Positions 1 through 64,000 of a stretch of 64,000 nucleotides of DNA are shown here, one piece after another; position 1 is the first letter of the stretch; each line of letters opens with the position of its first letter. Both the position numbers and the translations under genes were made by a program. Origin of the DNA: Olsenella porci. Lineage in GTDB: Bacteria; Actinomycetota; Coriobacteriia; Coriobacteriales; Atopobiaceae. A model generated the notes under the pieces. The model saw nothing but the letters and a program-made list of their open reading frames with translations. It searched no databases and was not told the DNA's origin. The stretch is from positions 62,001-126,000 of the forward strand of contig NZ_VUNC01000007.1 of assembly GCF_009695875.1 (NCBI RefSeq), given 5' to 3'.

Positions 1-860
1 TGGGGCTTCCTGGCGAGGACAGCGAGGGCGTCGAGAGCGCCGTCGCCATGCTGCGCGCCATCGGGGACGGGGACACCCCCGACTTCACAGGGCAGCGCGT
101 GTGCGTCATCGGCGGAGGCAACGTCGCCATGGACGTGGCACGCTCCAGCGTGAGGTGCGGTGCGAGCAAGGTCAACATCGTCTATCGCCGCCGCGTGCAG
201 GACATGACCGCCCAGGACGAGGAGATCGCCGGGGCGGGCGAGGAGGGCTGCGAGCTGCTTGAGCTCAACGCCCCCGTGCGCATCGAGGCGGACGAGGCGG
301 GCCACGTGTGCGGGCTGGTCGTGCAGCCGCAGATCATCGGCTCGTTCAAGGGGGGACGTCCCTCTCCCCGGCCCGCGGACACGGGGGAGAGGACCATCCC
401 CTGCGACCGCGTGATCGTCGCCATTGGCCAGGCGATCCAGTCCAAGCCCTTCGAGGAGGCTGGCGTTGGCTGCAACCGTGGCCGCATCGTCACCGACACG
501 GACGGTCGCGTCCCCGGGATGGACGGGGTCTTCTGCGGGGGCGACTGCCAGAGCGGTCCCGCCACGGTGATCAGGGCCATCAACGCAGGCAAGGTCGCCG
601 CGGGCAACATCGATAACTACCTGGGCTATGACCACAAGGTCGGCGTTCCCGTGGACATCCCTCCCGTCGAGTTCAGGGACGTGGGCCCGTGCGGCAGGTC
701 CGAGACCAAGTTTCGCGAGGCAAACGAGCGCAGGCACGACTTCTGTCAGATCGAGCACGGTCTTTCGCGCGAGGAGGCGCTGCAGGAGGCCTCTCGCTGC
801 CTGTGCTGCGACCACTTTGGGTTTGGCGCGTTCCGTGGGGGGAGGGAGCTCCAGTGGTAG
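1..860 (+). CDS. FAD/NAD(P)-dependent oxidoreductase, GltD/NuoF-like (5' end outside window)
   Basis: The reading frame is already open at base 3 and ends at the TAG at 858-860, so only the last 285 or so codons are seen. The visible part holds the second dinucleotide-binding fold of the glutamate synthase small-subunit family (GGGNVAMDVAR, then VNIVYRRR), and the closing FAD-contact region (IVAIGQAIQS... GVFCGGDCQSGPATVIRAI). The tail ends in a Cys-rich piece (ASRCLCCDHFG) found in GltD-like proteins. It overlaps the hydrogenase start by 7 nt, so the two are probably translationally coupled. This suggests that it passes electrons between NAD(P)H and the hydrogenase; that partnership is inference from position. 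The missing N-terminus could carry NuoF or further Fe-S domains. Confidence 0.85.
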   Translation, partial: GLPGEDSEGVESAVAMLRAIGDGDTPDFTGQRVCVIGGGNVAMDVARSSVRCGASKVNIVYRRRVQDMTAQDEEIAGAGEEGCELLELNAPVRIEADEAGHVCGLVVQPQIIGSFKGGRPSPRPADTGERTIPCDRVIVAIGQAIQSKPFEEAGVGCNRGRIVTDTDGRVPGMDGVFCGGDCQSGPATVIRAINAGKVAAGNIDNYLGYDHKVGVPVDIPPVEFRDVGPCGRSETKFREANERRHDFCQIEHGLSREEALQEASRCLCCDHFGFGAFRGGRELQW

Positions 861-2674
861 GAAATGGCGAAGGCCTGAAGGCGGCCGACCAGAGGGCGGT
901 CTCCACCGCGCAGGTCACGCTCACCGTGGACGGCAGGGAGGTCAGCGTTCCCGCCGGCTCCACCATCCTGGACGCGTGTCGGGAGGCGGATGCCGACGTG
1001 CCCACGCTGTGCTATCTGCGCGAGCTCAACGAGATCGGCTCCTGCCGCGTGTGCGTGGTCGAGGTCAAGGGCTTTGACCGCCTTGTCGCCTCGTGCAACA
1101 ACCTCGCAGTTGACGGCATGGAGGTCCTGACCAACAGCCCCAAGGTGAGGATGGCCAGGCGCACCAACATGGAGCTGCTCCTCTCGCAGCACGATGTTGC
1201 TTGCACCACCTGCGTGAGGTCGGGCAACTGCTCGCTGCAGGAGGTCGCAAACGACCTGGGCATCGTCGACTTCGAGTACGACACCGACCTGCCGCCCAAG
1301 CGCTGGCCGCGCGACTTCCCGCTCATCAGGAACAACCAGAAGTGCATCAAGTGCATGCGCTGCGTGCAGGTGTGCGACAAGGTCCAGGCATCCCACGTGT
1401 GGGACATCACCAACCGGGCGACGCACACGCTCGTGGACGTTGCCGGTGGTCGCGACATCCACGACGTGGACTGCACCCTGTGCGGGCAGTGCATCACCCA
1501 CTGTCCGGTGGGCGCCCTCCGCGAGCGCGACGACGTCATGACCGTCTACGACGCGCTGGCGGATCCCGACGTCACCACCATCGTTCAGATTGCGCCCTCG
1601 GTACGCACCGCCTGGGGCGATCACTGGGGCCTCAAGGGGGACGAGGCGACCGTGGGGAGGCTCGTGGCCGCGCTGCGCCCCATGGGCTTCGACTACATCG
1701 TGAACACCGACTTCTCCGCTGACCTCACGATCATGGAGGAGGGGAGCGAGCTGCTGCGCCACCTTCCCAAGTCGCAGGCTGGTGGCTACCCCATGTTCAC
1801 GTCGTGCTGCCCCGGCTGGGTGCGCTTTGTTAAGTCCCATTATCCCGAGCTCGTGGACGACGTATCAACGAGCAAGAGCCCGCAGCAGATGTTCGGCGCC
1901 ATCGTCAAGAGCTACTACGCCGAGTACCTGGGGCTCGACCCGCACAAGATCTTCTCGCTCTCGATCATGCCCTGCGTCGCCAAGAAGGCCGAGTACGCCT
2001 ATCCCACCATGCGGGACGCGTGCGGAGACCCCGACGTCGACTGCGTGCTCACCGTCCGCGAGGTCGAGCGCATGCTCAGGGCCGACCACGTGGACGTGCG
2101 TGCCCTGGGGGAGGAGCCCTTTGACGAGCCCCTGGGCATCGGCACCGGCGCCGGCGTCATCTTTGGTGCCACCGGCGGCGTCATGGAGGCCGCGCTCAGG
2201 ACCGCCCACTACCTGGTGACGGGGAAGGCTCCCGCCGCAGACATGTTCTCGGACGTCCGCGGCCTCAGGGGTTGGAAGGAGGCCACGTTCGACCTGGCGG
2301 GGACCAAGCTGCGCGTTGCCGTCGCAAGCGGGCTCGCCAATGCGGATGCGCTGTGCAAGGCGGTCGTCGCAGGCGAGGTGTCCTACGATTTCGTGGAGGT
2401 CATGGCCTGTCCCGGCGGCTGCGTGGGGGGCGGCGGCCAGCCCATCCACGACGGGGAGGAGCTCGCGGGCGCGCGAGGCAAGGCGCTCTACGGGCTCGAC
2501 CGGGTCTCCAAGTACCGCAACTCCTACGAGAACCCCGACATCGTGAGGTGCTACCAGGAGTACTTGGGCGAGCCCCTCTCCGAGAGGGCGGAGGAGCTCC
2601 TGCACACCGACCAGCACGGTTGGTTGATGCCATCCGAGTGGATTGCGGCGGCGGAGGCAGCACCCCAGGCGTAG
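854..2674 (+). CDS. hydA: [FeFe]-hydrogenase with NuoG-type N-terminal Fe-S domains
   Basis: Reversible H2 formation from protons, about 606 residues. Order of domains: [2Fe-2S] ferredoxin fold (LCYLRELNEIGSCRVC), His-Cys3 [4Fe-4S] motif (HDVACTTCVRSGNC), two [4Fe-4S] ferredoxin motifs (CIKCMRCVQVC and CTLCGQCITHC), then the H-cluster domain with all three signatures: TSCCPGW near residue 316, MPCVAKK near 372 and EVMACPGGCVGGGGQP near 515-530. All H-cluster cysteines are present. The GTG at 854 is preferred over an upstream in-frame codon because GGAGGGAG lies just before it and it overlaps the stop of the flavoprotein gene. Cytoplasmic by lack of signal peptide. The upstream flavoprotein suggests pyridine-nucleotide-coupled H2 metabolism. 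Confidence 0.95.
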   Translation: MVGNGEGLKAADQRAVSTAQVTLTVDGREVSVPAGSTILDACREADADVPTLCYLRELNEIGSCRVCVVEVKGFDRLVASCNNLAVDGMEVLTNSPKVRMARRTNMELLLSQHDVACTTCVRSGNCSLQEVANDLGIVDFEYDTDLPPKRWPRDFPLIRNNQKCIKCMRCVQVCDKVQASHVWDITNRATHTLVDVAGGRDIHDVDCTLCGQCITHCPVGALRERDDVMTVYDALADPDVTTIVQIAPSVRTAWGDHWGLKGDEATVGRLVAALRPMGFDYIVNTDFSADLTIMEEGSELLRHLPKSQAGGYPMFTSCCPGWVRFVKSHYPELVDDVSTSKSPQQMFGAIVKSYYAEYLGLDPHKIFSLSIMPCVAKKAEYAYPTMRDACGDPDVDCVLTVREVERMLRADHVDVRALGEEPFDEPLGIGTGAGVIFGATGGVMEAALRTAHYLVTGKAPAADMFSDVRGLRGWKEATFDLAGTKLRVAVASGLANADALCKAVVAGEVSYDFVEVMACPGGCVGGGGQPIHDGEELAGARGKALYGLDRVSKYRNSYENPDIVRCYQEYLGEPLSERAEELLHTDQHGWLMPSEWIAAAEAAPQA

Positions 2675-2689
2675 CGGAGCGGAACCAAA

Positions 2690-2724
2690 GGGAGGGCCCG
2701 CGCGATCGTCGCGCGGGCCCTCCC
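2690..2724. terminator. Strong hairpin between convergent genes
   Basis: A perfect 16-bp stem (2690-2705 pairing with 2709-2724) with a 3-nt loop lies between the stops of hydA and pta. There is no T-tract on the plus side. Its symmetry would let it serve both genes. Confidence 0.75.
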
Positions 2725-2765
2725 GTGTGTCTCGCCTTCGAGGCTCTCTTGGAGCGTCGACAGTC

Positions 2766-3752
2766 CTAGGCCTGCTTTGCTGCCATCTGCGCCTGGACCG
2801 CGGTGATGGCGACCACGCCCACGATGTCATCCGCGGAGCAGCCGCGCGACAGGTCGTTGACCGGCTTCGCGATGCCCTGGAGCAGGGGGCCGTAGGCCTC
2901 GGCCTTGCCAAGGCGCTGGACCAGCTTGTAGCCGATGTTGCCCGCGGCGAGGTCGGGGAACACCAGGACGTTTGCGTGGCCCGCGACCTTGGAGCCGGGG
3001 GCCTTGAGCGAGGCGACCTCGGGGACCAGGGCGGCGTCGAGCTGCAGCTCGCCGTCGCAGGCGAGGTCGGGGGCCTTCTCGGCTACCAGGGCTGCCGCCT
3101 GGCGCACGCGCTCTGCGGAGTCACCGCCGGCGGAACCCTTGGTGGAGTAGGAGAGGAGCGCGACCTCGGGTTCGGTTCCCATGAACGACTTCCAGGACGC
3201 TGCGGAGGCGATGGCGATCTCGGACAGCTGGTCGGCATCCGGTGCGATGTTGAGGCCGATGTCGGAGAAGATGAAGGTGCCGTCCTGGCCAAACTCGCAG
3301 TCGGGGACGATGACCATCATGAACCCGGACACGAGCTTGGTCCCGGGCGCAGTCTTGAGTATCTGGAGTGCGGGGCGCAGCGTGTTGGCAGTGGAGTGGC
3401 ATGCGCCGGACACCAGGCCGTCGGCATCGCCCATCTTCACCATCATGGTGCCAAAGTAGGTGTTGTCGTTCATCTGCTCGCGGGCCTGCTCGATGGTGAC
3501 GCCCTTCTTCTTGCGGAGCTCGGCGAAGGCCTGGGCGTACTCCTCGTGCTTGTCGGACGACTTGGGGTCGACCACGCGGGCGCCCTCGACCTTGACCTCG
3601 GCGGGGTCACCCAGGATTACCAGGTTGGCGAGACCCTCCGCCACGATCTTCTGGGCCGCCGCGATGGTGCGCGGGTCCTCCCCCTCTGGCAGCACGATCG
3701 TCTTGCGGTCGGCCTTGGCGCTCTCTTTCATCCTCTTGAGAAAATCACTCAT
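2766..3752 (-). CDS. pta: Phosphate acetyltransferase
   Basis: Converts acetyl-CoA and phosphate to acetyl phosphate and CoA, the step before substrate-level ATP formation by acetate kinase. At 328 residues it is the short Pta form without the N-terminal DRTGG regulatory region. Family features are KTIVLPEGEDPRTIAAAQ at the N-terminus, GLVSGACHSTANTLRPALQ in the middle and NVLVFPDLAAGNIGYK near the C-terminus. The ATG at 3752 follows AAGGAGAGG by 6 nt. No acetate kinase gene lies next to it in the window; it is a single-gene unit facing hydA. Confidence 0.96.
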   Translation of the reverse strand: MSDFLKRMKESAKADRKTIVLPEGEDPRTIAAAQKIVAEGLANLVILGDPAEVKVEGARVVDPKSSDKHEEYAQAFAELRKKKGVTIEQAREQMNDNTYFGTMMVKMGDADGLVSGACHSTANTLRPALQILKTAPGTKLVSGFMMVIVPDCEFGQDGTFIFSDIGLNIAPDADQLSEIAIASAASWKSFMGTEPEVALLSYSTKGSAGGDSAERVRQAAALVAEKAPDLACDGELQLDAALVPEVASLKAPGSKVAGHANVLVFPDLAAGNIGYKLVQRLGKAEAYGPLLQGIAKPVNDLSRGCSADDIVGVVAITAVQAQMAAKQA

Positions 3753-3980
3753 AGAACCTCTCCTTCATGACGCCTCCAACTGCGTGTGGACGTGCCGACC
3801 GACCACAAAATATGCATGTCGGCTGCGTATTTGACGGCACTCTGAAACATTATAGGGCGGCGTGTTAGAATCGACTCCGTAATCGAGCCGGGGGAGCGTG
3901 TGCGCCTGCCCTCAACTCGATTTATTTATGTCCGCGTCCAGGGCCGCCCCGGGCGGTAGCCTGCATCGAAGGGAATCCAC
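3753..3980. other. Intergenic region between divergent pta and glf
   Basis: 228 bp between divergent genes must hold both promoters. A TAGAAT hexamer at 3866-3871 is a possible plus-strand -10 for glf, but no good -35 sits 16-18 bp upstream. No stable hairpin or small ORF stands out. Confidence 0.4.
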
Positions 3981-5180
3981 ATGAGCATCGCCAAAGGGTT
4001 GCCCGAGGGCTTCAACCCCTCCGCATACGACGCAATCGTCGTTGGGGCAGGCTACGCCGGAGCGGTGTGCGCCAGGCGGCTTGCCGAGGCGTGCGGGTAC
4101 AAGGTCGCCGTCCTCGAGCGTCGCGACCACATTGCTGGTAACGCGTACGACTACTACGACGAGGCGGGCATCCTGGTCCACAAGTACGGCCCGCACATCT
4201 ATCACACTTACAACGAGCGCGTGAACCAGTACCTCTCGCGCTTCACCGATTGGGTGGACTACCAGCACAAGGTCCTGGCAAACATCCACGGCACCCTGAT
4301 GCCGGTCCCCTTCAACCACACGTCCCTCAAGCTGGCCTTTGGCGAGGAGAAGGGCGAGCACCTGTACCAGAAGCTCGTCGCCGCCTTCGGGCAGGACAAG
4401 AAGGTTCCCATCATGGAGCTGAGGGCCAAGAACGACCCCGAGCTCGCCGAGGTGGCGGACTACGTCTACGAGAACGTATTCCTCCACTACACCATGAAGC
4501 AGTGGGGCAAGACGCCCGACCAGATTGACCCCGCAGTCATGGGCCGCGTCCCCGTGTTCGTGGGCGATGACGACCGCTACTTCCCGCAGGCGCCCTTCCA
4601 GGGGATGCCCAAGGACGGCTACACGGCCATGTTCGACCGCATGCTCAACCACGACCTCATCTCGGTGTTCACGGGTGTTGACGCCCGTGACATCCTGCAG
4701 ATGGGCGGCACGTCGGTCAAGGTCTGCGGTCAGCCGTTTGGCGGAGAGGTGATCTACACCGGTGCCCTGGACGAGCTCTTTGGCATGGACCTCGGCGCCC
4801 TCCCGTACCGTACGGTCGACATGGTGTTCGAGACCCTCCCGGTCGACCAGTTCCAGCCCGTGGGGACCGTCAACTACACCGTGTCGGAGAACTTCACCCG
4901 CATCACGGAGTTCAAGAACATGACCGGCCAGGTCGTGCCCGGCAAGACCACCATCATGCGCGAGTACTCCCGCACCTACCTGCCGGGGATGGGCGAGACG
5001 CCCTACTACGTCATCAACGAGCCGCAGAACATCGAGCTGTACCGCAGGTACCTCGAGCGCGTCTCGGGCGTTCTCAACTTCCACGTTGTCGGTCGCCTCG
5101 CCGAGTATCGCTACTACGACATGGATGGCGTCGTTGCCTCCGCGCTCGAGCTCTCGGACGAGATCATCGGAAACCACTAG
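3981..5180 (+). CDS. glf: UDP-galactopyranose mutase
   Basis: Flavoenzyme that interconverts UDP-galactopyranose and UDP-galactofuranose, providing Galf for surface polysaccharide. 399 residues, normal for the family. The N-terminal FAD-binding motif VVGAGYAGAVCARRLAE is followed by the ERRDHIAGNAYDYYDE and KYGPHIYHT segments typical of Glf; GEVIYTGALDELFG and the C-terminal LAEYRYYDMDGVVASAL also fit. ATG at 3981 with AAGGGAATCC just upstream. The glycosyltransferase starts 33 nt downstream, so the two are likely co-transcribed. Confidence 0.96.
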   Translation: MSIAKGLPEGFNPSAYDAIVVGAGYAGAVCARRLAEACGYKVAVLERRDHIAGNAYDYYDEAGILVHKYGPHIYHTYNERVNQYLSRFTDWVDYQHKVLANIHGTLMPVPFNHTSLKLAFGEEKGEHLYQKLVAAFGQDKKVPIMELRAKNDPELAEVADYVYENVFLHYTMKQWGKTPDQIDPAVMGRVPVFVGDDDRYFPQAPFQGMPKDGYTAMFDRMLNHDLISVFTGVDARDILQMGGTSVKVCGQPFGGEVIYTGALDELFGMDLGALPYRTVDMVFETLPVDQFQPVGTVNYTVSENFTRITEFKNMTGQVVPGKTTIMREYSRTYLPGMGETPYYVINEPQNIELYRRYLERVSGVLNFHVVGRLAEYRYYDMDGVVASALELSDEIIGNH

Positions 5181-5213
5181 GCACAACCGAGTACAGAGGC
5201 TCCAGGTCAACAA

Positions 5214-6248
5214 ATGCAGAAGACCATCACGTTCGGCATCCCATGCTACAACTCCTCCGAGTACATGGACCATTGCATCAAGTCCATCCTGGAGGGGTCG
5301 GGTTACGCGGACGACGTGCAGATCGTCATCGTGGACGACGGTTCCACCAAGGACGACACGCTTCAGAAGGCCCTCGATTGGCAGGCGCGCTACCCCGGCA
5401 TCATCCAGGCGGTGCACCAGGAGAACGGCGGTCACGGGATCGCGGTTCTCAAGGCGCTCGAGTACGCGGAGGGGTCCTACTTCAAGATCGTCGACTCCGA
5501 CGACTGGGTTGACGGGGACGCCCTGCGGGTCCTTCTCGAGCGCCTGAGGATGTTCGTCGACTACGAGACGCGGGTTGACCTCGTCGTCACCAACTACGTG
5601 TACGAGCATGTTTCTGAGGGCAAGCAGAAGGTCGTCGACTACGGGTTTGCGCTCCCCAAGGGCAAGATCATCACCTGGAAGAGCATCGGGCACTTCAACA
5701 TGGCTCAGAACCTGCTGATGCACGCTCTGTGCTATCGCACCGAGGTCCTGCGCGATGGCGGACTGCCCATGCCCGCCCACACGTTCTACGTGGACAACAT
5801 CTACGCCTACGTGCCCCTGCCCCGTTGCCAGACCCTTTACTACCTGGATGTCGACCTGTATCGCTACTTCATCGGGCGAGATGACCAGAGCGTCAACGAG
5901 GACCTGCTCGTTTCGCGAGTGGATCAGCAGCTCAGGGTCACGCGCGTCATGATGCATGCGTACCACCTGTACGACGACATCGACACGCGGGAGCTGCGCG
6001 ACTACATGATCGGCCACTTCACCCTCATGATGGCCGCGTGTTCCATCTTCTCCAAGCTGTCCAAGGACCCGCAGGCGGAGCCTCGACTGGAGGAGCTGTG
6101 GGAGGAGCTGAGGCAGTACGACCGTCGCATGTATCGCCGTGCGCGCCACGGCCTTGTGGGGACCGCGATGAACTTCACCGGCGAGGGTGGCAAGAAGGCC
6201 ACGATTATCATCTATCGCGTTGCCCAGAAGCTCGTCAAGTTCAATTAG
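5214..6248 (+). CDS. Family 2 glycosyltransferase
   Basis: 344 residues with a GT-A fold N-terminus: TFGIPCYNSSEYMDHCIKSI, VIVDDGSTKDDT (nucleotide-sugar binding) and the metal-binding KIVDSDDWVDGDALR. The C-terminal 170 residues are less conserved and contain no obvious membrane span, so it probably acts at the inner face of the membrane. Its position straight after glf suggests a galactofuranosyltransferase or a partner enzyme in the same glycan; donor and acceptor cannot be read from sequence. The last residues (TIIIYRVAQKLVKFN) are weakly amphipathic and could bring it to the membrane. Confidence 0.88.
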   Translation: MQKTITFGIPCYNSSEYMDHCIKSILEGSGYADDVQIVIVDDGSTKDDTLQKALDWQARYPGIIQAVHQENGGHGIAVLKALEYAEGSYFKIVDSDDWVDGDALRVLLERLRMFVDYETRVDLVVTNYVYEHVSEGKQKVVDYGFALPKGKIITWKSIGHFNMAQNLLMHALCYRTEVLRDGGLPMPAHTFYVDNIYAYVPLPRCQTLYYLDVDLYRYFIGRDDQSVNEDLLVSRVDQQLRVTRVMMHAYHLYDDIDTRELRDYMIGHFTLMMAACSIFSKLSKDPQAEPRLEELWEELRQYDRRMYRRARHGLVGTAMNFTGEGGKKATIIIYRVAQKLVKFN

Positions 6249-6329
6249 TCGATGCCGACGCTGCGGCTATCACGCGGTGTCAAATGTAGAGTGCTGGCAG
6301 CGGGGGTTCCGTGTATCAGCAATCGAACC

Positions 6330-6379
6330 ATGGCAACGTGGGCCCGATGTGAGCGCTCATATCGGGCCCACGTTGCCAT
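6330..6379. terminator. 50-nt near-perfect palindrome, probable terminator
   Basis: Arms 6330-6348 and 6361-6379 are perfect 19-nt inverted repeats; the 12-nt centre is itself almost self-complementary (GAGCGCTC at 6351-6358), so the stem can close nearly completely with one G-T. It lies 81 nt after the glycosyltransferase stop. There is no T-run on either side, which is unusual for an intrinsic terminator. Confidence 0.55.
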
Positions 6380-6410
6380 CGATGGGAGGGTTCAGGGACT
6401 GACTGCCGCG

Positions 6411-6426
6411 TCACCTGCGCAAACGC
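6411..6426. repeat. 16-nt intergenic repeat, copy 1
   Basis: TCACCTGCGCAAACGC is identical to 8739-8754; both copies are followed by CAGG(G)ATGC and both lie downstream of a minus-strand gene. Confidence 0.5.
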
Positions 6427-6653
6427 CAGGATGCCTCAGTCGGAGGCCTACGGGCCAGCCCCTCAGACTTTCAGATTGGGCATCCGCTGCCACTCCGTCT
6501 GCCGTTCCCGGCGCGCGAGCGCTGGCTGTCCGCCGGTTCGGATTGGGAGGGATGCCCCTTGCCCTCGCCTGCTCCCCGATCTTGAGGGATTTCCTCCCTG
6601 TTGGGGGTAGAGCTCCGCGTGTAAACCTAGGGGCTGTCTGCCGGCGGGATGGA

Positions 6654-6684
6654 TGGGGAGAGCATTCGGTCGCCCCTCTCCCCA
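6654..6684 (-). terminator. Hairpin downstream of the DmpA-like peptidase gene
   Basis: TGGGGAGAG (6654-6662) pairs with CTCTCCCCA (6676-6684), loop 13 nt, 9 nt past the peptidase stop on the minus strand. No clear T-run follows. The right arm belongs to a GGGGAGAGGGGCG sequence that recurs near 8.72 and 45.72 kb. Confidence 0.5.
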
Positions 6685-6692
6685 CCTTTGCG

Positions 6693-7661
6693 CTAGCCGG
6701 CCAGGTCGCAAGCCGCCTTGAGGCCATAGGCTCCCCGGGCGTGCAGCGCCGCCGACACGATGGCATCTTCGAGCGCGCGCGTCGACGTGACGCCCACAAG
6801 GTCCACGGGGGCCTCCACCTCCCCTGTTGCCATCACGAAGATGGTGTCGCCGTCGTTGGTGGTGTGGGTCGGACGGATTGCGTGCGCGTAGGCGTCGGCC
6901 GACATCTGGGCAACCTTCGTTGCCTGTGCCTTGGTCAGGCGTGCGTTGGTCACAACGCACGAGATGGTCGTGTTGGTCCGAAGGGGCATGGACGCGGATG
7001 CGTCATCCCATGCCTCCTCTGGTGTCATGATGCTGTCCAAGGTGGGGGAGAGGACCCCTGCGATCTGGTCTCCCGTCCTGGGGTCCACCACGTTGCCACA
7101 GGCGTTTACGGCGGCGACCGCCCCGCATACAAGCCCCCCGTGCGTGGCGATTGACTCTCCCAGGCCCGACTTCATGCAGCGCGCCGGACCACAGAGCTTG
7201 CCCACGGTGCAGCCTGCGCCCGCGCCAACGTTTCCAAGCGAGAGGGTCGTCTCCTCTCGCCCCAGGGCGCGCCTGACGGCGTCCGCGCCCATTCTGCCGT
7301 CGGGCCGCACGTCAGCGCTCCCGCACGCGAGGTCGAACACGCACGCGGACGAGACGATCGGCACCACGCCAACGCCCACGTTCAGGCCGATCCCGTTCCG
7401 CTCCAGCTCCTCTGCCGCTCCGCAGGAGGCGGCGAGGCCATAGGCGCTCCCGCCGGAGAGGACCACGCAGTTGAGCGTCTGCACCGTCTCCTCCGGCCTG
7501 AGGAGGTCGGTCTCGCGCGTCGCCGGGGCGCCGCCGCGAACGTCCACGGCTCCGGTCGCACCTGTCGGGCACACGACGACCGTGCACCCCGTGCCCGCTT
7601 CCGCGTTGGTGGCGCTCGCCGCGTATACGCCAGGGATGTCCACGATGCTGTGGATGCTCAT
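6693..7661 (-). CDS. P1 family (S58, DmpA-like) peptidase
   Basis: N-terminal nucleophile aminopeptidase family that includes L-aminopeptidase D-Ala-esterase DmpA. 322 residues. Typical features: [25 protein letters not shown] near residues 60-80, and the auto-cleavage region [28 protein letters not shown], in which the Ser after NTTI would become the new N-terminal nucleophile. Start ATG at 7661 overlaps the maf stop by 4 nt (ATGA), so it is translationally coupled to maf. The natural substrate of this bacterial branch is not known; I infer small-peptide or amide hydrolysis in the cytoplasm. Confidence 0.88.
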
Positions 7662-8313
7662 TCGGTCTCCCCTCCGTCGTCCGTGGTGCCGCCCGCGCCT
7701 CCTAAGAGCGCGGCCTGGAGGAGACCCTGCCCCTCCGGGAAGGATTCGTCGAGCTCGCGCACCAGGCGCGAGACGGGGAGGCCAACCACGTTGCTGTAGT
7801 CGCCCATTATCGCGCGGACGAGCAGGCGGCCCCTGCCCTGGATGCCGTAGGCGCCGGCCTTATCCATGGGCTCGCCGCTCCGCACGTAGGCGTCAATCTC
7901 GTTGTCCGTGAGGTCCCAGAACAGCACCCTGGTCGTCTCGACGAACGAGCGACGCGTCACGTCTCCGCCGCCATCGACGCGAGCGAGGCACACGCCCGTG
8001 GAGACGCGGCTCTCCCTTCCCGAGAGCGCCCGAAGCATGCGGTGTGCCTCCTCAGCGTCTCGCGGCTTGCCCAGCACGTCCCCGTCGGAATCCCACACGA
8101 TGGTGTCCGCCGCCAGCACGGTCTGCCTGCCGTCGCGTACGGCGGGGTCCCCAGGCACGAGTCTGCCTTCAAGCGTGCGAGACGCTCCACCAGCCGCTCT
8201 GGTGGCTCCCCCTCACGGCGGGTCTCGTCCACGTCCTGCGGCATCACATGAACCTCGATGCCCAGCTCCTCCAGGAGCCTCCTCCTGCGAGGAGAGCCCG
8301 ATGCCAGGATCAT
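7658..8313 (-). pseudogene. maf: Maf nucleotide pyrophosphatase, interrupted by a -1 frameshift
   Basis: The Maf family hydrolyses non-canonical or modified nucleoside triphosphates. The N-terminus, from the ATG at 8311-8313, reads MILASGSPRRRRLLEELG ... [10 protein letters not shown] in one frame; the rest, VLAADTIVW ... [19 protein letters not shown] ... GAYGIQGRG down to 7658, lies in the -1 frame. The switch falls at about 8158-8166. Restoring one base there (for instance GAC CTC for GACTC) yields a continuous normal-length Maf of about 218 residues. Either the gene is broken or the base call is wrong; there is no slippery heptamer to suggest programmed shifting. A GTG at 8158 could start the C-terminal part alone. 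GGGGTGAGG precedes the ATG. Confidence 0.85.
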
Positions 8314-8325
8314 CGCCTCACCCCC

Positions 8326-8357
8326 ATAAAAAATGGGAACCACCAAGGTGGCTCCCA
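8326..8357 (-). terminator. Rho-independent terminator of the ferredoxin gene
   Basis: On the minus strand a stem (8357-8348 with 8343-8334; TGGGAGCCACC/GGTGGTTCCCA) is followed by six T residues (8333-8328). It lies 33 nt after the ferredoxin stop and just upstream of the maf start. Confidence 0.9.
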
Positions 8358-8390
8358 TGCAACGACATGTCGTCTCGTCCGACCAGCGGG

Positions 8391-8576
8391 CTACTCGACA
8401 GTGATGGCAGAGACGGGGCAGTTGTCGGCAGCCTCCTGCGCGCTGTCCTCATTCTCCTCGGGGACCTCGTCGACGATGACCTCCGCGGTGCCCTCGTCGC
8501 CGATGGAGAAGACCTCGGGGCAGGTGGACTCGCACAGACCGCAACCGATGCAATCCTCGCTGACAGTAGCCTTCAT
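8391..8576 (-). CDS. Single-cluster [4Fe-4S] ferredoxin
   Basis: Small soluble electron carrier, 61 residues. Ligand cysteines are C9, C12 and C15 (CIGCGLC) plus the distant C53 (NCPVSAI), the pattern of monocluster bacterial ferredoxins such as that of Thermotoga maritima. C19 is also present, but the cysteine that pairs with it in a disulfide in the Thermotoga protein is not. The protein is very acidic, as expected. It is monocistronic with its own terminator and a possible promoter, and is a plausible donor for the hydrogenase or pyruvate:ferredoxin oxidoreductase (inference). Confidence 0.95.
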   Translation of the reverse strand: MKATVSEDCIGCGLCESTCPEVFSIGDEGTAEVIVDEVPEENEDSAQEAADNCPVSAITVE

Positions 8577-8655
8577 GATGATTTCCTCTCACTCCGATGG
8601 GCCGGGCCCCTTACCCGTGCCCTTCCTGATTCTTTTTACTATTACTCGCGCACGG

Positions 8656-8684
8656 ATGCTAGCCCCTTTTCTCGGAGCGGCCAA
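8656..8684 (-). promoter_or_regulatory. Possible promoter of the ferredoxin gene
   Basis: On the minus strand TTGGCC (8684-8679) and TAGCAT (8661-8656) are separated by 17 bp, about 80 nt before the ferredoxin ATG. The match to consensus is moderate. Confidence 0.4.
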
Positions 8685-8738
8685 AAGGATTCCACGCCAT
8701 GCCGAAGCCCCTTTGCCGGGGGAGAGGGACGGCGCCTC

Positions 8739-8754
8739 TCACCTGCGCAAACGC
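8739..8754. repeat. 16-nt intergenic repeat, copy 2
   Basis: Identical to 6411-6426. It follows a GGGGGAGAGGG stretch (8718-8728) that resembles sequences at 6668-6684 (inverted) and 45717-45727. Confidence 0.5.
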
Positions 8755-8814
8755 ATCAGGGATGCAGATGCCCAAAATCGGTGGCCCCTGGCGTGCGTCC
8801 CAAGCCCCTCGTCC

Positions 8815-10167
8815 CTAGCGACGGACCCTCTGCAGCAGCGTCACGGTCTCCACGTGGAAGGTCTGGGGGAACAGGTCAACGGGAGTGACCCAGACGGGGG
8901 AGAAGGTTCCCTCCTCCGCAAAGCGCGCGAGGTCGCGCGCCAGGGTCGCCGGGTCGCACGAGACGTAGGCGATCGCCCTAGCTGGTTGTGCCGAAAGCTT
9001 TTGCACCACGCCGGCGGCAAGCCCGGCCCTCGGCGGGTCGACCACGATCACGTCGGCGTCCGCGTCGGGGAACTCCAGGTCTGCGTCGCCCCCCACGGGG
9101 TCGACGTTGTCCAACCCAGTGCGCTCGAGGTTCCTCCTGAGGTCGCGCACGGCCGGCCCGTACGACTCCACGGCGTCGACCCAGTCGCAGCGGCGGGCGA
9201 GCGGCAGGGTGAAGGTCCCCGCGCCGCTGTAGAGGTCCATCGCACACTCGTCCTCGGCGGGGTCCAGCCCCTCCATCACCAGGCGCACCAGCTCCTCCGC
9301 CCCGCGGGTGTTCACCTGGAAGAACGAGGGTGCCGAGAGGAGCATGGACTCGCTGCCCACGCGCTCCTCCCAGCTGCCGTAGCCACCCAGCTTCTCCAGG
9401 CCCGACACCTTGCGCGCCTTCTGAGGTCCCTTGGTGAGGACCCTCACGACGGAGGTGGCGCCGGTCGCCTCGCGCAGGATCTTCGCGGCCTGCGCGCGCG
9501 GAAAGCCTCCGGTCTGGGTCCAGAGCGCGACCTCGACCTGGCGGGTCCTCCGGGAGGCGCGAACGCCCACGCGGTCAATCTGGAGGGATCGCGAGTTGGA
9601 GAGGTACGAGAGCGCGCCCGAGACTGACTTGGTCACCTTCTCGAAGCCGCGTTGCAGCAGGGGGCAGCGGTCCACCTTGACCACGCGATCTCCCGTGACG
9701 TCGTGCATGCCGATGACGCTGCGACGTCCCTGCGCCTGAAACGCGAGCTCGACCTTGTTGCGGTACCCCCAGGGGTCCCCGGGATCCGAGCACGGACGCA
9801 CGAGCCCATCTGCTTCCTCCTGGGGCATGTGGCCTATCCGCACGAGGGAGTCGACCACGTTGTCGCGCTTCGAGCGAAGCTGGGCCTCGCGTGACAGGTG
9901 CGCCCACGGGCACCCGCCGCACACGTCCACAAAGGGGCAGGGGGCGGTTGAGACGCGCTCGGGGGATGCCTCCAGCACCTCCTCCAGCACGGCGTTGGAG
10001 TACGTGGGCTGCTCGCGCGTCACGCGTGCCCTCACGAGGTCTCCGGGTACGGCGCCCCGCACGAACACCGCCTTGCCGTCGTCGGTGCGGGCGATGGCGT
10101 CGGGGCCGTACGTCATGCGGCCAACGCGCAGGGTAAGGGCTTGCTCGCTGCCGGCGGTTTCGCTCAT
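8815..10167 (-). CDS. 23S rRNA (uracil-C5)-methyltransferase, RlmD/TrmA family
   Basis: SAM-dependent m5U methyltransferase of 450 residues. An N-terminal TRAM domain (residues 8-70) is followed by the Fe-S cysteines C-x5-C-x2-C (CPFVDVCGGCPW), which RlmD/RumA proteins use for a [4Fe-4S] cluster. The Rossmann part shows DLYSGAGTFTLPLA for SAM, VDPPRAGL, and the catalytic nucleophile Cys near residue 404 in YVSCDPATLARD. Which uridine is modified (U1939, U747 or another) cannot be told from sequence. It is followed by no close partner and preceded by the ppk terminator, so it is probably a single-gene unit. Confidence 0.93.
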   Translation of the reverse strand: MSETAGSEQALTLRVGRMTYGPDAIARTDDGKAVFVRGAVPGDLVRARVTREQPTYSNAVLEEVLEASPERVSTAPCPFVDVCGGCPWAHLSREAQLRSKRDNVVDSLVRIGHMPQEEADGLVRPCSDPGDPWGYRNKVELAFQAQGRRSVIGMHDVTGDRVVKVDRCPLLQRGFEKVTKSVSGALSYLSNSRSLQIDRVGVRASRRTRQVEVALWTQTGGFPRAQAAKILREATGATSVVRVLTKGPQKARKVSGLEKLGGYGSWEERVGSESMLLSAPSFFQVNTRGAEELVRLVMEGLDPAEDECAMDLYSGAGTFTLPLARRCDWVDAVESYGPAVRDLRRNLERTGLDNVDPVGGDADLEFPDADADVIVVDPPRAGLAAGVVQKLSAQPARAIAYVSCDPATLARDLARFAEEGTFSPVWVTPVDLFPQTFHVETVTLLQRVRR

Positions 10168-10192
10168 GTGGGTCCTCCTCGCCTCTAGATTT

Positions 10193-10227
10193 GGGCGGCC
10201 CCACCCCGCTTGGGGGAGGGGCCGCCC
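10193..10227 (-). terminator. Terminator hairpin after ppk
   Basis: GGGCGGCCCC (10193-10202) pairs with GGGGCCGCCC (10218-10227), 15-nt loop, 52 nt past the ppk stop on the minus strand. The following sequence on that strand is AAATCTAG, so the U-tract is poor. Confidence 0.65.
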
Positions 10228-10279
10228 GCTGCGAGTCCCATCATACGGTCAACGTGCGTCCGAGCGGACGGCGAGGGTG

Positions 10280-12763
10280 CTATCTACCAGAGAAGAGCAT
10301 CCTGAAGCCCTCGCCGATGAGCCGGAGGCCACGGGAGAGACGACCCTCTCCCTCGCCTTCGGGCTCCGACGGTTGCGGTGCGGCTGCGGTCGCGGTGGAC
10401 GGCTTTGGGGCACGATGCCCGGGAGCCGCGGGCTCAGCGGGGGTTGCTGGCTCCGACTTCGCGAATGCGGCCTTCTCGGGCTCCTCCTTCGCGGGCTTGG
10501 CCATCGCGACGACGTCCATGTCACCCGCCGAGTAGGTCCCGATGTTGGGGAGGCTCAGGAGCTGCCTCTTCATCTCAGGGGTGATCCTGGGCATGATGGA
10601 TGTCGCTGGAGTGACCTCCTCGACCACCCTGTCGTCACCCTCGTGGGCGCGCAGGTACGCCAACTGCAGCAGAACCTCCTGGCTGTTGATGCGGGGCGTG
10701 TCCTCCTCAACGGGAATGCGCTCCCACGTGCCCTCGCTGGTCAGGCGGCGCGCCTTGACGTTGTCGGCAAGCTGCAGGCTCATGTATTCGATCACGAGCT
10801 CGCGGCACGTGGGGTCGAGCACGGGGTAGGCGATCTCGACGCGGCGCTCGGTGTTTCGGGTCATCATGTCTGCCGAGGAGAGGTACACGGTGTCCGCGTT
10901 GACGCCAAACGCGTAGACGCGCGCGTGCTCCAGGAAGCGGCCCACGATCTGGCGGACCACCAGGTTGTCGGTCTTGCCCGGGATGTTCGCCTTGATGCAG
11001 GCGATGCCGCGCACGATCATGATCACGCGCACGCCCGCCTCGCAGGACTCCGAGATCTTGTCAATCACGTCGCGGTCGGTGAGGGAGTTCATCTTGAGGA
11101 ACACCTGCGCGGGCTTGCCCGCCCTCGCGCGCTCGATCTCGCGGTCCAGCCCGCGCATCACGAGCGGCTTGAGTCCCGCGGGCGCGACACCCAGGTAGCG
11201 GTAGTTGCCCAACAGATTGCCGATCGAGAGGTTGCGGAAGAACAGGTTGCCGTCCTCGCCGATGCCATGATGGGCGGTCAGGAGCATGAAGTCGGAGTAC
11301 AGGCGCGCCGTCTTCTCGTTGAAGTTGCCCGTGCCCAGGCAGGTGATGCGACTGATGGTGCCCTTGTCGTGGTAGGTGATCTGGCAGATCTTGGAGTGGC
11401 ACTTAAAGCCCTCGGAGCCATAGATGACAGTGCAGCCGGCAGACTCGAGCCTCTCCGCCCAGGCGATGTTGTTCGCCTCGTCAAAGCGCGCGCGGAGCTC
11501 CATCAGCACCGTGACGTCCTTCCCGTTCTCCGCGGCGGCTATGAGGCTCTCGCAGAGGTGTGACTGCTTTGCCACTCGGTAGAGCGTGATCTTGATCGAG
11601 ATGCAGTCGTCGTCCGATGACGCCTCGCGCAGCAGGGTCAGCAGGGGGGACATCGATTCGTAGGGATAGAAGAGCAGGACGTCGTGGTCCTCGATCTGCG
11701 GGCGCATGGGCTCGTTCATGTTGACCATGGGGGAGATCTGCGGATCAAAGGGCTGGAACACCAGCTCGTCGTGGTGCTGGGTGGGGATGTGGGACTCCAG
11801 GCCGTAGACAAAGCCGAGGTCGAGCGGGATGTTCACCCGAGAGAGACGGTCGGGGCGCAGTCCCAGCTCGTCCATCACCAGGCTTTCCAGCTCATCGTCG
11901 AGCGAGCCCCTTATCTCAAGGCGGATGGGCTGCAGCCGCTGGCGCTTCTTGAGCACCTTCTTCATGTGCTGGCGGTAGTCCTCTTCCTCCTCCACGCCCT
12001 CGCCGTCGGGGTCGATGTCGGCGTTGCGGGTGACCCTGATGGTCGCCGCTCGGGTGGGCTCGTAGTCGCCGAAGCAGCTGCCCAGGTAGGTGTAGATGAC
12101 GTCCTCCAGGAGGGTGTAGCGATACTCCTCCGGCGAGGAGGGGAGCGCGATGACGCGGGGGAGCGACGGGGGGACCTCAACCTGGCCCAGGACGCCCCTC
12201 TCGGTCGGGCCGTCAAGGGAGCACAGCACGTACAGCAGGCCGTTCCTCAGGTTGGGGAAGGGATGGCGTGGGTCGATGATCAGGGGGGAGATGATCGGGG
12301 CCACGTTGCGCGTGAACTCCCTCTCGGTGGCCTCGCGGTCCGCCTGGGTGTACTCCAGGGGAGGGACGTAGGTCAGCCCGTGGCGGGAGAGCTCGTCCGT
12401 CACGGTGGTCCAGGCCTCCTCCTGGCGGGCAAGGAGGGCGGGGAGCATCTTGAAGACCGATGCGAGCTGCTCGGAGGGGGTCTCGTTGGACTTGTTGTCG
12501 GTGGGCTGGTGCTTGAGCCGCGCAAGGTCGGAAAGACCTCCCACGCGAATCATGAACCACTCGTCGAGGTTGGAGCCAAAGATCTCGACGAACTTGAGCC
12601 TCTCGAAGAGCGGAACGCTCTCGTCAAAGGCCTCGTCGAGCACGCGGTCGTCAAAGTGGAGCCAGCTCACCTCGCGATTCTGCGTGTACGAGAAGTCACG
12701 CTCGTGGGGTCGCGGCTCCTTCCCTGCGGGCGATTCCTGCACGAACTCCCCCTTGTTTCCCAT
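10280..12763 (-). CDS. ppk: Polyphosphate kinase 1
   Basis: Reversible synthesis of inorganic polyphosphate from ATP. 827 residues. The N and H domains (EVSWLHFDDRVLDEA, SNLDEWFMIRVGGL), then the catalytic C1/C2 domains with CHSKICQI (the autophosphorylated His), GTGNFNEKTARLYSDF and MNSLTDRDVI. It is about 110 residues longer than typical Ppk because of a low-complexity C-terminal extension rich in Ala, Pro and Glu (residues about 755-827), whose role is unknown. The ATG at 12763 is chosen because GGAGGA lies 4 nt before it; a TTG four codons upstream is in the SD itself. Single-gene unit. Confidence 0.95.
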   Translation of the reverse strand: MGNKGEFVQESPAGKEPRPHERDFSYTQNREVSWLHFDDRVLDEAFDESVPLFERLKFVEIFGSNLDEWFMIRVGGLSDLARLKHQPTDNKSNETPSEQLASVFKMLPALLARQEEAWTTVTDELSRHGLTYVPPLEYTQADREATEREFTRNVAPIISPLIIDPRHPFPNLRNGLLYVLCSLDGPTERGVLGQVEVPPSLPRVIALPSSPEEYRYTLLEDVIYTYLGSCFGDYEPTRAATIRVTRNADIDPDGEGVEEEEDYRQHMKKVLKKRQRLQPIRLEIRGSLDDELESLVMDELGLRPDRLSRVNIPLDLGFVYGLESHIPTQHHDELVFQPFDPQISPMVNMNEPMRPQIEDHDVLLFYPYESMSPLLTLLREASSDDDCISIKITLYRVAKQSHLCESLIAAAENGKDVTVLMELRARFDEANNIAWAERLESAGCTVIYGSEGFKCHSKICQITYHDKGTISRITCLGTGNFNEKTARLYSDFMLLTAHHGIGEDGNLFFRNLSIGNLLGNYRYLGVAPAGLKPLVMRGLDREIERARAGKPAQVFLKMNSLTDRDVIDKISESCEAGVRVIMIVRGIACIKANIPGKTDNLVVRQIVGRFLEHARVYAFGVNADTVYLSSADMMTRNTERRVEIAYPVLDPTCRELVIEYMSLQLADNVKARRLTSEGTWERIPVEEDTPRINSQEVLLQLAYLRAHEGDDRVVEEVTPATSIMPRITPEMKRQLLSLPNIGTYSAGDMDVVAMAKPAKEEPEKAAFAKSEPATPAEPAAPGHRAPKPSTATAAAPQPSEPEGEGEGRLSRGLRLIGEGFRMLFSGR

Positions 12764-13078
12764 CTGTTCCTCCAAGGGTCATCAGCGGATGCCAGTGCGG
12801 CAATTCTACTGCTTGGCACCAAATGGGAGATTTTGCCCCAACTGCCAGAAGAATTGAATAATGATGGATATTAATAAAAAAGAATAGAATATTAACGGCT
12901 TGTTACACCGCTTTTATGACTCTAGCGGAATAAGTGAACCGGTTCTTGCGGCCTCTTCGGCGAGTAAGCATATGGTAAGGAATAAGCAGCTCAATGGCCT
13001 TGATAATTGTGCAGCTACGTGCAAGTAGACCGTTCGTCCTCGTAAAGCTACCGTTCCCACTTATTAACGAAAACGAGG

Positions 13079-13120
13079 GTGACGTAACGCCGAGTATTGG
13101 ATATAGTGTTTTTCGGCGTT
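13079..13120 (+). promoter_or_regulatory. Putative arcA promoter with inverted repeat around the -10
   Basis: GTGACG (13079-13084), 17 bp, TATAGT (13102-13107). The 8-bp arms AACGCCGA (13086-13093) and TCGGCGTT (13113-13120) flank the -10 hexamer, and the shared motif TATTGGATA (13095-13103) overlaps it. This gives a leader of about 120 nt before the ATG at 13238. The layout would suit a repressor that covers the -10 (inference). Confidence 0.5.
13095..13103 (+). promoter_or_regulatory. TATTGGATA motif, copy 1 (arcA)
   Basis: Same nonamer as at 15684-15692 and 17591-17599, each upstream of an arginine-catabolism gene. Confidence 0.45.
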
Positions 13121-13237
13121 AAGGCACGCGATGCGGGCCGGGCAGCGAAATCGCAGCATTTCAGGCCTGGCGAGCTCGCGGGTAACGTATTCGTAAAGTG
13201 TTGGTAAGGTGCCAGCACGAAAGGAGAAGGAGGAACC

Positions 13238-14491
13238 ATGGCTAACGGGCTTTACGTCCACAGCGAAATTGGCCCCCTGAAGAAGGTCTTGCTCCACAGG
13301 CCTGGCGAGGAGCTCCTCAACCTCACGCCTGATGACCTCGAGCGCCTTCTGTTCGACGACATCCCCTTCCTGGAGGTCGCACAGGCGGAGCACGACCGCT
13401 TTGCGGAGATCCTGCGCGAGCAGGGCGTCGAGGTCCTGTACCTCGAGAAGCTGACGGCCGAGGCCCTGGACGCCGTTCCCGGCGCCCGCGAGGAGTTCAC
13501 CAACCAGTGGCTCGACGAGTCCGGCCTCAAGGGCAAGGCAGCCCGCGCCGCCGTCAAGGAGTACATGGACTCCATCAAGGACACCAAGACCTTCGTCGAC
13601 AAGACGATCGCCGGCCTCCGCAAGGAGGAGATCGACCTTCCCGCCAACAGCTCCAGCCTGCTCGCCGACCTCGTCGGCTCTGACCAGGACGGCGAGACCG
13701 ACCTCCTGATTGACCCCATGCCCAACACGTACTTCACGCGCGACCCGTTTGCCGTCGTGGGCAAGGGCGTCAACCTCAACCGCATGTTCTCGGTCACCCG
13801 CAACCGCGAGACCCTGTACGGCAAGTTCATCTTCAAGTATCACCCCGACTACAAGGACGCTCCCCTGTGGTACCGCCGCGACAGCGCATATCACACCGAG
13901 GGTGGCGACGTCCTCAACCTCAACGCCCACACCCTGGCCATCGGCATCTCCCAGCGCACCCAGGCTGGCGCCATCGACCAGCTCGCCCAGAACATGTTCT
14001 GGGAGAAGGGCGACCAGTGCGAGATCGACACCATCTATGCGTTCAACATCCCCGTGTCCCGTGCCTTCATGCACCTCGACACCGTGTTCACGCAGATTGA
14101 CGTCGACAAGTTCACCATCCACCCGGGCATCATGGGGACCCTGCAGGTCTTCAAGCTCACCAAGGGCGCTCAGCAGGGCGAGGTCAAGATCGAGGAGATG
14201 AACGACACCCTCGAGCACGTCCTCGAGAAGGCCCTTGGCCTCGACCAGGTCAAGCTCATCAAGTGCGGTGGCGGCGACCCCGTTGCGGCTGCCCGCGAGC
14301 AGTGGAACGACGGCTCCAACACCCTGTGCGTCGCGCCGGGCAAGATTTGCGTCTACCAGCGCAACTCCGTCACCAACGACGTGCTCTACAAGGAGGGCCT
14401 CGACCTCCTCGTGGTTCCCTCGGCCGAGCTCTCCCGTGGCCGTGGCGGCCCCCGCTGCATGAGCATGCCCTTCGCTCGTGAGGACCTCTAG
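13238..14491 (+). CDS. arcA: Arginine deiminase
   Basis: Hydrolyses L-arginine to citrulline and ammonia, the first step of the arginine deiminase pathway. 417 residues, normal length. Family motifs: EIGPLKKVLLHRPGEEL at the N-terminus, YFTRDPFAVVGKG, the HTEGGDVL catalytic His/Glu region, and the nucleophile Cys near residue 407 in GPRCMSMPF. A very strong ribosome binding site (AAAGGAGAAGGAGG) precedes the ATG, and codon use is highly biased to C-ending codons, as in highly expressed genes. Its own terminator follows, so arcA and the carbamoyltransferase gene are partly separate units. Confidence 0.98.
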   Translation: MANGLYVHSEIGPLKKVLLHRPGEELLNLTPDDLERLLFDDIPFLEVAQAEHDRFAEILREQGVEVLYLEKLTAEALDAVPGAREEFTNQWLDESGLKGKAARAAVKEYMDSIKDTKTFVDKTIAGLRKEEIDLPANSSSLLADLVGSDQDGETDLLIDPMPNTYFTRDPFAVVGKGVNLNRMFSVTRNRETLYGKFIFKYHPDYKDAPLWYRRDSAYHTEGGDVLNLNAHTLAIGISQRTQAGAIDQLAQNMFWEKGDQCEIDTIYAFNIPVSRAFMHLDTVFTQIDVDKFTIHPGIMGTLQVFKLTKGAQQGEVKIEEMNDTLEHVLEKALGLDQVKLIKCGGGDPVAAAREQWNDGSNTLCVAPGKICVYQRNSVTNDVLYKEGLDLLVVPSAELSRGRGGPRCMSMPFAREDL

Positions 14492-14511
14492 TCTCTCGAA
14501 TAGCCTGAAGT

Positions 14512-14537
14512 CCGAGGGTGCCCAGTGGCACCCTCGG
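14512..14537 (+). terminator. Terminator or attenuating hairpin between arcA and the OTC gene
   Basis: CCGAGGGTGCC (14512-14522), loop CAGT, GGCACCCTCGG (14527-14537). No long T-run follows, so partial read-through into the next gene is possible. Confidence 0.65.
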
Positions 14538-14612
14538 GCTACTGCTGTCGAGTCAATATCAGTGTTCTAACCGATGGTATAGGGCCGTCGGTGGAAAACG
14601 AAAGGAAAGTAC

Positions 14613-15608
14613 ATGGGCGTCAATCTTAGCGGTCGCAGCTTCCTGAAGCTTCTGGACTTCTCCACCGAGGAGATTAACTACCTCCTGGACCTCTCCCGTG
14701 ACTTCAAGAACATGAAGCGCGCTGGCGTGCCCCACCGCTACCTCGAGGGCAAGAACGTCGCCCTCCTCTTCGAGAAGACCTCGACCCGTACCCGTTGCTC
14801 CTTCGAGGTCGGCGCCTATGACCTCGGCATGGGCTGCACCTACCTTGACCCCAGCGGCTCCCAGATGGGCCATAAGGAGTCCATCGCCGACACCGCTCGC
14901 GTCCTCGGCCGCATGTTTGACGGCATCGAGTACCGTGGCTTCGAGCAGGAGAAGGTTGAGGAGCTCGCCAAGTACGCTGGCGTCCCCGTTTGGAACGGCC
15001 TCACCAACGAGTTCCACCCCACCCAGATGCTCGCCGACATCCTCACGATGAAGGAGAACTTCAACAACGACATCAAGGGTCGTCAGCTCACCTTCATGGG
15101 TGACGCGGGCAACAACGTCGGCAACTCCCTCATGGTCGTCTGCGCCAAGCTCGGCGTCAACTTCGTGGCCTGTGGCCCCAAGGACAACATGCCCGAGGAC
15201 GAGCTCGTCAAGACCTGCCAGGAGATCGCTGCCCAGAACGGCTCCACGGTCAAGCTGACCGAGGACGTCCACGAGGGCGTCAAGGATGCCGACGCCATCT
15301 ACACCGACATCTGGGTGTCGATGGGCCAGCCCGACGAGCTCTACAAGACCCGCATCCCCCTCATGGAGCCCTATCGCGTCACCTCTGACGTCATGTCCCA
15401 GGCTCACGACGACTGCATCTTCCTGCACTGCCTGCCTTCCTTCCACGACACCAAGACCACCAAGGGTGCCGAGGTTGCGAAGAAGTTCGGCATCACCGAG
15501 ATGGAGGTCACCGACGAGGTCTTCGAGTCCCGTGCCTCCAAGGTCTTCGACGAGGCCGAGAACCGCATGCACACCATCAAGGCTGTCATGTACGCTACCC
15601 TCAAGTAA
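14613..15608 (+). CDS. arcB: Ornithine carbamoyltransferase (catabolic context)
   Basis: Phosphorolysis of citrulline to ornithine and carbamoyl phosphate. 331 residues. Carbamoyl phosphate site [17 protein letters not shown], ornithine region [18 protein letters not shown] and the HCLPSFHD loop are all present. The symbol arcB rests on the neighbouring arcA; the sequence itself does not separate catabolic from anabolic (ArgF) enzymes. AAAGGAAAG precedes the ATG at 14613. Codon use is as biased as in arcA. A perfect terminator follows. Confidence 0.95.
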
Positions 15609-15626
15609 GTAGCTCTCTGCGAGTTG

Positions 15627-15662
15627 AAAAAGGCCTCCCCGACATGTCGGGGAGGCCTTTTT
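15627..15662 (+). terminator. Rho-independent terminator after the OTC gene
   Basis: A fully symmetrical 36-nt palindrome with five A residues at the left edge and five T residues at the right (15658-15662) lies 18 nt after the stop. Stem of 13 G/C-rich pairs; works in either direction. Confidence 0.95.
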
Positions 15663-15676
15663 CCTGTCTAATTATC

Positions 15677-15692
15677 ATCCAAATATTGGATA
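15677..15692 (+). promoter_or_regulatory. TATTGGATA motif, copy 2 (APC antiporter gene), inside a dyad
   Basis: TATTGGATA at 15684-15692 is the right half of an inverted repeat ATCCAA-ATA-TTGGAT (15677-15691), 8-9 nt upstream of the proposed -35. Confidence 0.5.
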
Positions 15693-15700
15693 GGTGAAAT

Positions 15701-15729
15701 TTGTTTGCACACATGGTGTGAACTATATA
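15701..15729 (+). promoter_or_regulatory. Putative promoter of the APC antiporter gene with a dyad in the spacer
   Basis: TTGTTT (15701-15706), 17 bp, TATATA (15724-15729). The spacer contains the dyad CACAC-ATG-GTGTG (15708-15720), a typical position for a repressor or MerR-like activator site. Start codon about 50 nt downstream. Confidence 0.55.
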
Positions 15730-15778
15730 TACAATCATTGAGGTTCTATTGGCTTCATCGTTCCTGAGGAGGAAAACG

Positions 15779-17257
15779 ATGGCAAACAATGAGAAGGTGG
15801 ACAACCCCGACGGCGTTGGCTTCTTCGGCCTCGTCGGCCTGGTCGTCTCATCCTGCATCGGATCCGGCGTCTTCGCCCTAACTGGGCAGCTCGCCAACGT
15901 GGCGTCGCCCGGTGCCGCTCTGGTGGCATGGGTCATCTGCGGACTGGGCTTCCTGTTCCTGGCCCTCTCGCTTGCCAACCTGGGTGCAAAGCGTCCCGAC
16001 GCTGACGGCGTCGTCGCCTACGCCGAGGAGGGCTTTGGCAAGTTCGCCGGCTTCATCTCCGGCTGGGGCTACTGGCTGTCCGCGTGGCTGGGCAACGTCG
16101 GGTTCGCGACCATGGTGGCGCAGACCCTTGGTTCCGAGTACTGCCTTGGCAACATCCTTCCTGGCGTGTTCTCCGACCCCAACACGGGCAACCCTGCGAT
16201 CGTGGGTGTCATCGTGATCTCCCTGCTGCTCTGGGCGCTGACCTACCTGGTCATTCGTGGCGTCGAGAGCGCCGCGTTCCTCAACGCCATCGTCATGGTC
16301 GTCAAGGTCGCCTCCATCCTGCTCTTCATTGTCTTCACCTTCTTCAGCTTCAAGGCCGGCGTCTTCACCGCCGACTTCTGGGGCACCGCTGCCCGTAACG
16401 CCACCGTGCTCGCCGCGAACGGCGACGGCCTTGGTAGCGTCGGAACCCAGGTCACCAACTGCATCCTCGTCATGATGTGGGTGTTCATTGGCATCGAGGG
16501 CGCCTCGGTCATGAGCAAGCGTGCGCGCAAGAAGTCCGAGATCGGCTCTGCCACCATCCTCGGCCTCGTGGTGCTGCTCGTGCTCTACATCTGCGCCTCC
16601 GTGCTCCCGTACGGCGTCCTTCCCTACAAGGACCTCGTCGCGGCTCCCAAGCCTGCAACGATCACCGTCTTCGAGGCGATGGCTCCCGGCTGGGGCGGCG
16701 CCTTCATCTCCTGGGCAATCATCATCTCCGTCTGCGGGTCTTGGCTCTCCTTCACCATGCTGCCCGCCGAGTGCACCTCGATGATGGCGGACCATGGCCT
16801 TCTCCCCAAGTCCTGGGACGAGCGCAACAAGGCCAACGCTCCTCAGATGTCGCTCCTCATCGTTGCCGTGCTGACCGAGATCTTCATCATCATCGCTACG
16901 TTCGCCGCTGACGCATATACCTTCGCGATCTCGATGTGCACCGTCACCATCGTCATCACCTGGGCCTTCGCTGCCGCCTATCAGGTCAAGTACAGCGTTG
17001 AGAACCACGAGGGCCTTCAGGCGTTCTTCGGCGTCCTCGCCCTTCTCTTCCAGGTCGTCGGCGTCATGTTCACCGGCTGGGGCTTCCTGCTCCTCGCCTG
17101 CCTGGGCTACATCCCCGGCATGTTCTTCTACAAGAAGGCGCGCGAGGAGAACGGTGGCTCCGTCACCAAGGCGGAGTGGGCCGTGTTCGCGGTGATCGCC
17201 GTTCTCGGCATCATCTCGATCCCCCTCACCGCGGTGGGCATCATTCCAGTCTTCTAA
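15779..17257 (+). CDS. arcD: APC-family amino acid antiporter, probably arginine/ornithine
   Basis: Membrane carrier of about 492 residues with 12 or so hydrophobic segments and the APC start VGFFGLVGLVVSSCIGSGVFALTG. It matches the basic amino acid/polyamine antiporter subgroup that contains ArcD and LysP-like exchangers. Placed after arcA and the OTC gene, it most likely exchanges external arginine for ornithine (inference). The ATG at 15779 is chosen because GAGGAGG lies 7 nt upstream; the in-frame TTG at 15749 has no such site. It has its own promoter and terminator. Confidence 0.88.
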   Translation: MANNEKVDNPDGVGFFGLVGLVVSSCIGSGVFALTGQLANVASPGAALVAWVICGLGFLFLALSLANLGAKRPDADGVVAYAEEGFGKFAGFISGWGYWLSAWLGNVGFATMVAQTLGSEYCLGNILPGVFSDPNTGNPAIVGVIVISLLLWALTYLVIRGVESAAFLNAIVMVVKVASILLFIVFTFFSFKAGVFTADFWGTAARNATVLAANGDGLGSVGTQVTNCILVMMWVFIGIEGASVMSKRARKKSEIGSATILGLVVLLVLYICASVLPYGVLPYKDLVAAPKPATITVFEAMAPGWGGAFISWAIIISVCGSWLSFTMLPAECTSMMADHGLLPKSWDERNKANAPQMSLLIVAVLTEIFIIIATFAADAYTFAISMCTVTIVITWAFAAAYQVKYSVENHEGLQAFFGVLALLFQVVGVMFTGWGFLLLACLGYIPGMFFYKKAREENGGSVTKAEWAVFAVIAVLGIISIPLTAVGIIPVF

Positions 17258-17279
17258 GGTATCGGGACATAGTTCTTGT

Positions 17280-17320
17280 GGGGGAGGGTCGCCTTTTGCG
17301 GCCCTCCCCCTTGTTTGTGG
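17280..17320 (+). terminator. Rho-independent terminator after arcD
   Basis: GGGGGAGGG..CGC (from 17280) pairs with GCG..CCCTCCCCC (to 17310) around a CTTTT loop, followed by TTGTTTG. Confidence 0.85.
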
Positions 17321-17358
17321 CACTGCATTGGCACCCTTTTGTTCGGAAGGGCAAATGT

Positions 17359-17421
17359 ATGTATAAACACTTGAGAAATTGCAACATTATGAGCAATGGG
17401 TTTGCTTGCATGCGCAAATGA
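17359..17421 (+). CDS. Possible 20-residue leader peptide
   Basis: ATG at 17359 opens a 20-codon frame (MYKHLRNCNIMSNGFACMRK) ending at TGA 17421. GGAAGGG lies 8-14 nt upstream and the sequence departs from the usual composition. It stands between a terminator and the next promoter, so it may not be transcribed. Peptide has no family match I know; I list it only as a candidate. Confidence 0.18.
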   Translation: MYKHLRNCNIMSNGFACMRK

Positions 17422-17590
17422 GGGCGGCGGCTCAGGCGGGGGCACTTCGTGCCCTAATTCCAAGGAAAATGGTTCCAGAATGCAGAATCGGAACCCCTGA
17501 GATATTGGGCAAGGTCAATCGGGTCCGCCTTACATACCCGTATGGAGGCTGATTCGTCTTGCAGCTCACCAAAACAGGATATTCATCGAA

Positions 17591-17646
17591 TATTGGATAC
17601 CGTTCACGGCAACGCTTGACGTAGGGGCTTGAGGCTTGTGTAAGAT
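17591..17646 (+). promoter_or_regulatory. TATTGGATA motif, copy 3, and putative promoter of the YfcC-family gene
   Basis: The motif (17591-17599) is followed by TTGACG (17616-17621), 19 bp, TAAGAT (17641-17646). The left half of the dyad seen near 15680 is kept imperfectly here (ATCGAA at 17585-17590). Confidence 0.42.
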
Positions 17647-17742
17647 TTGTTCCGAAGTTGCGTAGGTTCTGTCTACGTTGTGTTACGCAGGAGTTTCAGT
17701 TCCCTAACGTATGGCGCATGTGCGCCGAAAGGAGTTGCGACC

Positions 17743-19341
17743 ATGTCCGATAAGACAGCGCAGCCAAAGAAGAAGAGGGAGATGCTGACGTCATTCTCCA
17801 TCATCTTCATCCTCCTGGCGATCGTCGCAATCATCACGATCTGCCTCAATGGTGCGACCTACACGGTCAATGGCACCGAGGGCACAGTGACGGGTGCGAC
17901 GTTGGCAGACTTCCTGATGGCCCCCGTCCATGGCTTTGCGGACGCCATCGACGTCTGCCTGTTCGTCATGGTCCTCGGCGGCTTCCTGGGAATCGTCAAC
18001 AAGACCGAGGCCCTCACCACCGGCATTGACGTGCTCGTGCAGAAGATGAACGGCAACGAGCTCAAGCTGATCCCCATCCTCATGGCCATCTTCGCCTTTG
18101 GCGGCACCACCTACGGCATGTGCGAGGAGACCGTCGGCTTCTATGCACTGCTCTCCGCGACCATGATGGCAGCTGGCTATGACTCCATGAGCGGCTCCAT
18201 GATCGTCCTGCTCGGCGCTGGCATCGGCTGCCTGGGCTCCACGGTCAACCCCTTCGCGACCGGCATTGCCGCCGACGCCCTCACCTCGCTCGGCATCAAC
18301 GTCAACCAGGCAGTCATCATCAGCCTGGGCATCATCCTGCTCCTGGTCTCGTATGTCATCGCCGTCTTCTTCGTCCTTCAGTACGCCAAGCGCGTCAAGG
18401 CCGACCCCTCCAAGTCGCTCATGAGCGCGGAGGAGAAGGCTGCCGCCGAGGCCGCCTACGGCACCGAGAAGTCCAACGAGAAGGCCTCCCTCTCCGGCAA
18501 GCAGAAGGCCGTCCTCTGGATCTTCGCCGCTGCCTTCATCATCATGGTCATCTCGTTCGTGCCCTGGGAGGATTTGGGCGTCAACTTCTTCGTCTCTGAT
18601 GCCCAGAGCCACGAGGAGACCACCGAGATCACCGCTGACGACATCATCCAGCAGTACAGCGACGATAAGCTGGGCGACCTCACCCTCACCCCCTCCAACG
18701 TCAAGGGCGAGCTGAAGTCCTCGGTCACCGACTATGCTGGCTGGTCCTCCTTCCTCACCGGAACCCCGCTCGGCCAGTGGTACTTCGCCGAGTCCACCAC
18801 CTGGTTCCTGCTCCTCGCCATCATCATCGGCATCGTGGGTGGCCTCTCCGAGCACCAGATCGTCGACGAGTTCATGGCTGGCGCCGGCGACATGATGTCC
18901 GTCGTCATGATCATCGCAGTCTCGCGTGGCGTCTCCGTCCTCATGAGCAGCACCGGCCTGGCCAACCTGGTCCTGAGCTCTGCCTCCAACGCGCTGCGCG
19001 GCACCTCCGGCATCGTGTTCGCCATCGGTTCCTACCTGCTGTACTTCCTGCTCTCCTTCCTCATCCCCTCGACCTCTGGCATGGCAACCGTCTCCATGCC
19101 CATCATGGGGCCCCTGGCCGCTCAGCTTGGCTTCAACCCCGCGGTCATGGTCATGATCTTCTCCGCCGCCTCCGGCGCGGTGAACCTCATCACCCCCACC
19201 TCCGGTGCCATCATGGGTGGTCTGGCCCTCTCCCGTGTTGAGTACGCAACCTGGGTCAAGTTCGCCCTCAAGGTCGTCATCTCCATCGCGGTCGCCTCGA
19301 TGGTCATCCTGTCCATCGCCATGATTGCCATCCCCGCGTAA
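17743..19341 (+). CDS. YfcC/DcuC-family carrier, probably basic amino acid transporter
   Basis: Polytopic membrane protein of 532 residues in the C4-dicarboxylate anaerobic carrier-like (YfcC) family, whose members are often encoded with arginine deiminase genes. Two hydrophobic halves (residues about 15-220 and 350-530) are separated by a polar loop (about 225-345) rich in Lys/Glu then Asp/Thr. Signature stretches: GGTTYGMCEETVGFY, LGSTVNPFATGIA, PSTSGMATVSMPIMGPL. The ATG at 17743 follows AAAGGAG; a 14-nt hairpin GGCGCA-TG-TGCGCC (17713-17726) lies directly before that site. A second arginine/ornithine exchanger is a reasonable guess; substrate is not proven by sequence. Confidence 0.85.
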   Translation: MSDKTAQPKKKREMLTSFSIIFILLAIVAIITICLNGATYTVNGTEGTVTGATLADFLMAPVHGFADAIDVCLFVMVLGGFLGIVNKTEALTTGIDVLVQKMNGNELKLIPILMAIFAFGGTTYGMCEETVGFYALLSATMMAAGYDSMSGSMIVLLGAGIGCLGSTVNPFATGIAADALTSLGINVNQAVIISLGIILLLVSYVIAVFFVLQYAKRVKADPSKSLMSAEEKAAAEAAYGTEKSNEKASLSGKQKAVLWIFAAAFIIMVISFVPWEDLGVNFFVSDAQSHEETTEITADDIIQQYSDDKLGDLTLTPSNVKGELKSSVTDYAGWSSFLTGTPLGQWYFAESTTWFLLLAIIIGIVGGLSEHQIVDEFMAGAGDMMSVVMIIAVSRGVSVLMSSTGLANLVLSSASNALRGTSGIVFAIGSYLLYFLLSFLIPSTSGMATVSMPIMGPLAAQLGFNPAVMVMIFSAASGAVNLITPTSGAIMGGLALSRVEYATWVKFALKVVISIAVASMVILSIAMIAIPA

Positions 19342-19362
19342 GCTTCGGCGCATATGCAGGGA

Positions 19363-19399
19363 GGGGAGGCCCCACCAAGCGTGGGGCCTCCCCTTTTTT
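19363..19399 (+). terminator. Rho-independent terminator after the YfcC-family gene
   Basis: GGGGAGGCCCCAC (19363-19375), loop CAAGC area, GTGGGGCCTCCCC (19381-19393), then six T residues (19394-19399). Confidence 0.95.
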
Positions 19400-19509
19400 C
19401 ATCTTGAGCCGCGGAATTTAGCTGTGGGCTCTATATATGAGGAAAGCCAGGGCGGGGGAGATGCCCCAACCCCGGCTACTCGACAGTGCGCCTCTCAGGC
19501 AGTCCGGCG

Positions 19510-20559
19510 CTAGTAAACCATGCCCATCGCCTCGCGCACCTCGTCGAGCGTCTGCCTTGCGACCTCGTTGGCGCGCGCGTTGCCGTCGTGCAAAACATCC
19601 TTCACGTAGTCGAGGTCGTCCTCGTACTGGTGCCTCCGCTCTCGGATGGGTGCGAAGTAGTCGTTCACTGCCTGTGTCACGTACTTCTTGAGCTGGCCGG
19701 AGCCACCCATGCCAATCTCTTCCGCGATCTCCCGCTCGTCTCGACCGGTGCAGATTGCCGCGGTGGTGAGAAGCGCCGACACCCCGGGTCGACTCTCGGG
19801 GTCAAAGGTGATGTTTCGCTCGGAGTCTGTCTTGGACTTCTTGATGAGCTTTGCCGTCTCCTCGGCCGTCATGCTCAGGCTGATGGCGTTGCCGTAGCTC
19901 TTGCTCATCTTTCGGCCGTCAAGCCCGGGAATGAGCGGGGTGGACGTCAGGAGCCCCGCGACGTCCGGGAAGACCTTTCCGTAGCGCTCGTTGAAGCGGC
20001 GCGCAATCTTTGCCGTGATCTCGATGTGGGGGAGCTGGTCGCGGCCAACGGGGACGATGTTGCCCTTGCAGAACAGGATGTCGCACGCCTGGTGCACCGG
20101 GTAGGTGAGGAGAAGGCCGGTGAGCGCGTGCCCAGAGGCCTCCTGCTCGGCCTTGACGGTGGGGTTGCGCTCCATCTCTGCCTCGGTCACGAGCGAGAGG
20201 AACGGGAGCATGAGCTGGTTCTCGAAGGGCACCGCCGAGTGGGTGAAGATCATGGTCTTGGCAGGGTCGATGCCGCAGGCGAGGTAGTCCATGACCATGT
20301 TGTACACGTTGTCGCGGATGTGCTCCGTGGTGTCGCGGTCGGTGATCACCTGGTAGTCGGCGATTACGATGTTGGTCCTCACGCCAAGCTCCTGGAGCCT
20401 CACGCGCTCCTTGATGGTGCCAAAGTAGTGGCCCATGTGCAGGCGCCCGGTGGGGCGGTCGCCCGTGAGCATGGTGTACTTTTTAGGGTTGACCTTGAGG
20501 TCCTCCTGAATCCGGTCGCTTCGCCTCAAAGCGGCCTCGTAGCTTCCTTCGTTGGGCAT
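19510..20559 (-). CDS. trpS: Tryptophanyl-tRNA synthetase
   Basis: Class I aminoacyl-tRNA synthetase charging tRNA-Trp. 349 residues. HIGH-type motif in TGDRPTGRLHMGHYFGT near residue 30, and KMSKS in GLDGRKMSKSYGNAI. The start is placed at the ATG 20559, preceded by GAGGAG; a longer open frame upstream shows no synthetase similarity and is antisense to the next gene. No T-box leader is apparent in the 90 nt before it. Confidence 0.97.
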   Translation of the reverse strand: MPNEGSYEAALRRSDRIQEDLKVNPKKYTMLTGDRPTGRLHMGHYFGTIKERVRLQELGVRTNIVIADYQVITDRDTTEHIRDNVYNMVMDYLACGIDPAKTMIFTHSAVPFENQLMLPFLSLVTEAEMERNPTVKAEQEASGHALTGLLLTYPVHQACDILFCKGNIVPVGRDQLPHIEITAKIARRFNERYGKVFPDVAGLLTSTPLIPGLDGRKMSKSYGNAISLSMTAEETAKLIKKSKTDSERNITFDPESRPGVSALLTTAAICTGRDEREIAEEIGMGGSGQLKKYVTQAVNDYFAPIRERRHQYEDDLDYVKDVLHDGNARANEVARQTLDEVREAMGMVY

Positions 20560-20650
20560 GAAGACTCCTCGGTTTTCGAGCGTGCAGACCGTTCCATGGT
20601 ACGCCAATCCCAGGCCCCAAGGACCTTGGGTGCGTGTCTGACGGCCACTC

Positions 20651-21394
20651 TCAGCCTTGGGGGAGGGTGGCGTTGAGGATGTTCCGCGCCTCTCGCCAGG
20701 AAGGGTAGGCCGAATCGAGGAGTTCGTGGAACCGCTGGTTATGGCTCGGCTCCAAGAGGTGGCACAGCTCGTGGGCGACCACGGAGTCAAGGCAGGTCGA
20801 AGGGAGCGAGGCAAGCTCGGCGTTGATGGTGACGACGCTGGTCCGCACGTTGCACGAGCCCCAGCGAGACCGCATGTAGCGAACGCGCCAGCCGTTGCAC
20901 GCAACACCCAACCGCTCCTCGAAGGGTGGGAAGCGAGAGGGGAGCTCGGTGGAGAGCGCCCGTGCGAGCCATCGCCGCCCAAGGTCGCGCGCCAGCTCGG
21001 TATGGTTATCCGAGGACGGGAGGGATAGCAGCAGCTCGTCACCCGTGCGCCGCGCACCTGTCGCTGCCGTATCCAGCACGAGCCTGACTGTCAGTACCTC
21101 GTCGAGGAACCGGACCTTCCCTCCGTCCTGCCAACGGGAGGCCTCGCGATCGCGCGCTGCGGATTGTCTCCCCTGCTGCATGCGAATCCAGCTTTCCTTG
21201 GAGGAGACGAACGCGTCCACGTCCGAAAGCCTCGCTCGGGTGGGTGCACTGACGACCACGCTCCCGTCTGCCCTCACGCGAAGGTTGACGCGTCTGACCC
21301 CTCCGCGGCGCAGGGTGTACCGTATGTGGCCCCCCTGGCGTTCCGAAACAACGATATCAGCACGTCGCATGGCTTTCACATCGCTTCCTGCCAC
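20651..21394 (-). CDS. YgjP-type metal-dependent hydrolase (DUF45, zincin-like)
   Basis: 247 residues. The C-terminal half carries the zinc-binding motif HELCHLLEPSHNQRFHELL (HExxH plus a third His), preceded by RYMRSRWGSCNVRTSVVTINAELA, both typical of the YgjP/M48-like DUF45 group. The N-terminal half has a beta-rich segment (IRYTLRRGGVRRVNLRVRAD) and IRMQQGRQ, matching the family. E. coli YgjP is reported to act on UTP; whether this protein is a peptidase or nucleotide hydrolase cannot be said. Start codon uncertain: GTG 21394, GTG 21379 or ATG 21370. Divergent from the next gene. Confidence 0.85.
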   Translation of the reverse strand: MAGSDVKAMRRADIVVSERQGGHIRYTLRRGGVRRVNLRVRADGSVVVSAPTRARLSDVDAFVSSKESWIRMQQGRQSAARDREASRWQDGGKVRFLDEVLTVRLVLDTAATGARRTGDELLLSLPSSDNHTELARDLGRRWLARALSTELPSRFPPFEERLGVACNGWRVRYMRSRWGSCNVRTSVVTINAELASLPSTCLDSVVAHELCHLLEPSHNQRFHELLDSAYPSWREARNILNATLPQG

Positions 21395-21492
21395 CTTTTG
21401 CCTTGCCGTTTGGCCTCAAGTTGCAGCGCTGCCGTCGCGGGTGGCCGACAAACGAGGATAATGTATCTTGCAGTTTGAAGGAGGGGGGGACG

Positions 21493-22089
21493 ATGGCGAG
21501 CTCATACGGCGAGGATGCGAGCAAGAGCGCGCTTCGGGAGCGTTACCTCAGTGCGGGTGCATCGCTCTCCCCGCGGCAGCGCGCGAGGTTTGACGTGCAA
21601 GTGTGCCGCAACCTCAGGGCGGTCCCCGCCTATCGCTCCTGCCCCCTGCTTCTGGCATACGTCCCCTTTAGGGACGAGCTCGACACGACCTCCATCATTC
21701 GGCGCGCCTGGGACGAGGGGAAGGATGTTGCCCTCCCGAGGTGCGTGGGGGGCGAGAGGTCCTTGGAGTTCGTGGTCGTGCATGCCCTTGATGGGCTCGT
21801 GCGCGGGGCGAGTGGCGTCCTTGAGCCGGCTGAGGGGGCGGGGGAGCACATTGACCCCGCGCGTCTCCCCAAATCCGTGTGCCTGGTCCCGGGGCTCGTG
21901 TTCGACTCCCGCGGGTATCGCATCGGCTACGGGGCAGGATACTACGACAACTTTCTTGCCACGTACCCCGGAACCAAGGTGGGTCTTGCCAGGAGCCTGC
22001 AGGTGAGTGGCAACCCGCTTCCCGTTGACGACCACGACGTTGCCGTGGATGTACTGGTGAGCGACGGGGCGGTGTGGATGTGCCGCTAG
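21493..22089 (+). CDS. 5-formyltetrahydrofolate cyclo-ligase
   Basis: ATP-dependent conversion of 5-formyl-THF to 5,10-methenyl-THF, a one-carbon salvage step. 198 residues, normal. N-terminal KSALRERYLSAGASLSPRQR, central LLAYVPFRDELDTTSIIRRAW, VLEPAEG and the nucleotide-binding motif GYRIGYGAGYYDNFLA are the family signatures. ATG at 21493 after GGAGGGGGG. It stands alone between a divergent and a convergent gene. Confidence 0.93.
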   Translation: MASSYGEDASKSALRERYLSAGASLSPRQRARFDVQVCRNLRAVPAYRSCPLLLAYVPFRDELDTTSIIRRAWDEGKDVALPRCVGGERSLEFVVVHALDGLVRGASGVLEPAEGAGEHIDPARLPKSVCLVPGLVFDSRGYRIGYGAGYYDNFLATYPGTKVGLARSLQVSGNPLPVDDHDVAVDVLVSDGAVWMCR

Positions 22090-22114
22090 CTGGACGGTGA
22101 CCTCTCCGTCCAGC

Positions 22115-23053
22115 CTACTGCTCGTCTTCCTTGGCCAAATGTGCCGCCAGGTCCGCGATCGCCTTGGCGTAGCCCTTTATCCCCAGTCCCATGACCGTCT
22201 CGAAGCAGGCCGCCCTGACGTACGAGACCTGCCTGAACCCCTCGCGCTCGTCCACCTTAGAGATGTGGACCTCAACCGCGGGGATGCTCACCGCCTTGAG
22301 GGCGTCGAGGATGGCGACGGAGGTGTGGGTGTAGGCGCCGGGGTTGATCACGATGCCATCAAAGCGCCCGTAGGCGTCCTGTATGGCATCGACGAGGTCA
22401 CCCTCGTGGTTTGACTGGTAGCACCTGCAGACGGAGAAGCCCTCTTCCTCCGCCGCCTCGTGGCAGAGCTCCAGCAGGCTGGCAAAGTCCTCGGTCCCGT
22501 ACAGGTCGGGCTCCCGAATCCCCAGCATGTTGATGTTGGGCCCGTTGAGCACGAGGAGACGGGGTCCGTCCGCGGAGTCGTCCGTCTCCTCGCTGGCCTC
22601 GTCGGCAAAGTCGTCGTCCGGATCATTCTCCGCGTCGGCGAGCATCCGCTCGAGCTCACGCGCCTCGGAGTCGTGGTCCTCCAGCTCCTGCGCAATGGCG
22701 CCAGGGGTGGGCCGGGCGGGTGTCGTGGATCCGGTTACGCGGACATTGAGCGAGTTCCCCCCATGGCTGAGGTCTGCGAAGCTCGAGCGGTCCGTCTGAC
22801 CCTGGCTGGTGAGACCCGAGAACGCGTCGTAGATGCCCCCGATGGACTTGGGGCCAAACACGACCTCGATTCCATAGGGGCCACGCCCCACCGTGCCCAG
22901 GACGCCGGGAATCTGCGAGAGCCCCTCCTCGTCGACGAGCGTGGGGTTTGCGATGGTGATGCGGAGCCTCGTCATGCAGAGGGTGTTGGAGGTGACGTTG
23001 ACGCTCCCGCCGACGCAGCTCAGTACGCGCGATGCAATTTCCTGGTCGTTCAT
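22115..23053 (-). CDS. aroQ: PTS EIIB (glucose-type) domain fused to type II 3-dehydroquinate dehydratase
   Basis: 312 residues in three parts. Residues 1-79 are a PTS EIIB domain of the glucose/sucrose family: EIASRVLSCVGGSVNV, then CMTRLRI with the phosphorylatable Cys at position 26, DEEGLSQIPGVLGTV and VVFGPKSIGGIYDAF. Residues 80-163 are a low-complexity, strongly acidic linker. Residues 164-312 are AroQ: LNGPNINMLGIREPDLYG (catalytic Tyr185), QSNHEGDLVDAI, INPGAYTHTSVA, EVHIS (His263) and REGFRQVSY. The enzyme dehydrates 3-dehydroquinate to 3-dehydroshikimate, the one shikimate step missing from the adjacent operon. ATG at 23053 chosen; a TTG 8 codons upstream is also open. I know of no role for an EIIB domain here; phosphorylation-dependent control is inference. 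Confidence 0.93.
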   Translation of the reverse strand: MNDQEIASRVLSCVGGSVNVTSNTLCMTRLRITIANPTLVDEEGLSQIPGVLGTVGRGPYGIEVVFGPKSIGGIYDAFSGLTSQGQTDRSSFADLSHGGNSLNVRVTGSTTPARPTPGAIAQELEDHDSEARELERMLADAENDPDDDFADEASEETDDSADGPRLLVLNGPNINMLGIREPDLYGTEDFASLLELCHEAAEEEGFSVCRCYQSNHEGDLVDAIQDAYGRFDGIVINPGAYTHTSVAILDALKAVSIPAVEVHISKVDEREGFRQVSYVRAACFETVMGLGIKGYAKAIADLAAHLAKEDEQ

Positions 23054-23198
23054 GAGAACAGCCTTCTTCCGTCGCAAGACGGGCCCTGGTTACTCGGATA
23101 CTTTCGAAACGAAAACGAGTATAGAAGCGCCTGCGGGCGGATGGTCCGTCCGTTCCGTGAAATGCCGGGATGGAGTCGCATGCGGGGTTGCGGGGGAA
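23054..23198. other. 145-bp gap separating aroQ from the aro operon
   Basis: Much longer than the other spacings in this cluster (all under 15 nt or overlapping). Holds the putative promoter and operator of the EIIB-AroQ gene. Confidence 0.6.
23102..23123 (-). promoter_or_regulatory. Putative -10 and operator of the EIIB-aroQ gene
   Basis: On the minus strand TATACT (23123-23118) matches the -10 consensus at 5 of 6; no good -35 is seen 17 bp upstream. Immediately downstream is the perfect dyad TTTCG-AAA-CGAAA (23102-23114), where transcription would begin. Start codon about 50 nt further on. Confidence 0.45.
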
Positions 23199-24482
23199 TC
23201 ACAGCCCCAGGATGTTCCTCACCCGCGCCGCATCGCCCTGCGGGCTGCCCGTACAGTCTATCTTGATGTCGGACCAGGAGTGATACGCCTCGGACCTCTC
23301 GCGTGCCAGCTCCCTCACGCCCCGCTCCTGAGAGATGGGCCTGCCCGCAAGGGAGAGCTGTCCCAGCGGCCGCTCCAGGAGGACGATGGTACCGTTCTGG
23401 TGGAGGAGAGGGTAGTTCTCCGGTCTGGTGACGATGCCGCCGCCGCAGGCTATCACAAGGCCGCTGCGAGCGCAGTAGCGCGATGCGACCCTCGTCTCCT
23501 GCCCCCTAAAGTCGTCGGTCCCGTTCTGGCGGATGTAGGTCTCCACCGGCATGTCGAGGTCAAGGGCGAGCGCCTCGTCCAGGTCAACGAACGGCCTGCC
23601 GAGGAGATGCGCCAGGGCCCTGCCTGCCGTCGTCTTGCCGGCACCGGGCATGCCAATGAAGACGACGTTCCTGGTTTGGTTGCGGATCCTCTCCTCCAGG
23701 CGGGGGAGAAGCGCCTTATCCAGCTCGCGGCCCTGGAACAGCTGGCTCGAGTAGAACGCCTGGGCCACGAGCATGGAAAGCCCGCTTTGGAACGGGAGCC
23801 CCAGGCGCTCCGCCTGGAGGCAGATGCCCGTGCGCTCGGGGTTGTAGACCACGTCCAACACGCCGCGAAGGTGGGGGAGGGACCCGAGCACCCCATCGGC
23901 GAGCGGGCTCGCCGGGCAGGAGGGGAACATCCCCACGGGGGTGGTGTTTACGACGAGGCTTGCGTCCGCATGCCGGTCAAGCAGGTTCGCGTAGGTGTCA
24001 TCCCCCGAGCGAGATATCACGACGGGCCTCGCGCCCGCCGCCTCGAGCGCGAGGACGACGGCCCTGCTCGCACCGCCAGAGCCTAGGACGAGGGCCTTCT
24101 CGCCCGCAAGCGCCTTGGTGGCGGCCCTTCCCAGGTGCTCCTCGCAGAATCGGTCGAGGAGCCAGGAGAAGCCCAGCACGTCGGTGTTCTCGGCAAAGAC
24201 GGAGCCGTCCGGCCTTCTCACCAGGGTGTTAGCGGCGCCGCATGCCTCTACGCGCGGGCTCCTCTCGTCCGCAAGCCTGGCCGCCTCGACCTTGTAGGGG
24301 ATGGTTACGTTGAGGCCGCGCCAGGAGCCCTCCCTCACAAAGGGGCCGACCTCCTCGGGCTCGAGCTCGATGAGGTCGTAGGGGCATGAGCCGAGCGACT
24401 GGTGGATCTGGGGAGACCAGCTGTGCCCGAGCGTCCTGCCCAGCAGGCCGAATGGCGCCATCGCCTCTCCGTCGAGCTGCAT
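23199..24482 (-). CDS. aroE/aroK: Shikimate dehydrogenase - shikimate kinase fusion
   Basis: 427 residues joining two consecutive shikimate-pathway enzymes. Residues 1-265 are AroE: GLLGRTLGHSWSPQIHQS, LNVTIPYKVEA (catalytic Lys), ENTDVLGF and the NADP motif VLGSGGASRAV. Residues 272-427 are AroK: P-loop GMPGAGKTTAG at 277-287, FVDLDEAL, ACGGGIVTRPEN and RPLGQLSLAGRP. Both active-site sets look complete. The ATG at 24482 lies 1 nt from the pheA stop (24484), so the genes are tightly coupled. The reactions are dehydroshikimate to shikimate (NADPH) and shikimate to shikimate 3-phosphate (ATP). Confidence 0.95.
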   Translation of the reverse strand: MQLDGEAMAPFGLLGRTLGHSWSPQIHQSLGSCPYDLIELEPEEVGPFVREGSWRGLNVTIPYKVEAARLADERSPRVEACGAANTLVRRPDGSVFAENTDVLGFSWLLDRFCEEHLGRAATKALAGEKALVLGSGGASRAVVLALEAAGARPVVISRSGDDTYANLLDRHADASLVVNTTPVGMFPSCPASPLADGVLGSLPHLRGVLDVVYNPERTGICLQAERLGLPFQSGLSMLVAQAFYSSQLFQGRELDKALLPRLEERIRNQTRNVVFIGMPGAGKTTAGRALAHLLGRPFVDLDEALALDLDMPVETYIRQNGTDDFRGQETRVASRYCARSGLVIACGGGIVTRPENYPLLHQNGTIVLLERPLGQLSLAGRPISQERGVRELARERSEAYHSWSDIKIDCTGSPQGDAARVRNILGL

Positions 24483-24483
24483 G

Positions 24484-25632
24484 CTAGACCACCTCCGAGT
24501 AGCTGCCCAGGTAGCGCATGTCCTCGCAGGCGTCGCCGATGGTTGCGATGAGCTCCTTGAACTGTGGTGCGGCGACGGGGCAGTCCACGTCGAAGTAGAA
24601 CATGAACTCGAAGTCGCGGTCGGGGATCGGTCGGCTCTCGAGCTTGAAGATGTTGATGTCGAGGGCATAGAACTTCTCCAGGACGTGGAACAGTGCGCCC
24701 GGGCGGTGGCTCACCACCAGCATGAGGGAGGTGCGGTCGGCCCCGGGGAACACCTGGAGGTCCTTCGAGATGCAGGCAAAGCGCGTGTAGTTGTTGCCCT
24801 TGTCCTGGATGTCGCGCGCGAGGGGGTCGAGCCCGTACAGCTCGGCGCAGGAGCTCGACGCGATGGCCGCGACGCCTGGGCGCTCGCTCCGGGCAACCAT
24901 CTGCGAGGCGATCGCGGTGTTCTCGACCACGTGGACCGTGACCCCATGGAGGGCGGAGAGGAACTGGTGACACTGGTTGATGGCCTGCTCGTGGCTGTAC
25001 ACGTCGGTGATCTCCTCCAGGCCCACGCCGGGCTTGGCGAGGAGGTTGTGGTCGATCTTGAGGCGGCAGGTTCTCACGATGCTGAAGTTGTGGCGCATCA
25101 TGAGGTCGTAGACCTGGTTGACCGAGCCCGCCGTGCTGTTCTCCACGGGGAGCACGCCGTACTGGCAAAAGCCCTCCTCGACGGCGCGGAAGACCCCGTC
25201 GAAGGTGTCGAAGAAGCTGATGTCGGCATGGTGGAAGATCCTGTCGCAGGCGATCTGCGAGTAGGCACCCTCCACCCCCTGGCATGCCACGAAGGCGTCC
25301 TGGGGGAAGAGGTTGGGCGTGGCGGAGACGGCCGACTCGATCCGCCTGACGACGTTGTTGCCCTCGGGGTCGAGCAGCCCGTGCTGCCTGTTGCGCGACG
25401 CCTCCATGAGGAGCTGCATCAGGACCTGGGCGTAGCTGCGGAGCTCGGGGGGAACCTTTGCCGCGCTGTCCTCGATGACCCTTCGCTCCCTCGAGCGGTC
25501 AAGGACCGGGAGCCCGTGAGCCGCCTTGTATGCCGCGACCTTGTCTGCGCACTCCATGCGCCTCTGAAACAGGGAGAGGATCCTGTCGTCAATCTGGTCG
25601 ATCTCTTCCCTCACCTGGCTGAGGTCCTCCAA
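24484..25632 (-). CDS. pheA: Bifunctional chorismate mutase / prephenate dehydratase
   Basis: 382 residues. An AroQ-class chorismate mutase domain (1-90: REEIDQIDDRILSLFQRRMECADKVAAYK) precedes prephenate dehydratase (about 105-285: GVEGAYSQIACDR, VLPVENSTAGSVNQVYDLM, GNNYTRFACIS) and an ACT domain (about 295-375: HRPGALFHVLEKFYALDINIFKLESRP), whose GALF and ESRP motifs bind phenylalanine in homologues, so feedback inhibition by Phe is expected. The best start is TTG at 25632, 5 nt after AAGGAGG; upstream open codons run antisense to aroC and lack similarity. Produces phenylpyruvate. Confidence 0.93.
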   Translation of the reverse strand: MEDLSQVREEIDQIDDRILSLFQRRMECADKVAAYKAAHGLPVLDRSRERRVIEDSAAKVPPELRSYAQVLMQLLMEASRNRQHGLLDPEGNNVVRRIESAVSATPNLFPQDAFVACQGVEGAYSQIACDRIFHHADISFFDTFDGVFRAVEEGFCQYGVLPVENSTAGSVNQVYDLMMRHNFSIVRTCRLKIDHNLLAKPGVGLEEITDVYSHEQAINQCHQFLSALHGVTVHVVENTAIASQMVARSERPGVAAIASSSCAELYGLDPLARDIQDKGNNYTRFACISKDLQVFPGADRTSLMLVVSHRPGALFHVLEKFYALDINIFKLESRPIPDRDFEFMFYFDVDCPVAAPQFKELIATIGDACEDMRYLGSYSEVV

Positions 25633-25645
25633 CGTATCCTCCTTG

Positions 25646-26782
25646 CTAGTTCGTGCCGAGCGTGAACTGTTCGCCCTCGGGCGGGAACGAGAGCCATGCG
25701 TCGAGGAGCGAGAGGGCGCAGACCGCCTCGGCCACGGGGACCGCCCGCGGGGCGATGCAGGGGTCGTGACGACCGTGGACCTCCAGGACCTCGGGCTTGC
25801 CCGTGGCAAGGTTGACCGAGTCCTGGGGGCGCGAGATGCTCGAGGTCGGTTTGACGGCCATCCTGAACAGGATGGGGGCGCCGGTGGTGATGCCGCCCAG
25901 GATCCCTCCCGCATTGTTCGTTCGTGGTGCCGGCCCGTCGGGAGTGGCGTCGAAGGGGTCGTTGTTCTCGCTTCCCCTGACGTCGGCGGCGGCGAAGCCG
26001 CTTCCAAACTCGATTCCCTTCACGGCTGGGATGCCAAAGGCTGCGCGGGCGACGAGGTTCTCGATCCCGTCGAACATGGGGGAGCCCACGCCGGCGGGAA
26101 GGCCGCACGCCACGCACTCCACGACTCCGCCGACGCTGTCGAGGTCCCGTCGGGCCGCGTCGATTGCGTCGAGCATGCGCTCGCCGGCATCGGGGTCGAT
26201 GGTGGGAAGGCCGTCCCTCTCCTCCAGAGCATCGATCTGTTGGGAGAGAAGCTCCGCATCGGTGCGCAGGCCCGCTCGGAAGGGTTCGTCCTCGACGCCT
26301 GCCACCCGCAGGAGGTGTGCCCTCACGCGGACGCCTCGCGTCTTGAGCATCTGGATGACGATGCCGCCCGCCACGCAGAGCGGTGCGGTGAGCCTGCCAG
26401 AGAAGTGTCCGCCGCCCGGGACGTCCTGGTTGCCGTGCCACTTCTCCCATGCGGTGAAGTCGGCGTGCCCCGGACGCGGGACCGAGAGCAGGTTGTCGTA
26501 GTCGCGGGAGCGCGTGTTGGTGTTGCGGATGACTGCCGCGAGCGGGGCCCCGCAGGTCCTCCCGTCGTGGTTGATGCCACTCACGAACTCGGGCTCGTCA
26601 GCCTCCCTGCGGGGGGTCGACCAGCTGCCCTGCCCGGGTGCCCTCCTTGCCATGAAGGCGGACAGTCGCTCCCGGTCGATCGCGAAGCCGCTGGGGAGCC
26701 CCTCGACCACGCAGCCTATCGCCTCCGAGTGCGACTGGCCAAACACGGTGACCCTGAGGGCGTTGCCAAAAGTGGAGGGCAT
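25646..26782 (-). CDS. aroC: Chorismate synthase
   Basis: Converts 5-enolpyruvylshikimate 3-phosphate to chorismate using reduced FMN. 378 residues. Signatures: GNALRVTVFGQSHSEAIGCVVEG, RRAPGQGSWSTPRREAD, RPGHADFTAWEKWHG, GGGHFSGRLTAPLCVAGG and VKPTSSISRPQDSVNL. The start ATG at 26782 lies 4 nt after the aroA stop and the gene ends 13 nt before the pheA TTG, so it is in the operon. Nothing is missing. Confidence 0.97.
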   Translation of the reverse strand: MPSTFGNALRVTVFGQSHSEAIGCVVEGLPSGFAIDRERLSAFMARRAPGQGSWSTPRREADEPEFVSGINHDGRTCGAPLAAVIRNTNTRSRDYDNLLSVPRPGHADFTAWEKWHGNQDVPGGGHFSGRLTAPLCVAGGIVIQMLKTRGVRVRAHLLRVAGVEDEPFRAGLRTDAELLSQQIDALEERDGLPTIDPDAGERMLDAIDAARRDLDSVGGVVECVACGLPAGVGSPMFDGIENLVARAAFGIPAVKGIEFGSGFAAADVRGSENNDPFDATPDGPAPRTNNAGGILGGITTGAPILFRMAVKPTSSISRPQDSVNLATGKPEVLEVHGRHDPCIAPRAVPVAEAVCALSLLDAWLSFPPEGEQFTLGTN

Positions 26783-26786
26783 CTTA

Positions 26787-28109
26787 CTACTCCCAACCTT
26801 CCGTGACGTTGCCCCCCAGCGCCGCGAAGTCGGCGAAGAAGGCGGGATACGACTTTGAGACGCAGCCGGAGTCGTGGATGGTGGTGGGGCCTGCGGCGCC
26901 GGCGGCCGCGACCGCCGCCATCATCGCGATCCTGTGGTCGTTGCGGGCGTCCACCTCGCCTCCGGTTAGACGGGAAACGCCTTCCACGACAAGCTCGTCG
27001 CCATCTATGGACACGTTGGCGCCTAGGGCGTTGAGCCCGTCGCGAACGGTCACCAGGCGGTCTGACTCCTTCAGGCGCAGCCTCCCCGCGTTTATGAACC
27101 GCGTGGTGCCCTTGGCGGTCGCGGCGACCGCGGCGAGGGGAGGGACGAGGTCGGGGATGTCCGCGACGTCGATGGTGCGGCCCCGAAGGGCGTCGTGGGT
27201 GCAACGCGCGCTGTCCCCGCCCCGGGTGACGTGCGCGCCAAACGAGGCGAGGGCGCCGAGCACCGCCCTGTCACCCTGCGAGCTCGAGAGGTCCAGCCCC
27301 GTCACCGTGACCCCCTCCCCGCAGGATGCGCCGGCCGCGAGCCAGAAGGCAGCGTTTGACCAGTCACCCTCCACCGAGGCGACGCCGGGCGAGACGAGCT
27401 CCGAGCCGGCGGGGACCGAATAGCGCGTGACGGCGGCGTTACCGTGCACCTCGCGCTCGACGGATACGTGCACGCCAAACTTCGCAAGGGAGCTCACGGT
27501 GATCGCTACGTAGGAGCGCGACTGCATGGGTTCGGCGACCTCGACGTCGAGACCACCCAAAACGAGCGGGGCGGCCATGAGGAGTCCGCTCACAAACTGG
27601 GATGACACGTCGCCGGGGAGGCGGTAGGTGCCGCCCGAGATGGGACCCTGCACCCGAAGCGGGAACGTCCCCTGCGGGGAAAGCCTTGCCCCGTGTGCCA
27701 CGAGCTCCTCGAAGAGGGGGGAGAGCGGGCGCTGGGCGAGACGACCGTGACCGGTGAGGGAGCAGGCTCCGCCCAGGGCGGCAACGACCGGGAGGAGGAA
27801 TCGGATCGTCGAACCGGACTCCCCGCAGTCGAGGGTCGCGCCCTCGGTCGGGCGCGGTGTGCCGCCGTCCCTGGGAAGGGGGTTCACCCTGAACCCGCGC
27901 GAGGTCCTCGCGACGCGCGCGCCGAGGGCGCGCATGCAGTCGGCGGTCGCCTCGATGTCGCGCGACGTGGTCTCGCAGTCCAAGTCGAGCCGTCCCTCGC
28001 AGAGCGCGGAGAGGATGAGCATGCGGTGCGCCACCGACTTGGACGCGATGGCGGGAATCGTTCCCGCCAGCGGGGCGGGCTGGATGACGGCGTACCTCTT
28101 CTCTCCCAT
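26787..28109 (-). CDS. aroA: 3-phosphoshikimate 1-carboxyvinyltransferase (EPSP synthase)
   Basis: Transfers enolpyruvyl from PEP to shikimate 3-phosphate. 440 residues. Motifs: ASKSVAHRMLILSALCEG near residue 22, LDCGESGSTIRFLLPVVAALGG (the PEP-binding GxSGTxxR-type segment, here GESGSTIRF), QFVSGLLMAAPL, and LRLKESDRLVTVRDGLNALG; DARNDHRIAMM near the C-terminus. ATG at 28109 shares one base with the aroB stop (TAATG), implying translational coupling. A longer open frame upstream is antisense to aroB and ignored. Confidence 0.96.
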   Translation of the reverse strand: MGEKRYAVIQPAPLAGTIPAIASKSVAHRMLILSALCEGRLDLDCETTSRDIEATADCMRALGARVARTSRGFRVNPLPRDGGTPRPTEGATLDCGESGSTIRFLLPVVAALGGACSLTGHGRLAQRPLSPLFEELVAHGARLSPQGTFPLRVQGPISGGTYRLPGDVSSQFVSGLLMAAPLVLGGLDVEVAEPMQSRSYVAITVSSLAKFGVHVSVEREVHGNAAVTRYSVPAGSELVSPGVASVEGDWSNAAFWLAAGASCGEGVTVTGLDLSSSQGDRAVLGALASFGAHVTRGGDSARCTHDALRGRTIDVADIPDLVPPLAAVAATAKGTTRFINAGRLRLKESDRLVTVRDGLNALGANVSIDGDELVVEGVSRLTGGEVDARNDHRIAMMAAVAAAGAAGPTTIHDSGCVSKSYPAFFADFAALGGNVTEGWE

Positions 28110-29224
28110 TACGCTCCCACCCCGCAACCCAGGTCGACGAGCCTGCCGAACTCCGCGAGGGAGACGTGCCTCACCTCGACGGAGCCGATCGCAAGGGGGA
28201 CCACGACGTTGACACCGTCGCCGTGGCGCTTCTTGTCGTGCGTGGCGTACGAGACGATGAGGTCGTGGGGGAGGTCGGTGTCGGTGGGGAGCCCGTGCGC
28301 ACGCACCAGCGCCTCGATCCTTTGGGGCACCTCCTGGCCGCACCAGCCCATCCCGTAGGCGGCGCGCGCGATGCAGCACATGCCCAGCGCCACGCAGCTG
28401 CCGTGACCAAGGGAGAAGTCGCCCGCCGCCTCGACCGCGTGCCCTATTGTGTGGCCAAAGTTGAGAATCTGGCGCAGGCCGTGCTCGCGCTCGTCGCTGG
28501 CCACCACGTCGCGCTTGATCTGCACGTTCCTCGCGACGACCCGTGCCAGCTCGTCCTCGGAGACCTCGCCGGTGAGGGGGTTTGCCTCGAGCCAGGAGAA
28601 GAGCTCGGGGTCGCGTATGACGCCATGCTTGATTACCTCGCCGCAGGAGTCCCTGAACAGCTCCGGCGTGAGCGTGTCGAGACAGTCCACGTCGGCGACC
28701 ACCAGCCACGGCTGCCAGAAGGCACCGCACAGGTTCTTCCCCGCCTCAAGATCCACTGCGGTCTTGCCGCCTACCGACGAGTCGACCATCGCAAGGAGCG
28801 AGGTGGGGACCTGCACCAGGCTGATGCCCCTCAGGTACAGCGCCGCGGCGAGCCCGGCCATGTCGCCCGTCACGCCGCCGCCCACTGCCACGACCACGTC
28901 GTCGCGCGTGAGGCCGGCCTGCGCCAGGCCGCCAAGGAGCTCCTCCACGGTCGAGAGGCGCTTGTTCCTCTCGCCCGCCTCGAATATCTGGATGCAGGCG
29001 TCGTAGCCTGCGGCAACTAGGGACTGGGCAACGGCGTCTGCGTAGAGCGGTGCCACGTTGGAGTCCGACACCACGCAGGCTCGGCCGCCCCCGCACGCCT
29101 GGCGCGCGAGCTGGCCGACCTCGTCGATCACGCCCTCGCCCACCACCACGTCGTAGTCGCGCTGGCTCGTGGGGACGCGCACCACGATGGGCTTCCCCTC
29201 GACGCCGACAGTCGTCTGGCTCAT
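28109..29224 (-). CDS. aroB: 3-dehydroquinate synthase
   Basis: Converts DAHP to 3-dehydroquinate, NAD and divalent-metal dependent. 371 residues. Visible: DDVVAVGGGVTGDMAGLAAALYLRGI, QVPTSLLAMVDSSVGGKTAVDL, AGKNLCGAFWQP, and metal ligands in GHTIGHAVEAAGDFSLGHGSCVALG. Overlaps the tyrA stop by 4 nt (ATGA at 29221-29224) and the aroA start by one base. Confidence 0.97.
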   Translation of the reverse strand: MSQTTVGVEGKPIVVRVPTSQRDYDVVVGEGVIDEVGQLARQACGGGRACVVSDSNVAPLYADAVAQSLVAAGYDACIQIFEAGERNKRLSTVEELLGGLAQAGLTRDDVVVAVGGGVTGDMAGLAAALYLRGISLVQVPTSLLAMVDSSVGGKTAVDLEAGKNLCGAFWQPWLVVADVDCLDTLTPELFRDSCGEVIKHGVIRDPELFSWLEANPLTGEVSEDELARVVARNVQIKRDVVASDEREHGLRQILNFGHTIGHAVEAAGDFSLGHGSCVALGMCCIARAAYGMGWCGQEVPQRIEALVRAHGLPTDTDLPHDLIVSYATHDKKRHGDGVNVVVPLAIGSVEVRHVSLAEFGRLVDLGCGVGA

Positions 29225-30093
29225 CGGTCCTCGACCTCCCTCTTCCTGCGATCGCCGTCCGCGAGCAGACCCTGGAGCCGCTCCGCGTCACGGTCGTCTA
29301 TCGCGTCCTTGTACTCTTGGAGGTGCCCTATCAGGTTTCCTATCTCAAAGCTCAGGTTGTCCGCGTTGTCAAGGAACAGCTCGGTCCACATGCGTGCGTT
29401 GAGGCGTGCCACCCTGGTGAGGTCCCGGTACGAGCCGGCGGAGAAGCCCTTGTGCACGGTGCAGGAGGGGCTCTTGACGTAGGCGTTGGACACCACGTGG
29501 GCAAGCTGCGAGGTGAAGGCGATCACCTCGTCGTGGTGCTCGGGGGTCGACAGGGTCATGCTGCCAAAGCCGCAGGGCTCCAGCAGCTGCTCCAGGCGCT
29601 CGAGCATGTCCGCCCGCTCGAAGTCGTCCATCTTGGGTGGCACCACGACCATGGGCGCGTTGTGGAACATGTTCGCCCTGCTGTGGGCAAAGCCCGAGTA
29701 CTGGGTTCCCGCCATGGGATGGCAACCCACGAAGGTCCAAGGCCTCCCCTCGGCGATCTTGAAGCAGCGCTCGCAGATTACCCGCTTGACGCCCACGGTG
29801 TCGATCACGATCGCTCCGGGGGAGAGGATGTCCGCCATCTGGACGAGCCAGTCGATGGACACCTGGGGGTATCCCGCCAGGATTATCAGTTCGCAGGTGG
29901 GGACCACGTCGTCCGTGAGCTCCCCGTCGATGGTCTCGATCTCGGCGAGCTCGGTCACCGAGTGCGTCCTGTTCCAGCCGTACACCTCGCGGCCTCCCGC
30001 GTGGAGCGCCTTGGCAAACGACCCGCCCATCAGGCCGAGCCCCACGATGCCAACGCGACCGGGCACGAGCGCCGTCTTCTTCTCTTCTCCCAT
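29221..30093 (-). CDS. tyrA: Prephenate dehydrogenase
   Basis: NAD(P)-dependent oxidative decarboxylation of prephenate to 4-hydroxyphenylpyruvate. 290 residues, the short form without ACT or chorismate mutase domains. Rossmann motif VGIVGLGLMGGSFAKAL, ADILSPGAIVIDTVGVK, GCHPMAGTQYSGF with the catalytic His, and TPEHHDEVIAFTSQLAHVVSNAY. Lies 5 nt after the aroF stop. Together with pheA it gives both branches of the aromatic pathway from one transcript. Confidence 0.95.
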   Translation of the reverse strand: MGEEKKTALVPGRVGIVGLGLMGGSFAKALHAGGREVYGWNRTHSVTELAEIETIDGELTDDVVPTCELIILAGYPQVSIDWLVQMADILSPGAIVIDTVGVKRVICERCFKIAEGRPWTFVGCHPMAGTQYSGFAHSRANMFHNAPMVVVPPKMDDFERADMLERLEQLLEPCGFGSMTLSTPEHHDEVIAFTSQLAHVVSNAYVKSPSCTVHKGFSAGSYRDLTRVARLNARMWTELFLDNADNLSFEIGNLIGHLQEYKDAIDDRDAERLQGLLADGDRRKREVEDR

Positions 30094-30098
30094 GGCAC

Positions 30099-31118
30099 CT
30101 AGTCCAAATCTGCCTCGACGGCGGAGCGGATGAGCGAGATGCGCCTCATGGCGTCCGAAAACTGCGTGGGCGTGAGCGCCTGCGCGCCGTCGGAGAGGGC
30201 GTTCTGCGGGTCGTCGTGGACCTCCATCTCAAGGCCGTCTGCACCCGCGGCGGTAGCGGCATACGCGATGGGGCGCACGTAGCGGGTGTAGCCGGTGGCA
30301 TGGCTGGGGTCAGCAATGATGGGGAGGTGCGACAGGTGGTGGACCACCGGGATCGCGTTAGCGTCAAAGGTGTTGCGGGTGCGGGTCTCGAAGGTCCTGA
30401 TGCCCCGCTCGCACAGGATCACGTTGGGGTTGCCCTCGCTCATCACGTACTCGGCGGACATCAGGAACTCGTCGATGGTGCAGCCCATCCCCCTCTTGAG
30501 GAGCACGGGGGCGTTCGTCCTGCCAAGCTCCCTCAGCAGGGGAAAGTTCTGGGCGTTCCTCGTGCCCACCTGCAGAACGTCAACGCCCCTGTCGAGGAAG
30601 CCCTCCACGTCGCGCGGGTCCATGACCTCGCTCACCACGGGCATGTCGAGCGAGTGGCCAACCTCGCAGAGGAGCTCCAGGCCCCTCTCGCCCATGCCCT
30701 GGTAGGAGTAGGGGCTGGTGCGGGGCTTGTAGGCGCCGCCGCGAAGCATCGTCGCCCCCGCCTCGTGCACGCCTCTGGCAATGTCCCAGAGGTTGTCCCC
30801 CTCCACGGAGCAGGGGCCGGCTATCACCTGGAAGTTGCCCCCGCCCAGCAGGACGCCGTGCCCGCAGTCGACGACCGTGTCCTCGGGATGAAACTTTCTG
30901 TTTGCCTTCTTGAAGGGCTCGGAGACGCGCCTGACCTGGTCCACGATGTCCATGGACTCGAGCAGGAAGGGGTCGATCTTGGTCGTGTCCCCAATTATCC
31001 CCACGATGGTTTCGTTCTCGCCCCGCGAGACGTTTGTCTTGAACCCTCGTCCCTCGATCCAAGAGACGAAGTGGTCAAGCTGGTCAGGCGTGGCGCTGTC
31101 CTTGACGATTGCAATCAT
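30099..31118 (-). CDS. aroF: DAHP synthase (type I-beta)
   Basis: First committed step: PEP plus erythrose 4-phosphate to 3-deoxy-D-arabino-heptulosonate 7-phosphate. 339 residues. A ferredoxin-like regulatory domain (1-70, MIAIVKDSATPDQLDHFVSW ... GDTTKID) precedes the TIM barrel: VIAGPCSVEG, LRGGAYKPRTSPYSYQG, VLLKRGMG, VILCERGIRTF and IADPSHATGY. The N-terminal domain in homologues binds aromatic amino acids, so end-product control is likely. First gene of the eight-step aro operon; no attenuator or T-box was recognised in its leader. Confidence 0.97.
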   Translation of the reverse strand: MIAIVKDSATPDQLDHFVSWIEGRGFKTNVSRGENETIVGIIGDTTKIDPFLLESMDIVDQVRRVSEPFKKANRKFHPEDTVVDCGHGVLLGGGNFQVIAGPCSVEGDNLWDIARGVHEAGATMLRGGAYKPRTSPYSYQGMGERGLELLCEVGHSLDMPVVSEVMDPRDVEGFLDRGVDVLQVGTRNAQNFPLLRELGRTNAPVLLKRGMGCTIDEFLMSAEYVMSEGNPNVILCERGIRTFETRTRNTFDANAIPVVHHLSHLPIIADPSHATGYTRYVRPIAYAATAAGADGLEMEVHDDPQNALSDGAQALTPTQFSDAMRRISLIRSAVEADLD

Positions 31119-31291
31119 GAGCTGTGGTCTCCCTGCGGCCTTTTCGACCCCGTGTTTATGGCATATATCCTCGGGATGCTACTACAACCCCCATCGTAAC
31201 TTTGGATGGGTCAACAGGAGGAAACAATGGTGGCCGGGGGAGAAACAACAAAACCCGCCCCCATTGGTGGGGACGGGTTTCTCGCGAGCCA
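31119..31291. other. Leader region of the aro operon and tRNA-Arg terminator
   Basis: Between aroF and the tRNA. A small inverted repeat CCCATC/GATGGG (31190-31210) lies about 80 nt before the aroF ATG. I could not fix a convincing promoter; TATATG on the minus strand near 31165 is a possible -10. Confidence 0.4.
31251..31280 (-). terminator. Terminator of tRNA-Arg
   Basis: On the minus strand AAACCCGTCCCCA pairs with TGGGGGCGGGTTT around a 4-nt loop, then TGTTGTTTC. It begins 12 nt after the tRNA 3' end. Confidence 0.85.
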
Positions 31292-31368
31292 TGGTGACCC
31301 CAGTGGGGCTCGAACCCACGACCTTTCGCTCCGGAGGCGAACGCTCTAATCCACTGAGCTATGGGGCC
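31292..31368 (-). tRNA. tRNA-Arg (anticodon CCG)
   Basis: 77 nt on the minus strand including an encoded CCA (31292-31294). Acceptor stem GGCCCCA/TGGGGTC with one G-T pair, discriminator A, D-arm TAGCTCAGTGG, anticodon arm TTCGC-CTCCGGA-GCGAA with CCG at positions 34-36, T-arm GTGGGTTCGAGCCCCAC. Reads CGG, a common Arg codon here. Confidence 0.97.
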
Positions 31369-31486
31369 GATAGGAGATTATAGCGAAAACGGGTGCCCTG
31401 GGAAGGGCGTTGGGTATGCTGTTCTGGTGACGGCACGCCACCTCGGCGGGCTTGGGATTCCGACGGTGGTCGGGGAGGGGAGACGC

Positions 31487-33913
31487 ATGGAACGGGACTC
31501 TCGGGCCGCCCAAGGCGAGCGTGATGGCCTCACGTCTGCCGAGGTGGAGGAGCGACGTCGTGCCGGGCTCGTCAACGTCGACGTCCTCGCGCGCACCAAG
31601 TCGGTCCCGCAGATCCTCGCCGATCACATCCTCACCCTCTTCAACGCCGTCAACCTCGCCCTGGCGGTCCTTGTGTGGACGACGGGGCAGTATCGCAACA
31701 TGCTCTTTGTGGGAGTAGTGCTCTCCAACCTGGTGGTGGGGACGTTTCAGGAGATACGGGCCAAGCGGCTCGTCGACGCCCTGAGCATCGTCACCGCGAG
31801 CCGTGTCCGCGTGAGGCGCGACGGGCGCGAGCGCGAGGTCGCTCTCGACGAGCTCGTGAGGGACGACCTTGTGCTGGTGTCGCGGGGCGACCAGGTCCCC
31901 GCGGACGGGACGGTCGTGTTTGGCATCGCCACCGCAAACGAGGACCTCCTCACGGGAGAGAGCGCCCCGGTGGAGAAGGTCGCTGGCTCCGAGCTCCTTT
32001 CTGGCTCCTACCTCGACTCCGGAAGCGTCGAGTACCGGGTCACCCGGGTTGGCGCGGAGGGCTATGCCGCCAGGATCAGCTCCGAGGCCAAGCGGTGGAG
32101 GCCCCCGACCTCAGAGATCAGCGACACCCTCTCCTCGATCATCCGCCTCGCCACCTACGCCCTCATCCCCCTTGGGCTCGGGCTCTTCCTCCGCCTCCTG
32201 CTCTCGGGGCGCTACGACTACGACGGCGCGGTGCTCCAGGCAGTCGCCGCGGTCGTCGGGATGATCCCGCAGGGGCTCGTCCTCCTCACCTCGGGCGTCA
32301 TGGCTATCGCCACCACGCGCCTCGCCCGTCGCAAGGTCCTCGTGCAGCAGAGCTACTGCGTCGAGACGCTCGCCCGCGTCGACGTGCTGTGCCTCGACAA
32401 GACCGGCACGCTCACGTCGGGGAGGATGGAGGTCTCGTCCGTAGTGCCCTGCGAAGGCGTCGAAGCGGAGGACCTCGAGGCGGCGTGCGAGACGGTCATG
32501 GAGGCAAACCGCTCCGATGCCAACGAGACGGCGCGTGCCCTCCTCGCCCACGCCGACTCCGAGGGCGTGCGGCCCCTCTCCTTCGTTAGGGGCATACCCT
32601 TCTCGTCTGCCACCAAGCTCTCTGCGGCGGTACTTCCCGATGGCGGATGCCTCGTGGTCGGTGCCCCACAGTTCGTCCTGCGCGACCAGCTCGAGGCCAT
32701 TCGCGGGGAGGTCGACGCGTTCGAGGCGGTCGAGCGCGTGCTGTGCGTCGCCCGCGCGGATGGGCTCGACGCCATGGGCGTCCCCGAGGGTGTGGTCGTC
32801 CCCCTCGGCTTCGTCGCCCTCCGCGACCAGATGAGGGAGAACGTGCGCGAGACTGTCGCGTTCTTCTCCTCCCAGGCGGTTTCGCTCAGGGTCATATCTG
32901 GCGACGATCCCCGCACCGTCTCCGCCATAGCGGCGCGTGCCGGCATCCCGGGGGCGGACAGGGCGGTCGACGCCTCGCGGCTCGACCCCGGCGCGCTCCC
33001 AAACGAGGTCGACGATGCCGTGGTGTTCGGGCGCGTCACGCCGCAGGTGAAGAGGGCCCTCGTGGCGAGGCTTCGGGCGCGCGGCCACGTGGTTGCCATG
33101 ACCGGCGACGGCGTCAACGACGTCCTTGCCCTCAGGGAGTCAGACTGCGCCATCGCCATGGCGTCGGGCTCCGCCGCCACGCGCAACGTTGCCGACATCG
33201 TGCTTGCCGACAACGACTTTGCACGCATGCCCGAGGTGGTCGCAGAGGGCAGGAGGTCCATCAACAACCTGCAGCGCTCCGCCGCCCTCTTCCTCACAAA
33301 GACCGTCTACTCGGCGGTCCTCGCGCTCATCAGCATCCTCATTCCACCCTACCCGTTCATCCCCATACAGATGTCGCTCATCTCGTCCGCCGTCATCGGG
33401 GTCCCCTCGTTCGTACTCGCCCTCGAGCCCAACCACGACAGGCTCCGCGGAACCTTCCTGGGCAACGTCCTCTCCCGGTCGATGCCCGCCTCTGCCGCCA
33501 TCGCCTGCGGCCTCCTCGCCGCCATGGTCATGGCGAGGGCGTTCGACTGGAGCGACGCGCTCCTCTCCACTGTGAGCATGATCGTCATGGCGGCGGTCGG
33601 CATTGCCCTCATTGAGCGCCTCTCTCGTCCCCTCACCCCGCTCAGGGTCGTCCTCCTCGCGTTCTCCACGTCCTACGTCCTCCTGGGAGTCACCGTGTTT
33701 CGCGACTTCTTCCGCGTTGCCCCGATGGATTACATCACGGGAATAGTTTGTGCGGTCACGGTAGCCTGCGCCATAATCCTGTTCGAGTTTCTGTACGCGA
33801 AGCGCGAACTTTGGTCTGAGGAGTCGCCCTTTGGCAGGGCGCTCTCTCGGGGAATGGAGATGCTCGATGGCAGCAGAGGAAACGCGGGGGGAGTTCGCGG
33901 CCGCCGTTCGTGA
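31487..33913 (+). CDS. P-type cation-transporting ATPase, CtpE-like
   Basis: 808 residues. Actuator motif LLTGESAPVEK, phosphorylation site CLDKTGTLTSG, nucleotide domain SSATKLSAAV, hinge MTGDGVNDVLALRESD and about 8-10 hydrophobic segments: a complete P-type ATPase. It most resembles the CtpE subgroup (Ca2+ uptake in mycobacteria), but the M4 motif usually written PEGLVLLTS reads IPQGLVLLTS, with Gln for the Glu of the ion site. ATG at 31487 is preferred, following GGGGAGGGGAG; the frame is open upstream into the tRNA. It overlaps the aconitase gene by 47 nt. Transported ion cannot be fixed by sequence. Confidence 0.9.
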   Translation: MERDSRAAQGERDGLTSAEVEERRRAGLVNVDVLARTKSVPQILADHILTLFNAVNLALAVLVWTTGQYRNMLFVGVVLSNLVVGTFQEIRAKRLVDALSIVTASRVRVRRDGREREVALDELVRDDLVLVSRGDQVPADGTVVFGIATANEDLLTGESAPVEKVAGSELLSGSYLDSGSVEYRVTRVGAEGYAARISSEAKRWRPPTSEISDTLSSIIRLATYALIPLGLGLFLRLLLSGRYDYDGAVLQAVAAVVGMIPQGLVLLTSGVMAIATTRLARRKVLVQQSYCVETLARVDVLCLDKTGTLTSGRMEVSSVVPCEGVEAEDLEAACETVMEANRSDANETARALLAHADSEGVRPLSFVRGIPFSSATKLSAAVLPDGGCLVVGAPQFVLRDQLEAIRGEVDAFEAVERVLCVARADGLDAMGVPEGVVVPLGFVALRDQMRENVRETVAFFSSQAVSLRVISGDDPRTVSAIAARAGIPGADRAVDASRLDPGALPNEVDDAVVFGRVTPQVKRALVARLRARGHVVAMTGDGVNDVLALRESDCAIAMASGSAATRNVADIVLADNDFARMPEVVAEGRRSINNLQRSAALFLTKTVYSAVLALISILIPPYPFIPIQMSLISSAVIGVPSFVLALEPNHDRLRGTFLGNVLSRSMPASAAIACGLLAAMVMARAFDWSDALLSTVSMIVMAAVGIALIERLSRPLTPLRVVLLAFSTSYVLLGVTVFRDFFRVAPMDYITGIVCAVTVACAIILFEFLYAKRELWSEESPFGRALSRGMEMLDGSRGNAGGVRGRRS

Positions 33914-36557
33914 GGCAAGGACGCCGAGGCGGCTTGAGGCGGGCGGCATCACGAGGCTTGCCTACGACGTGTCCGGCATCCCGGGCGCCTCCAGGCTTCC
34001 GAGGGCCCTCGTCGTGCTCCTCGAGAACTGCGTCCGCCGTGCGTCGAGCGACGAGGAGGCCGTGCGCCTCGCGCGCCGGGTCGTGGATGCGGGGCTCGCG
34101 GGCACGCAGGGCGAGGAGATCGACTACATGCCGTCCCGCGTCCTGTTCCAGGACTTCACGGGCGTTCCCGTGTTCGTTGACTTTGCCTCCATGCGCGACG
34201 CCATGGAGAAGAGGGGTGGGGATGCCTCGAAGGTGAGTCCCAAGGTCCCCTGCACCCTCGTGGTGGACCACTCCGTCATAGCCGACGTCGCGGGCACCCC
34301 GGACGCCGCCGAGAGGAACCTCTCCATCGAGGCGACGCGCAACCGCGAGCGCTTCTCGTTCCTCAAGTGGGCCGCCCACTCCTTCGACAACGTCAGGATC
34401 GTCCCTCCCGGAGAGGGCATCTGCCATCAGCTCAACATCGAGCGGTTCTGCAAGGTCGTCGCGACCGACACGCTTGCCGACGAGGGCCAGGACGTCGCTT
34501 GCTTCGACACGCTGGTGGGAACCGACTCCCACACCACGACGGCAAACGGCCTTGGCGTGCTCGCCTGGGGCGTGGGCGGCATCGAGGCCGAGGCGGCGGC
34601 GCTCGGCCAGCCCATCTCGATGCTCGTGCCCCCCGTCGTGGAGCTGAGGCTCACCGGACGGTTGCGCGACGGTGTGAGCGGCATGGACCTTGCCCTCACC
34701 GTGGCCCAGGCCCTGAGGGCCGCGGAAGTTGTCGGCTGCCTCGTGGAGGTGACGGGCGATGGCGTCGCCACCCTGAGCGCCACCCAGCGCGCCTGCGTTG
34801 CCAACATGACCCCCGAGTACGGTGCGACCACGACCCTCTTCCCTGTCGACGGCCAGGCGGTGAGCTACCTCACCCTAACCGGGAGGGATGCCGGCGAGGT
34901 CGAGTTTGCCCAGGCCTACCTGCGCATGGAGGGCGTCCTTGGCGCTGGCTCCGGGCGGGTCTACTCCCGAACGATCGAGCTCGACCTGTCCGAGGTCGAG
35001 ACGAGCCTTGCGGGACCGTCCAGGCCCCACGCCCGCGTCACCCCCGCGGGGCTGGGGGAGCGCTTCCGCTCCTCGCTCGCCGAGCATGGCAGGGCCATGT
35101 CTGACGAGGCGGTCACGCTTCGCTTTGGGGACGACGAGGTCGCGCTGCGCCATGGCGCCATCGCAATTGCCGCGATCACCAGCTGCACCACCGCCACCGA
35201 CCCGGCCATGATGGTCGCGGCGGGGCTTCTCGCCCGCAACGCCGTGGAGCGTGGGCTCAAGCCCCTGCCCTGGGTCAAGAAGGTCCTCGCCCCCGGCAGT
35301 CACGCCACCTCGCTCATGCTCGCGAGGGCGGGCCTCCTCGAGCCGCTTGCCAAGCTGGGCTTCCACATCTGCGGGTTTGGCTGCATGAGCTGCATCGGCA
35401 ACTCCGGCAGCATCGCGCCCCAGCTCCATGAGGTCGCAGACCGCCTCGAGCTCACGAGCGTTCTCTCGGGCAACAGAAACTTCGACGGGCGCATCTCGCC
35501 CGACGTCAGCCAGAACTACCTCTGCGAGCCTGCGCTCGTTGTGGCATATTCGCTCGCCGGGACCATGGACTGCGACCTCACGAGCGAGCCCGTGGGGGAG
35601 GGGGCCAACGGTCCCGTGAGCCTTTCCGACCTCATGCCGAGCGACGCGGAGGTGCGCCAGGTTCTCGACAGGGTCCTCACTCCCGAGCTCTTCGACGAGG
35701 GAGGGAGGGGACTGTGGACCGGTTCTAGCGCGTGGGCGGGCATCGACGCCCCATCGTCCCAGACGTTCCGCTGGGACGAGGAGTCCACGTATGTCAGACG
35801 CGCCCCCTACTTCGACGATGCGATTGCCTCTCCCGTCATCCGGGTCAGTGGCGCGAGGGCGCTCGCCATGCTGGGCGACTTCGTGACCACTGACCACATC
35901 TCTCCCGCCGGCGCAATCGCCGCCGACTCGCCCGCGGCGCGCTACCTCCGCGAGCATGGCGTGGAGGACAAGGACTTCAACACCTATGGCAGCCGCAGGG
36001 GCAACCACGAGGTCATGGTCAGGGGGACCTTTGCCAACGTCAAGCTCCAGAACGCCCTCGCGGATGGCAGAAGCGGAGGCTGGACCCGCGACTTCGTGGA
36101 CGGCGAGGTCAAGAGCATCTTCGACGCCGCCGAGGACTACCGCGGGAACGGCGTTCCCCTCGTGGTCGTGGCGGGCAAGATGTACGGCTCGGGCTCCAGC
36201 CGCGATTGGGCGGGCAAGGGGCCGGCGCTGCTGGGCGTCCGCGCCGTCATCGCCCAGAGCTTCGAGCGCATCCACCGCTCCAACCTCGTCCAGATGGGCA
36301 TCCTGCCCCTCCAGTTCCTCGAGGGACAGAGCGCCCAATCCCTGGGGCTGGATGGGTCCGAGACGTTCGACATCTCGGCGGTTGACGTCTCCGGCGGGCT
36401 CCCCGCTAGCCGCGAGTGCGAGGTCATCGCGCGCAAGGGTGACGGGCGAGAGGTGAGGTTCCGCTGCGTCGTGAGGGTCGATACGCCCATGGAGGGCAGC
36501 TACGTGGTCGCCGGCGGCATTCTCCCCTTCGTCCTCGACGAGCTCGTCGAAGCCTAG
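33867..36557 (+). CDS. acnA: Aconitate hydratase
   Basis: Citrate/isocitrate isomerase with a [4Fe-4S] cluster, 896 residues, AcnA/IRP type. Seen: HQLNIERFCKVV, GTDSHTTTANGLGVLAWGVGG, ITSCTTATDPAMMVAAG (first cluster Cys), GFGCMSCIGNSG (the other two), SGNRNFDGRISPDVSQNYL, and swivel domain GDFVTTDHISPAG and YGSGSSRDWAGKG. ATG 33867 follows GGAG by 7 nt and lies inside the end of the ATPase gene, so translation may be coupled. No citrate synthase or isocitrate dehydrogenase is in the window; a partial oxidative branch to glutamate is the likely use. Confidence 0.96.
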   Translation: MAAEETRGEFAAAVREARTPRRLEAGGITRLAYDVSGIPGASRLPRALVVLLENCVRRASSDEEAVRLARRVVDAGLAGTQGEEIDYMPSRVLFQDFTGVPVFVDFASMRDAMEKRGGDASKVSPKVPCTLVVDHSVIADVAGTPDAAERNLSIEATRNRERFSFLKWAAHSFDNVRIVPPGEGICHQLNIERFCKVVATDTLADEGQDVACFDTLVGTDSHTTTANGLGVLAWGVGGIEAEAAALGQPISMLVPPVVELRLTGRLRDGVSGMDLALTVAQALRAAEVVGCLVEVTGDGVATLSATQRACVANMTPEYGATTTLFPVDGQAVSYLTLTGRDAGEVEFAQAYLRMEGVLGAGSGRVYSRTIELDLSEVETSLAGPSRPHARVTPAGLGERFRSSLAEHGRAMSDEAVTLRFGDDEVALRHGAIAIAAITSCTTATDPAMMVAAGLLARNAVERGLKPLPWVKKVLAPGSHATSLMLARAGLLEPLAKLGFHICGFGCMSCIGNSGSIAPQLHEVADRLELTSVLSGNRNFDGRISPDVSQNYLCEPALVVAYSLAGTMDCDLTSEPVGEGANGPVSLSDLMPSDAEVRQVLDRVLTPELFDEGGRGLWTGSSAWAGIDAPSSQTFRWDEESTYVRRAPYFDDAIASPVIRVSGARALAMLGDFVTTDHISPAGAIAADSPAARYLREHGVEDKDFNTYGSRRGNHEVMVRGTFANVKLQNALADGRSGGWTRDFVDGEVKSIFDAAEDYRGNGVPLVVVAGKMYGSGSSRDWAGKGPALLGVRAVIAQSFERIHRSNLVQMGILPLQFLEGQSAQSLGLDGSETFDISAVDVSGGLPASRECEVIARKGDGREVRFRCVVRVDTPMEGSYVVAGGILPFVLDELVEA

Positions 36558-36581
36558 TGGGATGCCGAGGGGAGGAGAAGC

Positions 36582-37595
36582 TTGATCTGTCCCAACTGTG
36601 GGTCCAACGTTCCCGACGACTCGCGCCGTTGCCCGGCGTGCCATGCCGACCTCACGCGTGAGGTGGTGTCGTCGCGTCCCCAGGGCACGTGGTGCCCTAG
36701 GTGCGGTGCCCTCGTGCCCGACGGGGAGGAGGCGTGCCCCAACTGCGGCACCCCCATCCTCGACGCCGATGCCGCTGCGGAGCCCGAGGGCGAGGGGCTC
36801 ACTGGCGTGCCCCCCGTTCCCCAGGGGGACGATGGCGTGGAGGGCCCCTCCGATGCGGAGGAGACCCACGCCATGCCTCGCATAGAGAGCGCGATCCCCT
36901 CCGAGGGCGAGGACGACGAGGTGGGAAGGCGCGACCGCTTCCCGCGCGCCCGGGTTCTCACCGTCGCCCTCGGCGCCGCGGTGGCGATGATCGTGGGCCT
37001 CACCCTCGTCATCACGCACCCCTGGAACCCGGATGCCCTCGACGACCGTGCCAAGACCGACGCGGATACATCGATGGCGGGGTACCCGGGTTATGTGAGC
37101 GCCCTGCAGGGGCAGGACAATGCCTCGGACGGGTCTGACAGCGCCATCCAGAGCGGTGATGACGCCTCCCTCTCCAAGCTGCATGACATCTGGGAGCAGC
37201 TGGGGGAGCTTGAGAAAAAGGCAGACGCCAGCCAGGAGGACTACGACAAGTATTATCTGACCGGCACCGCAGACCAGAGGTCGCAGGGCAAGGTGACGGC
37301 AGAGCAGCTCTCCTATGACATCAGCAACCTCATCTCGTCCATCGACGACGTGGACGTGACCTCGGGCACCTATGCGGACACCGCCGACAACCTGAGGACG
37401 CTCGGCAACTGGCTCAGGAACAGGATCGACTTCCTCAAGGCGGGATGGCAGAAGGATGCGAGCTACGACCAGCCGCAGGACCACGAGGACGAGCTCTCGT
37501 CGTACAGCACGTCCTCTGGGACCACGCTGGGGGAGTCCTACAAGCAGAACTTCGAGGACAAGTACTCCGACTGGGAGCCAAAGCAGGCATCATAG
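36582..37595 (+). CDS. Double zinc-ribbon membrane-anchored protein of unknown function
   Basis: 337 residues starting at TTG 36582 (GAGGGGAGGAG precedes it). Two rubredoxin-like zinc ribbons at the N-terminus: ICPNCGSNVPDDSRRCPACHAD (CxxC-x9-CxxC) and TWCPRCGALVPDGEEACPNCGT. An acidic linker is followed by one membrane span near residue 125-147 (VLTVALGAAVAMIVGLTLVI) and a mostly helical, charged outer domain of about 185 residues. The ribbons would lie in the cytoplasm and the C-terminal domain outside. Such zinc-ribbon/TM proteins are common in Coriobacteria but unassigned. It sits 24 nt after acnA. Confidence 0.75.
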   Translation: MICPNCGSNVPDDSRRCPACHADLTREVVSSRPQGTWCPRCGALVPDGEEACPNCGTPILDADAAAEPEGEGLTGVPPVPQGDDGVEGPSDAEETHAMPRIESAIPSEGEDDEVGRRDRFPRARVLTVALGAAVAMIVGLTLVITHPWNPDALDDRAKTDADTSMAGYPGYVSALQGQDNASDGSDSAIQSGDDASLSKLHDIWEQLGELEKKADASQEDYDKYYLTGTADQRSQGKVTAEQLSYDISNLISSIDDVDVTSGTYADTADNLRTLGNWLRNRIDFLKAGWQKDASYDQPQDHEDELSSYSTSSGTTLGESYKQNFEDKYSDWEPKQAS

Positions 37596-37743
37596 GGCCC
37601 AGGCAGCTACTGTCGGTGTCCCTGACGCTTCCCAAATGGGTTGCCTCCTGCCGAATGTGTGAAACCCACGGGCTACTGTTAGAATTAGCGAGCTAGGCAG
37701 TGAGAAGTCCATACGTGCCGCGCACGTTCCGGGAGGAGAAGCA

Positions 37744-38289
37744 ATGGGATTCTTCGGTGAGCCCCTCTATACGCCTGACTACAAGCCGCAGGGCGATGAG
37801 GTCGCCGTGTTCGACACGAGCAAGGGGACCATCAAGGTCAGGCTCGATGCCAAGGGCGCGCCGATTCACGTCGCCAACTTCTGCGAGCTCGCCTCCGCCG
37901 GGTTCTACGACGGGCTCAAGTTTCACCGCTACGTCCCTGGCTTCGTGATCCAGGGCGGGTGTCCCAACACTCGGGACATGGCCCCCGAGGACGTTGCAGC
38001 GGGCAAGCCCGGTCCCGACGGCATGCCCGGGACGGGCGGTCCCGGCTACCGCATCAGGGAGGAGTTCTCGACCAACCCCAACAACAGCCACGTGGACGGC
38101 GCGCTCGCCATGGCGCGTGCGCAGGACCCCAACTCCGCGGGGTCGCAGTTCTACTTCTGCCTTGGCCCGCAGCACATGCTCGACTCGGGTTATACCGTGT
38201 TCGGCACCACCATCGAGGGCCTCGACGTCATCTCAAGCCTCAGGGCGGGCGACGTCATCAACAGCGTGAGGATCGCCCACGAGGCGTAG
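37744..38289 (+). CDS. Cyclophilin-type peptidyl-prolyl cis-trans isomerase
   Basis: 181 residues, no signal peptide, so cytoplasmic. Cyclophilin core motifs: FCELASAGFYDGLKFHRYVPGFVIQGG (catalytic Arg in FHR), GYRIREEFSTN, ALAMARAQDPNSAGSQFYFCL and YTVFGTTIEGLDVI. The Trp that contacts cyclosporin in human CypA is replaced by His or nearby residue (GPQHMLDSGY), as in many bacterial forms. GGGAGGAGAAGCA precedes the ATG. Confidence 0.95.
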   Translation: MGFFGEPLYTPDYKPQGDEVAVFDTSKGTIKVRLDAKGAPIHVANFCELASAGFYDGLKFHRYVPGFVIQGGCPNTRDMAPEDVAAGKPGPDGMPGTGGPGYRIREEFSTNPNNSHVDGALAMARAQDPNSAGSQFYFCLGPQHMLDSGYTVFGTTIEGLDVISSLRAGDVINSVRIAHEA

Positions 38290-38322
38290 TTTCGACAGCA
38301 CAGACGCAATAGAGGAGCAACC

Positions 38323-39744
38323 GTGAATCAGCAGGCATTCGAGGCGGGTAGGAACGCATACAGGCAGGGCGACCTCATGGGTGCCGTCGCACAGCTATCG
38401 GCGGCAAAGGGCCCGGGCGAGGTCTCCGGCGCCGTCGACCACCTCCTGGGGAACTGCCTCATGAAGCTTGGCCGCTATGCCGAGGCGGCAGACTCCTACG
38501 GGGACGCGCTGCGGGATGGCTCCTACGGGCACAAGGGAGCGCTCGCCTGCAACCGCGGCCGTGCCCTCCTCGCAGCCGGCAAGGTGCAGGAGGCCATCGC
38601 CTCTCTCACGCTTGCGACCAAGGACAGCGAGTATCCAACGCCCTACAAGGCCTACGTCGCCCTCGGCAACGCGTACAAGAAGATGGGCAACGTGCGCGAG
38701 GCGGGCGTTGCCTTCCGCAACGCGGCCATCGACGAGACCAACCCTGACCCCGCCAGCGCCCTCAGGGAGCTCGGGGGCTGCTTCATGCAGATGGGCCGTG
38801 CGGTCGACGCCGTTGAGGCGTATCGCACGGCGCTCGACTTCTCGACTCCGCTCCAGAACCAGAACGCCATCTACGGCGACCTCGGCCTTGCGTACGTGGC
38901 CGCCAACAGGATGTCCGAGGCCGTCGACGCCTTCAATCACGCGACCTCCGACGGAAGCTACACACTTCAGCCCGAGGCTCAGGCGGCCTTCGACGCGGCC
39001 AAGAAGGCCGTGGCCGCCATTGCGGGCGACGGCCCGTCCGAGACCGATGCCTTCCTCGCTGCGGCGGGCTACGGAACCGGCACCTACGATCCCCTGGACC
39101 CCACGGGTGCCACGGGCGATATCATGCCCTCCCCGGAGGACACGGGCTTCTTCTCGGTGAGCGAGGAGGACCTCGAGCGCAAGGACAAGTCCGAGCGCAA
39201 GGTTCGCCGCAAGCGCAAGCACCGTGGCCTCAAGGTGTTCCTGGTCATCCTGCTCATCCTCGTACTCCTCGGCGGCGCTGGCGCATTCGCCTACACGCGC
39301 GGATACGGATGGCCCATGCAGGACGAGGTCGTGCAGCAGATGTTCTCAGCCAACGCCTCGGGTGATGACATCAGCCAGTTCCTGAGCCCCTCGCTCTCCA
39401 GCGACCAGTCCGCCGAGATCAAGTCGCTCCTTCCCACCGGGGATACCACCGTGACCATCGACGGCGTCGACCGCTCCATGACAGAATCCACCGTTCTCGC
39501 CACAGCCAAGCTCGCTGCGGGTGGTACCCAGACCTACACCATCAAGCTCGTTCGCGATGGCATTGGCTGGAAGGTGAGCGACGTCTCCGCAACCTATGCC
39601 TCGCAGTCGGATGGCAGCGCATCTCTCACCTCCTCCAGCGCGGACACCGCGGATTCCAGCGTCGCCTCCGCCAGCTCAGCCACTGCTGACAGCTCCTCCT
39701 CGACCAGCGGGACCACCACCTCCGGAACCATCTCGGGGGAGTAG
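38323..39744 (+). CDS. TPR-repeat membrane protein with Ser/Thr-rich tail
   Basis: 473 residues from GTG 38323 (AGAGGAGCAACC upstream). Residues about 5-225 form six or so tetratricopeptide repeats (for example AYRQGDLMGAVAQLSAA, KLGRYAEAADSYGDAL, KMGNVREAGVAFRNAA, AANRMSEAVDAFNHA). A basic stretch KDKSERKVRRKRKHRGLK precedes one membrane span near residue 304-325, then an extracytoplasmic domain with a DUF4878-like look and a C-terminal tail rich in Ser/Thr/Ala (last 45 residues). The TPR part would be cytoplasmic, suggesting a scaffold. Its place just before mreB suggests a link to the cell-wall elongation machinery (inference). Confidence 0.75.
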   Translation: MNQQAFEAGRNAYRQGDLMGAVAQLSAAKGPGEVSGAVDHLLGNCLMKLGRYAEAADSYGDALRDGSYGHKGALACNRGRALLAAGKVQEAIASLTLATKDSEYPTPYKAYVALGNAYKKMGNVREAGVAFRNAAIDETNPDPASALRELGGCFMQMGRAVDAVEAYRTALDFSTPLQNQNAIYGDLGLAYVAANRMSEAVDAFNHATSDGSYTLQPEAQAAFDAAKKAVAAIAGDGPSETDAFLAAAGYGTGTYDPLDPTGATGDIMPSPEDTGFFSVSEEDLERKDKSERKVRRKRKHRGLKVFLVILLILVLLGGAGAFAYTRGYGWPMQDEVVQQMFSANASGDDISQFLSPSLSSDQSAEIKSLLPTGDTTVTIDGVDRSMTESTVLATAKLAAGGTQTYTIKLVRDGIGWKVSDVSATYASQSDGSASLTSSSADTADSSVASASSATADSSSSTSGTTTSGTISGE

Positions 39745-39800
39745 CGATACACTATTCACGCGTCCGCCGCGGATGCGTCATGCGATAGGAACAGGGAGAA

Positions 39801-40847
39801 ATGTCGTTTCTTGACTCACTCTTCGGGGAATACGACGGTGACCTGGCGATTGACCTCGGCACCGCGAACACCCTCGTCGCCGTTCGAGGCCAGGGAATCG
39901 TCCTGAACGAGCCCTCAGTCGTGGCCATCGACCAGAGCGCCGACAGGGTGCTCGCCGTTGGCGCAGACGCCAAGCGCATGATTGGCCGCACCCCTGGTTC
40001 CATCATCGCCGAGCGTCCGCTCAAGGACGGCGTCATCGCCGACTTCGACGTCACTGAGGTCATGCTCCGCTACTTCATCGAGAAGGCGCGCGGCACCAGG
40101 CGCTACCCTTGGTCCCCGCGTCCCCGCGTTGTCGTCTGCGTCCCGTCTGGCGTCACCTCAGTCGAGAAGCGCGCCGTCTTCGAGGCCACCATCTCCGCCG
40201 GCGCCAGGCAGGCCTATCTCATCGAGGAGCCCATGGCGGCCGCCATCGGAGCCGACCTCCCGATCGAGGACCCCACGGGCTCCATGGTCGTCGACATTGG
40301 TGGTGGTACCACCGAGGTCGCGGTTATCGCCATGGGGGGCATCGTCGTGTCGCAATCAATCAGGACGGCGGGCGACGAGTTTGACCAGACCATCCTCGAG
40401 CACGTGCGCGACGCCTACAACCTCTCCATCGGAGAGAGGACGGCAGAGGACATCAAGATCAAGGTCGGCTCCGCCGCACCATTGGCAGAGGAGCTCGACG
40501 TCGAGGTCAATGGCCGCGACGTCATGAGCGGCCTGCCCAAGACGGTCCGCATCGAGAGCGAAGAGATCCGGCGGGCGCTCGACAAGCCCCTCGACGAGGT
40601 CACCAAGGCGGTCAAGGACGCCCTAGACGTCACCCCGCCTGACCTTGCCAGCGACCTCATGTACTACGGCGTGCTTCTCACGGGCGGCGGCGGACTCCTT
40701 CGCGGCCTTGATCAGCGGCTCAGGGACGAGACGGGTGTCCCCGTGAACGTCAGCCCCACCGCGCTGGAGAACGTAGTCAACGGGTGTGCGAAGGTCCTCG
40801 AGGCCAATGCGCTCTCGGGCGGCTTCGTCCAGAGCGCGGGTCTGTAG
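39801..40847 (+). CDS. mreB: Rod shape-determining protein MreB
   Basis: Actin-like ATPase that guides lateral wall synthesis. 348 residues. Phosphate-1 motif LAIDLGTANTLVA, connector and phosphate-2 motif VVDIGGGTTEVAVIAMGGIV, adenosine motif GVLLTGGGGLLRGLD. The N-terminal MSFLDSLFGEYDGDLA gives a short amphipathic start for membrane binding. First gene of a compact mreB-mreC-mreD-mrdA-rodA run with gaps of 9-11 nt. Confidence 0.97.
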   Translation: MSFLDSLFGEYDGDLAIDLGTANTLVAVRGQGIVLNEPSVVAIDQSADRVLAVGADAKRMIGRTPGSIIAERPLKDGVIADFDVTEVMLRYFIEKARGTRRYPWSPRPRVVVCVPSGVTSVEKRAVFEATISAGARQAYLIEEPMAAAIGADLPIEDPTGSMVVDIGGGTTEVAVIAMGGIVVSQSIRTAGDEFDQTILEHVRDAYNLSIGERTAEDIKIKVGSAAPLAEELDVEVNGRDVMSGLPKTVRIESEEIRRALDKPLDEVTKAVKDALDVTPPDLASDLMYYGVLLTGGGGLLRGLDQRLRDETGVPVNVSPTALENVVNGCAKVLEANALSGGFVQSAGL

Positions 40848-40856
40848 GGTACTCGT

Positions 40857-41837
40857 ATGCCTTTGGGTGGAAACGGACTCAAGGGCGCACCCGGAGTGAG
40901 GAGGAACGAGCCAAACTCCGGAATGCGCCTCATGATCGTCCTCACTGCGGTCTCCGTCGTGCTGTTCACCTTTGGTGCCCGCGAGTCAAGCAGCGGCGGG
41001 GTCTTCACGACGATACGCGGCGCCGTCTCGGTGGTCACCACCCCGGTGCGCTACCTTGGCGTTGCCATCACCGCCCCGTTCCAGGGCCTGGGGAACGTCT
41101 TCTCCAACCTCACCGCAAACCAGGAGACGCTCTCCGACCTCAAGGCGGAGAACGAGAAGCTGAAAGCCGAGAACAGCAAGCTCCAGGAGTCTCAGAAGAC
41201 CGCCGAGAGGCTCGAGAGCCTCCTCGCGCTCCAAAGCACCTACAACCTGACGTCGGTTGCCGCCCGCGTGATCTCTGGGCCAACGGATTCCTGGAGCCAG
41301 TCGGTGACCATAGACAAGGGCACGACCTCCGGCCTTGCCGTGGGCATGGCCGTCACCGACTCCAACGGAGTCCTGGGCCAGATCACCGAGTGCGGGGCGA
41401 CCTCGGCGACCGTCCGTCTCATCACCGACGAGAACTCAGGCGTTTCTTGCATGATCCAGTCCACCAGGGCGCAGGGCATGCTCCAGGGCTCAGCGGACGG
41501 GTCGCTCCAGCTCACGCTCGTCTCCGTTGACCAGACCGTGAAGGTTGGGGACAACGTCGTCACTAGTGGGCTGGGAGGGGTATATCCCAAGGGGCTCCCC
41601 GTCGGAAAGGTCACCAGCGTGAGCAAGAGCGACGGGGCGCTGTACTACGACATCGACGTCCAGCCACTCGCCTCGACCTCCACTGCCGAAGAGGTCCTTG
41701 TCATTACCTCGCTCGACGAGGACCAGAAGGCGAGCTCCGAGGACATTTCCTCCGCCGACGCCCAGGACACCACGACCTCCGCGTCATCGGCATCCTCGGA
41801 CAGCTCCGCAGACTCCAGCGCGAGCACTGGCGAGTAG
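40857..41837 (+). CDS. mreC: Rod shape-determining protein MreC
   Basis: Bitopic elongasome protein, 326 residues. One N-terminal membrane span (residues about 22-42, RLMIVLTAVSVVLFTFGA), a coiled coil (about 80-125, LSDLKAENEKLKAENSKLQESQKTAERLESLLALQ) and a double beta-barrel domain (VISGPTDSWSQSVTIDKGTTSGLAVGMAV... ). The last 40 residues are a low-complexity Ser/Asp/Ala tail not usual for MreC. ATG at 40857, 9 nt after mreB. Confidence 0.95.
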   Translation: MPLGGNGLKGAPGVRRNEPNSGMRLMIVLTAVSVVLFTFGARESSSGGVFTTIRGAVSVVTTPVRYLGVAITAPFQGLGNVFSNLTANQETLSDLKAENEKLKAENSKLQESQKTAERLESLLALQSTYNLTSVAARVISGPTDSWSQSVTIDKGTTSGLAVGMAVTDSNGVLGQITECGATSATVRLITDENSGVSCMIQSTRAQGMLQGSADGSLQLTLVSVDQTVKVGDNVVTSGLGGVYPKGLPVGKVTSVSKSDGALYYDIDVQPLASTSTAEEVLVITSLDEDQKASSEDISSADAQDTTTSASSASSDSSADSSASTGE

Positions 41838-41846
41838 GGGGGTACC

Positions 41847-42416
41847 GTGCAGGTAAACGACAGCAACAGGAGGAGAAGGAGCATCGGGAGGCTCGGGCTA
41901 GCCTGCCTTGTGCTCCAACTCGCCCTTGCCCCAAACATCGGCATCGCCGACGGCCGCATCAACTTTGCGCTGGTGTTTGCCGCCTACGTCGCCCTCACCA
42001 CCGGCGGGAGGACGGGGGTCCTCTGCGGCTTCCTCGGGGGCCTCGCGTTCGACCTCTGCACCACGGGTCCCTTCGGGCTCATGACGCTCCTGCTCACGGT
42101 GGGGTCGTTCGTGCTGGGCATGGAGGACCGCAACCGCATCGCCGAGGACCTCTCGGGCTCAATCACGATCTTCATGATCGTCTCGTTCATCGTGACGCTC
42201 GTCTACCATCTCGCCATGTTCCTGGTTGGCCAGGCAAGCTCGTTCTACGACGTCTTTGTGCTCAGGACGCTGCCCACCTTTGGACTTACGGCCGTCGCCT
42301 TCCTTCCGTTTGCCCTCGTCGGGTCACACGGCAGTGGGGCGCCCCTCTCCTCCATCAGGGGTGGTGCCGGCCCCGTGCGAAGGCGGCCCGGCAAGTTCGA
42401 CCTCGGCAACCTCTAA
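41847..42416 (+). CDS. mreD: Rod shape-determining protein MreD
   Basis: Small integral membrane partner of MreC, 189 residues with 5 or so hydrophobic segments (LGLACLVLQLALAPNIGI, RINFALVFAAYVALTTGG, FLGGLAFDLCTTGPFGLMTLLLTVGSFVLG, FMIVSFIVTLVYHLAMFLVG, TLPTFGLTAVAFLPFALV). GTG start at 41847 behind AGGGGGG. The G-x2-FDL segment is typical of MreD. Conserved order with mreC supports the call. Confidence 0.9.
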   Translation: MQVNDSNRRRRSIGRLGLACLVLQLALAPNIGIADGRINFALVFAAYVALTTGGRTGVLCGFLGGLAFDLCTTGPFGLMTLLLTVGSFVLGMEDRNRIAEDLSGSITIFMIVSFIVTLVYHLAMFLVGQASSFYDVFVLRTLPTFGLTAVAFLPFALVGSHGSGAPLSSIRGGAGPVRRRPGKFDLGNL

Positions 42417-42425
42417 GGTCGCTTC

Positions 42426-44459
42426 GTGAACCCAGTCCTCATCGTCATAGTCATCCTCGCGGTCATCCTGGCCGTGCTGCTCGTGGTCTTCTTCCTCGTG
42501 GGCAGGGGAGAGGCGCGCTTTACCTTCGATATCGGGGGAAACGCCCCCAAGGCATCTGGTGGCTCGGACACCTCGTCAGAGACCGGATTCAAGACTCGCC
42601 TCAACGGCCTTGGGGTCTTCTCCGGTTCCATCATCGCGGTGATTCTCGCTCGGCTCTGGTCGATGCAGCTCATCTCCTCTGACGACTATGCCGCGCAGGC
42701 CGAGTCCAACAGGACCCGCACCATCTCGGTGGATGCGCCCCGCGGTCGCATCCTCGACCGCAACGGCGTGGAGCTCGTGACCAATCGCTCGTCCCTCGCC
42801 GTGATGGCAAAGAGCGACGTAGCGGACGACGAGATCGAGGTCAAGCTCCTCGCAAACCTCATCGGCATGCCCGAGATGGCCGTCAAGCGCAAGGTGGAGG
42901 ACGCCACGACCGGAGCACAGAACCTGAGGACCGTCGCCGTTGACGTCTCTCGCCGCGTCGTCGCCTATGTGGAGGAGCACCCATCCCTCTTCACCGGCGT
43001 GTCCATAGAGCAGAAGACGCAACGCCTCTACCCCAACGGTACCCTCTGCGCCCACGTCCTGGGCTACACGGGATCCATCACCCAGGAGCAGGTGGACAAG
43101 CTCGACTCGGACGAGTCCGAATCGTCCATCGACTACGAGCTGGGTGACACCGTCGGTCAGGCTGGCGTGGAGTACGAGTACGAGAGCGTGCTCCAGGGCG
43201 TGAAGGGCGAGCAGGTCGTCTACGTGGACGCCAACGGGTCCGTGCTGTCCCAGTCCAGTTCCGTCGACCCACAGAGCGGGTCCGACGTCACGCTCACCAT
43301 TGACGCCACCATCCAGAAGGCGGCGGAGGAGTCCCTTTCCAGTCACATCGAGTCGCTCAGGGCGGCGGGCAAGACCGAGTGCTACGAGGGCTGCGCCATC
43401 GCCATGGACGTCACCAACGGCGAGATCATCTGCATGGCAAGCGAGCCGACCTTCTCGCCCAGCGTGTTCATAGGCGGCATCTCGTCCGACGACTGGTCGG
43501 CGCTTTCGTCCGACGATTCCCACACGCCCATGGTCAACCGCGCCATATCTGGCCAATATCCCTCTGCCTCCACCATCAAGCCACTCTCCACCTTTGCTGC
43601 CCTCAACTACGGCATAGCGAACGTCAACTCGACCTATGACTGCACGGGGTACTGGACCGGCTTTGGCTCCGCGTACGGAAAGTATTGCTGGAACCATTCC
43701 GGGCACGGCGTCCTGGGGCTAGTGGGCGGCATCACGTACTCGTGCGACGTCGTCTTCTACGAGATAGGCAAGGGCTTCTACTACTCGGACAACAAGGAGG
43801 GGCTGCAGGATACCTACAAGAAGTGGGGGCTCGGCAGCAAGGAGGGCATCGACCTCCCGGGTGAGGCGGAGGGTCGCGTTCCGGACGCGGAGTGGAAGTG
43901 GAACTACTACAGCTCCTCTGACAACGATGCGAGGCAGTGGCAGGGCGGCGACGATGCCAACCTCGTCATCGGCCAAGGTGACCTTCTGGTGACGCCGCTC
44001 CAGATGCTGTGCGTGTATTCGGGCATCGCCCTCGACGGAGTCACCTGGAAGCCTCACGTGCTCAAGTCCGTCAACTCCAACGTCGGCAGTGGTTCTGTCG
44101 TGGAATACAAGGACAGCAAGCTCAGGACCGTGGACGAGCAGTCCGAGTACATGGACCTCGTCCACGAGGGCCTCTCGGGCGTCATCTACAAGGAGTCCGA
44201 GGCCCAGGCCTCGCACTTCACCAACCTGTCCGTTCAGGTTGCGGGCAAGACGGGCACCGCGGAGACGTCGCACACCGACCCAACGGGCTGGTTCATTGCC
44301 TACGCTCCCTCGGACAACCCCAAGTACGTGGTCGCGTCCGTTATCGAAAACGGCGGCTTTGGCAGCGATGGTGCCATGTACGTGGTCCGCGACATCCTTG
44401 GCGCTATCTATAACGAGCCGGACACCTCCACCGAGGTCGACTCCTCGGGCGTGAGGTAG
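42426..44459 (+). CDS. mrdA: Penicillin-binding protein 2 (elongation transpeptidase)
   Basis: Class B PBP of 677 residues cross-linking lateral peptidoglycan. GTG start at 42426 gives an N-terminal hydrophobic segment (LIVIVILAVILAVLLVVFFLVG), then an acidic linker and a second one (FSGSIIAVILARLWSMQLI) typical of PBP2 anchors. Dimerisation domain RTISVDAPRGRILDRNGVELVTNRS; transpeptidase motifs SASTIKPL (SxxK), SCDVVF at the SxN position, and AGKTGTAE (KTG). The two hydrophobic segments before the PBP domain are odd; the extra N-terminal one might be a late fusion or an early start. Confidence 0.95.
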   Translation: MNPVLIVIVILAVILAVLLVVFFLVGRGEARFTFDIGGNAPKASGGSDTSSETGFKTRLNGLGVFSGSIIAVILARLWSMQLISSDDYAAQAESNRTRTISVDAPRGRILDRNGVELVTNRSSLAVMAKSDVADDEIEVKLLANLIGMPEMAVKRKVEDATTGAQNLRTVAVDVSRRVVAYVEEHPSLFTGVSIEQKTQRLYPNGTLCAHVLGYTGSITQEQVDKLDSDESESSIDYELGDTVGQAGVEYEYESVLQGVKGEQVVYVDANGSVLSQSSSVDPQSGSDVTLTIDATIQKAAEESLSSHIESLRAAGKTECYEGCAIAMDVTNGEIICMASEPTFSPSVFIGGISSDDWSALSSDDSHTPMVNRAISGQYPSASTIKPLSTFAALNYGIANVNSTYDCTGYWTGFGSAYGKYCWNHSGHGVLGLVGGITYSCDVVFYEIGKGFYYSDNKEGLQDTYKKWGLGSKEGIDLPGEAEGRVPDAEWKWNYYSSSDNDARQWQGGDDANLVIGQGDLLVTPLQMLCVYSGIALDGVTWKPHVLKSVNSNVGSGSVVEYKDSKLRTVDEQSEYMDLVHEGLSGVIYKESEAQASHFTNLSVQVAGKTGTAETSHTDPTGWFIAYAPSDNPKYVVASVIENGGFGSDGAMYVVRDILGAIYNEPDTSTEVDSSGVR

Positions 44460-44470
44460 GGAGGGGAGAG

Positions 44471-45691
44471 ATGCCGGGAAAGCCCACGCTTCCAACGGAG
44501 AGGCGCCAGGGGGGTCCGCTGGGAGGGCTCCTCTTGCGATTTGGCTCCACCCATGGCCACGGCAGGGTCAGGTCGGGCAGGGGAGTGATGTTCTTCCTTC
44601 CGCAGCTCATTCCCGCCATAGGCCTGATCGTCTACGGCGCCGTTGTGATCTGGTCCGCCTCCCTCACCATCTCGGACGCGTCGTTCCCGCGCCACATCTT
44701 CGGCATCTCGCTGGGCATGGTGGCAGCCTACCTGCTGTGGCGCTACGACTACCGCGCCCTTGCCAACATGTCGAAGGCCCTGCTCGCCATAGACGTGGTT
44801 CTCATGCTCCTGCCGAGCGTCCCTGGCCTCAGCCACTCCGCGCTGGGCATGACGGGGTGGATCAGAATCCCCATCATCGGCTTCACGTTCCAGCCGTCCG
44901 AGGTGGCCAAGCTCGTGACAATCTACCTCATGGCATCGCTCGGCGCGGAGTACAACGGCAAGATCGAGCACCTCAGGGACTACCTCAAGCTGTGCGGGAT
45001 GCTCGCGATCCCCTTCATCCTCATCCTCACGCAGCCGGACCTGGGAACCGGCCTCATCATCCTCGTGACGGGCGCCGCCATCATCATCTGCTCGGGCGCA
45101 AAGAAGACCTGGGTCATCGCGACCATCGCCGGCATCGTGGCGCTTGCCGCCCTCGTCGTGGCGACGTCCATGACGCCTGGGCTCCCACACCTGCTCAAGA
45201 CCTATCAGCTCAAGCGTCTCATCGTTTTTGTCGACCCCTCCGTCGACCCGTCGGGTGACGGCTACAACCTGGCGCAGGCCAAGATCGCCGTCGGTTCCGG
45301 CGGGCTGCTGGGCAAGGGCATCGGCAACGCCACGCAGGCAGGCAGCGGCTTTCTTCCCGAGGCCCACACCGACTTCGTGTTCGCGCTCCTCGCCGAGGAG
45401 TTCGGCTTCGTGGGGTCGGTCCTCCTCCTCGCGCTGTTCGGCGCAATGATCTTCGCCACCATCTCGCTCGCCCAGCGCGTCGAGTCCCCGTTTGGCAAGC
45501 TCGTCCTCGTCGGCTGCGTTGCCATGTGGTCCTTCCAGCTCCTCGAGAACGTGGGCATGTGCATCGGCATCATGCCCATCACCGGCATCCCCCTGCCATT
45601 CATCAGCTTCGGCTCGTCGTCGATGCTCGCCCAATGCGCCTCCATCGGGATGGTGCAGTCGGTGTGGCGGCACAGGCCTAAGGCGGCATAG
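44471..45691 (+). CDS. rodA: RodA/FtsW-family peptidoglycan glycosyltransferase
   Basis: SEDS-family polymerase of lipid II, 406 residues, about 10 membrane spans. Conserved pieces: IRIPIIGFTFQPSEVAKLVTIYLMA, LTQPDLGTGLIILVTGAAII, GDGYNLAQAKIAVGSGGLLGKGIGN, FLPEAHTDFVFALLAEEFGFVG and the C-terminal ITGIPLPFISFGSSSML. It lies 11 nt after its partner PBP2, so the RodA rather than FtsW role is favoured. Confidence 0.95.
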   Translation: MPGKPTLPTERRQGGPLGGLLLRFGSTHGHGRVRSGRGVMFFLPQLIPAIGLIVYGAVVIWSASLTISDASFPRHIFGISLGMVAAYLLWRYDYRALANMSKALLAIDVVLMLLPSVPGLSHSALGMTGWIRIPIIGFTFQPSEVAKLVTIYLMASLGAEYNGKIEHLRDYLKLCGMLAIPFILILTQPDLGTGLIILVTGAAIIICSGAKKTWVIATIAGIVALAALVVATSMTPGLPHLLKTYQLKRLIVFVDPSVDPSGDGYNLAQAKIAVGSGGLLGKGIGNATQAGSGFLPEAHTDFVFALLAEEFGFVGSVLLLALFGAMIFATISLAQRVESPFGKLVLVGCVAMWSFQLLENVGMCIGIMPITGIPLPFISFGSSSMLAQCASIGMVQSVWRHRPKAA

Positions 45692-45816
45692 CAACCGTTG
45701 GCCTTTCCCCATGGCGGGGGAGAGGGGCGCGGACACTTTGTCGCCCCTGCCTCCCGTGGGTAGAATGGCTTAGTCGCAAGCTTGTTTTGGTTCATTCGGT
45801 TTTGCAGGAGGGCGCT
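45692..45816. other. Intergenic region after rodA
   Basis: Holds a GC-rich GGCGGGGGAGAGGGGCG sequence (45713-45729) similar to those near 6.68 and 8.72 kb, then the promoter of the next gene. Confidence 0.5.
45738..45766 (+). promoter_or_regulatory. Promoter upstream of the DUF697-like gene
   Basis: TTGTCG (45738-45743), 17 bp, TAGAAT (45761-45766); start codon 51 nt downstream. Separates this operon from the mre genes. Confidence 0.6.
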
Positions 45817-46791
45817 ATGGCGAGAAGGCATTCCCTCACGCTGGGTGATGTCGCTAGGGTCGTGGGATCGGGGCGGGAGTCTCAGCGCCGTCGGTCGGAG
45901 GGGGTTTCGCTTGCCGTGATGGTCGGCGAGGGCGCATCCGCCACCATCGCTCGGGCGGTCAGGGAGGCGCTTCTCCCGCAGAACGAGACCACCTTCGTCT
46001 CGGCGCTCCCCCTTGGGTCACAGGTTCCTGCCGGGCTAGACGCACTGGTCGTCCTCCCCGGCAGCCCCGAGGTCGCCGCTGACCGCGCGGTGGAGGCGGC
46101 ACGCATGGGCACCCCTGCAGCCATCCTCGTCTGCTCGCAGGTGGAGGAGCGTCCAATCCTGGCGAGCGAGCAGGTCGCAAGCCTGGTCACCTATCTCTCG
46201 GCTGCCGACGAGCGCGTTGCGGTCGACAAGCTCTGCGAGTGGCTCGTGGGTGCTTGTCCCTCCAAGTCCATCGCGTTGGCAGCGGGGATTCCCGCCTGCC
46301 GCCAAGGCGTGGTGCGATCGCTCGTCAGGTCAAGCGCCCTCGCGAACGTGGGAGTGGGCGTCGTCGACCTCCTTCCCGGGGCGGACCTCCCCGTCATGGC
46401 GGCAAGCCAGGCGCGTCTCGCCTTCGATGTCGCTGCAGCCTATGACCGCAGGCTCTCGGTCTCCGACTTTGGCCTGATCGCCGGCGGCGTCGTGCTCGCT
46501 GGGTTGGGGTATCGCTCCGTCTCGCGCTCCGTCTCGCGTGCGCTCCCGCCGCTCGCCTGGGCGGTGAGGGGCGGCGTCGCCTTTGCCGGGACCGTCGTCA
46601 CGGGGGCCGTCGCCAGCGCCTGCGCCTCGGGGATGACTCCCCAGGGGGTCGCCGAGGCCGCCGTCGGGGGCATCGGGAAGGGCGTCGAGGAGCTGTCCGC
46701 GCGTCTCTCCCAGATTCTTCGCCAGCGGGGGAGAGAGGGGCACCGCCCCGCAGGTTCCGTCTACATCTCGTTGGGTGGTGATGGCGAGTGA
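45817..46791 (+). CDS. DUF697-like membrane-associated protein of unknown function
   Basis: 324 residues. ATG at 45817 follows GCAGGAGGG; a start 10 codons upstream lies before this site and is rejected. Residues 1-150 look like a P-loop-fold remnant without a Walker A motif (LDALVVLPGSPEVAADRAVEAARMGTPAAILVCSQ). Residues about 160-285 match the DUF697 pattern: SKSIALAAGIPACRQGVV, ANVGVGVVDLLPGADLPVMAASQARLAFDVAAAYDRRLS, followed by Gly/Ala-rich helices that may insert in the membrane. Its last 4 nt overlap the next gene (GTGA), so it is the first gene of the radical-SAM operon. Function unknown. Confidence 0.7.
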   Translation: MARRHSLTLGDVARVVGSGRESQRRRSEGVSLAVMVGEGASATIARAVREALLPQNETTFVSALPLGSQVPAGLDALVVLPGSPEVAADRAVEAARMGTPAAILVCSQVEERPILASEQVASLVTYLSAADERVAVDKLCEWLVGACPSKSIALAAGIPACRQGVVRSLVRSSALANVGVGVVDLLPGADLPVMAASQARLAFDVAAAYDRRLSVSDFGLIAGGVVLAGLGYRSVSRSVSRALPPLAWAVRGGVAFAGTVVTGAVASACASGMTPQGVAEAAVGGIGKGVEELSARLSQILRQRGREGHRPAGSVYISLGGDGE

Positions 46792-48671
46792 GGCTTCCCA
46801 GGCAGGACTGGTACCCCAGGCTCGAGCCGCTCCTTGGCAGGGTCGAGAAGCCCTCGCGGTACCTTGATCACGAGTGGGGCGCCGTCGAGAGCCAGGACGG
46901 GCCCTTCCACGCGTGCATGATCTATCCCGACGTCTACGACGTGGGGCAGCCAAACCTGGGTATTGCGATTCTTTACCAGGCCATCAACCGCCAGGAGGGC
47001 ATGTCGTGCGAGAGGGGCTTCCTTCCCTGGGTTGACATGGCAGACCTCATGCGGGAGGAGGGGATCCCTCTCCTCTCGCTCGAGACGTCGTCTCCCGTCG
47101 CCTCGTTCGACGTCGTGGGGTTCACCCTCGCGCACGAGATGGCATGCACCAACATCGTCGAGGCCCTCGACCTCGCGGGCATCCCCCTGCGCGCCGAGGA
47201 GCGGTCCGAGGACGACCCGGTCGTCTTTGCCGGGGGCCCCTCGGTGTGGAACTCCGAGCCGGTCAGCCCCATGTTCGACGCGATACTCCTCGGGGACGGC
47301 GAGGAGGGGCTCGTCGAGATGTGCTCCCTCGTCCGGGACCTCAGGGGCAGGGGTGCATCGCGTTCCGAAATCCTTGCGGCGCTTGCGCGTCTCGATGGGG
47401 TTTACGTTCCCTCGCTGTACCAGGTCGAGGTCGGCCCGACCACCACGCGGTGGGGCAAGGCCGTCCCCAAGCCGGGAAGCGGCGCCCCCAGGGTCGTGAG
47501 GAAGAGGTGCATCCCCGACCTCTCCGCGACCGATCCCCTTCCGCAGAAGATCGTCCCCTACGTTGGCCTGGTTCAAGACAGGCTCGCGGTGGAGGTCCTG
47601 CGCGGGTGTGCCCGGGGGTGCCGGTTCTGCCAGGCGGGGATCACCTACCGACCGGTGAGGGAGCGCCCTGCCGAGCAAGTCGTGAGGGCTGCAGAGGAGG
47701 GGCTGGCGCGGATGGGGTACGACGAGGTCTCGCTCACCTCGCTCTCGACGACAGACCACTCCCAGTGCGCGGGCATGCTGCACCGGCTCAACGCGGACCT
47801 CTCCCTTCAAGGCGTGAGAGTCTCCATTCCCTCGCAACGACTCGACTCGTTTGGGGTCCAGATGGCCCAGGAGGTCGGCGGCTCCAAGAAGGGTGGTCTC
47901 ACGTTTGCTCCCGAGGCGGGCACGCAGCGCCTTCGCGACGTGATCAACAAGAACGTTACCGAGGACGACATCGAGGCTGCGGCACGTAACGCCTTCGAGC
48001 GCGGTTGGAGGCGCATGAAGCTCTACTTCATGATTGGCCTCCCCACCGAGACGGACGAGGATATCGTCGCGATTCCCGAGGTCGCGCAGCGCGTGCTGGA
48101 CATCGGGCGCGAGGTCGTTGGCCGTGGCCGCAAGAGCGGCGTCTCGGTCTCGATCTCGGTCGCCGTGTTCGTGCCCAAGGCGCACACGCCGTTCCAGTGG
48201 GCCCCTCAGCTGGAACTTTCCGAGGTGCGCAGGCGGCAGGCCCTGCTCCTCTCGTCCACGCACGACCGAGACATCCGGGTGAGCTACCACGACGCCGAGG
48301 TCTCCCTGGTCGAGGCGGTGCTCTCGAAGGTCGGGCGCGGTGGCTTCGACCTGATTCTGGAGGCATGGCGGCATGGGTGCCGCTTCGATGCCTGGACGGA
48401 CCAGTTCGACTTCTCGCGCTGGGAGGAGGCGGCTCGTGCTGTCGGCATCGACATGGTGGATGTTGCGAGCGCACCTCTCTCCCTCGACGTCGAGCTTCCG
48501 TGGGAGCACACGAGCCCGGGGGTCTCCAAGGGCTTCCTCCAGCGGGAGTGGAGGCGAGCTGCTCAGGGAGTGACCACCCCTGACTGCACCATGACCAGCT
48601 GCACGGGGTGCGGGGTGTGTCCCACGCTGGGGGTCGACAACGTGATCTGGGGTGATCGCCATGCCAGGTAG
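46788..48671 (+). CDS. B12-binding-domain radical SAM protein, TIGR03960 family
   Basis: 627 residues from GTG 46788. The N-terminal cobalamin-binding-like domain (HACMIYPDVYDVGQPNLGIAILYQAIN ... VVGFTLAHEMACTNIVEALDLAGIP) precedes the radical SAM barrel with the cluster motif CARGCRFCQAG (Cx3Cx2C). KKGGLTFAPEAGTQRLRDVINKN and LYFMIGLPTETDEDI follow, and a Cys-rich C-terminus (CTMTSCTGCGVCPTLG) may bind another cluster. It always travels with the next gene (TIGR03936), as here with an 11-nt overlap. The true substrate is not known; an RNA or protein modification is suspected because of its link with ribosomal genes. Confidence 0.93.
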   Translation: MRLPRQDWYPRLEPLLGRVEKPSRYLDHEWGAVESQDGPFHACMIYPDVYDVGQPNLGIAILYQAINRQEGMSCERGFLPWVDMADLMREEGIPLLSLETSSPVASFDVVGFTLAHEMACTNIVEALDLAGIPLRAEERSEDDPVVFAGGPSVWNSEPVSPMFDAILLGDGEEGLVEMCSLVRDLRGRGASRSEILAALARLDGVYVPSLYQVEVGPTTTRWGKAVPKPGSGAPRVVRKRCIPDLSATDPLPQKIVPYVGLVQDRLAVEVLRGCARGCRFCQAGITYRPVRERPAEQVVRAAEEGLARMGYDEVSLTSLSTTDHSQCAGMLHRLNADLSLQGVRVSIPSQRLDSFGVQMAQEVGGSKKGGLTFAPEAGTQRLRDVINKNVTEDDIEAAARNAFERGWRRMKLYFMIGLPTETDEDIVAIPEVAQRVLDIGREVVGRGRKSGVSVSISVAVFVPKAHTPFQWAPQLELSEVRRRQALLLSSTHDRDIRVSYHDAEVSLVEAVLSKVGRGGFDLILEAWRHGCRFDAWTDQFDFSRWEEAARAVGIDMVDVASAPLSLDVELPWEHTSPGVSKGFLQREWRRAAQGVTTPDCTMTSCTGCGVCPTLGVDNVIWGDRHAR

Positions 48672-49359
48672 GGAGCAGCTCCACAGGCTTCGCGTCGAGT
48701 ACGGCAAGGACGGGCGCTTGGCCTACCTGGGCCACCTCGAGGTGATAAACACCATGGGCCGCTGCATCCGCCGGTCCGGGCTCCCGTTCTCGGTGGGCAA
48801 CGGGTTCGCGCGCCGCATCAGGCTCCAGTTCTCCCAGGCGCTCCCCGTTGGCGCCTCGTCCCGCTGCGAGTATTACGACCTGCTTCTGACCGAACGCGTT
48901 GGCGAGAAAGATGCGCTCTGCAGGCTTGGGGATGCCACGCCCGGCGGACTTGCTCCCCTGAGGTGCGGTTACGTCCCCAGGGAGCTTCCCGCGCTCGAGG
49001 CATGGCTCACCCGCTCTGCCTGGGAGGTCTCCTTCTCCCAGGGGGTCGACCGTGCCGCCCTCGACGACGCCCTGCGGCAGCTTCTCAACCGCGGCTCCCT
49101 CGAGTACTTAAGGGGAGAGAAGAGAAAGGTCGTGGACCTGACCCAGACCCTCGTCGGGTGGGGTTGGGGTGAGCCGGGGGTGCTCACGCTCCAGACGCGG
49201 GCCACGAACCAGGCGTCGCTCAGGCCGGCAGTTCTCCTCTCGGCGGCTCAGGGGGTCCTTGGGCGAGAGGTGCCGTCCTACTCCGTGTGCCGTGTCGGCC
49301 TGTGGCACGAGGGGGTTGATGGTTCTCTTGTGGAGGGGCTTGGGACGAGGTCAGAGTAG
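48661..49359 (+). CDS. TIGR03936 family radical SAM-associated protein (DUF2344)
   Basis: 232 residues. N-terminal HRLRVEYGKDGRLAYLGHLEVINTMGRCIRRSGLPFSVGNGF and RIRLQFSQALPVGASSRCEYYDL are the family signatures. In other bacteria it is often the C-terminal part of, or directly next to, the TIGR03960 radical SAM protein, so it is most likely its partner or substrate-binding subunit. ATG at 48661 is chosen; GTG at 48652 is also possible. It overlaps the upstream gene by 11 nt. Precedes rplU, a conserved arrangement. Confidence 0.88.
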   Translation: MPGREQLHRLRVEYGKDGRLAYLGHLEVINTMGRCIRRSGLPFSVGNGFARRIRLQFSQALPVGASSRCEYYDLLLTERVGEKDALCRLGDATPGGLAPLRCGYVPRELPALEAWLTRSAWEVSFSQGVDRAALDDALRQLLNRGSLEYLRGEKRKVVDLTQTLVGWGWGEPGVLTLQTRATNQASLRPAVLLSAAQGVLGREVPSYSVCRVGLWHEGVDGSLVEGLGTRSE

Positions 49360-49415
49360 GCGTCTGCCCGCTATTCTGTGCAAGGCGTGGTCTGTTCGCG
49401 AACTGTGGCGTTCTG

Positions 49416-49444
49416 TTGACCGGGCGGCCCATCGCTAGTATGAT
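49416..49444 (+). promoter_or_regulatory. Promoter of rplU-rpmA
   Basis: TTGACC (49416-49421), exactly 17 bp, TATGAT (49439-49444): the closest match to a housekeeping promoter in the window. It lies 42 nt before the rplU ATG. Confidence 0.8.
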
Positions 49445-49485
49445 AGTTGGCTGTTGCACTACAACCAGTAATGAAGGGCTCACAC

Positions 49486-49830
49486 ATGTACGCAATCGTT
49501 ACCACTGGTGGCAAGCAGTATAAGGTTGCCAAGGGCGACATCATTGATGTCGAGAAGCTCAACGCGCAGCCTGGCGACTCCGTCGAGCTTGACGTTCTCC
49601 TTCTGAACGACGGCAAGCAGACCATCGTTGACGCTGCCACGCTCGAGGGCAAGAAGGTCACCGCCCAGGTCCTGGACCAGTTCAAGGGCGAGAAGCAGCT
49701 CGTCTTCAAGTTCCACAAGCGCAAGCGCTATCACCGCACCAAGGGTCACCGTCAGAACCTCACCAAGCTCCAGATCTCCGAGCTTCCCCTGGAGGGCGCT
49801 GCGGCGAAGTCCGCCAGCACCGAGGAGTAG
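49486..49830 (+). CDS. rplU: 50S ribosomal protein L21
   Basis: 114 residues: MYAIVTTGGKQYKVAKGDII, VLLLNDGKQTIVDAATLEGKKVTA and the basic FKFHKRKRYHRTKGHRQN, all diagnostic. A short Ala/Ser/Glu tail extends the C-terminus. Start set at ATG 49486; an in-frame codon upstream would add residues not seen in L21. Followed by rpmA after 42 nt. Confidence 0.98.
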   Translation: MYAIVTTGGKQYKVAKGDIIDVEKLNAQPGDSVELDVLLLNDGKQTIVDAATLEGKKVTAQVLDQFKGEKQLVFKFHKRKRYHRTKGHRQNLTKLQISELPLEGAAAKSASTEE

Positions 49831-49872
49831 CGTTCCCGGCTTTGTAACATCTTCAGATAGGCAGGTATCACA

Positions 49873-50121
49873 ATGGCACACAAGAAGGGTCTGGGCTCCT
49901 CTCGCAACGGGCGCGACTCCAACGCCCAGCGTCTCGGCACCAAGATCTATGGCGGGCAGTCCATCAAGACTGGTCAGATCATCGTCCGTCAGCGCGGCAC
50001 CCACATTACCCCGGGCGAGAACGTTGGCCGCGGCAAGGACGACACCCTGTTCGCCCTCGCGGACGGCACGGTCGAGTTCACCAAGGGTGCGAAGCACTAC
50101 GTTCACGTTCGTACTGCGTAG
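49873..50121 (+). CDS. rpmA: 50S ribosomal protein L27
   Basis: 82 residues: [46 protein letters not shown] and the C-terminal HVRTA. It starts directly with MAHKKG, without the cleavable N-terminal extension seen in many Firmicutes. L27 reaches the peptidyl transferase centre. Confidence 0.98.
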
Positions 50122-50141
50122 CCCTATCGCATAGAATGTTT

Positions 50142-50175
50142 GGCGCCCCAATGTTCCCATTGGGGCGCCTTTTTT
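50142..50175 (+). terminator. Rho-independent terminator after rpmA
   Basis: GGCGCCCCAATG (50142-50153), loop TTCC, CATTGGGGCGCC (50158-50169), then six T residues (50170-50175). It sits just before obg, so obg needs its own promoter or read-through. Confidence 0.95.
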
Positions 50176-50183
50176 GCATCTAG

Positions 50184-51637
<1,454 letters not shown>

Positions 51638-51638
<1 letters not shown>

Positions 51639-52750
51639 TGGAGGGCAGGCGCGTCATCGTCTGCAAGCTCGGCTCCTCGATCCTGGTGGGACCGGACGGC
51701 AGGCCGGACCGTGCGTTCATCTCGTCCCTCTGTGGCCAGGTCTCGACCCTCGTGGGCGAGGGGTACGGTGTGGTCGTCGTCTCCTCCGGAGCGGTCGCGG
51801 CGGGGCTCGAGCGCCTCTCCCTCGACGAGCGGCCCTCGGACATGGCCACGCTCCAGGCATGCGCCTCGGCCGGCCAGGCATCGCTCACAGAGGCCTATGC
51901 AGAGGAGCTCGCCAGGCGTGGGATCCCCTGCGGGCAGGTGCTTCTCACCCGTCGTGACGTCGCGGACCGCGAGGGCTACCTCAACGCCCGCACCACGCTC
52001 ACGCGCCTCCTAGAACTCGGTGCCGTACCTGTGGTCAACGAGAACGACACCGTCTCGGTGGCCGAGTTCGCCTTTGGCGACAACGACACCCTGGGCGCCA
52101 TCGTAGCGTCCCTCGTGGGGGCCGACCTCTACGTGATCCTCTCCGACGTGGACGGCCTCTACACCGCCGACCCGCAGCGCGACCCCACGGCGCGCCTCAT
52201 CCCGGTCGTGGACGAGATCACCCCGCAGATCGCCGCAATGGCTGGTGGGGCCGGCTCCTCGGTTGGGACGGGGGGCATGGCCACCAAGCTCCGTGCCGCC
52301 CGCGCCTCCCTTGCGGCGGGGATTCCCATGGCGATCTGCCGTGGCAGGGAGGACGGGGTGCTCGTTAGGACCGTGCATGGCGAGGGTACCGGCACCGTCT
52401 TTAGGCCCAGCCCGTCCAACCCGCGCGAGAGCGGGAGAAAGCTCTGGATCGGGCTCGCGGAGGTCGTCCATGGTGCCATCGTCCTGGACCAGGGCGCCAC
52501 GCGCGCCGTTACCCAGAACGGCGCCTCCATCCTTCCCGTCGGCATCGCGGAGGTCCGAGGCCCCTTCGAGGAGGGAGACGTGGTCAACGTCCTCTCTCCC
52601 GACGGGTTCCTTCTGGGGCGAGGCGTAACGCGCTTCTCCTCAGATGACATGGTTCGGGTGCGTGGCCTCAGGCTCGACGTGATAGCGCGCTTCCTCCCCG
52701 AGAAGGCCGGGCAGCCCGCGATTCACCGCGACGAGCTGCTGGTGCTGTAG
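51638..52750 (+). CDS. proB: Glutamate 5-kinase
   Basis: First step of proline synthesis: ATP plus glutamate to glutamyl 5-phosphate. 370 residues, amino acid kinase domain (VCKLGSSILVGPDG, SSGAVAAGLERL, NENDTVSVAEFAFGDNDTLGAIVA, LSDVDGLYTADP, GTGGMATKLRAARASLAAGI) followed by a C-terminal PUA domain (about 275-360). The usual partner proA is not next to it; nadD follows instead. Confidence 0.96.
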
Positions 52751-52759
52751 GGGGCGACT

Positions 52760-53503
52760 ATGGCACTCGAGGAGCAAGAGATCGAGCGGCTTGCGGAGGG
52801 CGTCGTCCGAAAGGGCGACCTACCGCTCCTGGGTCGCGACCCCAAGGTGACGTACCGCCTGGGGATCATGGGCGGGACCTTCGACCCCATCCACAACGGA
52901 CACCTGGTTGCTGCCGAGCAGGCGTTCGACGACCTGGGGCTGGACGTCGTGGTGTTCATGCCTGCCGGGCGGCCGGCCTTCAAGCTCGACAAGAAGGTCA
53001 GCTCGGGGGAGGACCGCTATGCGATGACGCTGCTGGCGACGTCGGACAACCCGCATTTTGTCGCAAGCAGGTTCGAGGTCGACAGGCCGGGGGTCACCTA
53101 CACGGCAGACACGCTAGAGATACTCCGTGGCATCTACGCGGACAACGTGGAGCTCTACTTCATCACGGGCGCGGATGCCATCGCAGACATCGTGAGGTGG
53201 CGCGACGCGGGAAGAATCGCCCGTCTCGCCCATCTGGTTGGTGCCACAAGGCCGGGGTATGACCTGGCGAGGGCCGAGCGCGCGATCGAGGGGTCCCCGT
53301 TCCGGTTTGACGTGACCTACCTGGAGGTGCCAGCCCTGGCGATCTCGTCCAGCTATCTCAGGGGAAGGGTCTCTCGCGGGCAGAGCCTGAGGTACCTCAC
53401 CCCAGACTCAGTGACGGGCTACATACACAAGCACAACCTCTATGGCGTGAGGCAGACCAGGTACGGCTCGGTTGAGGGGGATGCATATGGAAGGCGTTCG
53501 TGA
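52760..53503 (+). CDS. nadD: Nicotinate-nucleotide adenylyltransferase
   Basis: Makes deamido-NAD from nicotinate mononucleotide and ATP. 247 residues with a 35-residue N-terminal extension before the nucleotidyltransferase motif GIMGGTFDPIHNGHLVAAEQ. ISSSYLRGRVSRGQSLRYLTP is the second (ISSTxIR-like) motif. It overlaps the start of yqeK by 17 nt. Extension upstream of the motif is polar (LEEQEIERLAEGVVRKGD) and has no known role. Confidence 0.94.
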   Translation: MALEEQEIERLAEGVVRKGDLPLLGRDPKVTYRLGIMGGTFDPIHNGHLVAAEQAFDDLGLDVVVFMPAGRPAFKLDKKVSSGEDRYAMTLLATSDNPHFVASRFEVDRPGVTYTADTLEILRGIYADNVELYFITGADAIADIVRWRDAGRIARLAHLVGATRPGYDLARAERAIEGSPFRFDVTYLEVPALAISSSYLRGRVSRGQSLRYLTPDSVTGYIHKHNLYGVRQTRYGSVEGDAYGRRS

Positions 53504-54122
53504 CGGCGACGTCCTGAATGCGGAGCAGGAGCGCATCGTGCACCGCCTTGAGGGAGACCTCAAGGCCAGGATGGCGGAGGTCAAGCCAAAGCGGTACGCA
53601 CACTCCCTCTCCGTCGCCAGGACCGCGCAGGACATGGCCGTGGAGTATGGGGTGGACCCCTTCCAGGCTCGTGTCGCAGGCATCCTGCATGACTGGGATA
53701 AGGTCGTGCCCACCCACGAACTCGTCTCGCGGGCGCGCGACATGGGGGTTGACATGGGCGTGGACCTCGAGCTTGTGGCACCTCTCCTGCATGGCATCAC
53801 GGCGGCGCACGAGCTCCCCTCGCTCTATCCGGAGCTCCCGCAGGCGGTGTGGCGGGCGATCTCGCTTCACACCGTTGGCTCCGACAAGATGAGCGCCCTC
53901 GACATGGTGCTCTTCGTTGCCGACGGGATCGAGCCGCTTCGCAAGGGGTCTGCGGGCATCGAGCACGTCAGGGACATGGTGAGGGGGCACGCGCCGCTGA
54001 GCGAGGTGTACGCGGAGTCGTTCTGCGGCGGGGTGGAGTACGTGGTCCAGACGCGCAGGTACCTCTATCCGGGTACCATTGACATATACAATCGGCTCGT
54101 CCTGGGACGGACGGGCGCCTAG
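53487..54122 (+). CDS. yqeK: YqeK-family HD-domain phosphohydrolase
   Basis: 211 residues. HD motif: KRYAHSLSVARTAQDMAVEYG, GILHDWDKVVP, LHGITAAHELPSLYPELP, VLFVADGIEP. Bacillus YqeK is a symmetrical Ap4A hydrolase; the nadD-yqeK-rsfS order here is the usual one. ATG at 53487 lies 6 nt after GAGGGGG; upstream TTG 53472 and ATG 53481 are alternatives. Confidence 0.92.
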   Translation: MEGVRDGDVLNAEQERIVHRLEGDLKARMAEVKPKRYAHSLSVARTAQDMAVEYGVDPFQARVAGILHDWDKVVPTHELVSRARDMGVDMGVDLELVAPLLHGITAAHELPSLYPELPQAVWRAISLHTVGSDKMSALDMVLFVADGIEPLRKGSAGIEHVRDMVRGHAPLSEVYAESFCGGVEYVVQTRRYLYPGTIDIYNRLVLGRTGA

Positions 54123-54143
54123 CCGCACTCGGAAGGAATACGA

Positions 54144-54530
54144 ATGACAGTCACACCGCTCCAGCTCGCAAAGGTCGCCGCCGCCTCGGCAGACGGCAAG
54201 AAGGCCGCCGACATCGTCCTGCTCGACCTCTCCCAGGTCTCGGACATCTGCGACTACTTCCTTATCTGCACCGCGCAGAACAAGCCCCAGATGGACGCGA
54301 TCCTCGACGGTATCGAGGAGAAGGTCAGGGTCAACTGCGACGAGCGCCCCCTCTCGATGGAGGGCCGCGGCGGGTCAGACTGGGTCCTCCTCGACTACGG
54401 CAGCGTCGTGGTGCACGTGTTCAAGCCCGAGGCCAGGGACTTCTACCGACTAGAGAGCCTGTGGGGCGAGGCGCCGAGGGTCGACCTCGGGCTGTCCGTC
54501 TCCAAGGGAGAGCCTGCATCGGAGGAGTAG
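54144..54530 (+). CDS. rsfS: Ribosomal silencing factor RsfS
   Basis: 128 residues. Signature KAADIVLLDLSQVSDICDYFLICTAQNKPQMDAI and DWVLLDYGSVVVHVFKPEARDFYRLESLW. Binds L14 on the 50S subunit and blocks subunit joining when nutrients are low. Last gene of the obg-proB-nadD-yqeK run; GGAAGGAAT precedes the ATG. Confidence 0.96.
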   Translation: MTVTPLQLAKVAAASADGKKAADIVLLDLSQVSDICDYFLICTAQNKPQMDAILDGIEEKVRVNCDERPLSMEGRGGSDWVLLDYGSVVVHVFKPEARDFYRLESLWGEAPRVDLGLSVSKGEPASEE

Positions 54531-54542
54531 TGCCCGGGTGCC

Positions 54543-55775
54543 TCAGCGGCCTCTCAGCCTGAGGTCCCTCCCGTAGCCAAGGGCGTCGTCCCCAAACTTG
54601 CGCCGCACCTCGTCCGTCACGGACGAGAGGCGGCGGAGCGAGGGGTCGGCGCCCTTCTCGTCCCCCGACGCAAAGAGCGTAAGCTGTGTGGGCCTCTGGG
54701 GACCAAAGTCGCTCAGCCCTACGCCAACAAGCCGGACGGGCGTCCCCTCCCGCCAGAGGCCATCGAGCAGCGAGAGGGCCACCGGGCCAAACTCGTGCTC
54801 GTCGTCGCTGGGGGAGGGGAGGCGCCGCTGCGCCGTGTGCGTGTGCTGTCGGTCGAACTTGAGCTTGAGCGTCACGAGGCTTCCCCTGAGCCCACGCTTC
54901 CTCAGGCGTCTGCCCGTGAGTTCGCTCACATGCCCAATCGCCGCAGCCAGCTCCTGGCGAGTTGTGAGGTCGCGTGGGAAGGTGCGCTCGTTCGAGACGG
55001 ATTTGGGCTCCTCGGCGTCCGAGAGCATCGCAACGGAGCTTCGCTCCAATCCAGCGGCGCGCAGCACGAGCGTCGGCCCAAACGAGCCCAAGGCACGCTC
55101 CATACGCTCTCCGTCTTGTTTCGCGAGCTGTCCCAGGGTCCTCACCCCCATGGCCTCCAGCCGCTTCTCCGTTGCTGGCCCTATCCCGCTCATGGCGCTG
55201 ACGGGCAGGGGGGAGAGGAACTCCGCCTCGGTGCCTGGGGTCACCACCGTGAGGCCGCGCGGCTTCTGGCGCTCCGAGGCGATCTTCGCGACCGTCTTGC
55301 TCGTACCCAGACCGATGGAGCAGGTGATGCCCAGCTCGAACACGCGCGCCTGGATGCGCCGGCAGATGGCCACGGGGCTCTCGCGCGACCACCTGCCGGG
55401 CGTGACGTCAAAGAACGCCTCGTCGATGGACATCTGCTGCACGCGGGGCGTCTCGTCCGAGAGGAACGACATGACCTCCCGCGACACCTCGCGGTAGCGG
55501 TCAAAGTGCCCGTGCGTCCAGATCGCCTGCGGGCAGAGGCGCTGCGCCTGGAACGAGGGCATTGCGGAGTGGACGCCATAGCGACGCGCCTCATACGAGG
55601 CGGTCGAGACGACCCCGCGCTCCTCGGGGGAGCCTCCCACGATGACCGGCTTCCCCCGCCAATCGGGGTGGTCGAGCATCTCGACCGACGCGAAGAAGGC
55701 GTCGAGGTCGAGGAGACCGATTGCGGGGCCATGCCATGCCGCCGCGTCAAATGGCTGTTCGCTTCTCTCTTCCAT
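54543..55775 (-). CDS. dinB: DNA polymerase IV (Y-family)
   Basis: Translesion DNA polymerase, 410 residues. IGLLDLDAFFASVEMLDHPDWRGKPVIVGG (metal Asp residues), STASYEARRYGVHSAMP, QQMSIDEAFFDVT (catalytic SIDE), ICSIGLGTSKTVAKIAS, and little-finger domain SVSNERTFPRDLTTRQEL. No beta-clamp motif is obvious at the C-terminus except QLTLF near residue 372, which fits it. Start set at ATG 55775; TATACT lies only about 8 nt before it. Convergent with rsfS. Confidence 0.95.
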   Translation of the reverse strand: MEERSEQPFDAAAWHGPAIGLLDLDAFFASVEMLDHPDWRGKPVIVGGSPEERGVVSTASYEARRYGVHSAMPSFQAQRLCPQAIWTHGHFDRYREVSREVMSFLSDETPRVQQMSIDEAFFDVTPGRWSRESPVAICRRIQARVFELGITCSIGLGTSKTVAKIASERQKPRGLTVVTPGTEAEFLSPLPVSAMSGIGPATEKRLEAMGVRTLGQLAKQDGERMERALGSFGPTLVLRAAGLERSSVAMLSDAEEPKSVSNERTFPRDLTTRQELAAAIGHVSELTGRRLRKRGLRGSLVTLKLKFDRQHTHTAQRRLPSPSDDEHEFGPVALSLLDGLWREGTPVRLVGVGLSDFGPQRPTQLTLFASGDEKGADPSLRRLSSVTDEVRRKFGDDALGYGRDLRLRGR

Positions 55776-55794
55776 GGCAAGAAGTATAGGGAAA

Positions 55795-55824
55795 GGACCC
55801 GGGGGTGACGTCGTCCCCGGGCCC
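55795..55824 (-). terminator. Terminator of the sensor kinase gene
   Basis: On the minus strand GGGCCCGGGG (55824-55815) pairs with CCCCGGGTCC (55804-55795), then TTTC. Lies 17 nt past the kinase stop, before dinB. Confidence 0.75.
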
Positions 55825-55840
55825 CTGCCAATGGGTGGCA

Positions 55841-57076
55841 TTAGAGCGTCACGGTGAAGGTCGTTCCGTCCGCCTTCGTGCTCGTTGCCCTGATGGTTCC
55901 GCCGTGGACCTCTGCGATGCCCTTGGCGATTGCGAGGCCCAGCCCAAAGCCGCCTTGCTCGCCCTCGCCGCGGCTCCGTGCCTTGTCGCTTCGGTAGAAG
56001 CGGTCAAACAGGTGCGGCAGGTCCTCGGGGTCGATGGGGTCGCCCTGGTTGTTGACGCTCAGCACGATGTGCTGCGACGTCCGCTTGAGAGTCACCTTGA
56101 CCTCGGTTCCCTTGCGGGCGTACTTCGTGGCGTTGTCGATGAGGATCTTGGCGAGGCGGCCCAGCCATTCGGGATCGCCCTGCAGGTGGATTCCCTCTTC
56201 CACGTTTGAGTCGAGCATGACGCCGCGATCGAAGGCGACCGCGTCAAATTCCAGGGCACAGGAGTCCACGATCTCCGAGAAGTCCACGTCCTTCTTGGTG
56301 AACGCAGACGTGGAGCCTCCCGCGCCTTCGTCCGTCTTCGCAAGCTGCAGCAGGTCATTGACCAGGTTCTTCATGTGCGTCGCCTCGTCCTGAGTGCTCT
56401 GCACCCAGCGGCGGGATTCGTCACCGAGGTTGCCGTCCTTCAGAAGGATCTGCGAGTTGGCCAGAATGACCGAAAGCGGGGTCTTGAGCTCGTGCGATGC
56501 GTCTGAGATGAACCTCCTCTGCCGGTCCCAGGCGTCTGCCACGGGCTTGAGCGACCAATCGGCGAGCTTCCACGAGATGAAGAACATGGCGAGCATTGCA
56601 AGCACCATGATCTCCCCGTCGCGCACGACCTGGTTGCTGAAGCTGCGGTCGGCCGCCGCGGTGTCAACCATCGAGATTCGCACGCTGCCATCGCTCTGCA
56701 CCGCGCGCCTCCAGGCGATGTGCCTCTCGGAAATGACCCCCCGGTCTTCCGACGACCTGATGGCGGTGCGGATGACCCTCCTCAGGGTCTCGGTGCTGAT
56801 GAGGGCGGGGGAGTCGCTTGTCTGCAAGATTACTCCGTCGTCCGAAACAATGACCGCTATGGAGAGCATTCCCTCCCCGTGGTCGGACCCCTGCGGGCCG
56901 CCGATGGTGGGGACCGAGTTGAGGTCGCCCTCAAGGTTCCTCTCGAGGGCGTGGTCTATGAGCTCGTGCTGCGCCGACCAGCTTGCATGTAGCGAGAAAC
57001 CAAGGACGCCCGCGAGAACGAATCCCACGAGCGCCATGACTATGATTATGAACTTCCTCTTGAGCTTCTTGAGCAC
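55841..57076 (-). CDS. Sensor histidine kinase
   Basis: 411 residues from GTG 57076 (AGTAGGAGGG upstream). Membrane span 1 at residues 9-31, an extracytoplasmic domain of about 110 residues, span 2 near 148-166, a short linker rather than a clear HAMP domain, DHp helix with SHELKTPLSVILANSQ (phospho-His near residue 191), and the ATPase domain with N box LAKILIDNATKYAR, VNNQGDPIDPED, FDRFYRSDKAR and GGFGLGLAIAKGI. The stimulus is unknown. Co-transcribed with the response regulator 12 nt upstream. Confidence 0.94.
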   Translation of the reverse strand: MLKKLKRKFIIIVMALVGFVLAGVLGFSLHASWSAQHELIDHALERNLEGDLNSVPTIGGPQGSDHGEGMLSIAVIVSDDGVILQTSDSPALISTETLRRVIRTAIRSSEDRGVISERHIAWRRAVQSDGSVRISMVDTAAADRSFSNQVVRDGEIMVLAMLAMFFISWKLADWSLKPVADAWDRQRRFISDASHELKTPLSVILANSQILLKDGNLGDESRRWVQSTQDEATHMKNLVNDLLQLAKTDEGAGGSTSAFTKKDVDFSEIVDSCALEFDAVAFDRGVMLDSNVEEGIHLQGDPEWLGRLAKILIDNATKYARKGTEVKVTLKRTSQHIVLSVNNQGDPIDPEDLPHLFDRFYRSDKARSRGEGEQGGFGLGLAIAKGIAEVHGGTIRATSTKADGTTFTVTL

Positions 57077-57088
57077 CTTGCGGCCCTC

Positions 57089-57772
57089 CTACTGCTGGGC
57101 CTTGAACTCCTCCAGGCGGTACCCGAGCATGCGCAACGTGGTGATCTGCACGTTGGAGTGGATGTGAGCCATCTTCTTCCGCAGGAACGAGACGTACGCC
57201 TCGACCGAGTTCTCGGACGCCGCGCTGTCGGTTCCCCACACGCGGGTGAGGAGGTCCTGCTTCGAGACCACGCGGGCGGTGGGGCTCATTAGCATCTTCA
57301 GGACCTCGAACTCCTTGCCGGAGAGGTGCACGGTTCGATCGCCGCAGCTCAGGTCGTGGGTGTTGAGGTCGAGCTTGAGGTCGGCAAAGGTGAGCTCGTC
57401 GATGACCACGTCACCCTGGCGCCTCGTGAGGGCCCTCACCCTTGCGAGAAGCTCCGGTGCCTCGAAGGGCTTGGTCATGTAGTCGTCAGCGCCGGCGTCA
57501 AGGCCTTCGACCTTGTCGTTGGTGGAGGTCCTCGCCGTGAGCACCATGACCGGGATGGAGTTGCCCTCGTGCCTCAGCTCATGAACGACGGAGAGTCCGT
57601 CCATGCCCGGCAGCATCACATCGAGAATGACCGCGTCATACATGCCGCTCTGCGCGGCAGTGAGCCCTGCCTTCCCGTCGTAGGCCGCCTCTGCGTTGTA
57701 TCCGCCGTCCTCGAGGATGTGGACTATGGCGTCGGCGAGGTTTCGCTCGTCCTCTACGACCAAGATGTTCAA
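57089..57772 (-). CDS. OmpR/PhoB-family response regulator
   Basis: 227 residues from TTG 57772, 5 nt after AGGAGG. Receiver domain: ILVVEDERNLADAI, phospho-acceptor Asp51 in VILDVMLPGMDG, LTARTST and ADDYMTKPFEAPEL (Lys). The winged-helix domain (about 130-225) shows LSGKEFEVLKMLM, TRVWGTDSAASENSVEAYVSFLRKKM and IHSNVQITTLRMLGYRL. Partner of the following kinase. Target genes unknown; an inverted repeat 34-56 nt before its start may be an autoregulatory site. Confidence 0.95.
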   Translation of the reverse strand: MNILVVEDERNLADAIVHILEDGGYNAEAAYDGKAGLTAAQSGMYDAVILDVMLPGMDGLSVVHELRHEGNSIPVMVLTARTSTNDKVEGLDAGADDYMTKPFEAPELLARVRALTRRQGDVVIDELTFADLKLDLNTHDLSCGDRTVHLSGKEFEVLKMLMSPTARVVSKQDLLTRVWGTDSAASENSVEAYVSFLRKKMAHIHSNVQITTLRMLGYRLEEFKAQQ

Positions 57773-57805
57773 TGTGACCTCCTAGAAAGGAACCAACCGT
57801 GTCCC

Positions 57806-57828
57806 AAAAGCCAGTACCATTGGCTTTT
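57806..57828. promoter_or_regulatory. Inverted repeat upstream of the two-component operon
   Basis: AAAAGCCA (57806-57813), 7-nt spacer, TGGCTTTT (57821-57828). Position in the leader or core promoter of the regulator gene suits an operator; it could also be a weak hairpin. Confidence 0.4.
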
Positions 57829-57972
57829 AGCAACTTTGGCTAGCTTACTTCGCTGGTCTGAAATCCTGCTTAACATTCTTCCCACATGGCCCTTTTTGAG
57901 GGCTTATGCTAGAAGCTCTCCACATTTCTGAGTTCCACGTAATTTGTAGCTGGGTGGAATCCCGCGCTGGCG

Positions 57973-57978
57973 TATGAT
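57973..57978 (+). promoter_or_regulatory. Candidate -10 of rpsP operon
   Basis: TATGAT, followed by ATATAGG, 75 nt before the rpsP start codon. No convincing -35 lies 16-18 bp upstream. Confidence 0.4.
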
Positions 57979-58052
57979 ATATAGGCTTTTGTGTGGTTTA
58001 GCGGCGCATCACATCACAGACCACAGCGTCGCTCGTAAGAAGGAGTTCAATT

Positions 58053-58373
58053 TTGGCAGTCAAGATTCGTCTCGCCCGTCACGGTGCAAAGAAGCGCCCG
58101 TACTACCGCGTCGTCGTTGCCGACGGCCGCATGCCCCGCGATGGTCGCTACATCGAGCAGGTCGGTCGCTACAACCCGCTCACCACTCCCAAGACGATCG
58201 AGCTCGACCTCGAGAAGATCGACGAGTGGATCTCTAAGGGTGCCCAGCCCAGCACGACCGTCTCGCACCTCATCGACATCGTTCGCACCGGTGCTCCCGC
58301 TCCCGAGAAGAAGCAGAAGCTCTCCAAGAAGGCCGCTGCCAAGGCTGCTGCCGCCGCCGAGTCCGCGGAGTAG
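58053..58373 (+). CDS. rpsP: 30S ribosomal protein S16
   Basis: 106 residues: [41 protein letters not shown] is diagnostic. The start is TTG at 58053, with AGAAGGAG 9 nt upstream; no ATG exists nearby in frame, so this ribosomal protein uses a rare start codon. An Ala/Lys-rich tail ([15 protein letters not shown]) extends the C-terminus. Head of rpsP-khpA-rimM-trmD-lepB. Confidence 0.97.
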
Positions 58374-58378
58374 GTGCC

Positions 58379-58687
58379 GTGTCCGAGGAAATGGCGGATC
58401 AAGCCGATTCCCTCGACCAGGCAACGGGCTCTGATGAGGAGCTTCCCTCCGACAAGGTCGCGGACCTCGTCGAGTACATCGTTTGTGGCCTCGTGAACAA
58501 CGAGGACGCGGTTTCGCTCGACGTCACCGACAGCGAGGGCTCTGCCCTCATCGAGGTCTCCTGCGACGAGGAGGATGCCGGAAGGATCATCGGCAGGAAG
58601 GGCCGCACGATCAAGGCGATTCGGACGCTCGCCCGGGCGCTTGGCTCTCGTGTGGGAACCTCCGTCGAGGTTGAGGTCTTGGGGTAG
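58379..58687 (+). CDS. khpA: KH-domain RNA-binding protein KhpA
   Basis: 102 residues. The KH domain (about 25-100) has EYIVCGLVNNEDAVSLDV and the GxxG loop IIGRKGRTIKAIRTLARA. About 20 acidic residues precede it. GTG at 58379 lies 5 nt after rpsP. In Gram-positives KhpA works with KhpB/EloR in RNA binding and cell elongation. Confidence 0.92.
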   Translation: MSEEMADQADSLDQATGSDEELPSDKVADLVEYIVCGLVNNEDAVSLDVTDSEGSALIEVSCDEEDAGRIIGRKGRTIKAIRTLARALGSRVGTSVEVEVLG

Positions 58688-58691
58688 GCAG

Positions 58692-59210
58692 TTGCATACA
58701 CGCTACAGAGCCATAGCTCGAGTGACCAAGGCTCACGGTAGGAGGGGGGAGGTCGTGACGGTTCCCGTTCACGGCCTTCCCCCTCTCCTGCGTGACGGGC
58801 TTGAGGTCTACGTCGTCCCTCCTGCGCTGAAGGGGCCGCGCAGCCGCGTTGTCAGGTCTGCCAGGGGAGACGAGGCGGGGATGCTCGCCTCGCTCTCTGG
58901 GGTGGACGACCTCGATGCGGCCGAGCGCCTCGTGGGGCGTACCCTGCTCGCCCGGTGGGACGACCTTCCCCATGGGTTCGAGCTCCACGACCCCGACGCC
59001 CTGGTCGGCAAGGCGGTCAAGGACTCCCGGTTGGGTGACCTGGGCTCCATCACCGAGGTCATGAGGGGTCCCGCCAACGACGTGTGGGTCGTGGACGGCC
59101 CCCAGGGTGAGGTGCTGCTGCCCGTCATCGACGAGGTGGTGTCCTCTGTCCCCGCCGCGGGGCCCATCCAGGTCAGCGTTCCAGAGGGACTGATTGGGGG
59201 CGGACGATGA
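58692..59210 (+). CDS. rimM: 16S rRNA-processing protein RimM
   Basis: 172 residues. ARVTKAHGRRGEVVTVPV at the N-terminus, GVDDLDAAERLVGRTLLAR, and the PRC-barrel half VGKAVKDSRLGDLGSITEV, then VLLPVIDEVVSSV. Helps 30S maturation through S19. The likeliest start is TTG 58692, after GGGGTAGG and just past the khpA stop; the upstream frame overlaps khpA and lacks similarity. Overlaps trmD by 4 nt (ATGA). Confidence 0.92.
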   Translation: MHTRYRAIARVTKAHGRRGEVVTVPVHGLPPLLRDGLEVYVVPPALKGPRSRVVRSARGDEAGMLASLSGVDDLDAAERLVGRTLLARWDDLPHGFELHDPDALVGKAVKDSRLGDLGSITEVMRGPANDVWVVDGPQGEVLLPVIDEVVSSVPAAGPIQVSVPEGLIGGGR

Positions 59211-59965
59211 GGTTCGAGACCCTTTCCGTGTTTCCCGAGGTGTTCGCACCCTACCTCGACGCCTCCATAATGGGTCGCGCACAGAGGCAGGGGATTCTGG
59301 AGTTCGAGGCATACGACCTTCGCGACTGGACGCATGATCGGCACCGCACCGTCGACGATGCGCCCTTCGGCGGGGGGCAGGGCATGCTCATGAAGCCCGG
59401 CCCCATCTTCGAGGCCGTTCGGGACATCTCGGGGCGTGGGGGCGGGCGCCCGCACGTCGTGTTCTTCTCACCCTGCGGGACCCGCTACGACGAGGGGGTT
59501 GCCGAGCGTCTCTCCCACCTTGACCGCGTGCTACTGGTGTGCGGCAGATACGAGGGGATGGACGAGCGGGCGTACACGCTCGCGGACGAGACCCTCTCGC
59601 TGGGTGACTACGTCCTCACGGGTGGGGAGCTTGCCGCGCTTGTGGTGATTGACTCGGTCGTGAGGCTCCTTCCCGGTGCCCTCGGGGACGACATGAGCGC
59701 GAGGGACGAGTCGTTCTCGGACGGGTTGCTGGAGTACGCCCAGTACACGCGTCCCGCGGACTATGATGGTCTGCGCGTTCCCGAGGTCCTCCTGTCGGGG
59801 GACCACGAGCGGGTGCGAGAGTGGAGGCGCCAGAGCGCCATACGCAGGACGGCGGCCTGGCGGCCCGACCTTCTTGAAGGTGCGGGTCTCACGCCGCAGG
59901 AGTGGGAGCTGGCGCGCAGCGTTATCGAGGAGCGAAGGGGGGGTGTGGACCATGGCGAGGAGTGA
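59207..59965 (+). CDS. trmD: tRNA (guanine-37-N1)-methyltransferase
   Basis: SPOUT methyltransferase making m1G37, 252 residues. RFETLSVFPEVFAPYL, YDLRDWTHDRHRTVDDAPFGGGQGM, LVCGRYEGMDERA and SLGDYVLTGGELAALVVIDSVVRLLPG (knot and SAM site). Unlike many operons, rplS does not follow; signal peptidase does, overlapping by 14 nt. Confidence 0.97.
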   Translation: MRFETLSVFPEVFAPYLDASIMGRAQRQGILEFEAYDLRDWTHDRHRTVDDAPFGGGQGMLMKPGPIFEAVRDISGRGGGRPHVVFFSPCGTRYDEGVAERLSHLDRVLLVCGRYEGMDERAYTLADETLSLGDYVLTGGELAALVVIDSVVRLLPGALGDDMSARDESFSDGLLEYAQYTRPADYDGLRVPEVLLSGDHERVREWRRQSAIRRTAAWRPDLLEGAGLTPQEWELARSVIEERRGGVDHGEE

Positions 59966-60518
59966 GGGCAAGGGGCATCGCATTCCCGGCTGGCTCGAGC
60001 TCGTCCTCTGCATCGTCGCAGGGCTTCTCGTGGCCCTCGTCATCCGCAGGTACGTCGCCGAGGTGTACATCGTCCCCTCCGGCTCGATGCTCGAGACCAT
60101 CCAGGAGGGTGACCGCCTCATCGGCGAGAAGGTCAGCATCAAGACCTCGTCGGTCTCCGCGGGCGAGATCGTGACCTTCACGGACCCCGACGACCCCTCC
60201 ACGACGCTTGTCAAGAGGGTCGTCGCCACGGGAGGCCAGACGGTCAACCTGGTCGACGGAAAGGTCTACGTGGATGGCAAGGCCCTGGACGAGTCCTACA
60301 CCCTGGGAAAGCCCTCGTATCCCTTGGACCAGCACTCCCCAAGCCTGCAGGAGGCCATCTCCTATCCCTACGTGGTCCCCGAGGGTTACGTCTGGGTCAT
60401 GGGGGACAACAGGACCAACTCGCTCGACTCGCGCTACTTTGGCGCCGTGAGCGAGGACAGCATCACGTCGCACGTGGTCTGCGTCGCCTGGCCGCCAAGC
60501 GACATCGGCGCTCTCTGA
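59952..60518 (+). CDS. lepB: Type I signal peptidase
   Basis: Cuts signal peptides of exported proteins. 188 residues with one N-terminal membrane span (residues 13-31, [18 protein letters not shown]). Catalytic Ser in [10 protein letters not shown] near residue 45, catalytic Lys in [10 protein letters not shown] near 86, [14 protein letters not shown] near the C-terminus. ATG 59952 is taken because the protein then begins with a short basic stretch before the span. Confidence 0.95.
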
Positions 60519-60552
60519 GGCGCATAACAACAACGATGGGAGAAGTTTCACG

Positions 60553-61461
60553 ATGAGCAGCGATAAAGCGCTGACGTTCCAGGACCTGATCCTGGCGCTG
60601 GAACACTACTGGGCGGGGCAGGGCTGCACCGTCATGCAGCCATACGACAGCGAGGTGGGTGCCGGCACCTTCCACACGGCCACCACGCTGCGCTCGCTCG
60701 GTCCAGACGCCTGGCGCACCTGCTACCCGCAGCCGTGCCGACGCCCCGCGGACGGGCGCTACGGAGAGAACCCCAACCGCATGCAGCACTACTACCAGTT
60801 CCAGGTGCTCCTCAAGCCCTCGCCCAAGGACTCCCAGGACCTCTACCTGGGGTCCCTCAAGGCAATCGGCCTCGACCCAGCCCTCCACGACGTGCGCTTC
60901 GTCGAGGACGACTGGGAGAGCCCGACTTTGGGCGCCTGGGGCCTCGGCTGGGAGGTGTGGCTCAACGGCATGGAGGTCACGCAGTTCACCTACTTCCAGC
61001 AGGTGGGCGGCATCGAGGTCGACCCCGTCCCCGTCGAGATTACCTATGGCCTCGAGCGCATCGCCATGTATGCCCAAGGTGTGGACTCGGTGTACGACCT
61101 GGTGTGGAGCTATCTTCCCGACGGCACGCCAATGACCTATGGCGACGTGTTCCTCGAGAACGAGCGTGAGTTCTCCGCCTACAACTTCGAGGTCGCCAAC
61201 GTCCAGATGATGCGGCAGAAGTTCGACGACTACGAGGCCGAGTGCCACTCCTGCCTCGACGCCGGGCTCCCGCTACCCGCCTACGACTGCGTCATGAAGT
61301 GCAGCCACTCGTTCAACCTCCTCGACTCCCGCGGTGCCCTCTCGGCGGTCGAGCGCGCCAACTACATCCTTCGCGTGAGGACGATCGCAAAGGCCTGTTG
61401 CGAGGCGTACCTCGCCAAGGTCGCGGAGAAGGGCAGCCAGCAGAAGGGGGAGGTGGCCTAG
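60553..61461 (+). CDS. glyQ: Glycyl-tRNA synthetase alpha subunit
   Basis: 302 residues, class II catalytic subunit of the alpha2-beta2 enzyme. [75 protein letters not shown] and [15 protein letters not shown]. Its stop TAG directly precedes the GTG of glyS. Only 34 nt separate it from lepB, leaving no space for a T-box, so it may be co-transcribed with the trmD operon. Confidence 0.98.
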
Positions 61462-63558
61462 GTGGCCGACAGCAAGGACTTCCTACTCGAGATCGGTACC
61501 GAGGAGATGCCCTCGGCACCCCTCAACAACGCGGTCAAGCAGATCGGCTCCCTCGTCGAGAAGGGCCTTGACGAGGCGGGGCTCGCGCACGGCGGCGTCC
61601 GCGTTGTCTCGTCCCCCAGGAGGCTCGCCGTTCTCGTCTCGTCCGTGGCCACCGCCACCGACGAGGTCCACGAGGTCAAGCGCGGGCCTGCCGCGAAGAT
61701 CGCCTTTGACGAGGAGGGCAATCCCACCAAGGCTGCCGCCGGCTTCGCCCGCAAGTTCGGCATCCAGGCCTCAGAGCTCGTCCGCCGCGTAGACGCGGAC
61801 GGCAGGGAGTACGTGTTTGCCGAGAAGAGCATCCCCTCGCTGCCGGCGGTCCCCATCCTGACCAGGCTCTCGGAGGAGACCATCGCTGGCCTCCAGTGGC
61901 CCAACTACCGCAGCCAGCGGTGGGGGAGCGAGCATGCGACCTTCGTGCGACCCATCCGCTGGATCTGCGCCCTGCTCGGACAGGACGTCGTGCCCGTGAC
62001 CTACGCCGACGTCACCAGCGGTAACGTCACGCGCGGCCATCGCGTCCTCGGTCCGGGCGAGCACGTGGTGAGCGAGCCCTCTGCCTACGAGGCCGTGCTT
62101 GGGTCCTGCGGGGTCCTCTCCGCCGAGAGGCGCCGCCAGGTCATCCTCGACGGCGTCCGCAAGGTCGAGGAGGAGCGCGGCGGTGCGCGCGTCGACATGC
62201 CCAAGAAGGTCTTCGACGAGGTCGTCAACCTCTGCGAGTGGCCCACCGTCCTGGTAGGTACCTTCGACGAGGAGTTCCTCGCCGTCCCGCACGAGATCAT
62301 CTGCGAGTCGATGCTCTCCAACCAGCGCTACTTCCCCATCTACGACTCCGAGGGCAACCTCACGCGCGAGTTCGTCGTGGTCTCCAACGCCGACCCCGCC
62401 TGCTCCGAGCGCGTGGTTGACGGCAACGAGCGCGTCGTGCGCGCCCGCCTCTACGACGCCAAGTTCTTCTACGACGAGGACCTCAGGCATCCGCTGGAGT
62501 ACTACGTGCCCAAGCTCTCGTCCGTCGTGTTCCAGGAGAAGCTCGGCACCGTGCTCCAGAAGACCGAGCGCATGGAGGCCATCGCGCCTGCCGTCGCGAC
62601 GGGTGCCGGCGAGGGCGAGGACATCGCCCGTCTCGCCGGGCGCGCCGCGCACCTCGCAAAGGCCGACCTCGTGACGCAGGCCGTCGTCGAGTTCACCAGC
62701 CAGCAGGGTGTGATGGGTGGCTACTACGCAAAGGCCTCGGGCGAGGACGACCGCGTGGCAGATGCCATCAGGGACCACTACCGTCCCCGCTTCTCCGGTG
62801 ACGAGCTCCCACAGGGCATCGTTGGCAAGTGCGTCGCCGTCGCGGACAAGCTCGACACCGTCTGCGGCATGTTCGCAATCGACGAGCCGCCCACAGGCTC
62901 CTCCGACCCCTTCGCCGTACGCCGCTCGGCCCTGGGCGTCATCGCCATCCTCCGCACGCTGCCACAGGTCTCACTTCCCGCGCTGATCGAGCGCTCCCTC
63001 AAGGCGTATGCCGACCAGGGCCTCGAGTTCGATACGGAGAAGGTCGCCTCCGACGTCGCGTCCTTCTTTGCGAGCAGGCTCTCCGCCATCGCCCGTGACG
63101 AGGGCATCTCTCCCGACACCATTGATGCGGTCTCGGGTGTGGGCGTCATCGACCCAGACGAGTTCCTGCAGAGGGCGCATGCGCTCGAGGACGCGCGCTC
63201 CGAGGCCCCGGAGCTCTTCGACGACCTCGCCACTGCCTACTCCCGCGCCGCGCACCTCGCCGACCCGAGCCTGGGGAGCGAGGCGGACGAGGCGAGCATG
63301 GGCGAGGCGGAGCTTGCGCTGCTCGAGGCATGCAGGCAGGGTGAGGCCAATGTGGAGAAAGCGTTGGCAAACCGTGACTATCCTGCCGTCTGCCGCGCCC
63401 TCGCCGAGCTGAGGGAGCCCATTGACCGTTTCTTTGATGACGTACTCGTCATGGATGAGGACACTAGGGTAAGGGAGAACCGCCTCAGGCTCCTCAACCG
63501 CTTCGCCGGCGTGTTCTCGGGCGTCGCCAACATCGGGGCGCTCTCCAAGAAGAAGTAG
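61462..63558 (+). CDS. glyS: Glycyl-tRNA synthetase beta subunit
   Basis: 698 residues, tRNA-binding subunit. FLLEIGTEEMPSAPL at the N-terminus, GPAAKIAFDEEGNPTKAAAGFARKFG, RSQRWGSEHATFVRPIRWI, ANQRYFPIYD-type segment LSNQRYFPIYDSEG, FYDEDLRHPLEYYV and GSSDPFAVRRSALGV; HD-like and anticodon-binding domains at the C-terminus. GTG start immediately after the glyQ stop, with GGGGGAGG inside the glyQ end. Confidence 0.98.
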   Translation: MADSKDFLLEIGTEEMPSAPLNNAVKQIGSLVEKGLDEAGLAHGGVRVVSSPRRLAVLVSSVATATDEVHEVKRGPAAKIAFDEEGNPTKAAAGFARKFGIQASELVRRVDADGREYVFAEKSIPSLPAVPILTRLSEETIAGLQWPNYRSQRWGSEHATFVRPIRWICALLGQDVVPVTYADVTSGNVTRGHRVLGPGEHVVSEPSAYEAVLGSCGVLSAERRRQVILDGVRKVEEERGGARVDMPKKVFDEVVNLCEWPTVLVGTFDEEFLAVPHEIICESMLSNQRYFPIYDSEGNLTREFVVVSNADPACSERVVDGNERVVRARLYDAKFFYDEDLRHPLEYYVPKLSSVVFQEKLGTVLQKTERMEAIAPAVATGAGEGEDIARLAGRAAHLAKADLVTQAVVEFTSQQGVMGGYYAKASGEDDRVADAIRDHYRPRFSGDELPQGIVGKCVAVADKLDTVCGMFAIDEPPTGSSDPFAVRRSALGVIAILRTLPQVSLPALIERSLKAYADQGLEFDTEKVASDVASFFASRLSAIARDEGISPDTIDAVSGVGVIDPDEFLQRAHALEDARSEAPELFDDLATAYSRAAHLADPSLGSEADEASMGEAELALLEACRQGEANVEKALANRDYPAVCRALAELREPIDRFFDDVLVMDEDTRVRENRLRLLNRFAGVFSGVANIGALSKKK

Positions 63559-63563
63559 GGTCG

Positions 63564-63591
63564 GCGCCGCCCTTCCCCTCGGGGGCGGCGC
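63564..63591 (+). terminator. Hairpin after glyS
   Basis: GCGCCGCCC (63564-63572) pairs with GGGCGGCGC (63583-63591); followed by ACTTTAG. Weak U-tract, so it may be partial. Confidence 0.5.
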
Positions 63592-63615
63592 ACTTTAGAG
63601 TTGGGAGGAACGCAC

Positions 63616-64000
63616 ATGCCAGAAGATTCCCTTGACGATGACGTCATGGATAACGTTACGCCGGTAGTCTTCGTTCTGTCCGACGCCCGCGGCAAGACCG
63701 CGGCTGGCGTTGTGGAGGCTGCTGCCGATCAGTTTGGCGAGGATGCCGTGATCATCAAGCAGCTCGGCAACGTCCGCTCGGTCGACATGGTCAAGGACTA
63801 CCTCGACCGCAATCTCGATCCCGGGGTGCCCGTCGCCGTGTTCCACACGCTGGTCGATCGCAACCTCAGGCGTGACATCCGTCGCGAGCTGGACAAGAGG
63901 GGCATCCCCTCGATCGACCTCCTCGGACCCGCGATCACGGTCCTCTCCACGCTCACTGACCAGGAGCCGATCTACCAGCCCGGACACCGCACCGACACGG
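63616..64000 (+). CDS. Pyruvate, phosphate dikinase regulatory protein (3' end outside window)
   Basis: The first 128 codons are visible and the frame is open at the window edge. VFVLSDARGKTAAGVVEAAADQF, FHTLVDRNLRRDI and IDLLGPAITVLSTLT identify the DUF299/PSRP family: bifunctional ADP-dependent kinase and Pi-dependent pyrophosphorylase that switches PPDK (or PEP synthase) off and on. The SDxxGxTA-type nucleotide motif normally reads SDSxGxT; here SDARGKTA. ATG 63616 behind GGGAGGAAC. Confidence 0.92.
   Translation, partial: MPEDSLDDDVMDNVTPVVFVLSDARGKTAAGVVEAAADQFGEDAVIIKQLGNVRSVDMVKDYLDRNLDPGVPVAVFHTLVDRNLRRDIRRELDKRGIPSIDLLGPAITVLSTLTDQEPIYQPGHRTDT

Follow-up and report, generated by a model that had tools for sequence, protein, structure and literature searches.

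What sets one gene of a tightly packed shikimate cluster apart from its neighbours, and what controls it? In the window, by which we mean the whole 64,000-nucleotide stretch of Olsenella porci DNA that was analysed, the gene in question encodes an EIIB domain fused to a dehydroquinase, and it is preceded by a gap in which the following features lie.

22115-23053, minus strand: EIIB-aroQ, an EIIB domain (PF00367) with a putative phospho-acceptor-type cysteine (Cys26), fused to a class II dehydroquinase (PF01220); ATG at 23053
23054-23198, minus strand: gap between aroE-aroK and EIIB-aroQ, the putative control region, 145 bp
23062-23067, minus strand: likely ribosome-binding site AGAAGG, 8 nt 5' of the ATG, as judged from the sequence
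23102-23114, no strand assigned: TTTCG-TTT-CGAAA dyad, judged to be chance
23118-23123, minus strand: TATACT -10 element, conserved (63/93 distinct gaps)
23155-23164, minus strand: downstream copy of the box, CATTTCACGG, 8/10 to CCGYTYRCSG, 21 bp past the upstream copy and ahead of TATACT by 31 nt
23176-23185, minus strand: upstream copy of the box, CCGCATGCGA, 8/10 to CCGYTYRCSG, 52 nt before TATACT
23199-24482, minus strand: aroE-aroK fusion, adjoining the gap on its upstream side; its stop ends at 23199

The sequence-only reading of this stretch had contrasted the 145 bp before EIIB-aroQ with the other junctions of the cluster, and both halves of that contrast hold: the gap runs from the ATG at 23053 to the aroE-aroK stop end at 23199, and the remaining aro junctions overlap or are shorter than 15 nt (5, -4, -1, 4, 13 and 1 nt along aroF-tyrA-aroB-aroA-aroC-pheA-aroEK). 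At the other end of the cluster, a terminator-like hairpin with a T-run is found on the minus strand at 31250-31281 of the window, between a tRNA gene (31295-31368) and aroF. The comparison was made with a family of 140 genomes, which we infer from locus names (Olsenella, Atopobium, Parafannyhessea, Atopobiaceae) to be the Atopobiaceae, and the EIIB-aroQ protein was matched in 132 of them (E up to 1e-20). Upstream gaps were taken from 114 loci and later from 20 more. The gap is 96 to 375 bp long in relatives (93 distinct gaps), and we judge its presence to be more than chance. At one locus (L187) aroEK and EIIB-aroQ are 1278 bp apart, and the intervening DNA resembles a decayed insertion.

A -10 element had been proposed within the gap, and TATACT is indeed in place at 23123-23118 on the minus strand. 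It occurs in 63 of 93 distinct gaps (a count that leaves out L139 and L140, which have no aroEK match, L008, L035, L018 and L153, and further copies of a gap already counted), against 1.5 expected and a maximum of 5 among 200 shuffle sets, with one occurrence on the reverse strand and none in the final 160 nt of the aroEK coding sequence. The other 30 of these gaps are without TATACT, which is also absent from L008 and L035, where no aroEK is adjacent; in 24 of 41 gaps lacking TATACT, a more loosely matching -10 stands in a phased position, a count taken without a control set. Two bases 5' of TATACT, 88% of weighted gaps have a C and the window has a T. Compared with a standard sigma70 promoter, the -10 hexamer is present and the -35 hexamer at 16-18 nt is missing: no TTGACA-like hexamer lies 15-19 nt upstream of the TATACT of the window, none is conserved in the weighted profile of the relatives' gaps, and a promoter scan of positions 21000-31500 did not return the TATACT site among its predictions. 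As TATACT has no -35 partner, an activator would most likely be needed.

The sequence-only reading had put forward an operator at the expected start point, TTTCG-AAA-CGAAA, to which a repressor would bind. The perfect 5+3+5 dyad does exist at that point (minus strand 23114-23102), and its exact string has no second copy in the genome (2.36 Mb); this uniqueness is no test of function, and the expectation of 0.01 calculated for the dyad refers to an exact string picked after being seen. Such dyads come easily to a sequence of this composition, as 14% of 1000 dinucleotide-shuffled versions of the window gap contain a perfect 5+3+5 dyad and 77% of 1000 contain at least one perfect dyad with 5-bp arms and a spacer of 0-10 nt. 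Just 3' of TATACT, a 5+3+5 dyad is found in 1 of 68 gaps, that of the window itself, where 0.8 are expected, and similarity to TTTCGNNNCGAAA across 109 gaps is that of shuffles. Conservation in relatives, the check proposed for the dyad, is thus lacking at the level of the family, which is the level at which it was judged because the genus of the window is represented by one genome in the comparison. We therefore reject the dyad as an operator, and a repressor acting through it is highly improbable, although an operator peculiar to the species is conceivable.

A motif search upstream of TATACT, from which L187 and L190 were excluded, points to a different element. It returned a 10-bp box, CCGYTYRCSG, with a log-likelihood of 168; two shuffled sets, run with fewer starts than the real set, gave 22 and 30. 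At a score of at least 9 the box is present in 80 of 109 gaps, compared with 11 when the opposite strand of these gaps is scored (107 and 38, respectively, at a score of at least 6). The motif search took no account of distance to TATACT, and 108 of 116 box sites (score of at least 6.5, at most 109 nt upstream of TATACT) lie at 29-31, 40-42, 51-53, 61-63 or 82-84 nt from it, these five distance ranges having been picked after seeing the list. The commonest place is 40-42 nt; in 56 of 68 gaps, a box precedes TATACT by 39-43 nt. Extra copies are found 21 bp upstream of the main box in 36% of weighted gaps, 42 bp upstream in 26% and 12 bp downstream in 29%, with few elsewhere. The -10 element, the box, its phasing and the 21-bp pairing are accordingly conserved features of these gaps. 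The window itself carries a degenerate version: its two boxes lie 52 and 31 nt from TATACT, not at the commonest distance of 41, and an in-phase pair as good as this was matched by 3 of 4000 shuffles. A higher-scoring single match, CCGCCCGCAG, lies 7 nt from TATACT, outside the usual place. On these comparisons, the upstream direct-repeat box appears a better candidate for the operator than the dyad.

Could the boxes nonetheless be neutral, or form the tail (3' end) of the transcript from aroEK, with EIIB-aroQ mainly read through from the aro cluster? The gene order would allow it, since aroEK is on the same strand and in the same order in nearly all loci examined, and no intrinsic terminator is predicted in the gap. 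The phasing of the boxes, however, follows the -10 element and not the aroEK stop, and TATACT with two boxes (at 41 and 29 nt) persists in L018, where the aroEK stop is 1285 bp away. An Rfam search of the gap was without match, and the predicted fold of the window leader is no better than shuffles (z 0.87). We consider read-through improbable as the main source of EIIB-aroQ expression. The conserved -10 element and the phased element upstream of it, both kept in L018, make a well-supported case that EIIB-aroQ has its own promoter, as the sequence-only reading had supposed, and with such a promoter the gene would be controlled separately from the other genes of the cluster. In loci of genus g33 (L019 and others), a near-invariant 5' leader, GGAGACGGGGCTCC...CTCGCGATTCGACGACGGGAAGGGTCGCGAC, precedes a GTG start in 27 leaders; hairpins are predicted in it, one of which encloses the ribosome-binding stretch.

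The paired box is not confined to this locus. Across the 140 genomes of the family, MCGYTYRCSG-N11-MCGYTYRCSG is matched 139 times, in 69 of them. The reversed pattern, which is the fairer control as 21 is a multiple of 3, is matched 28 times; with N16 as spacing, there is 1 match, and 13 for its reversed control. Two other families of the same order differ in this respect. The first, f10 (perhaps the Coriobacteriaceae), has 231 pairs, spread over 61 of 65 genomes, where the reversed pattern has 24, and the second, f2 (perhaps the Eggerthellaceae), has 11 pairs, in 11 of 89 genomes, where the reversed pattern has 23. The genome of the window has one exact pair (L288), seemingly within a coding frame, and 45 of the 130 paired sites retrieved (nine sites, from G057, G058 and G059, were left out) run through a long open frame. 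A rule based on length and GC content assigned a downstream gene to 123 of these 130 sites and none to seven, and 39 representatives from 58 clusters of the downstream proteins were scanned. Among the genes found behind the pairs are those for GntR-UTRA regulators (13), PLP enzymes (11), IlvD/Edd proteins (11), PTS EIIBC (7), solute-binding proteins (4), amino acid permeases (4), LacI (4), GalT-like proteins (4), GH3-like proteins (3), EIIA-Man (2) and EIIC (2 more), along with single genes for PGI, PEPCK, triosephosphate isomerase, an amidohydrolase, DeoR and others. PTS genes make up 11 of 123, a raw count given without a background rate. The proposal that copies of the operator would be found before PTS genes thus fails for the dyad, unique as it is in the genome, and succeeds for the direct-repeat box. 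Since paired boxes recur before PTS, glycolysis and sugar-uptake genes, EIIB-aroQ would join a carbon/PTS regulon. No earlier description of such a regulon surfaced in the portions of the literature that our search brought up.

The promoter arrangement at EIIB-aroQ does not appear to extend to these sites in the same way. No fixed distance to a -10 element was seen at the other paired sites (130 sites), and a box with TATACT at 40-42 nt, tried as a genome-wide pattern, is not enriched (25 matches, 7 of them EIIB-aroQ, against 22 for the reversed pattern). Many of these matches precede genes, but TATACT itself favours promoters, and we do not count this as evidence. In four genomes of genus g9 (L204-L207), a box 40 nt before TATACT precedes an ArsR-like gene.

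Which regulator might read these boxes? Helically phased sites are known from activator-dependent sigma70 promoters such as the CRP class I promoters, where the distance from site to -10 likewise steps by the helical turn; the box described here differs in being a direct repeat, not a palindrome. A closer layout is that of LytTR regulators. Passages of PMC4847170 describe LytTR sites as a pair of repeats, each 9-11 nt long, around a spacer of 11-13 nt, and the YpdB site at yhjX given there is a GGCATTTCAT pair 21 bp apart, as counted from the oligonucleotide; the part of PMC2766830 on SilA gives a 10+11 layout, and that of PMC6193735 on LRS operons reports a strong bias of the repeats towards a place some 10 bp ahead of the -35. 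The boxes of the family, 10 bp with 11 nt between, have this layout both at the locus and genome-wide, the pair in the window being degenerate. As far as these sources go, the boxes resemble those of YpdB, SilA and HdrR (PMC4847170, PMC2766830, PMC6193735) in being two direct repeats of similar length and spacing upstream of a promoter, and differ from them in their GC-rich sequence CCGYTYRCSG, in occupying several phased places, in the lack of a recognisable -35 and in also occurring as pairs spaced by 12 bp. A place 29-31 nt from the -10 would fit the LytTR spacing; the commonest, 40-42 nt, with the -35 absent, is shifted upstream by about one turn from the place described in that part of PMC6193735, 10 bp ahead of a -35.

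Candidate proteins are available throughout the family. LytTR domains were found in 139 of 140 genomes. The genome of the window has five, among them that of a REC-LytTR protein placed after a sensor of the His_kinase family in which GAF is matched marginally; similar best matches elsewhere suggest that the same sensor/REC-LytTR pair is probably universal. A second LytTR protein of this genome, with a SnoaL-like N-terminal half (below the cut-off), adjoins the sensor-regulator pair (L269:5695-6501). Eight genomes of genus g33 have a single LytTR match, with boxes near 29 and 41 nt in the seven whose gap was read, so that a LytTR factor, if such it is, would have to be that one there. A regulator of another kind could bind the same direct-repeat region. 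AraC-type half-sites, for example, can be 21 bp apart, and an AraC-type gene lies behind one paired site (L320); the GC-rich box points the same way, as does its commonest place, which is about a turn more distant from the -10 than that reported for LytTR boxes. The LytTR consensus used for comparison is reportedly that of Nikolskaya and Galperin. Against a regulator of another kind, the length of the repeat and of its spacer fits LytTR sites, and genes for LytTR, the regulator family that was counted, are present in 139 of 140 genomes. We regard a regulator of another type as a possibility to be kept in mind, short of an even chance.

The reading that we prefer joins these elements, and we give it a probability of about 0.68. 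The gap would carry a dedicated promoter for EIIB-aroQ, at which an activator would bind direct repeats of CCGYTYRCSG, ending about 30, 41, 52, 62 or 82 nt upstream of the -10 and commonly 21 bp apart. The likeliest regulator would be a LytTR-type response regulator, and the expression of EIIB-aroQ would go with the carbon/PTS regulon, not with that of the shikimate genes.

Such control raises the question of which part of the fusion it serves. The PF00367 match scores 36.4 bits, against a curated cut-off of 27, and the cysteine of the EIIB site (Cys26) is kept in 114 of 114 loci (loci, not genomes). With its match above the cut-off and its conserved Cys-x-Thr-Arg motif the domain resembles the EIIB domains of the glucose-family PTS (PF00367), from which it differs in being without EIIC, and fused to dehydroquinase or, in five relatives, alone. 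In a search of the order, all of the matches listed outside the family begin at query residue 148 or later, so that those matches are without the EIIB part. The five relatives are genomes of genus g35 (G131, G135, G137, G122 and G139; L174-L178) in which a gene for EIIB and the linker stands alone after aroEK. No class II dehydroquinase match was found in these five; a class I dehydroquinase is encoded elsewhere in four, and the fifth, which is 73% complete, has neither class. Their gaps, of 180-205 bp, have a box (8.7-13.2 bits), no TATACT and a looser -10 at 41 nt. Since EIIB is retained alone in five relatives, four of them with a class I enzyme encoded elsewhere, it is apparently EIIB that is conserved in the fusion, and it may be the part whose expression matters.

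The aromatic pathway consumes PEP, and a tentative, rather unlikely extension of our reading is that EIIB-aroQ would serve the shikimate pathway as an arm that reports on the PTS. Phosphorylation of the EIIB cysteine would signal to the aromatic pathway the extent of PEP use by the sugar PTS, and the amount of EIIB-aroQ would be set by an undescribed, box-marked regulon read by a LytTR two-component system. If this were true, the lone EIIB of genomes in which the dehydroquinase was replaced would be a trans-acting regulator. In any case, an EIIB kept without its enzyme offers a direct experimental handle on the role of this domain. A chance dyad gives way to a testable control element common to two families of one order, which suggests a carbon regulon and would link the synthesis of aromatic amino acids to a signalling domain of the PTS.
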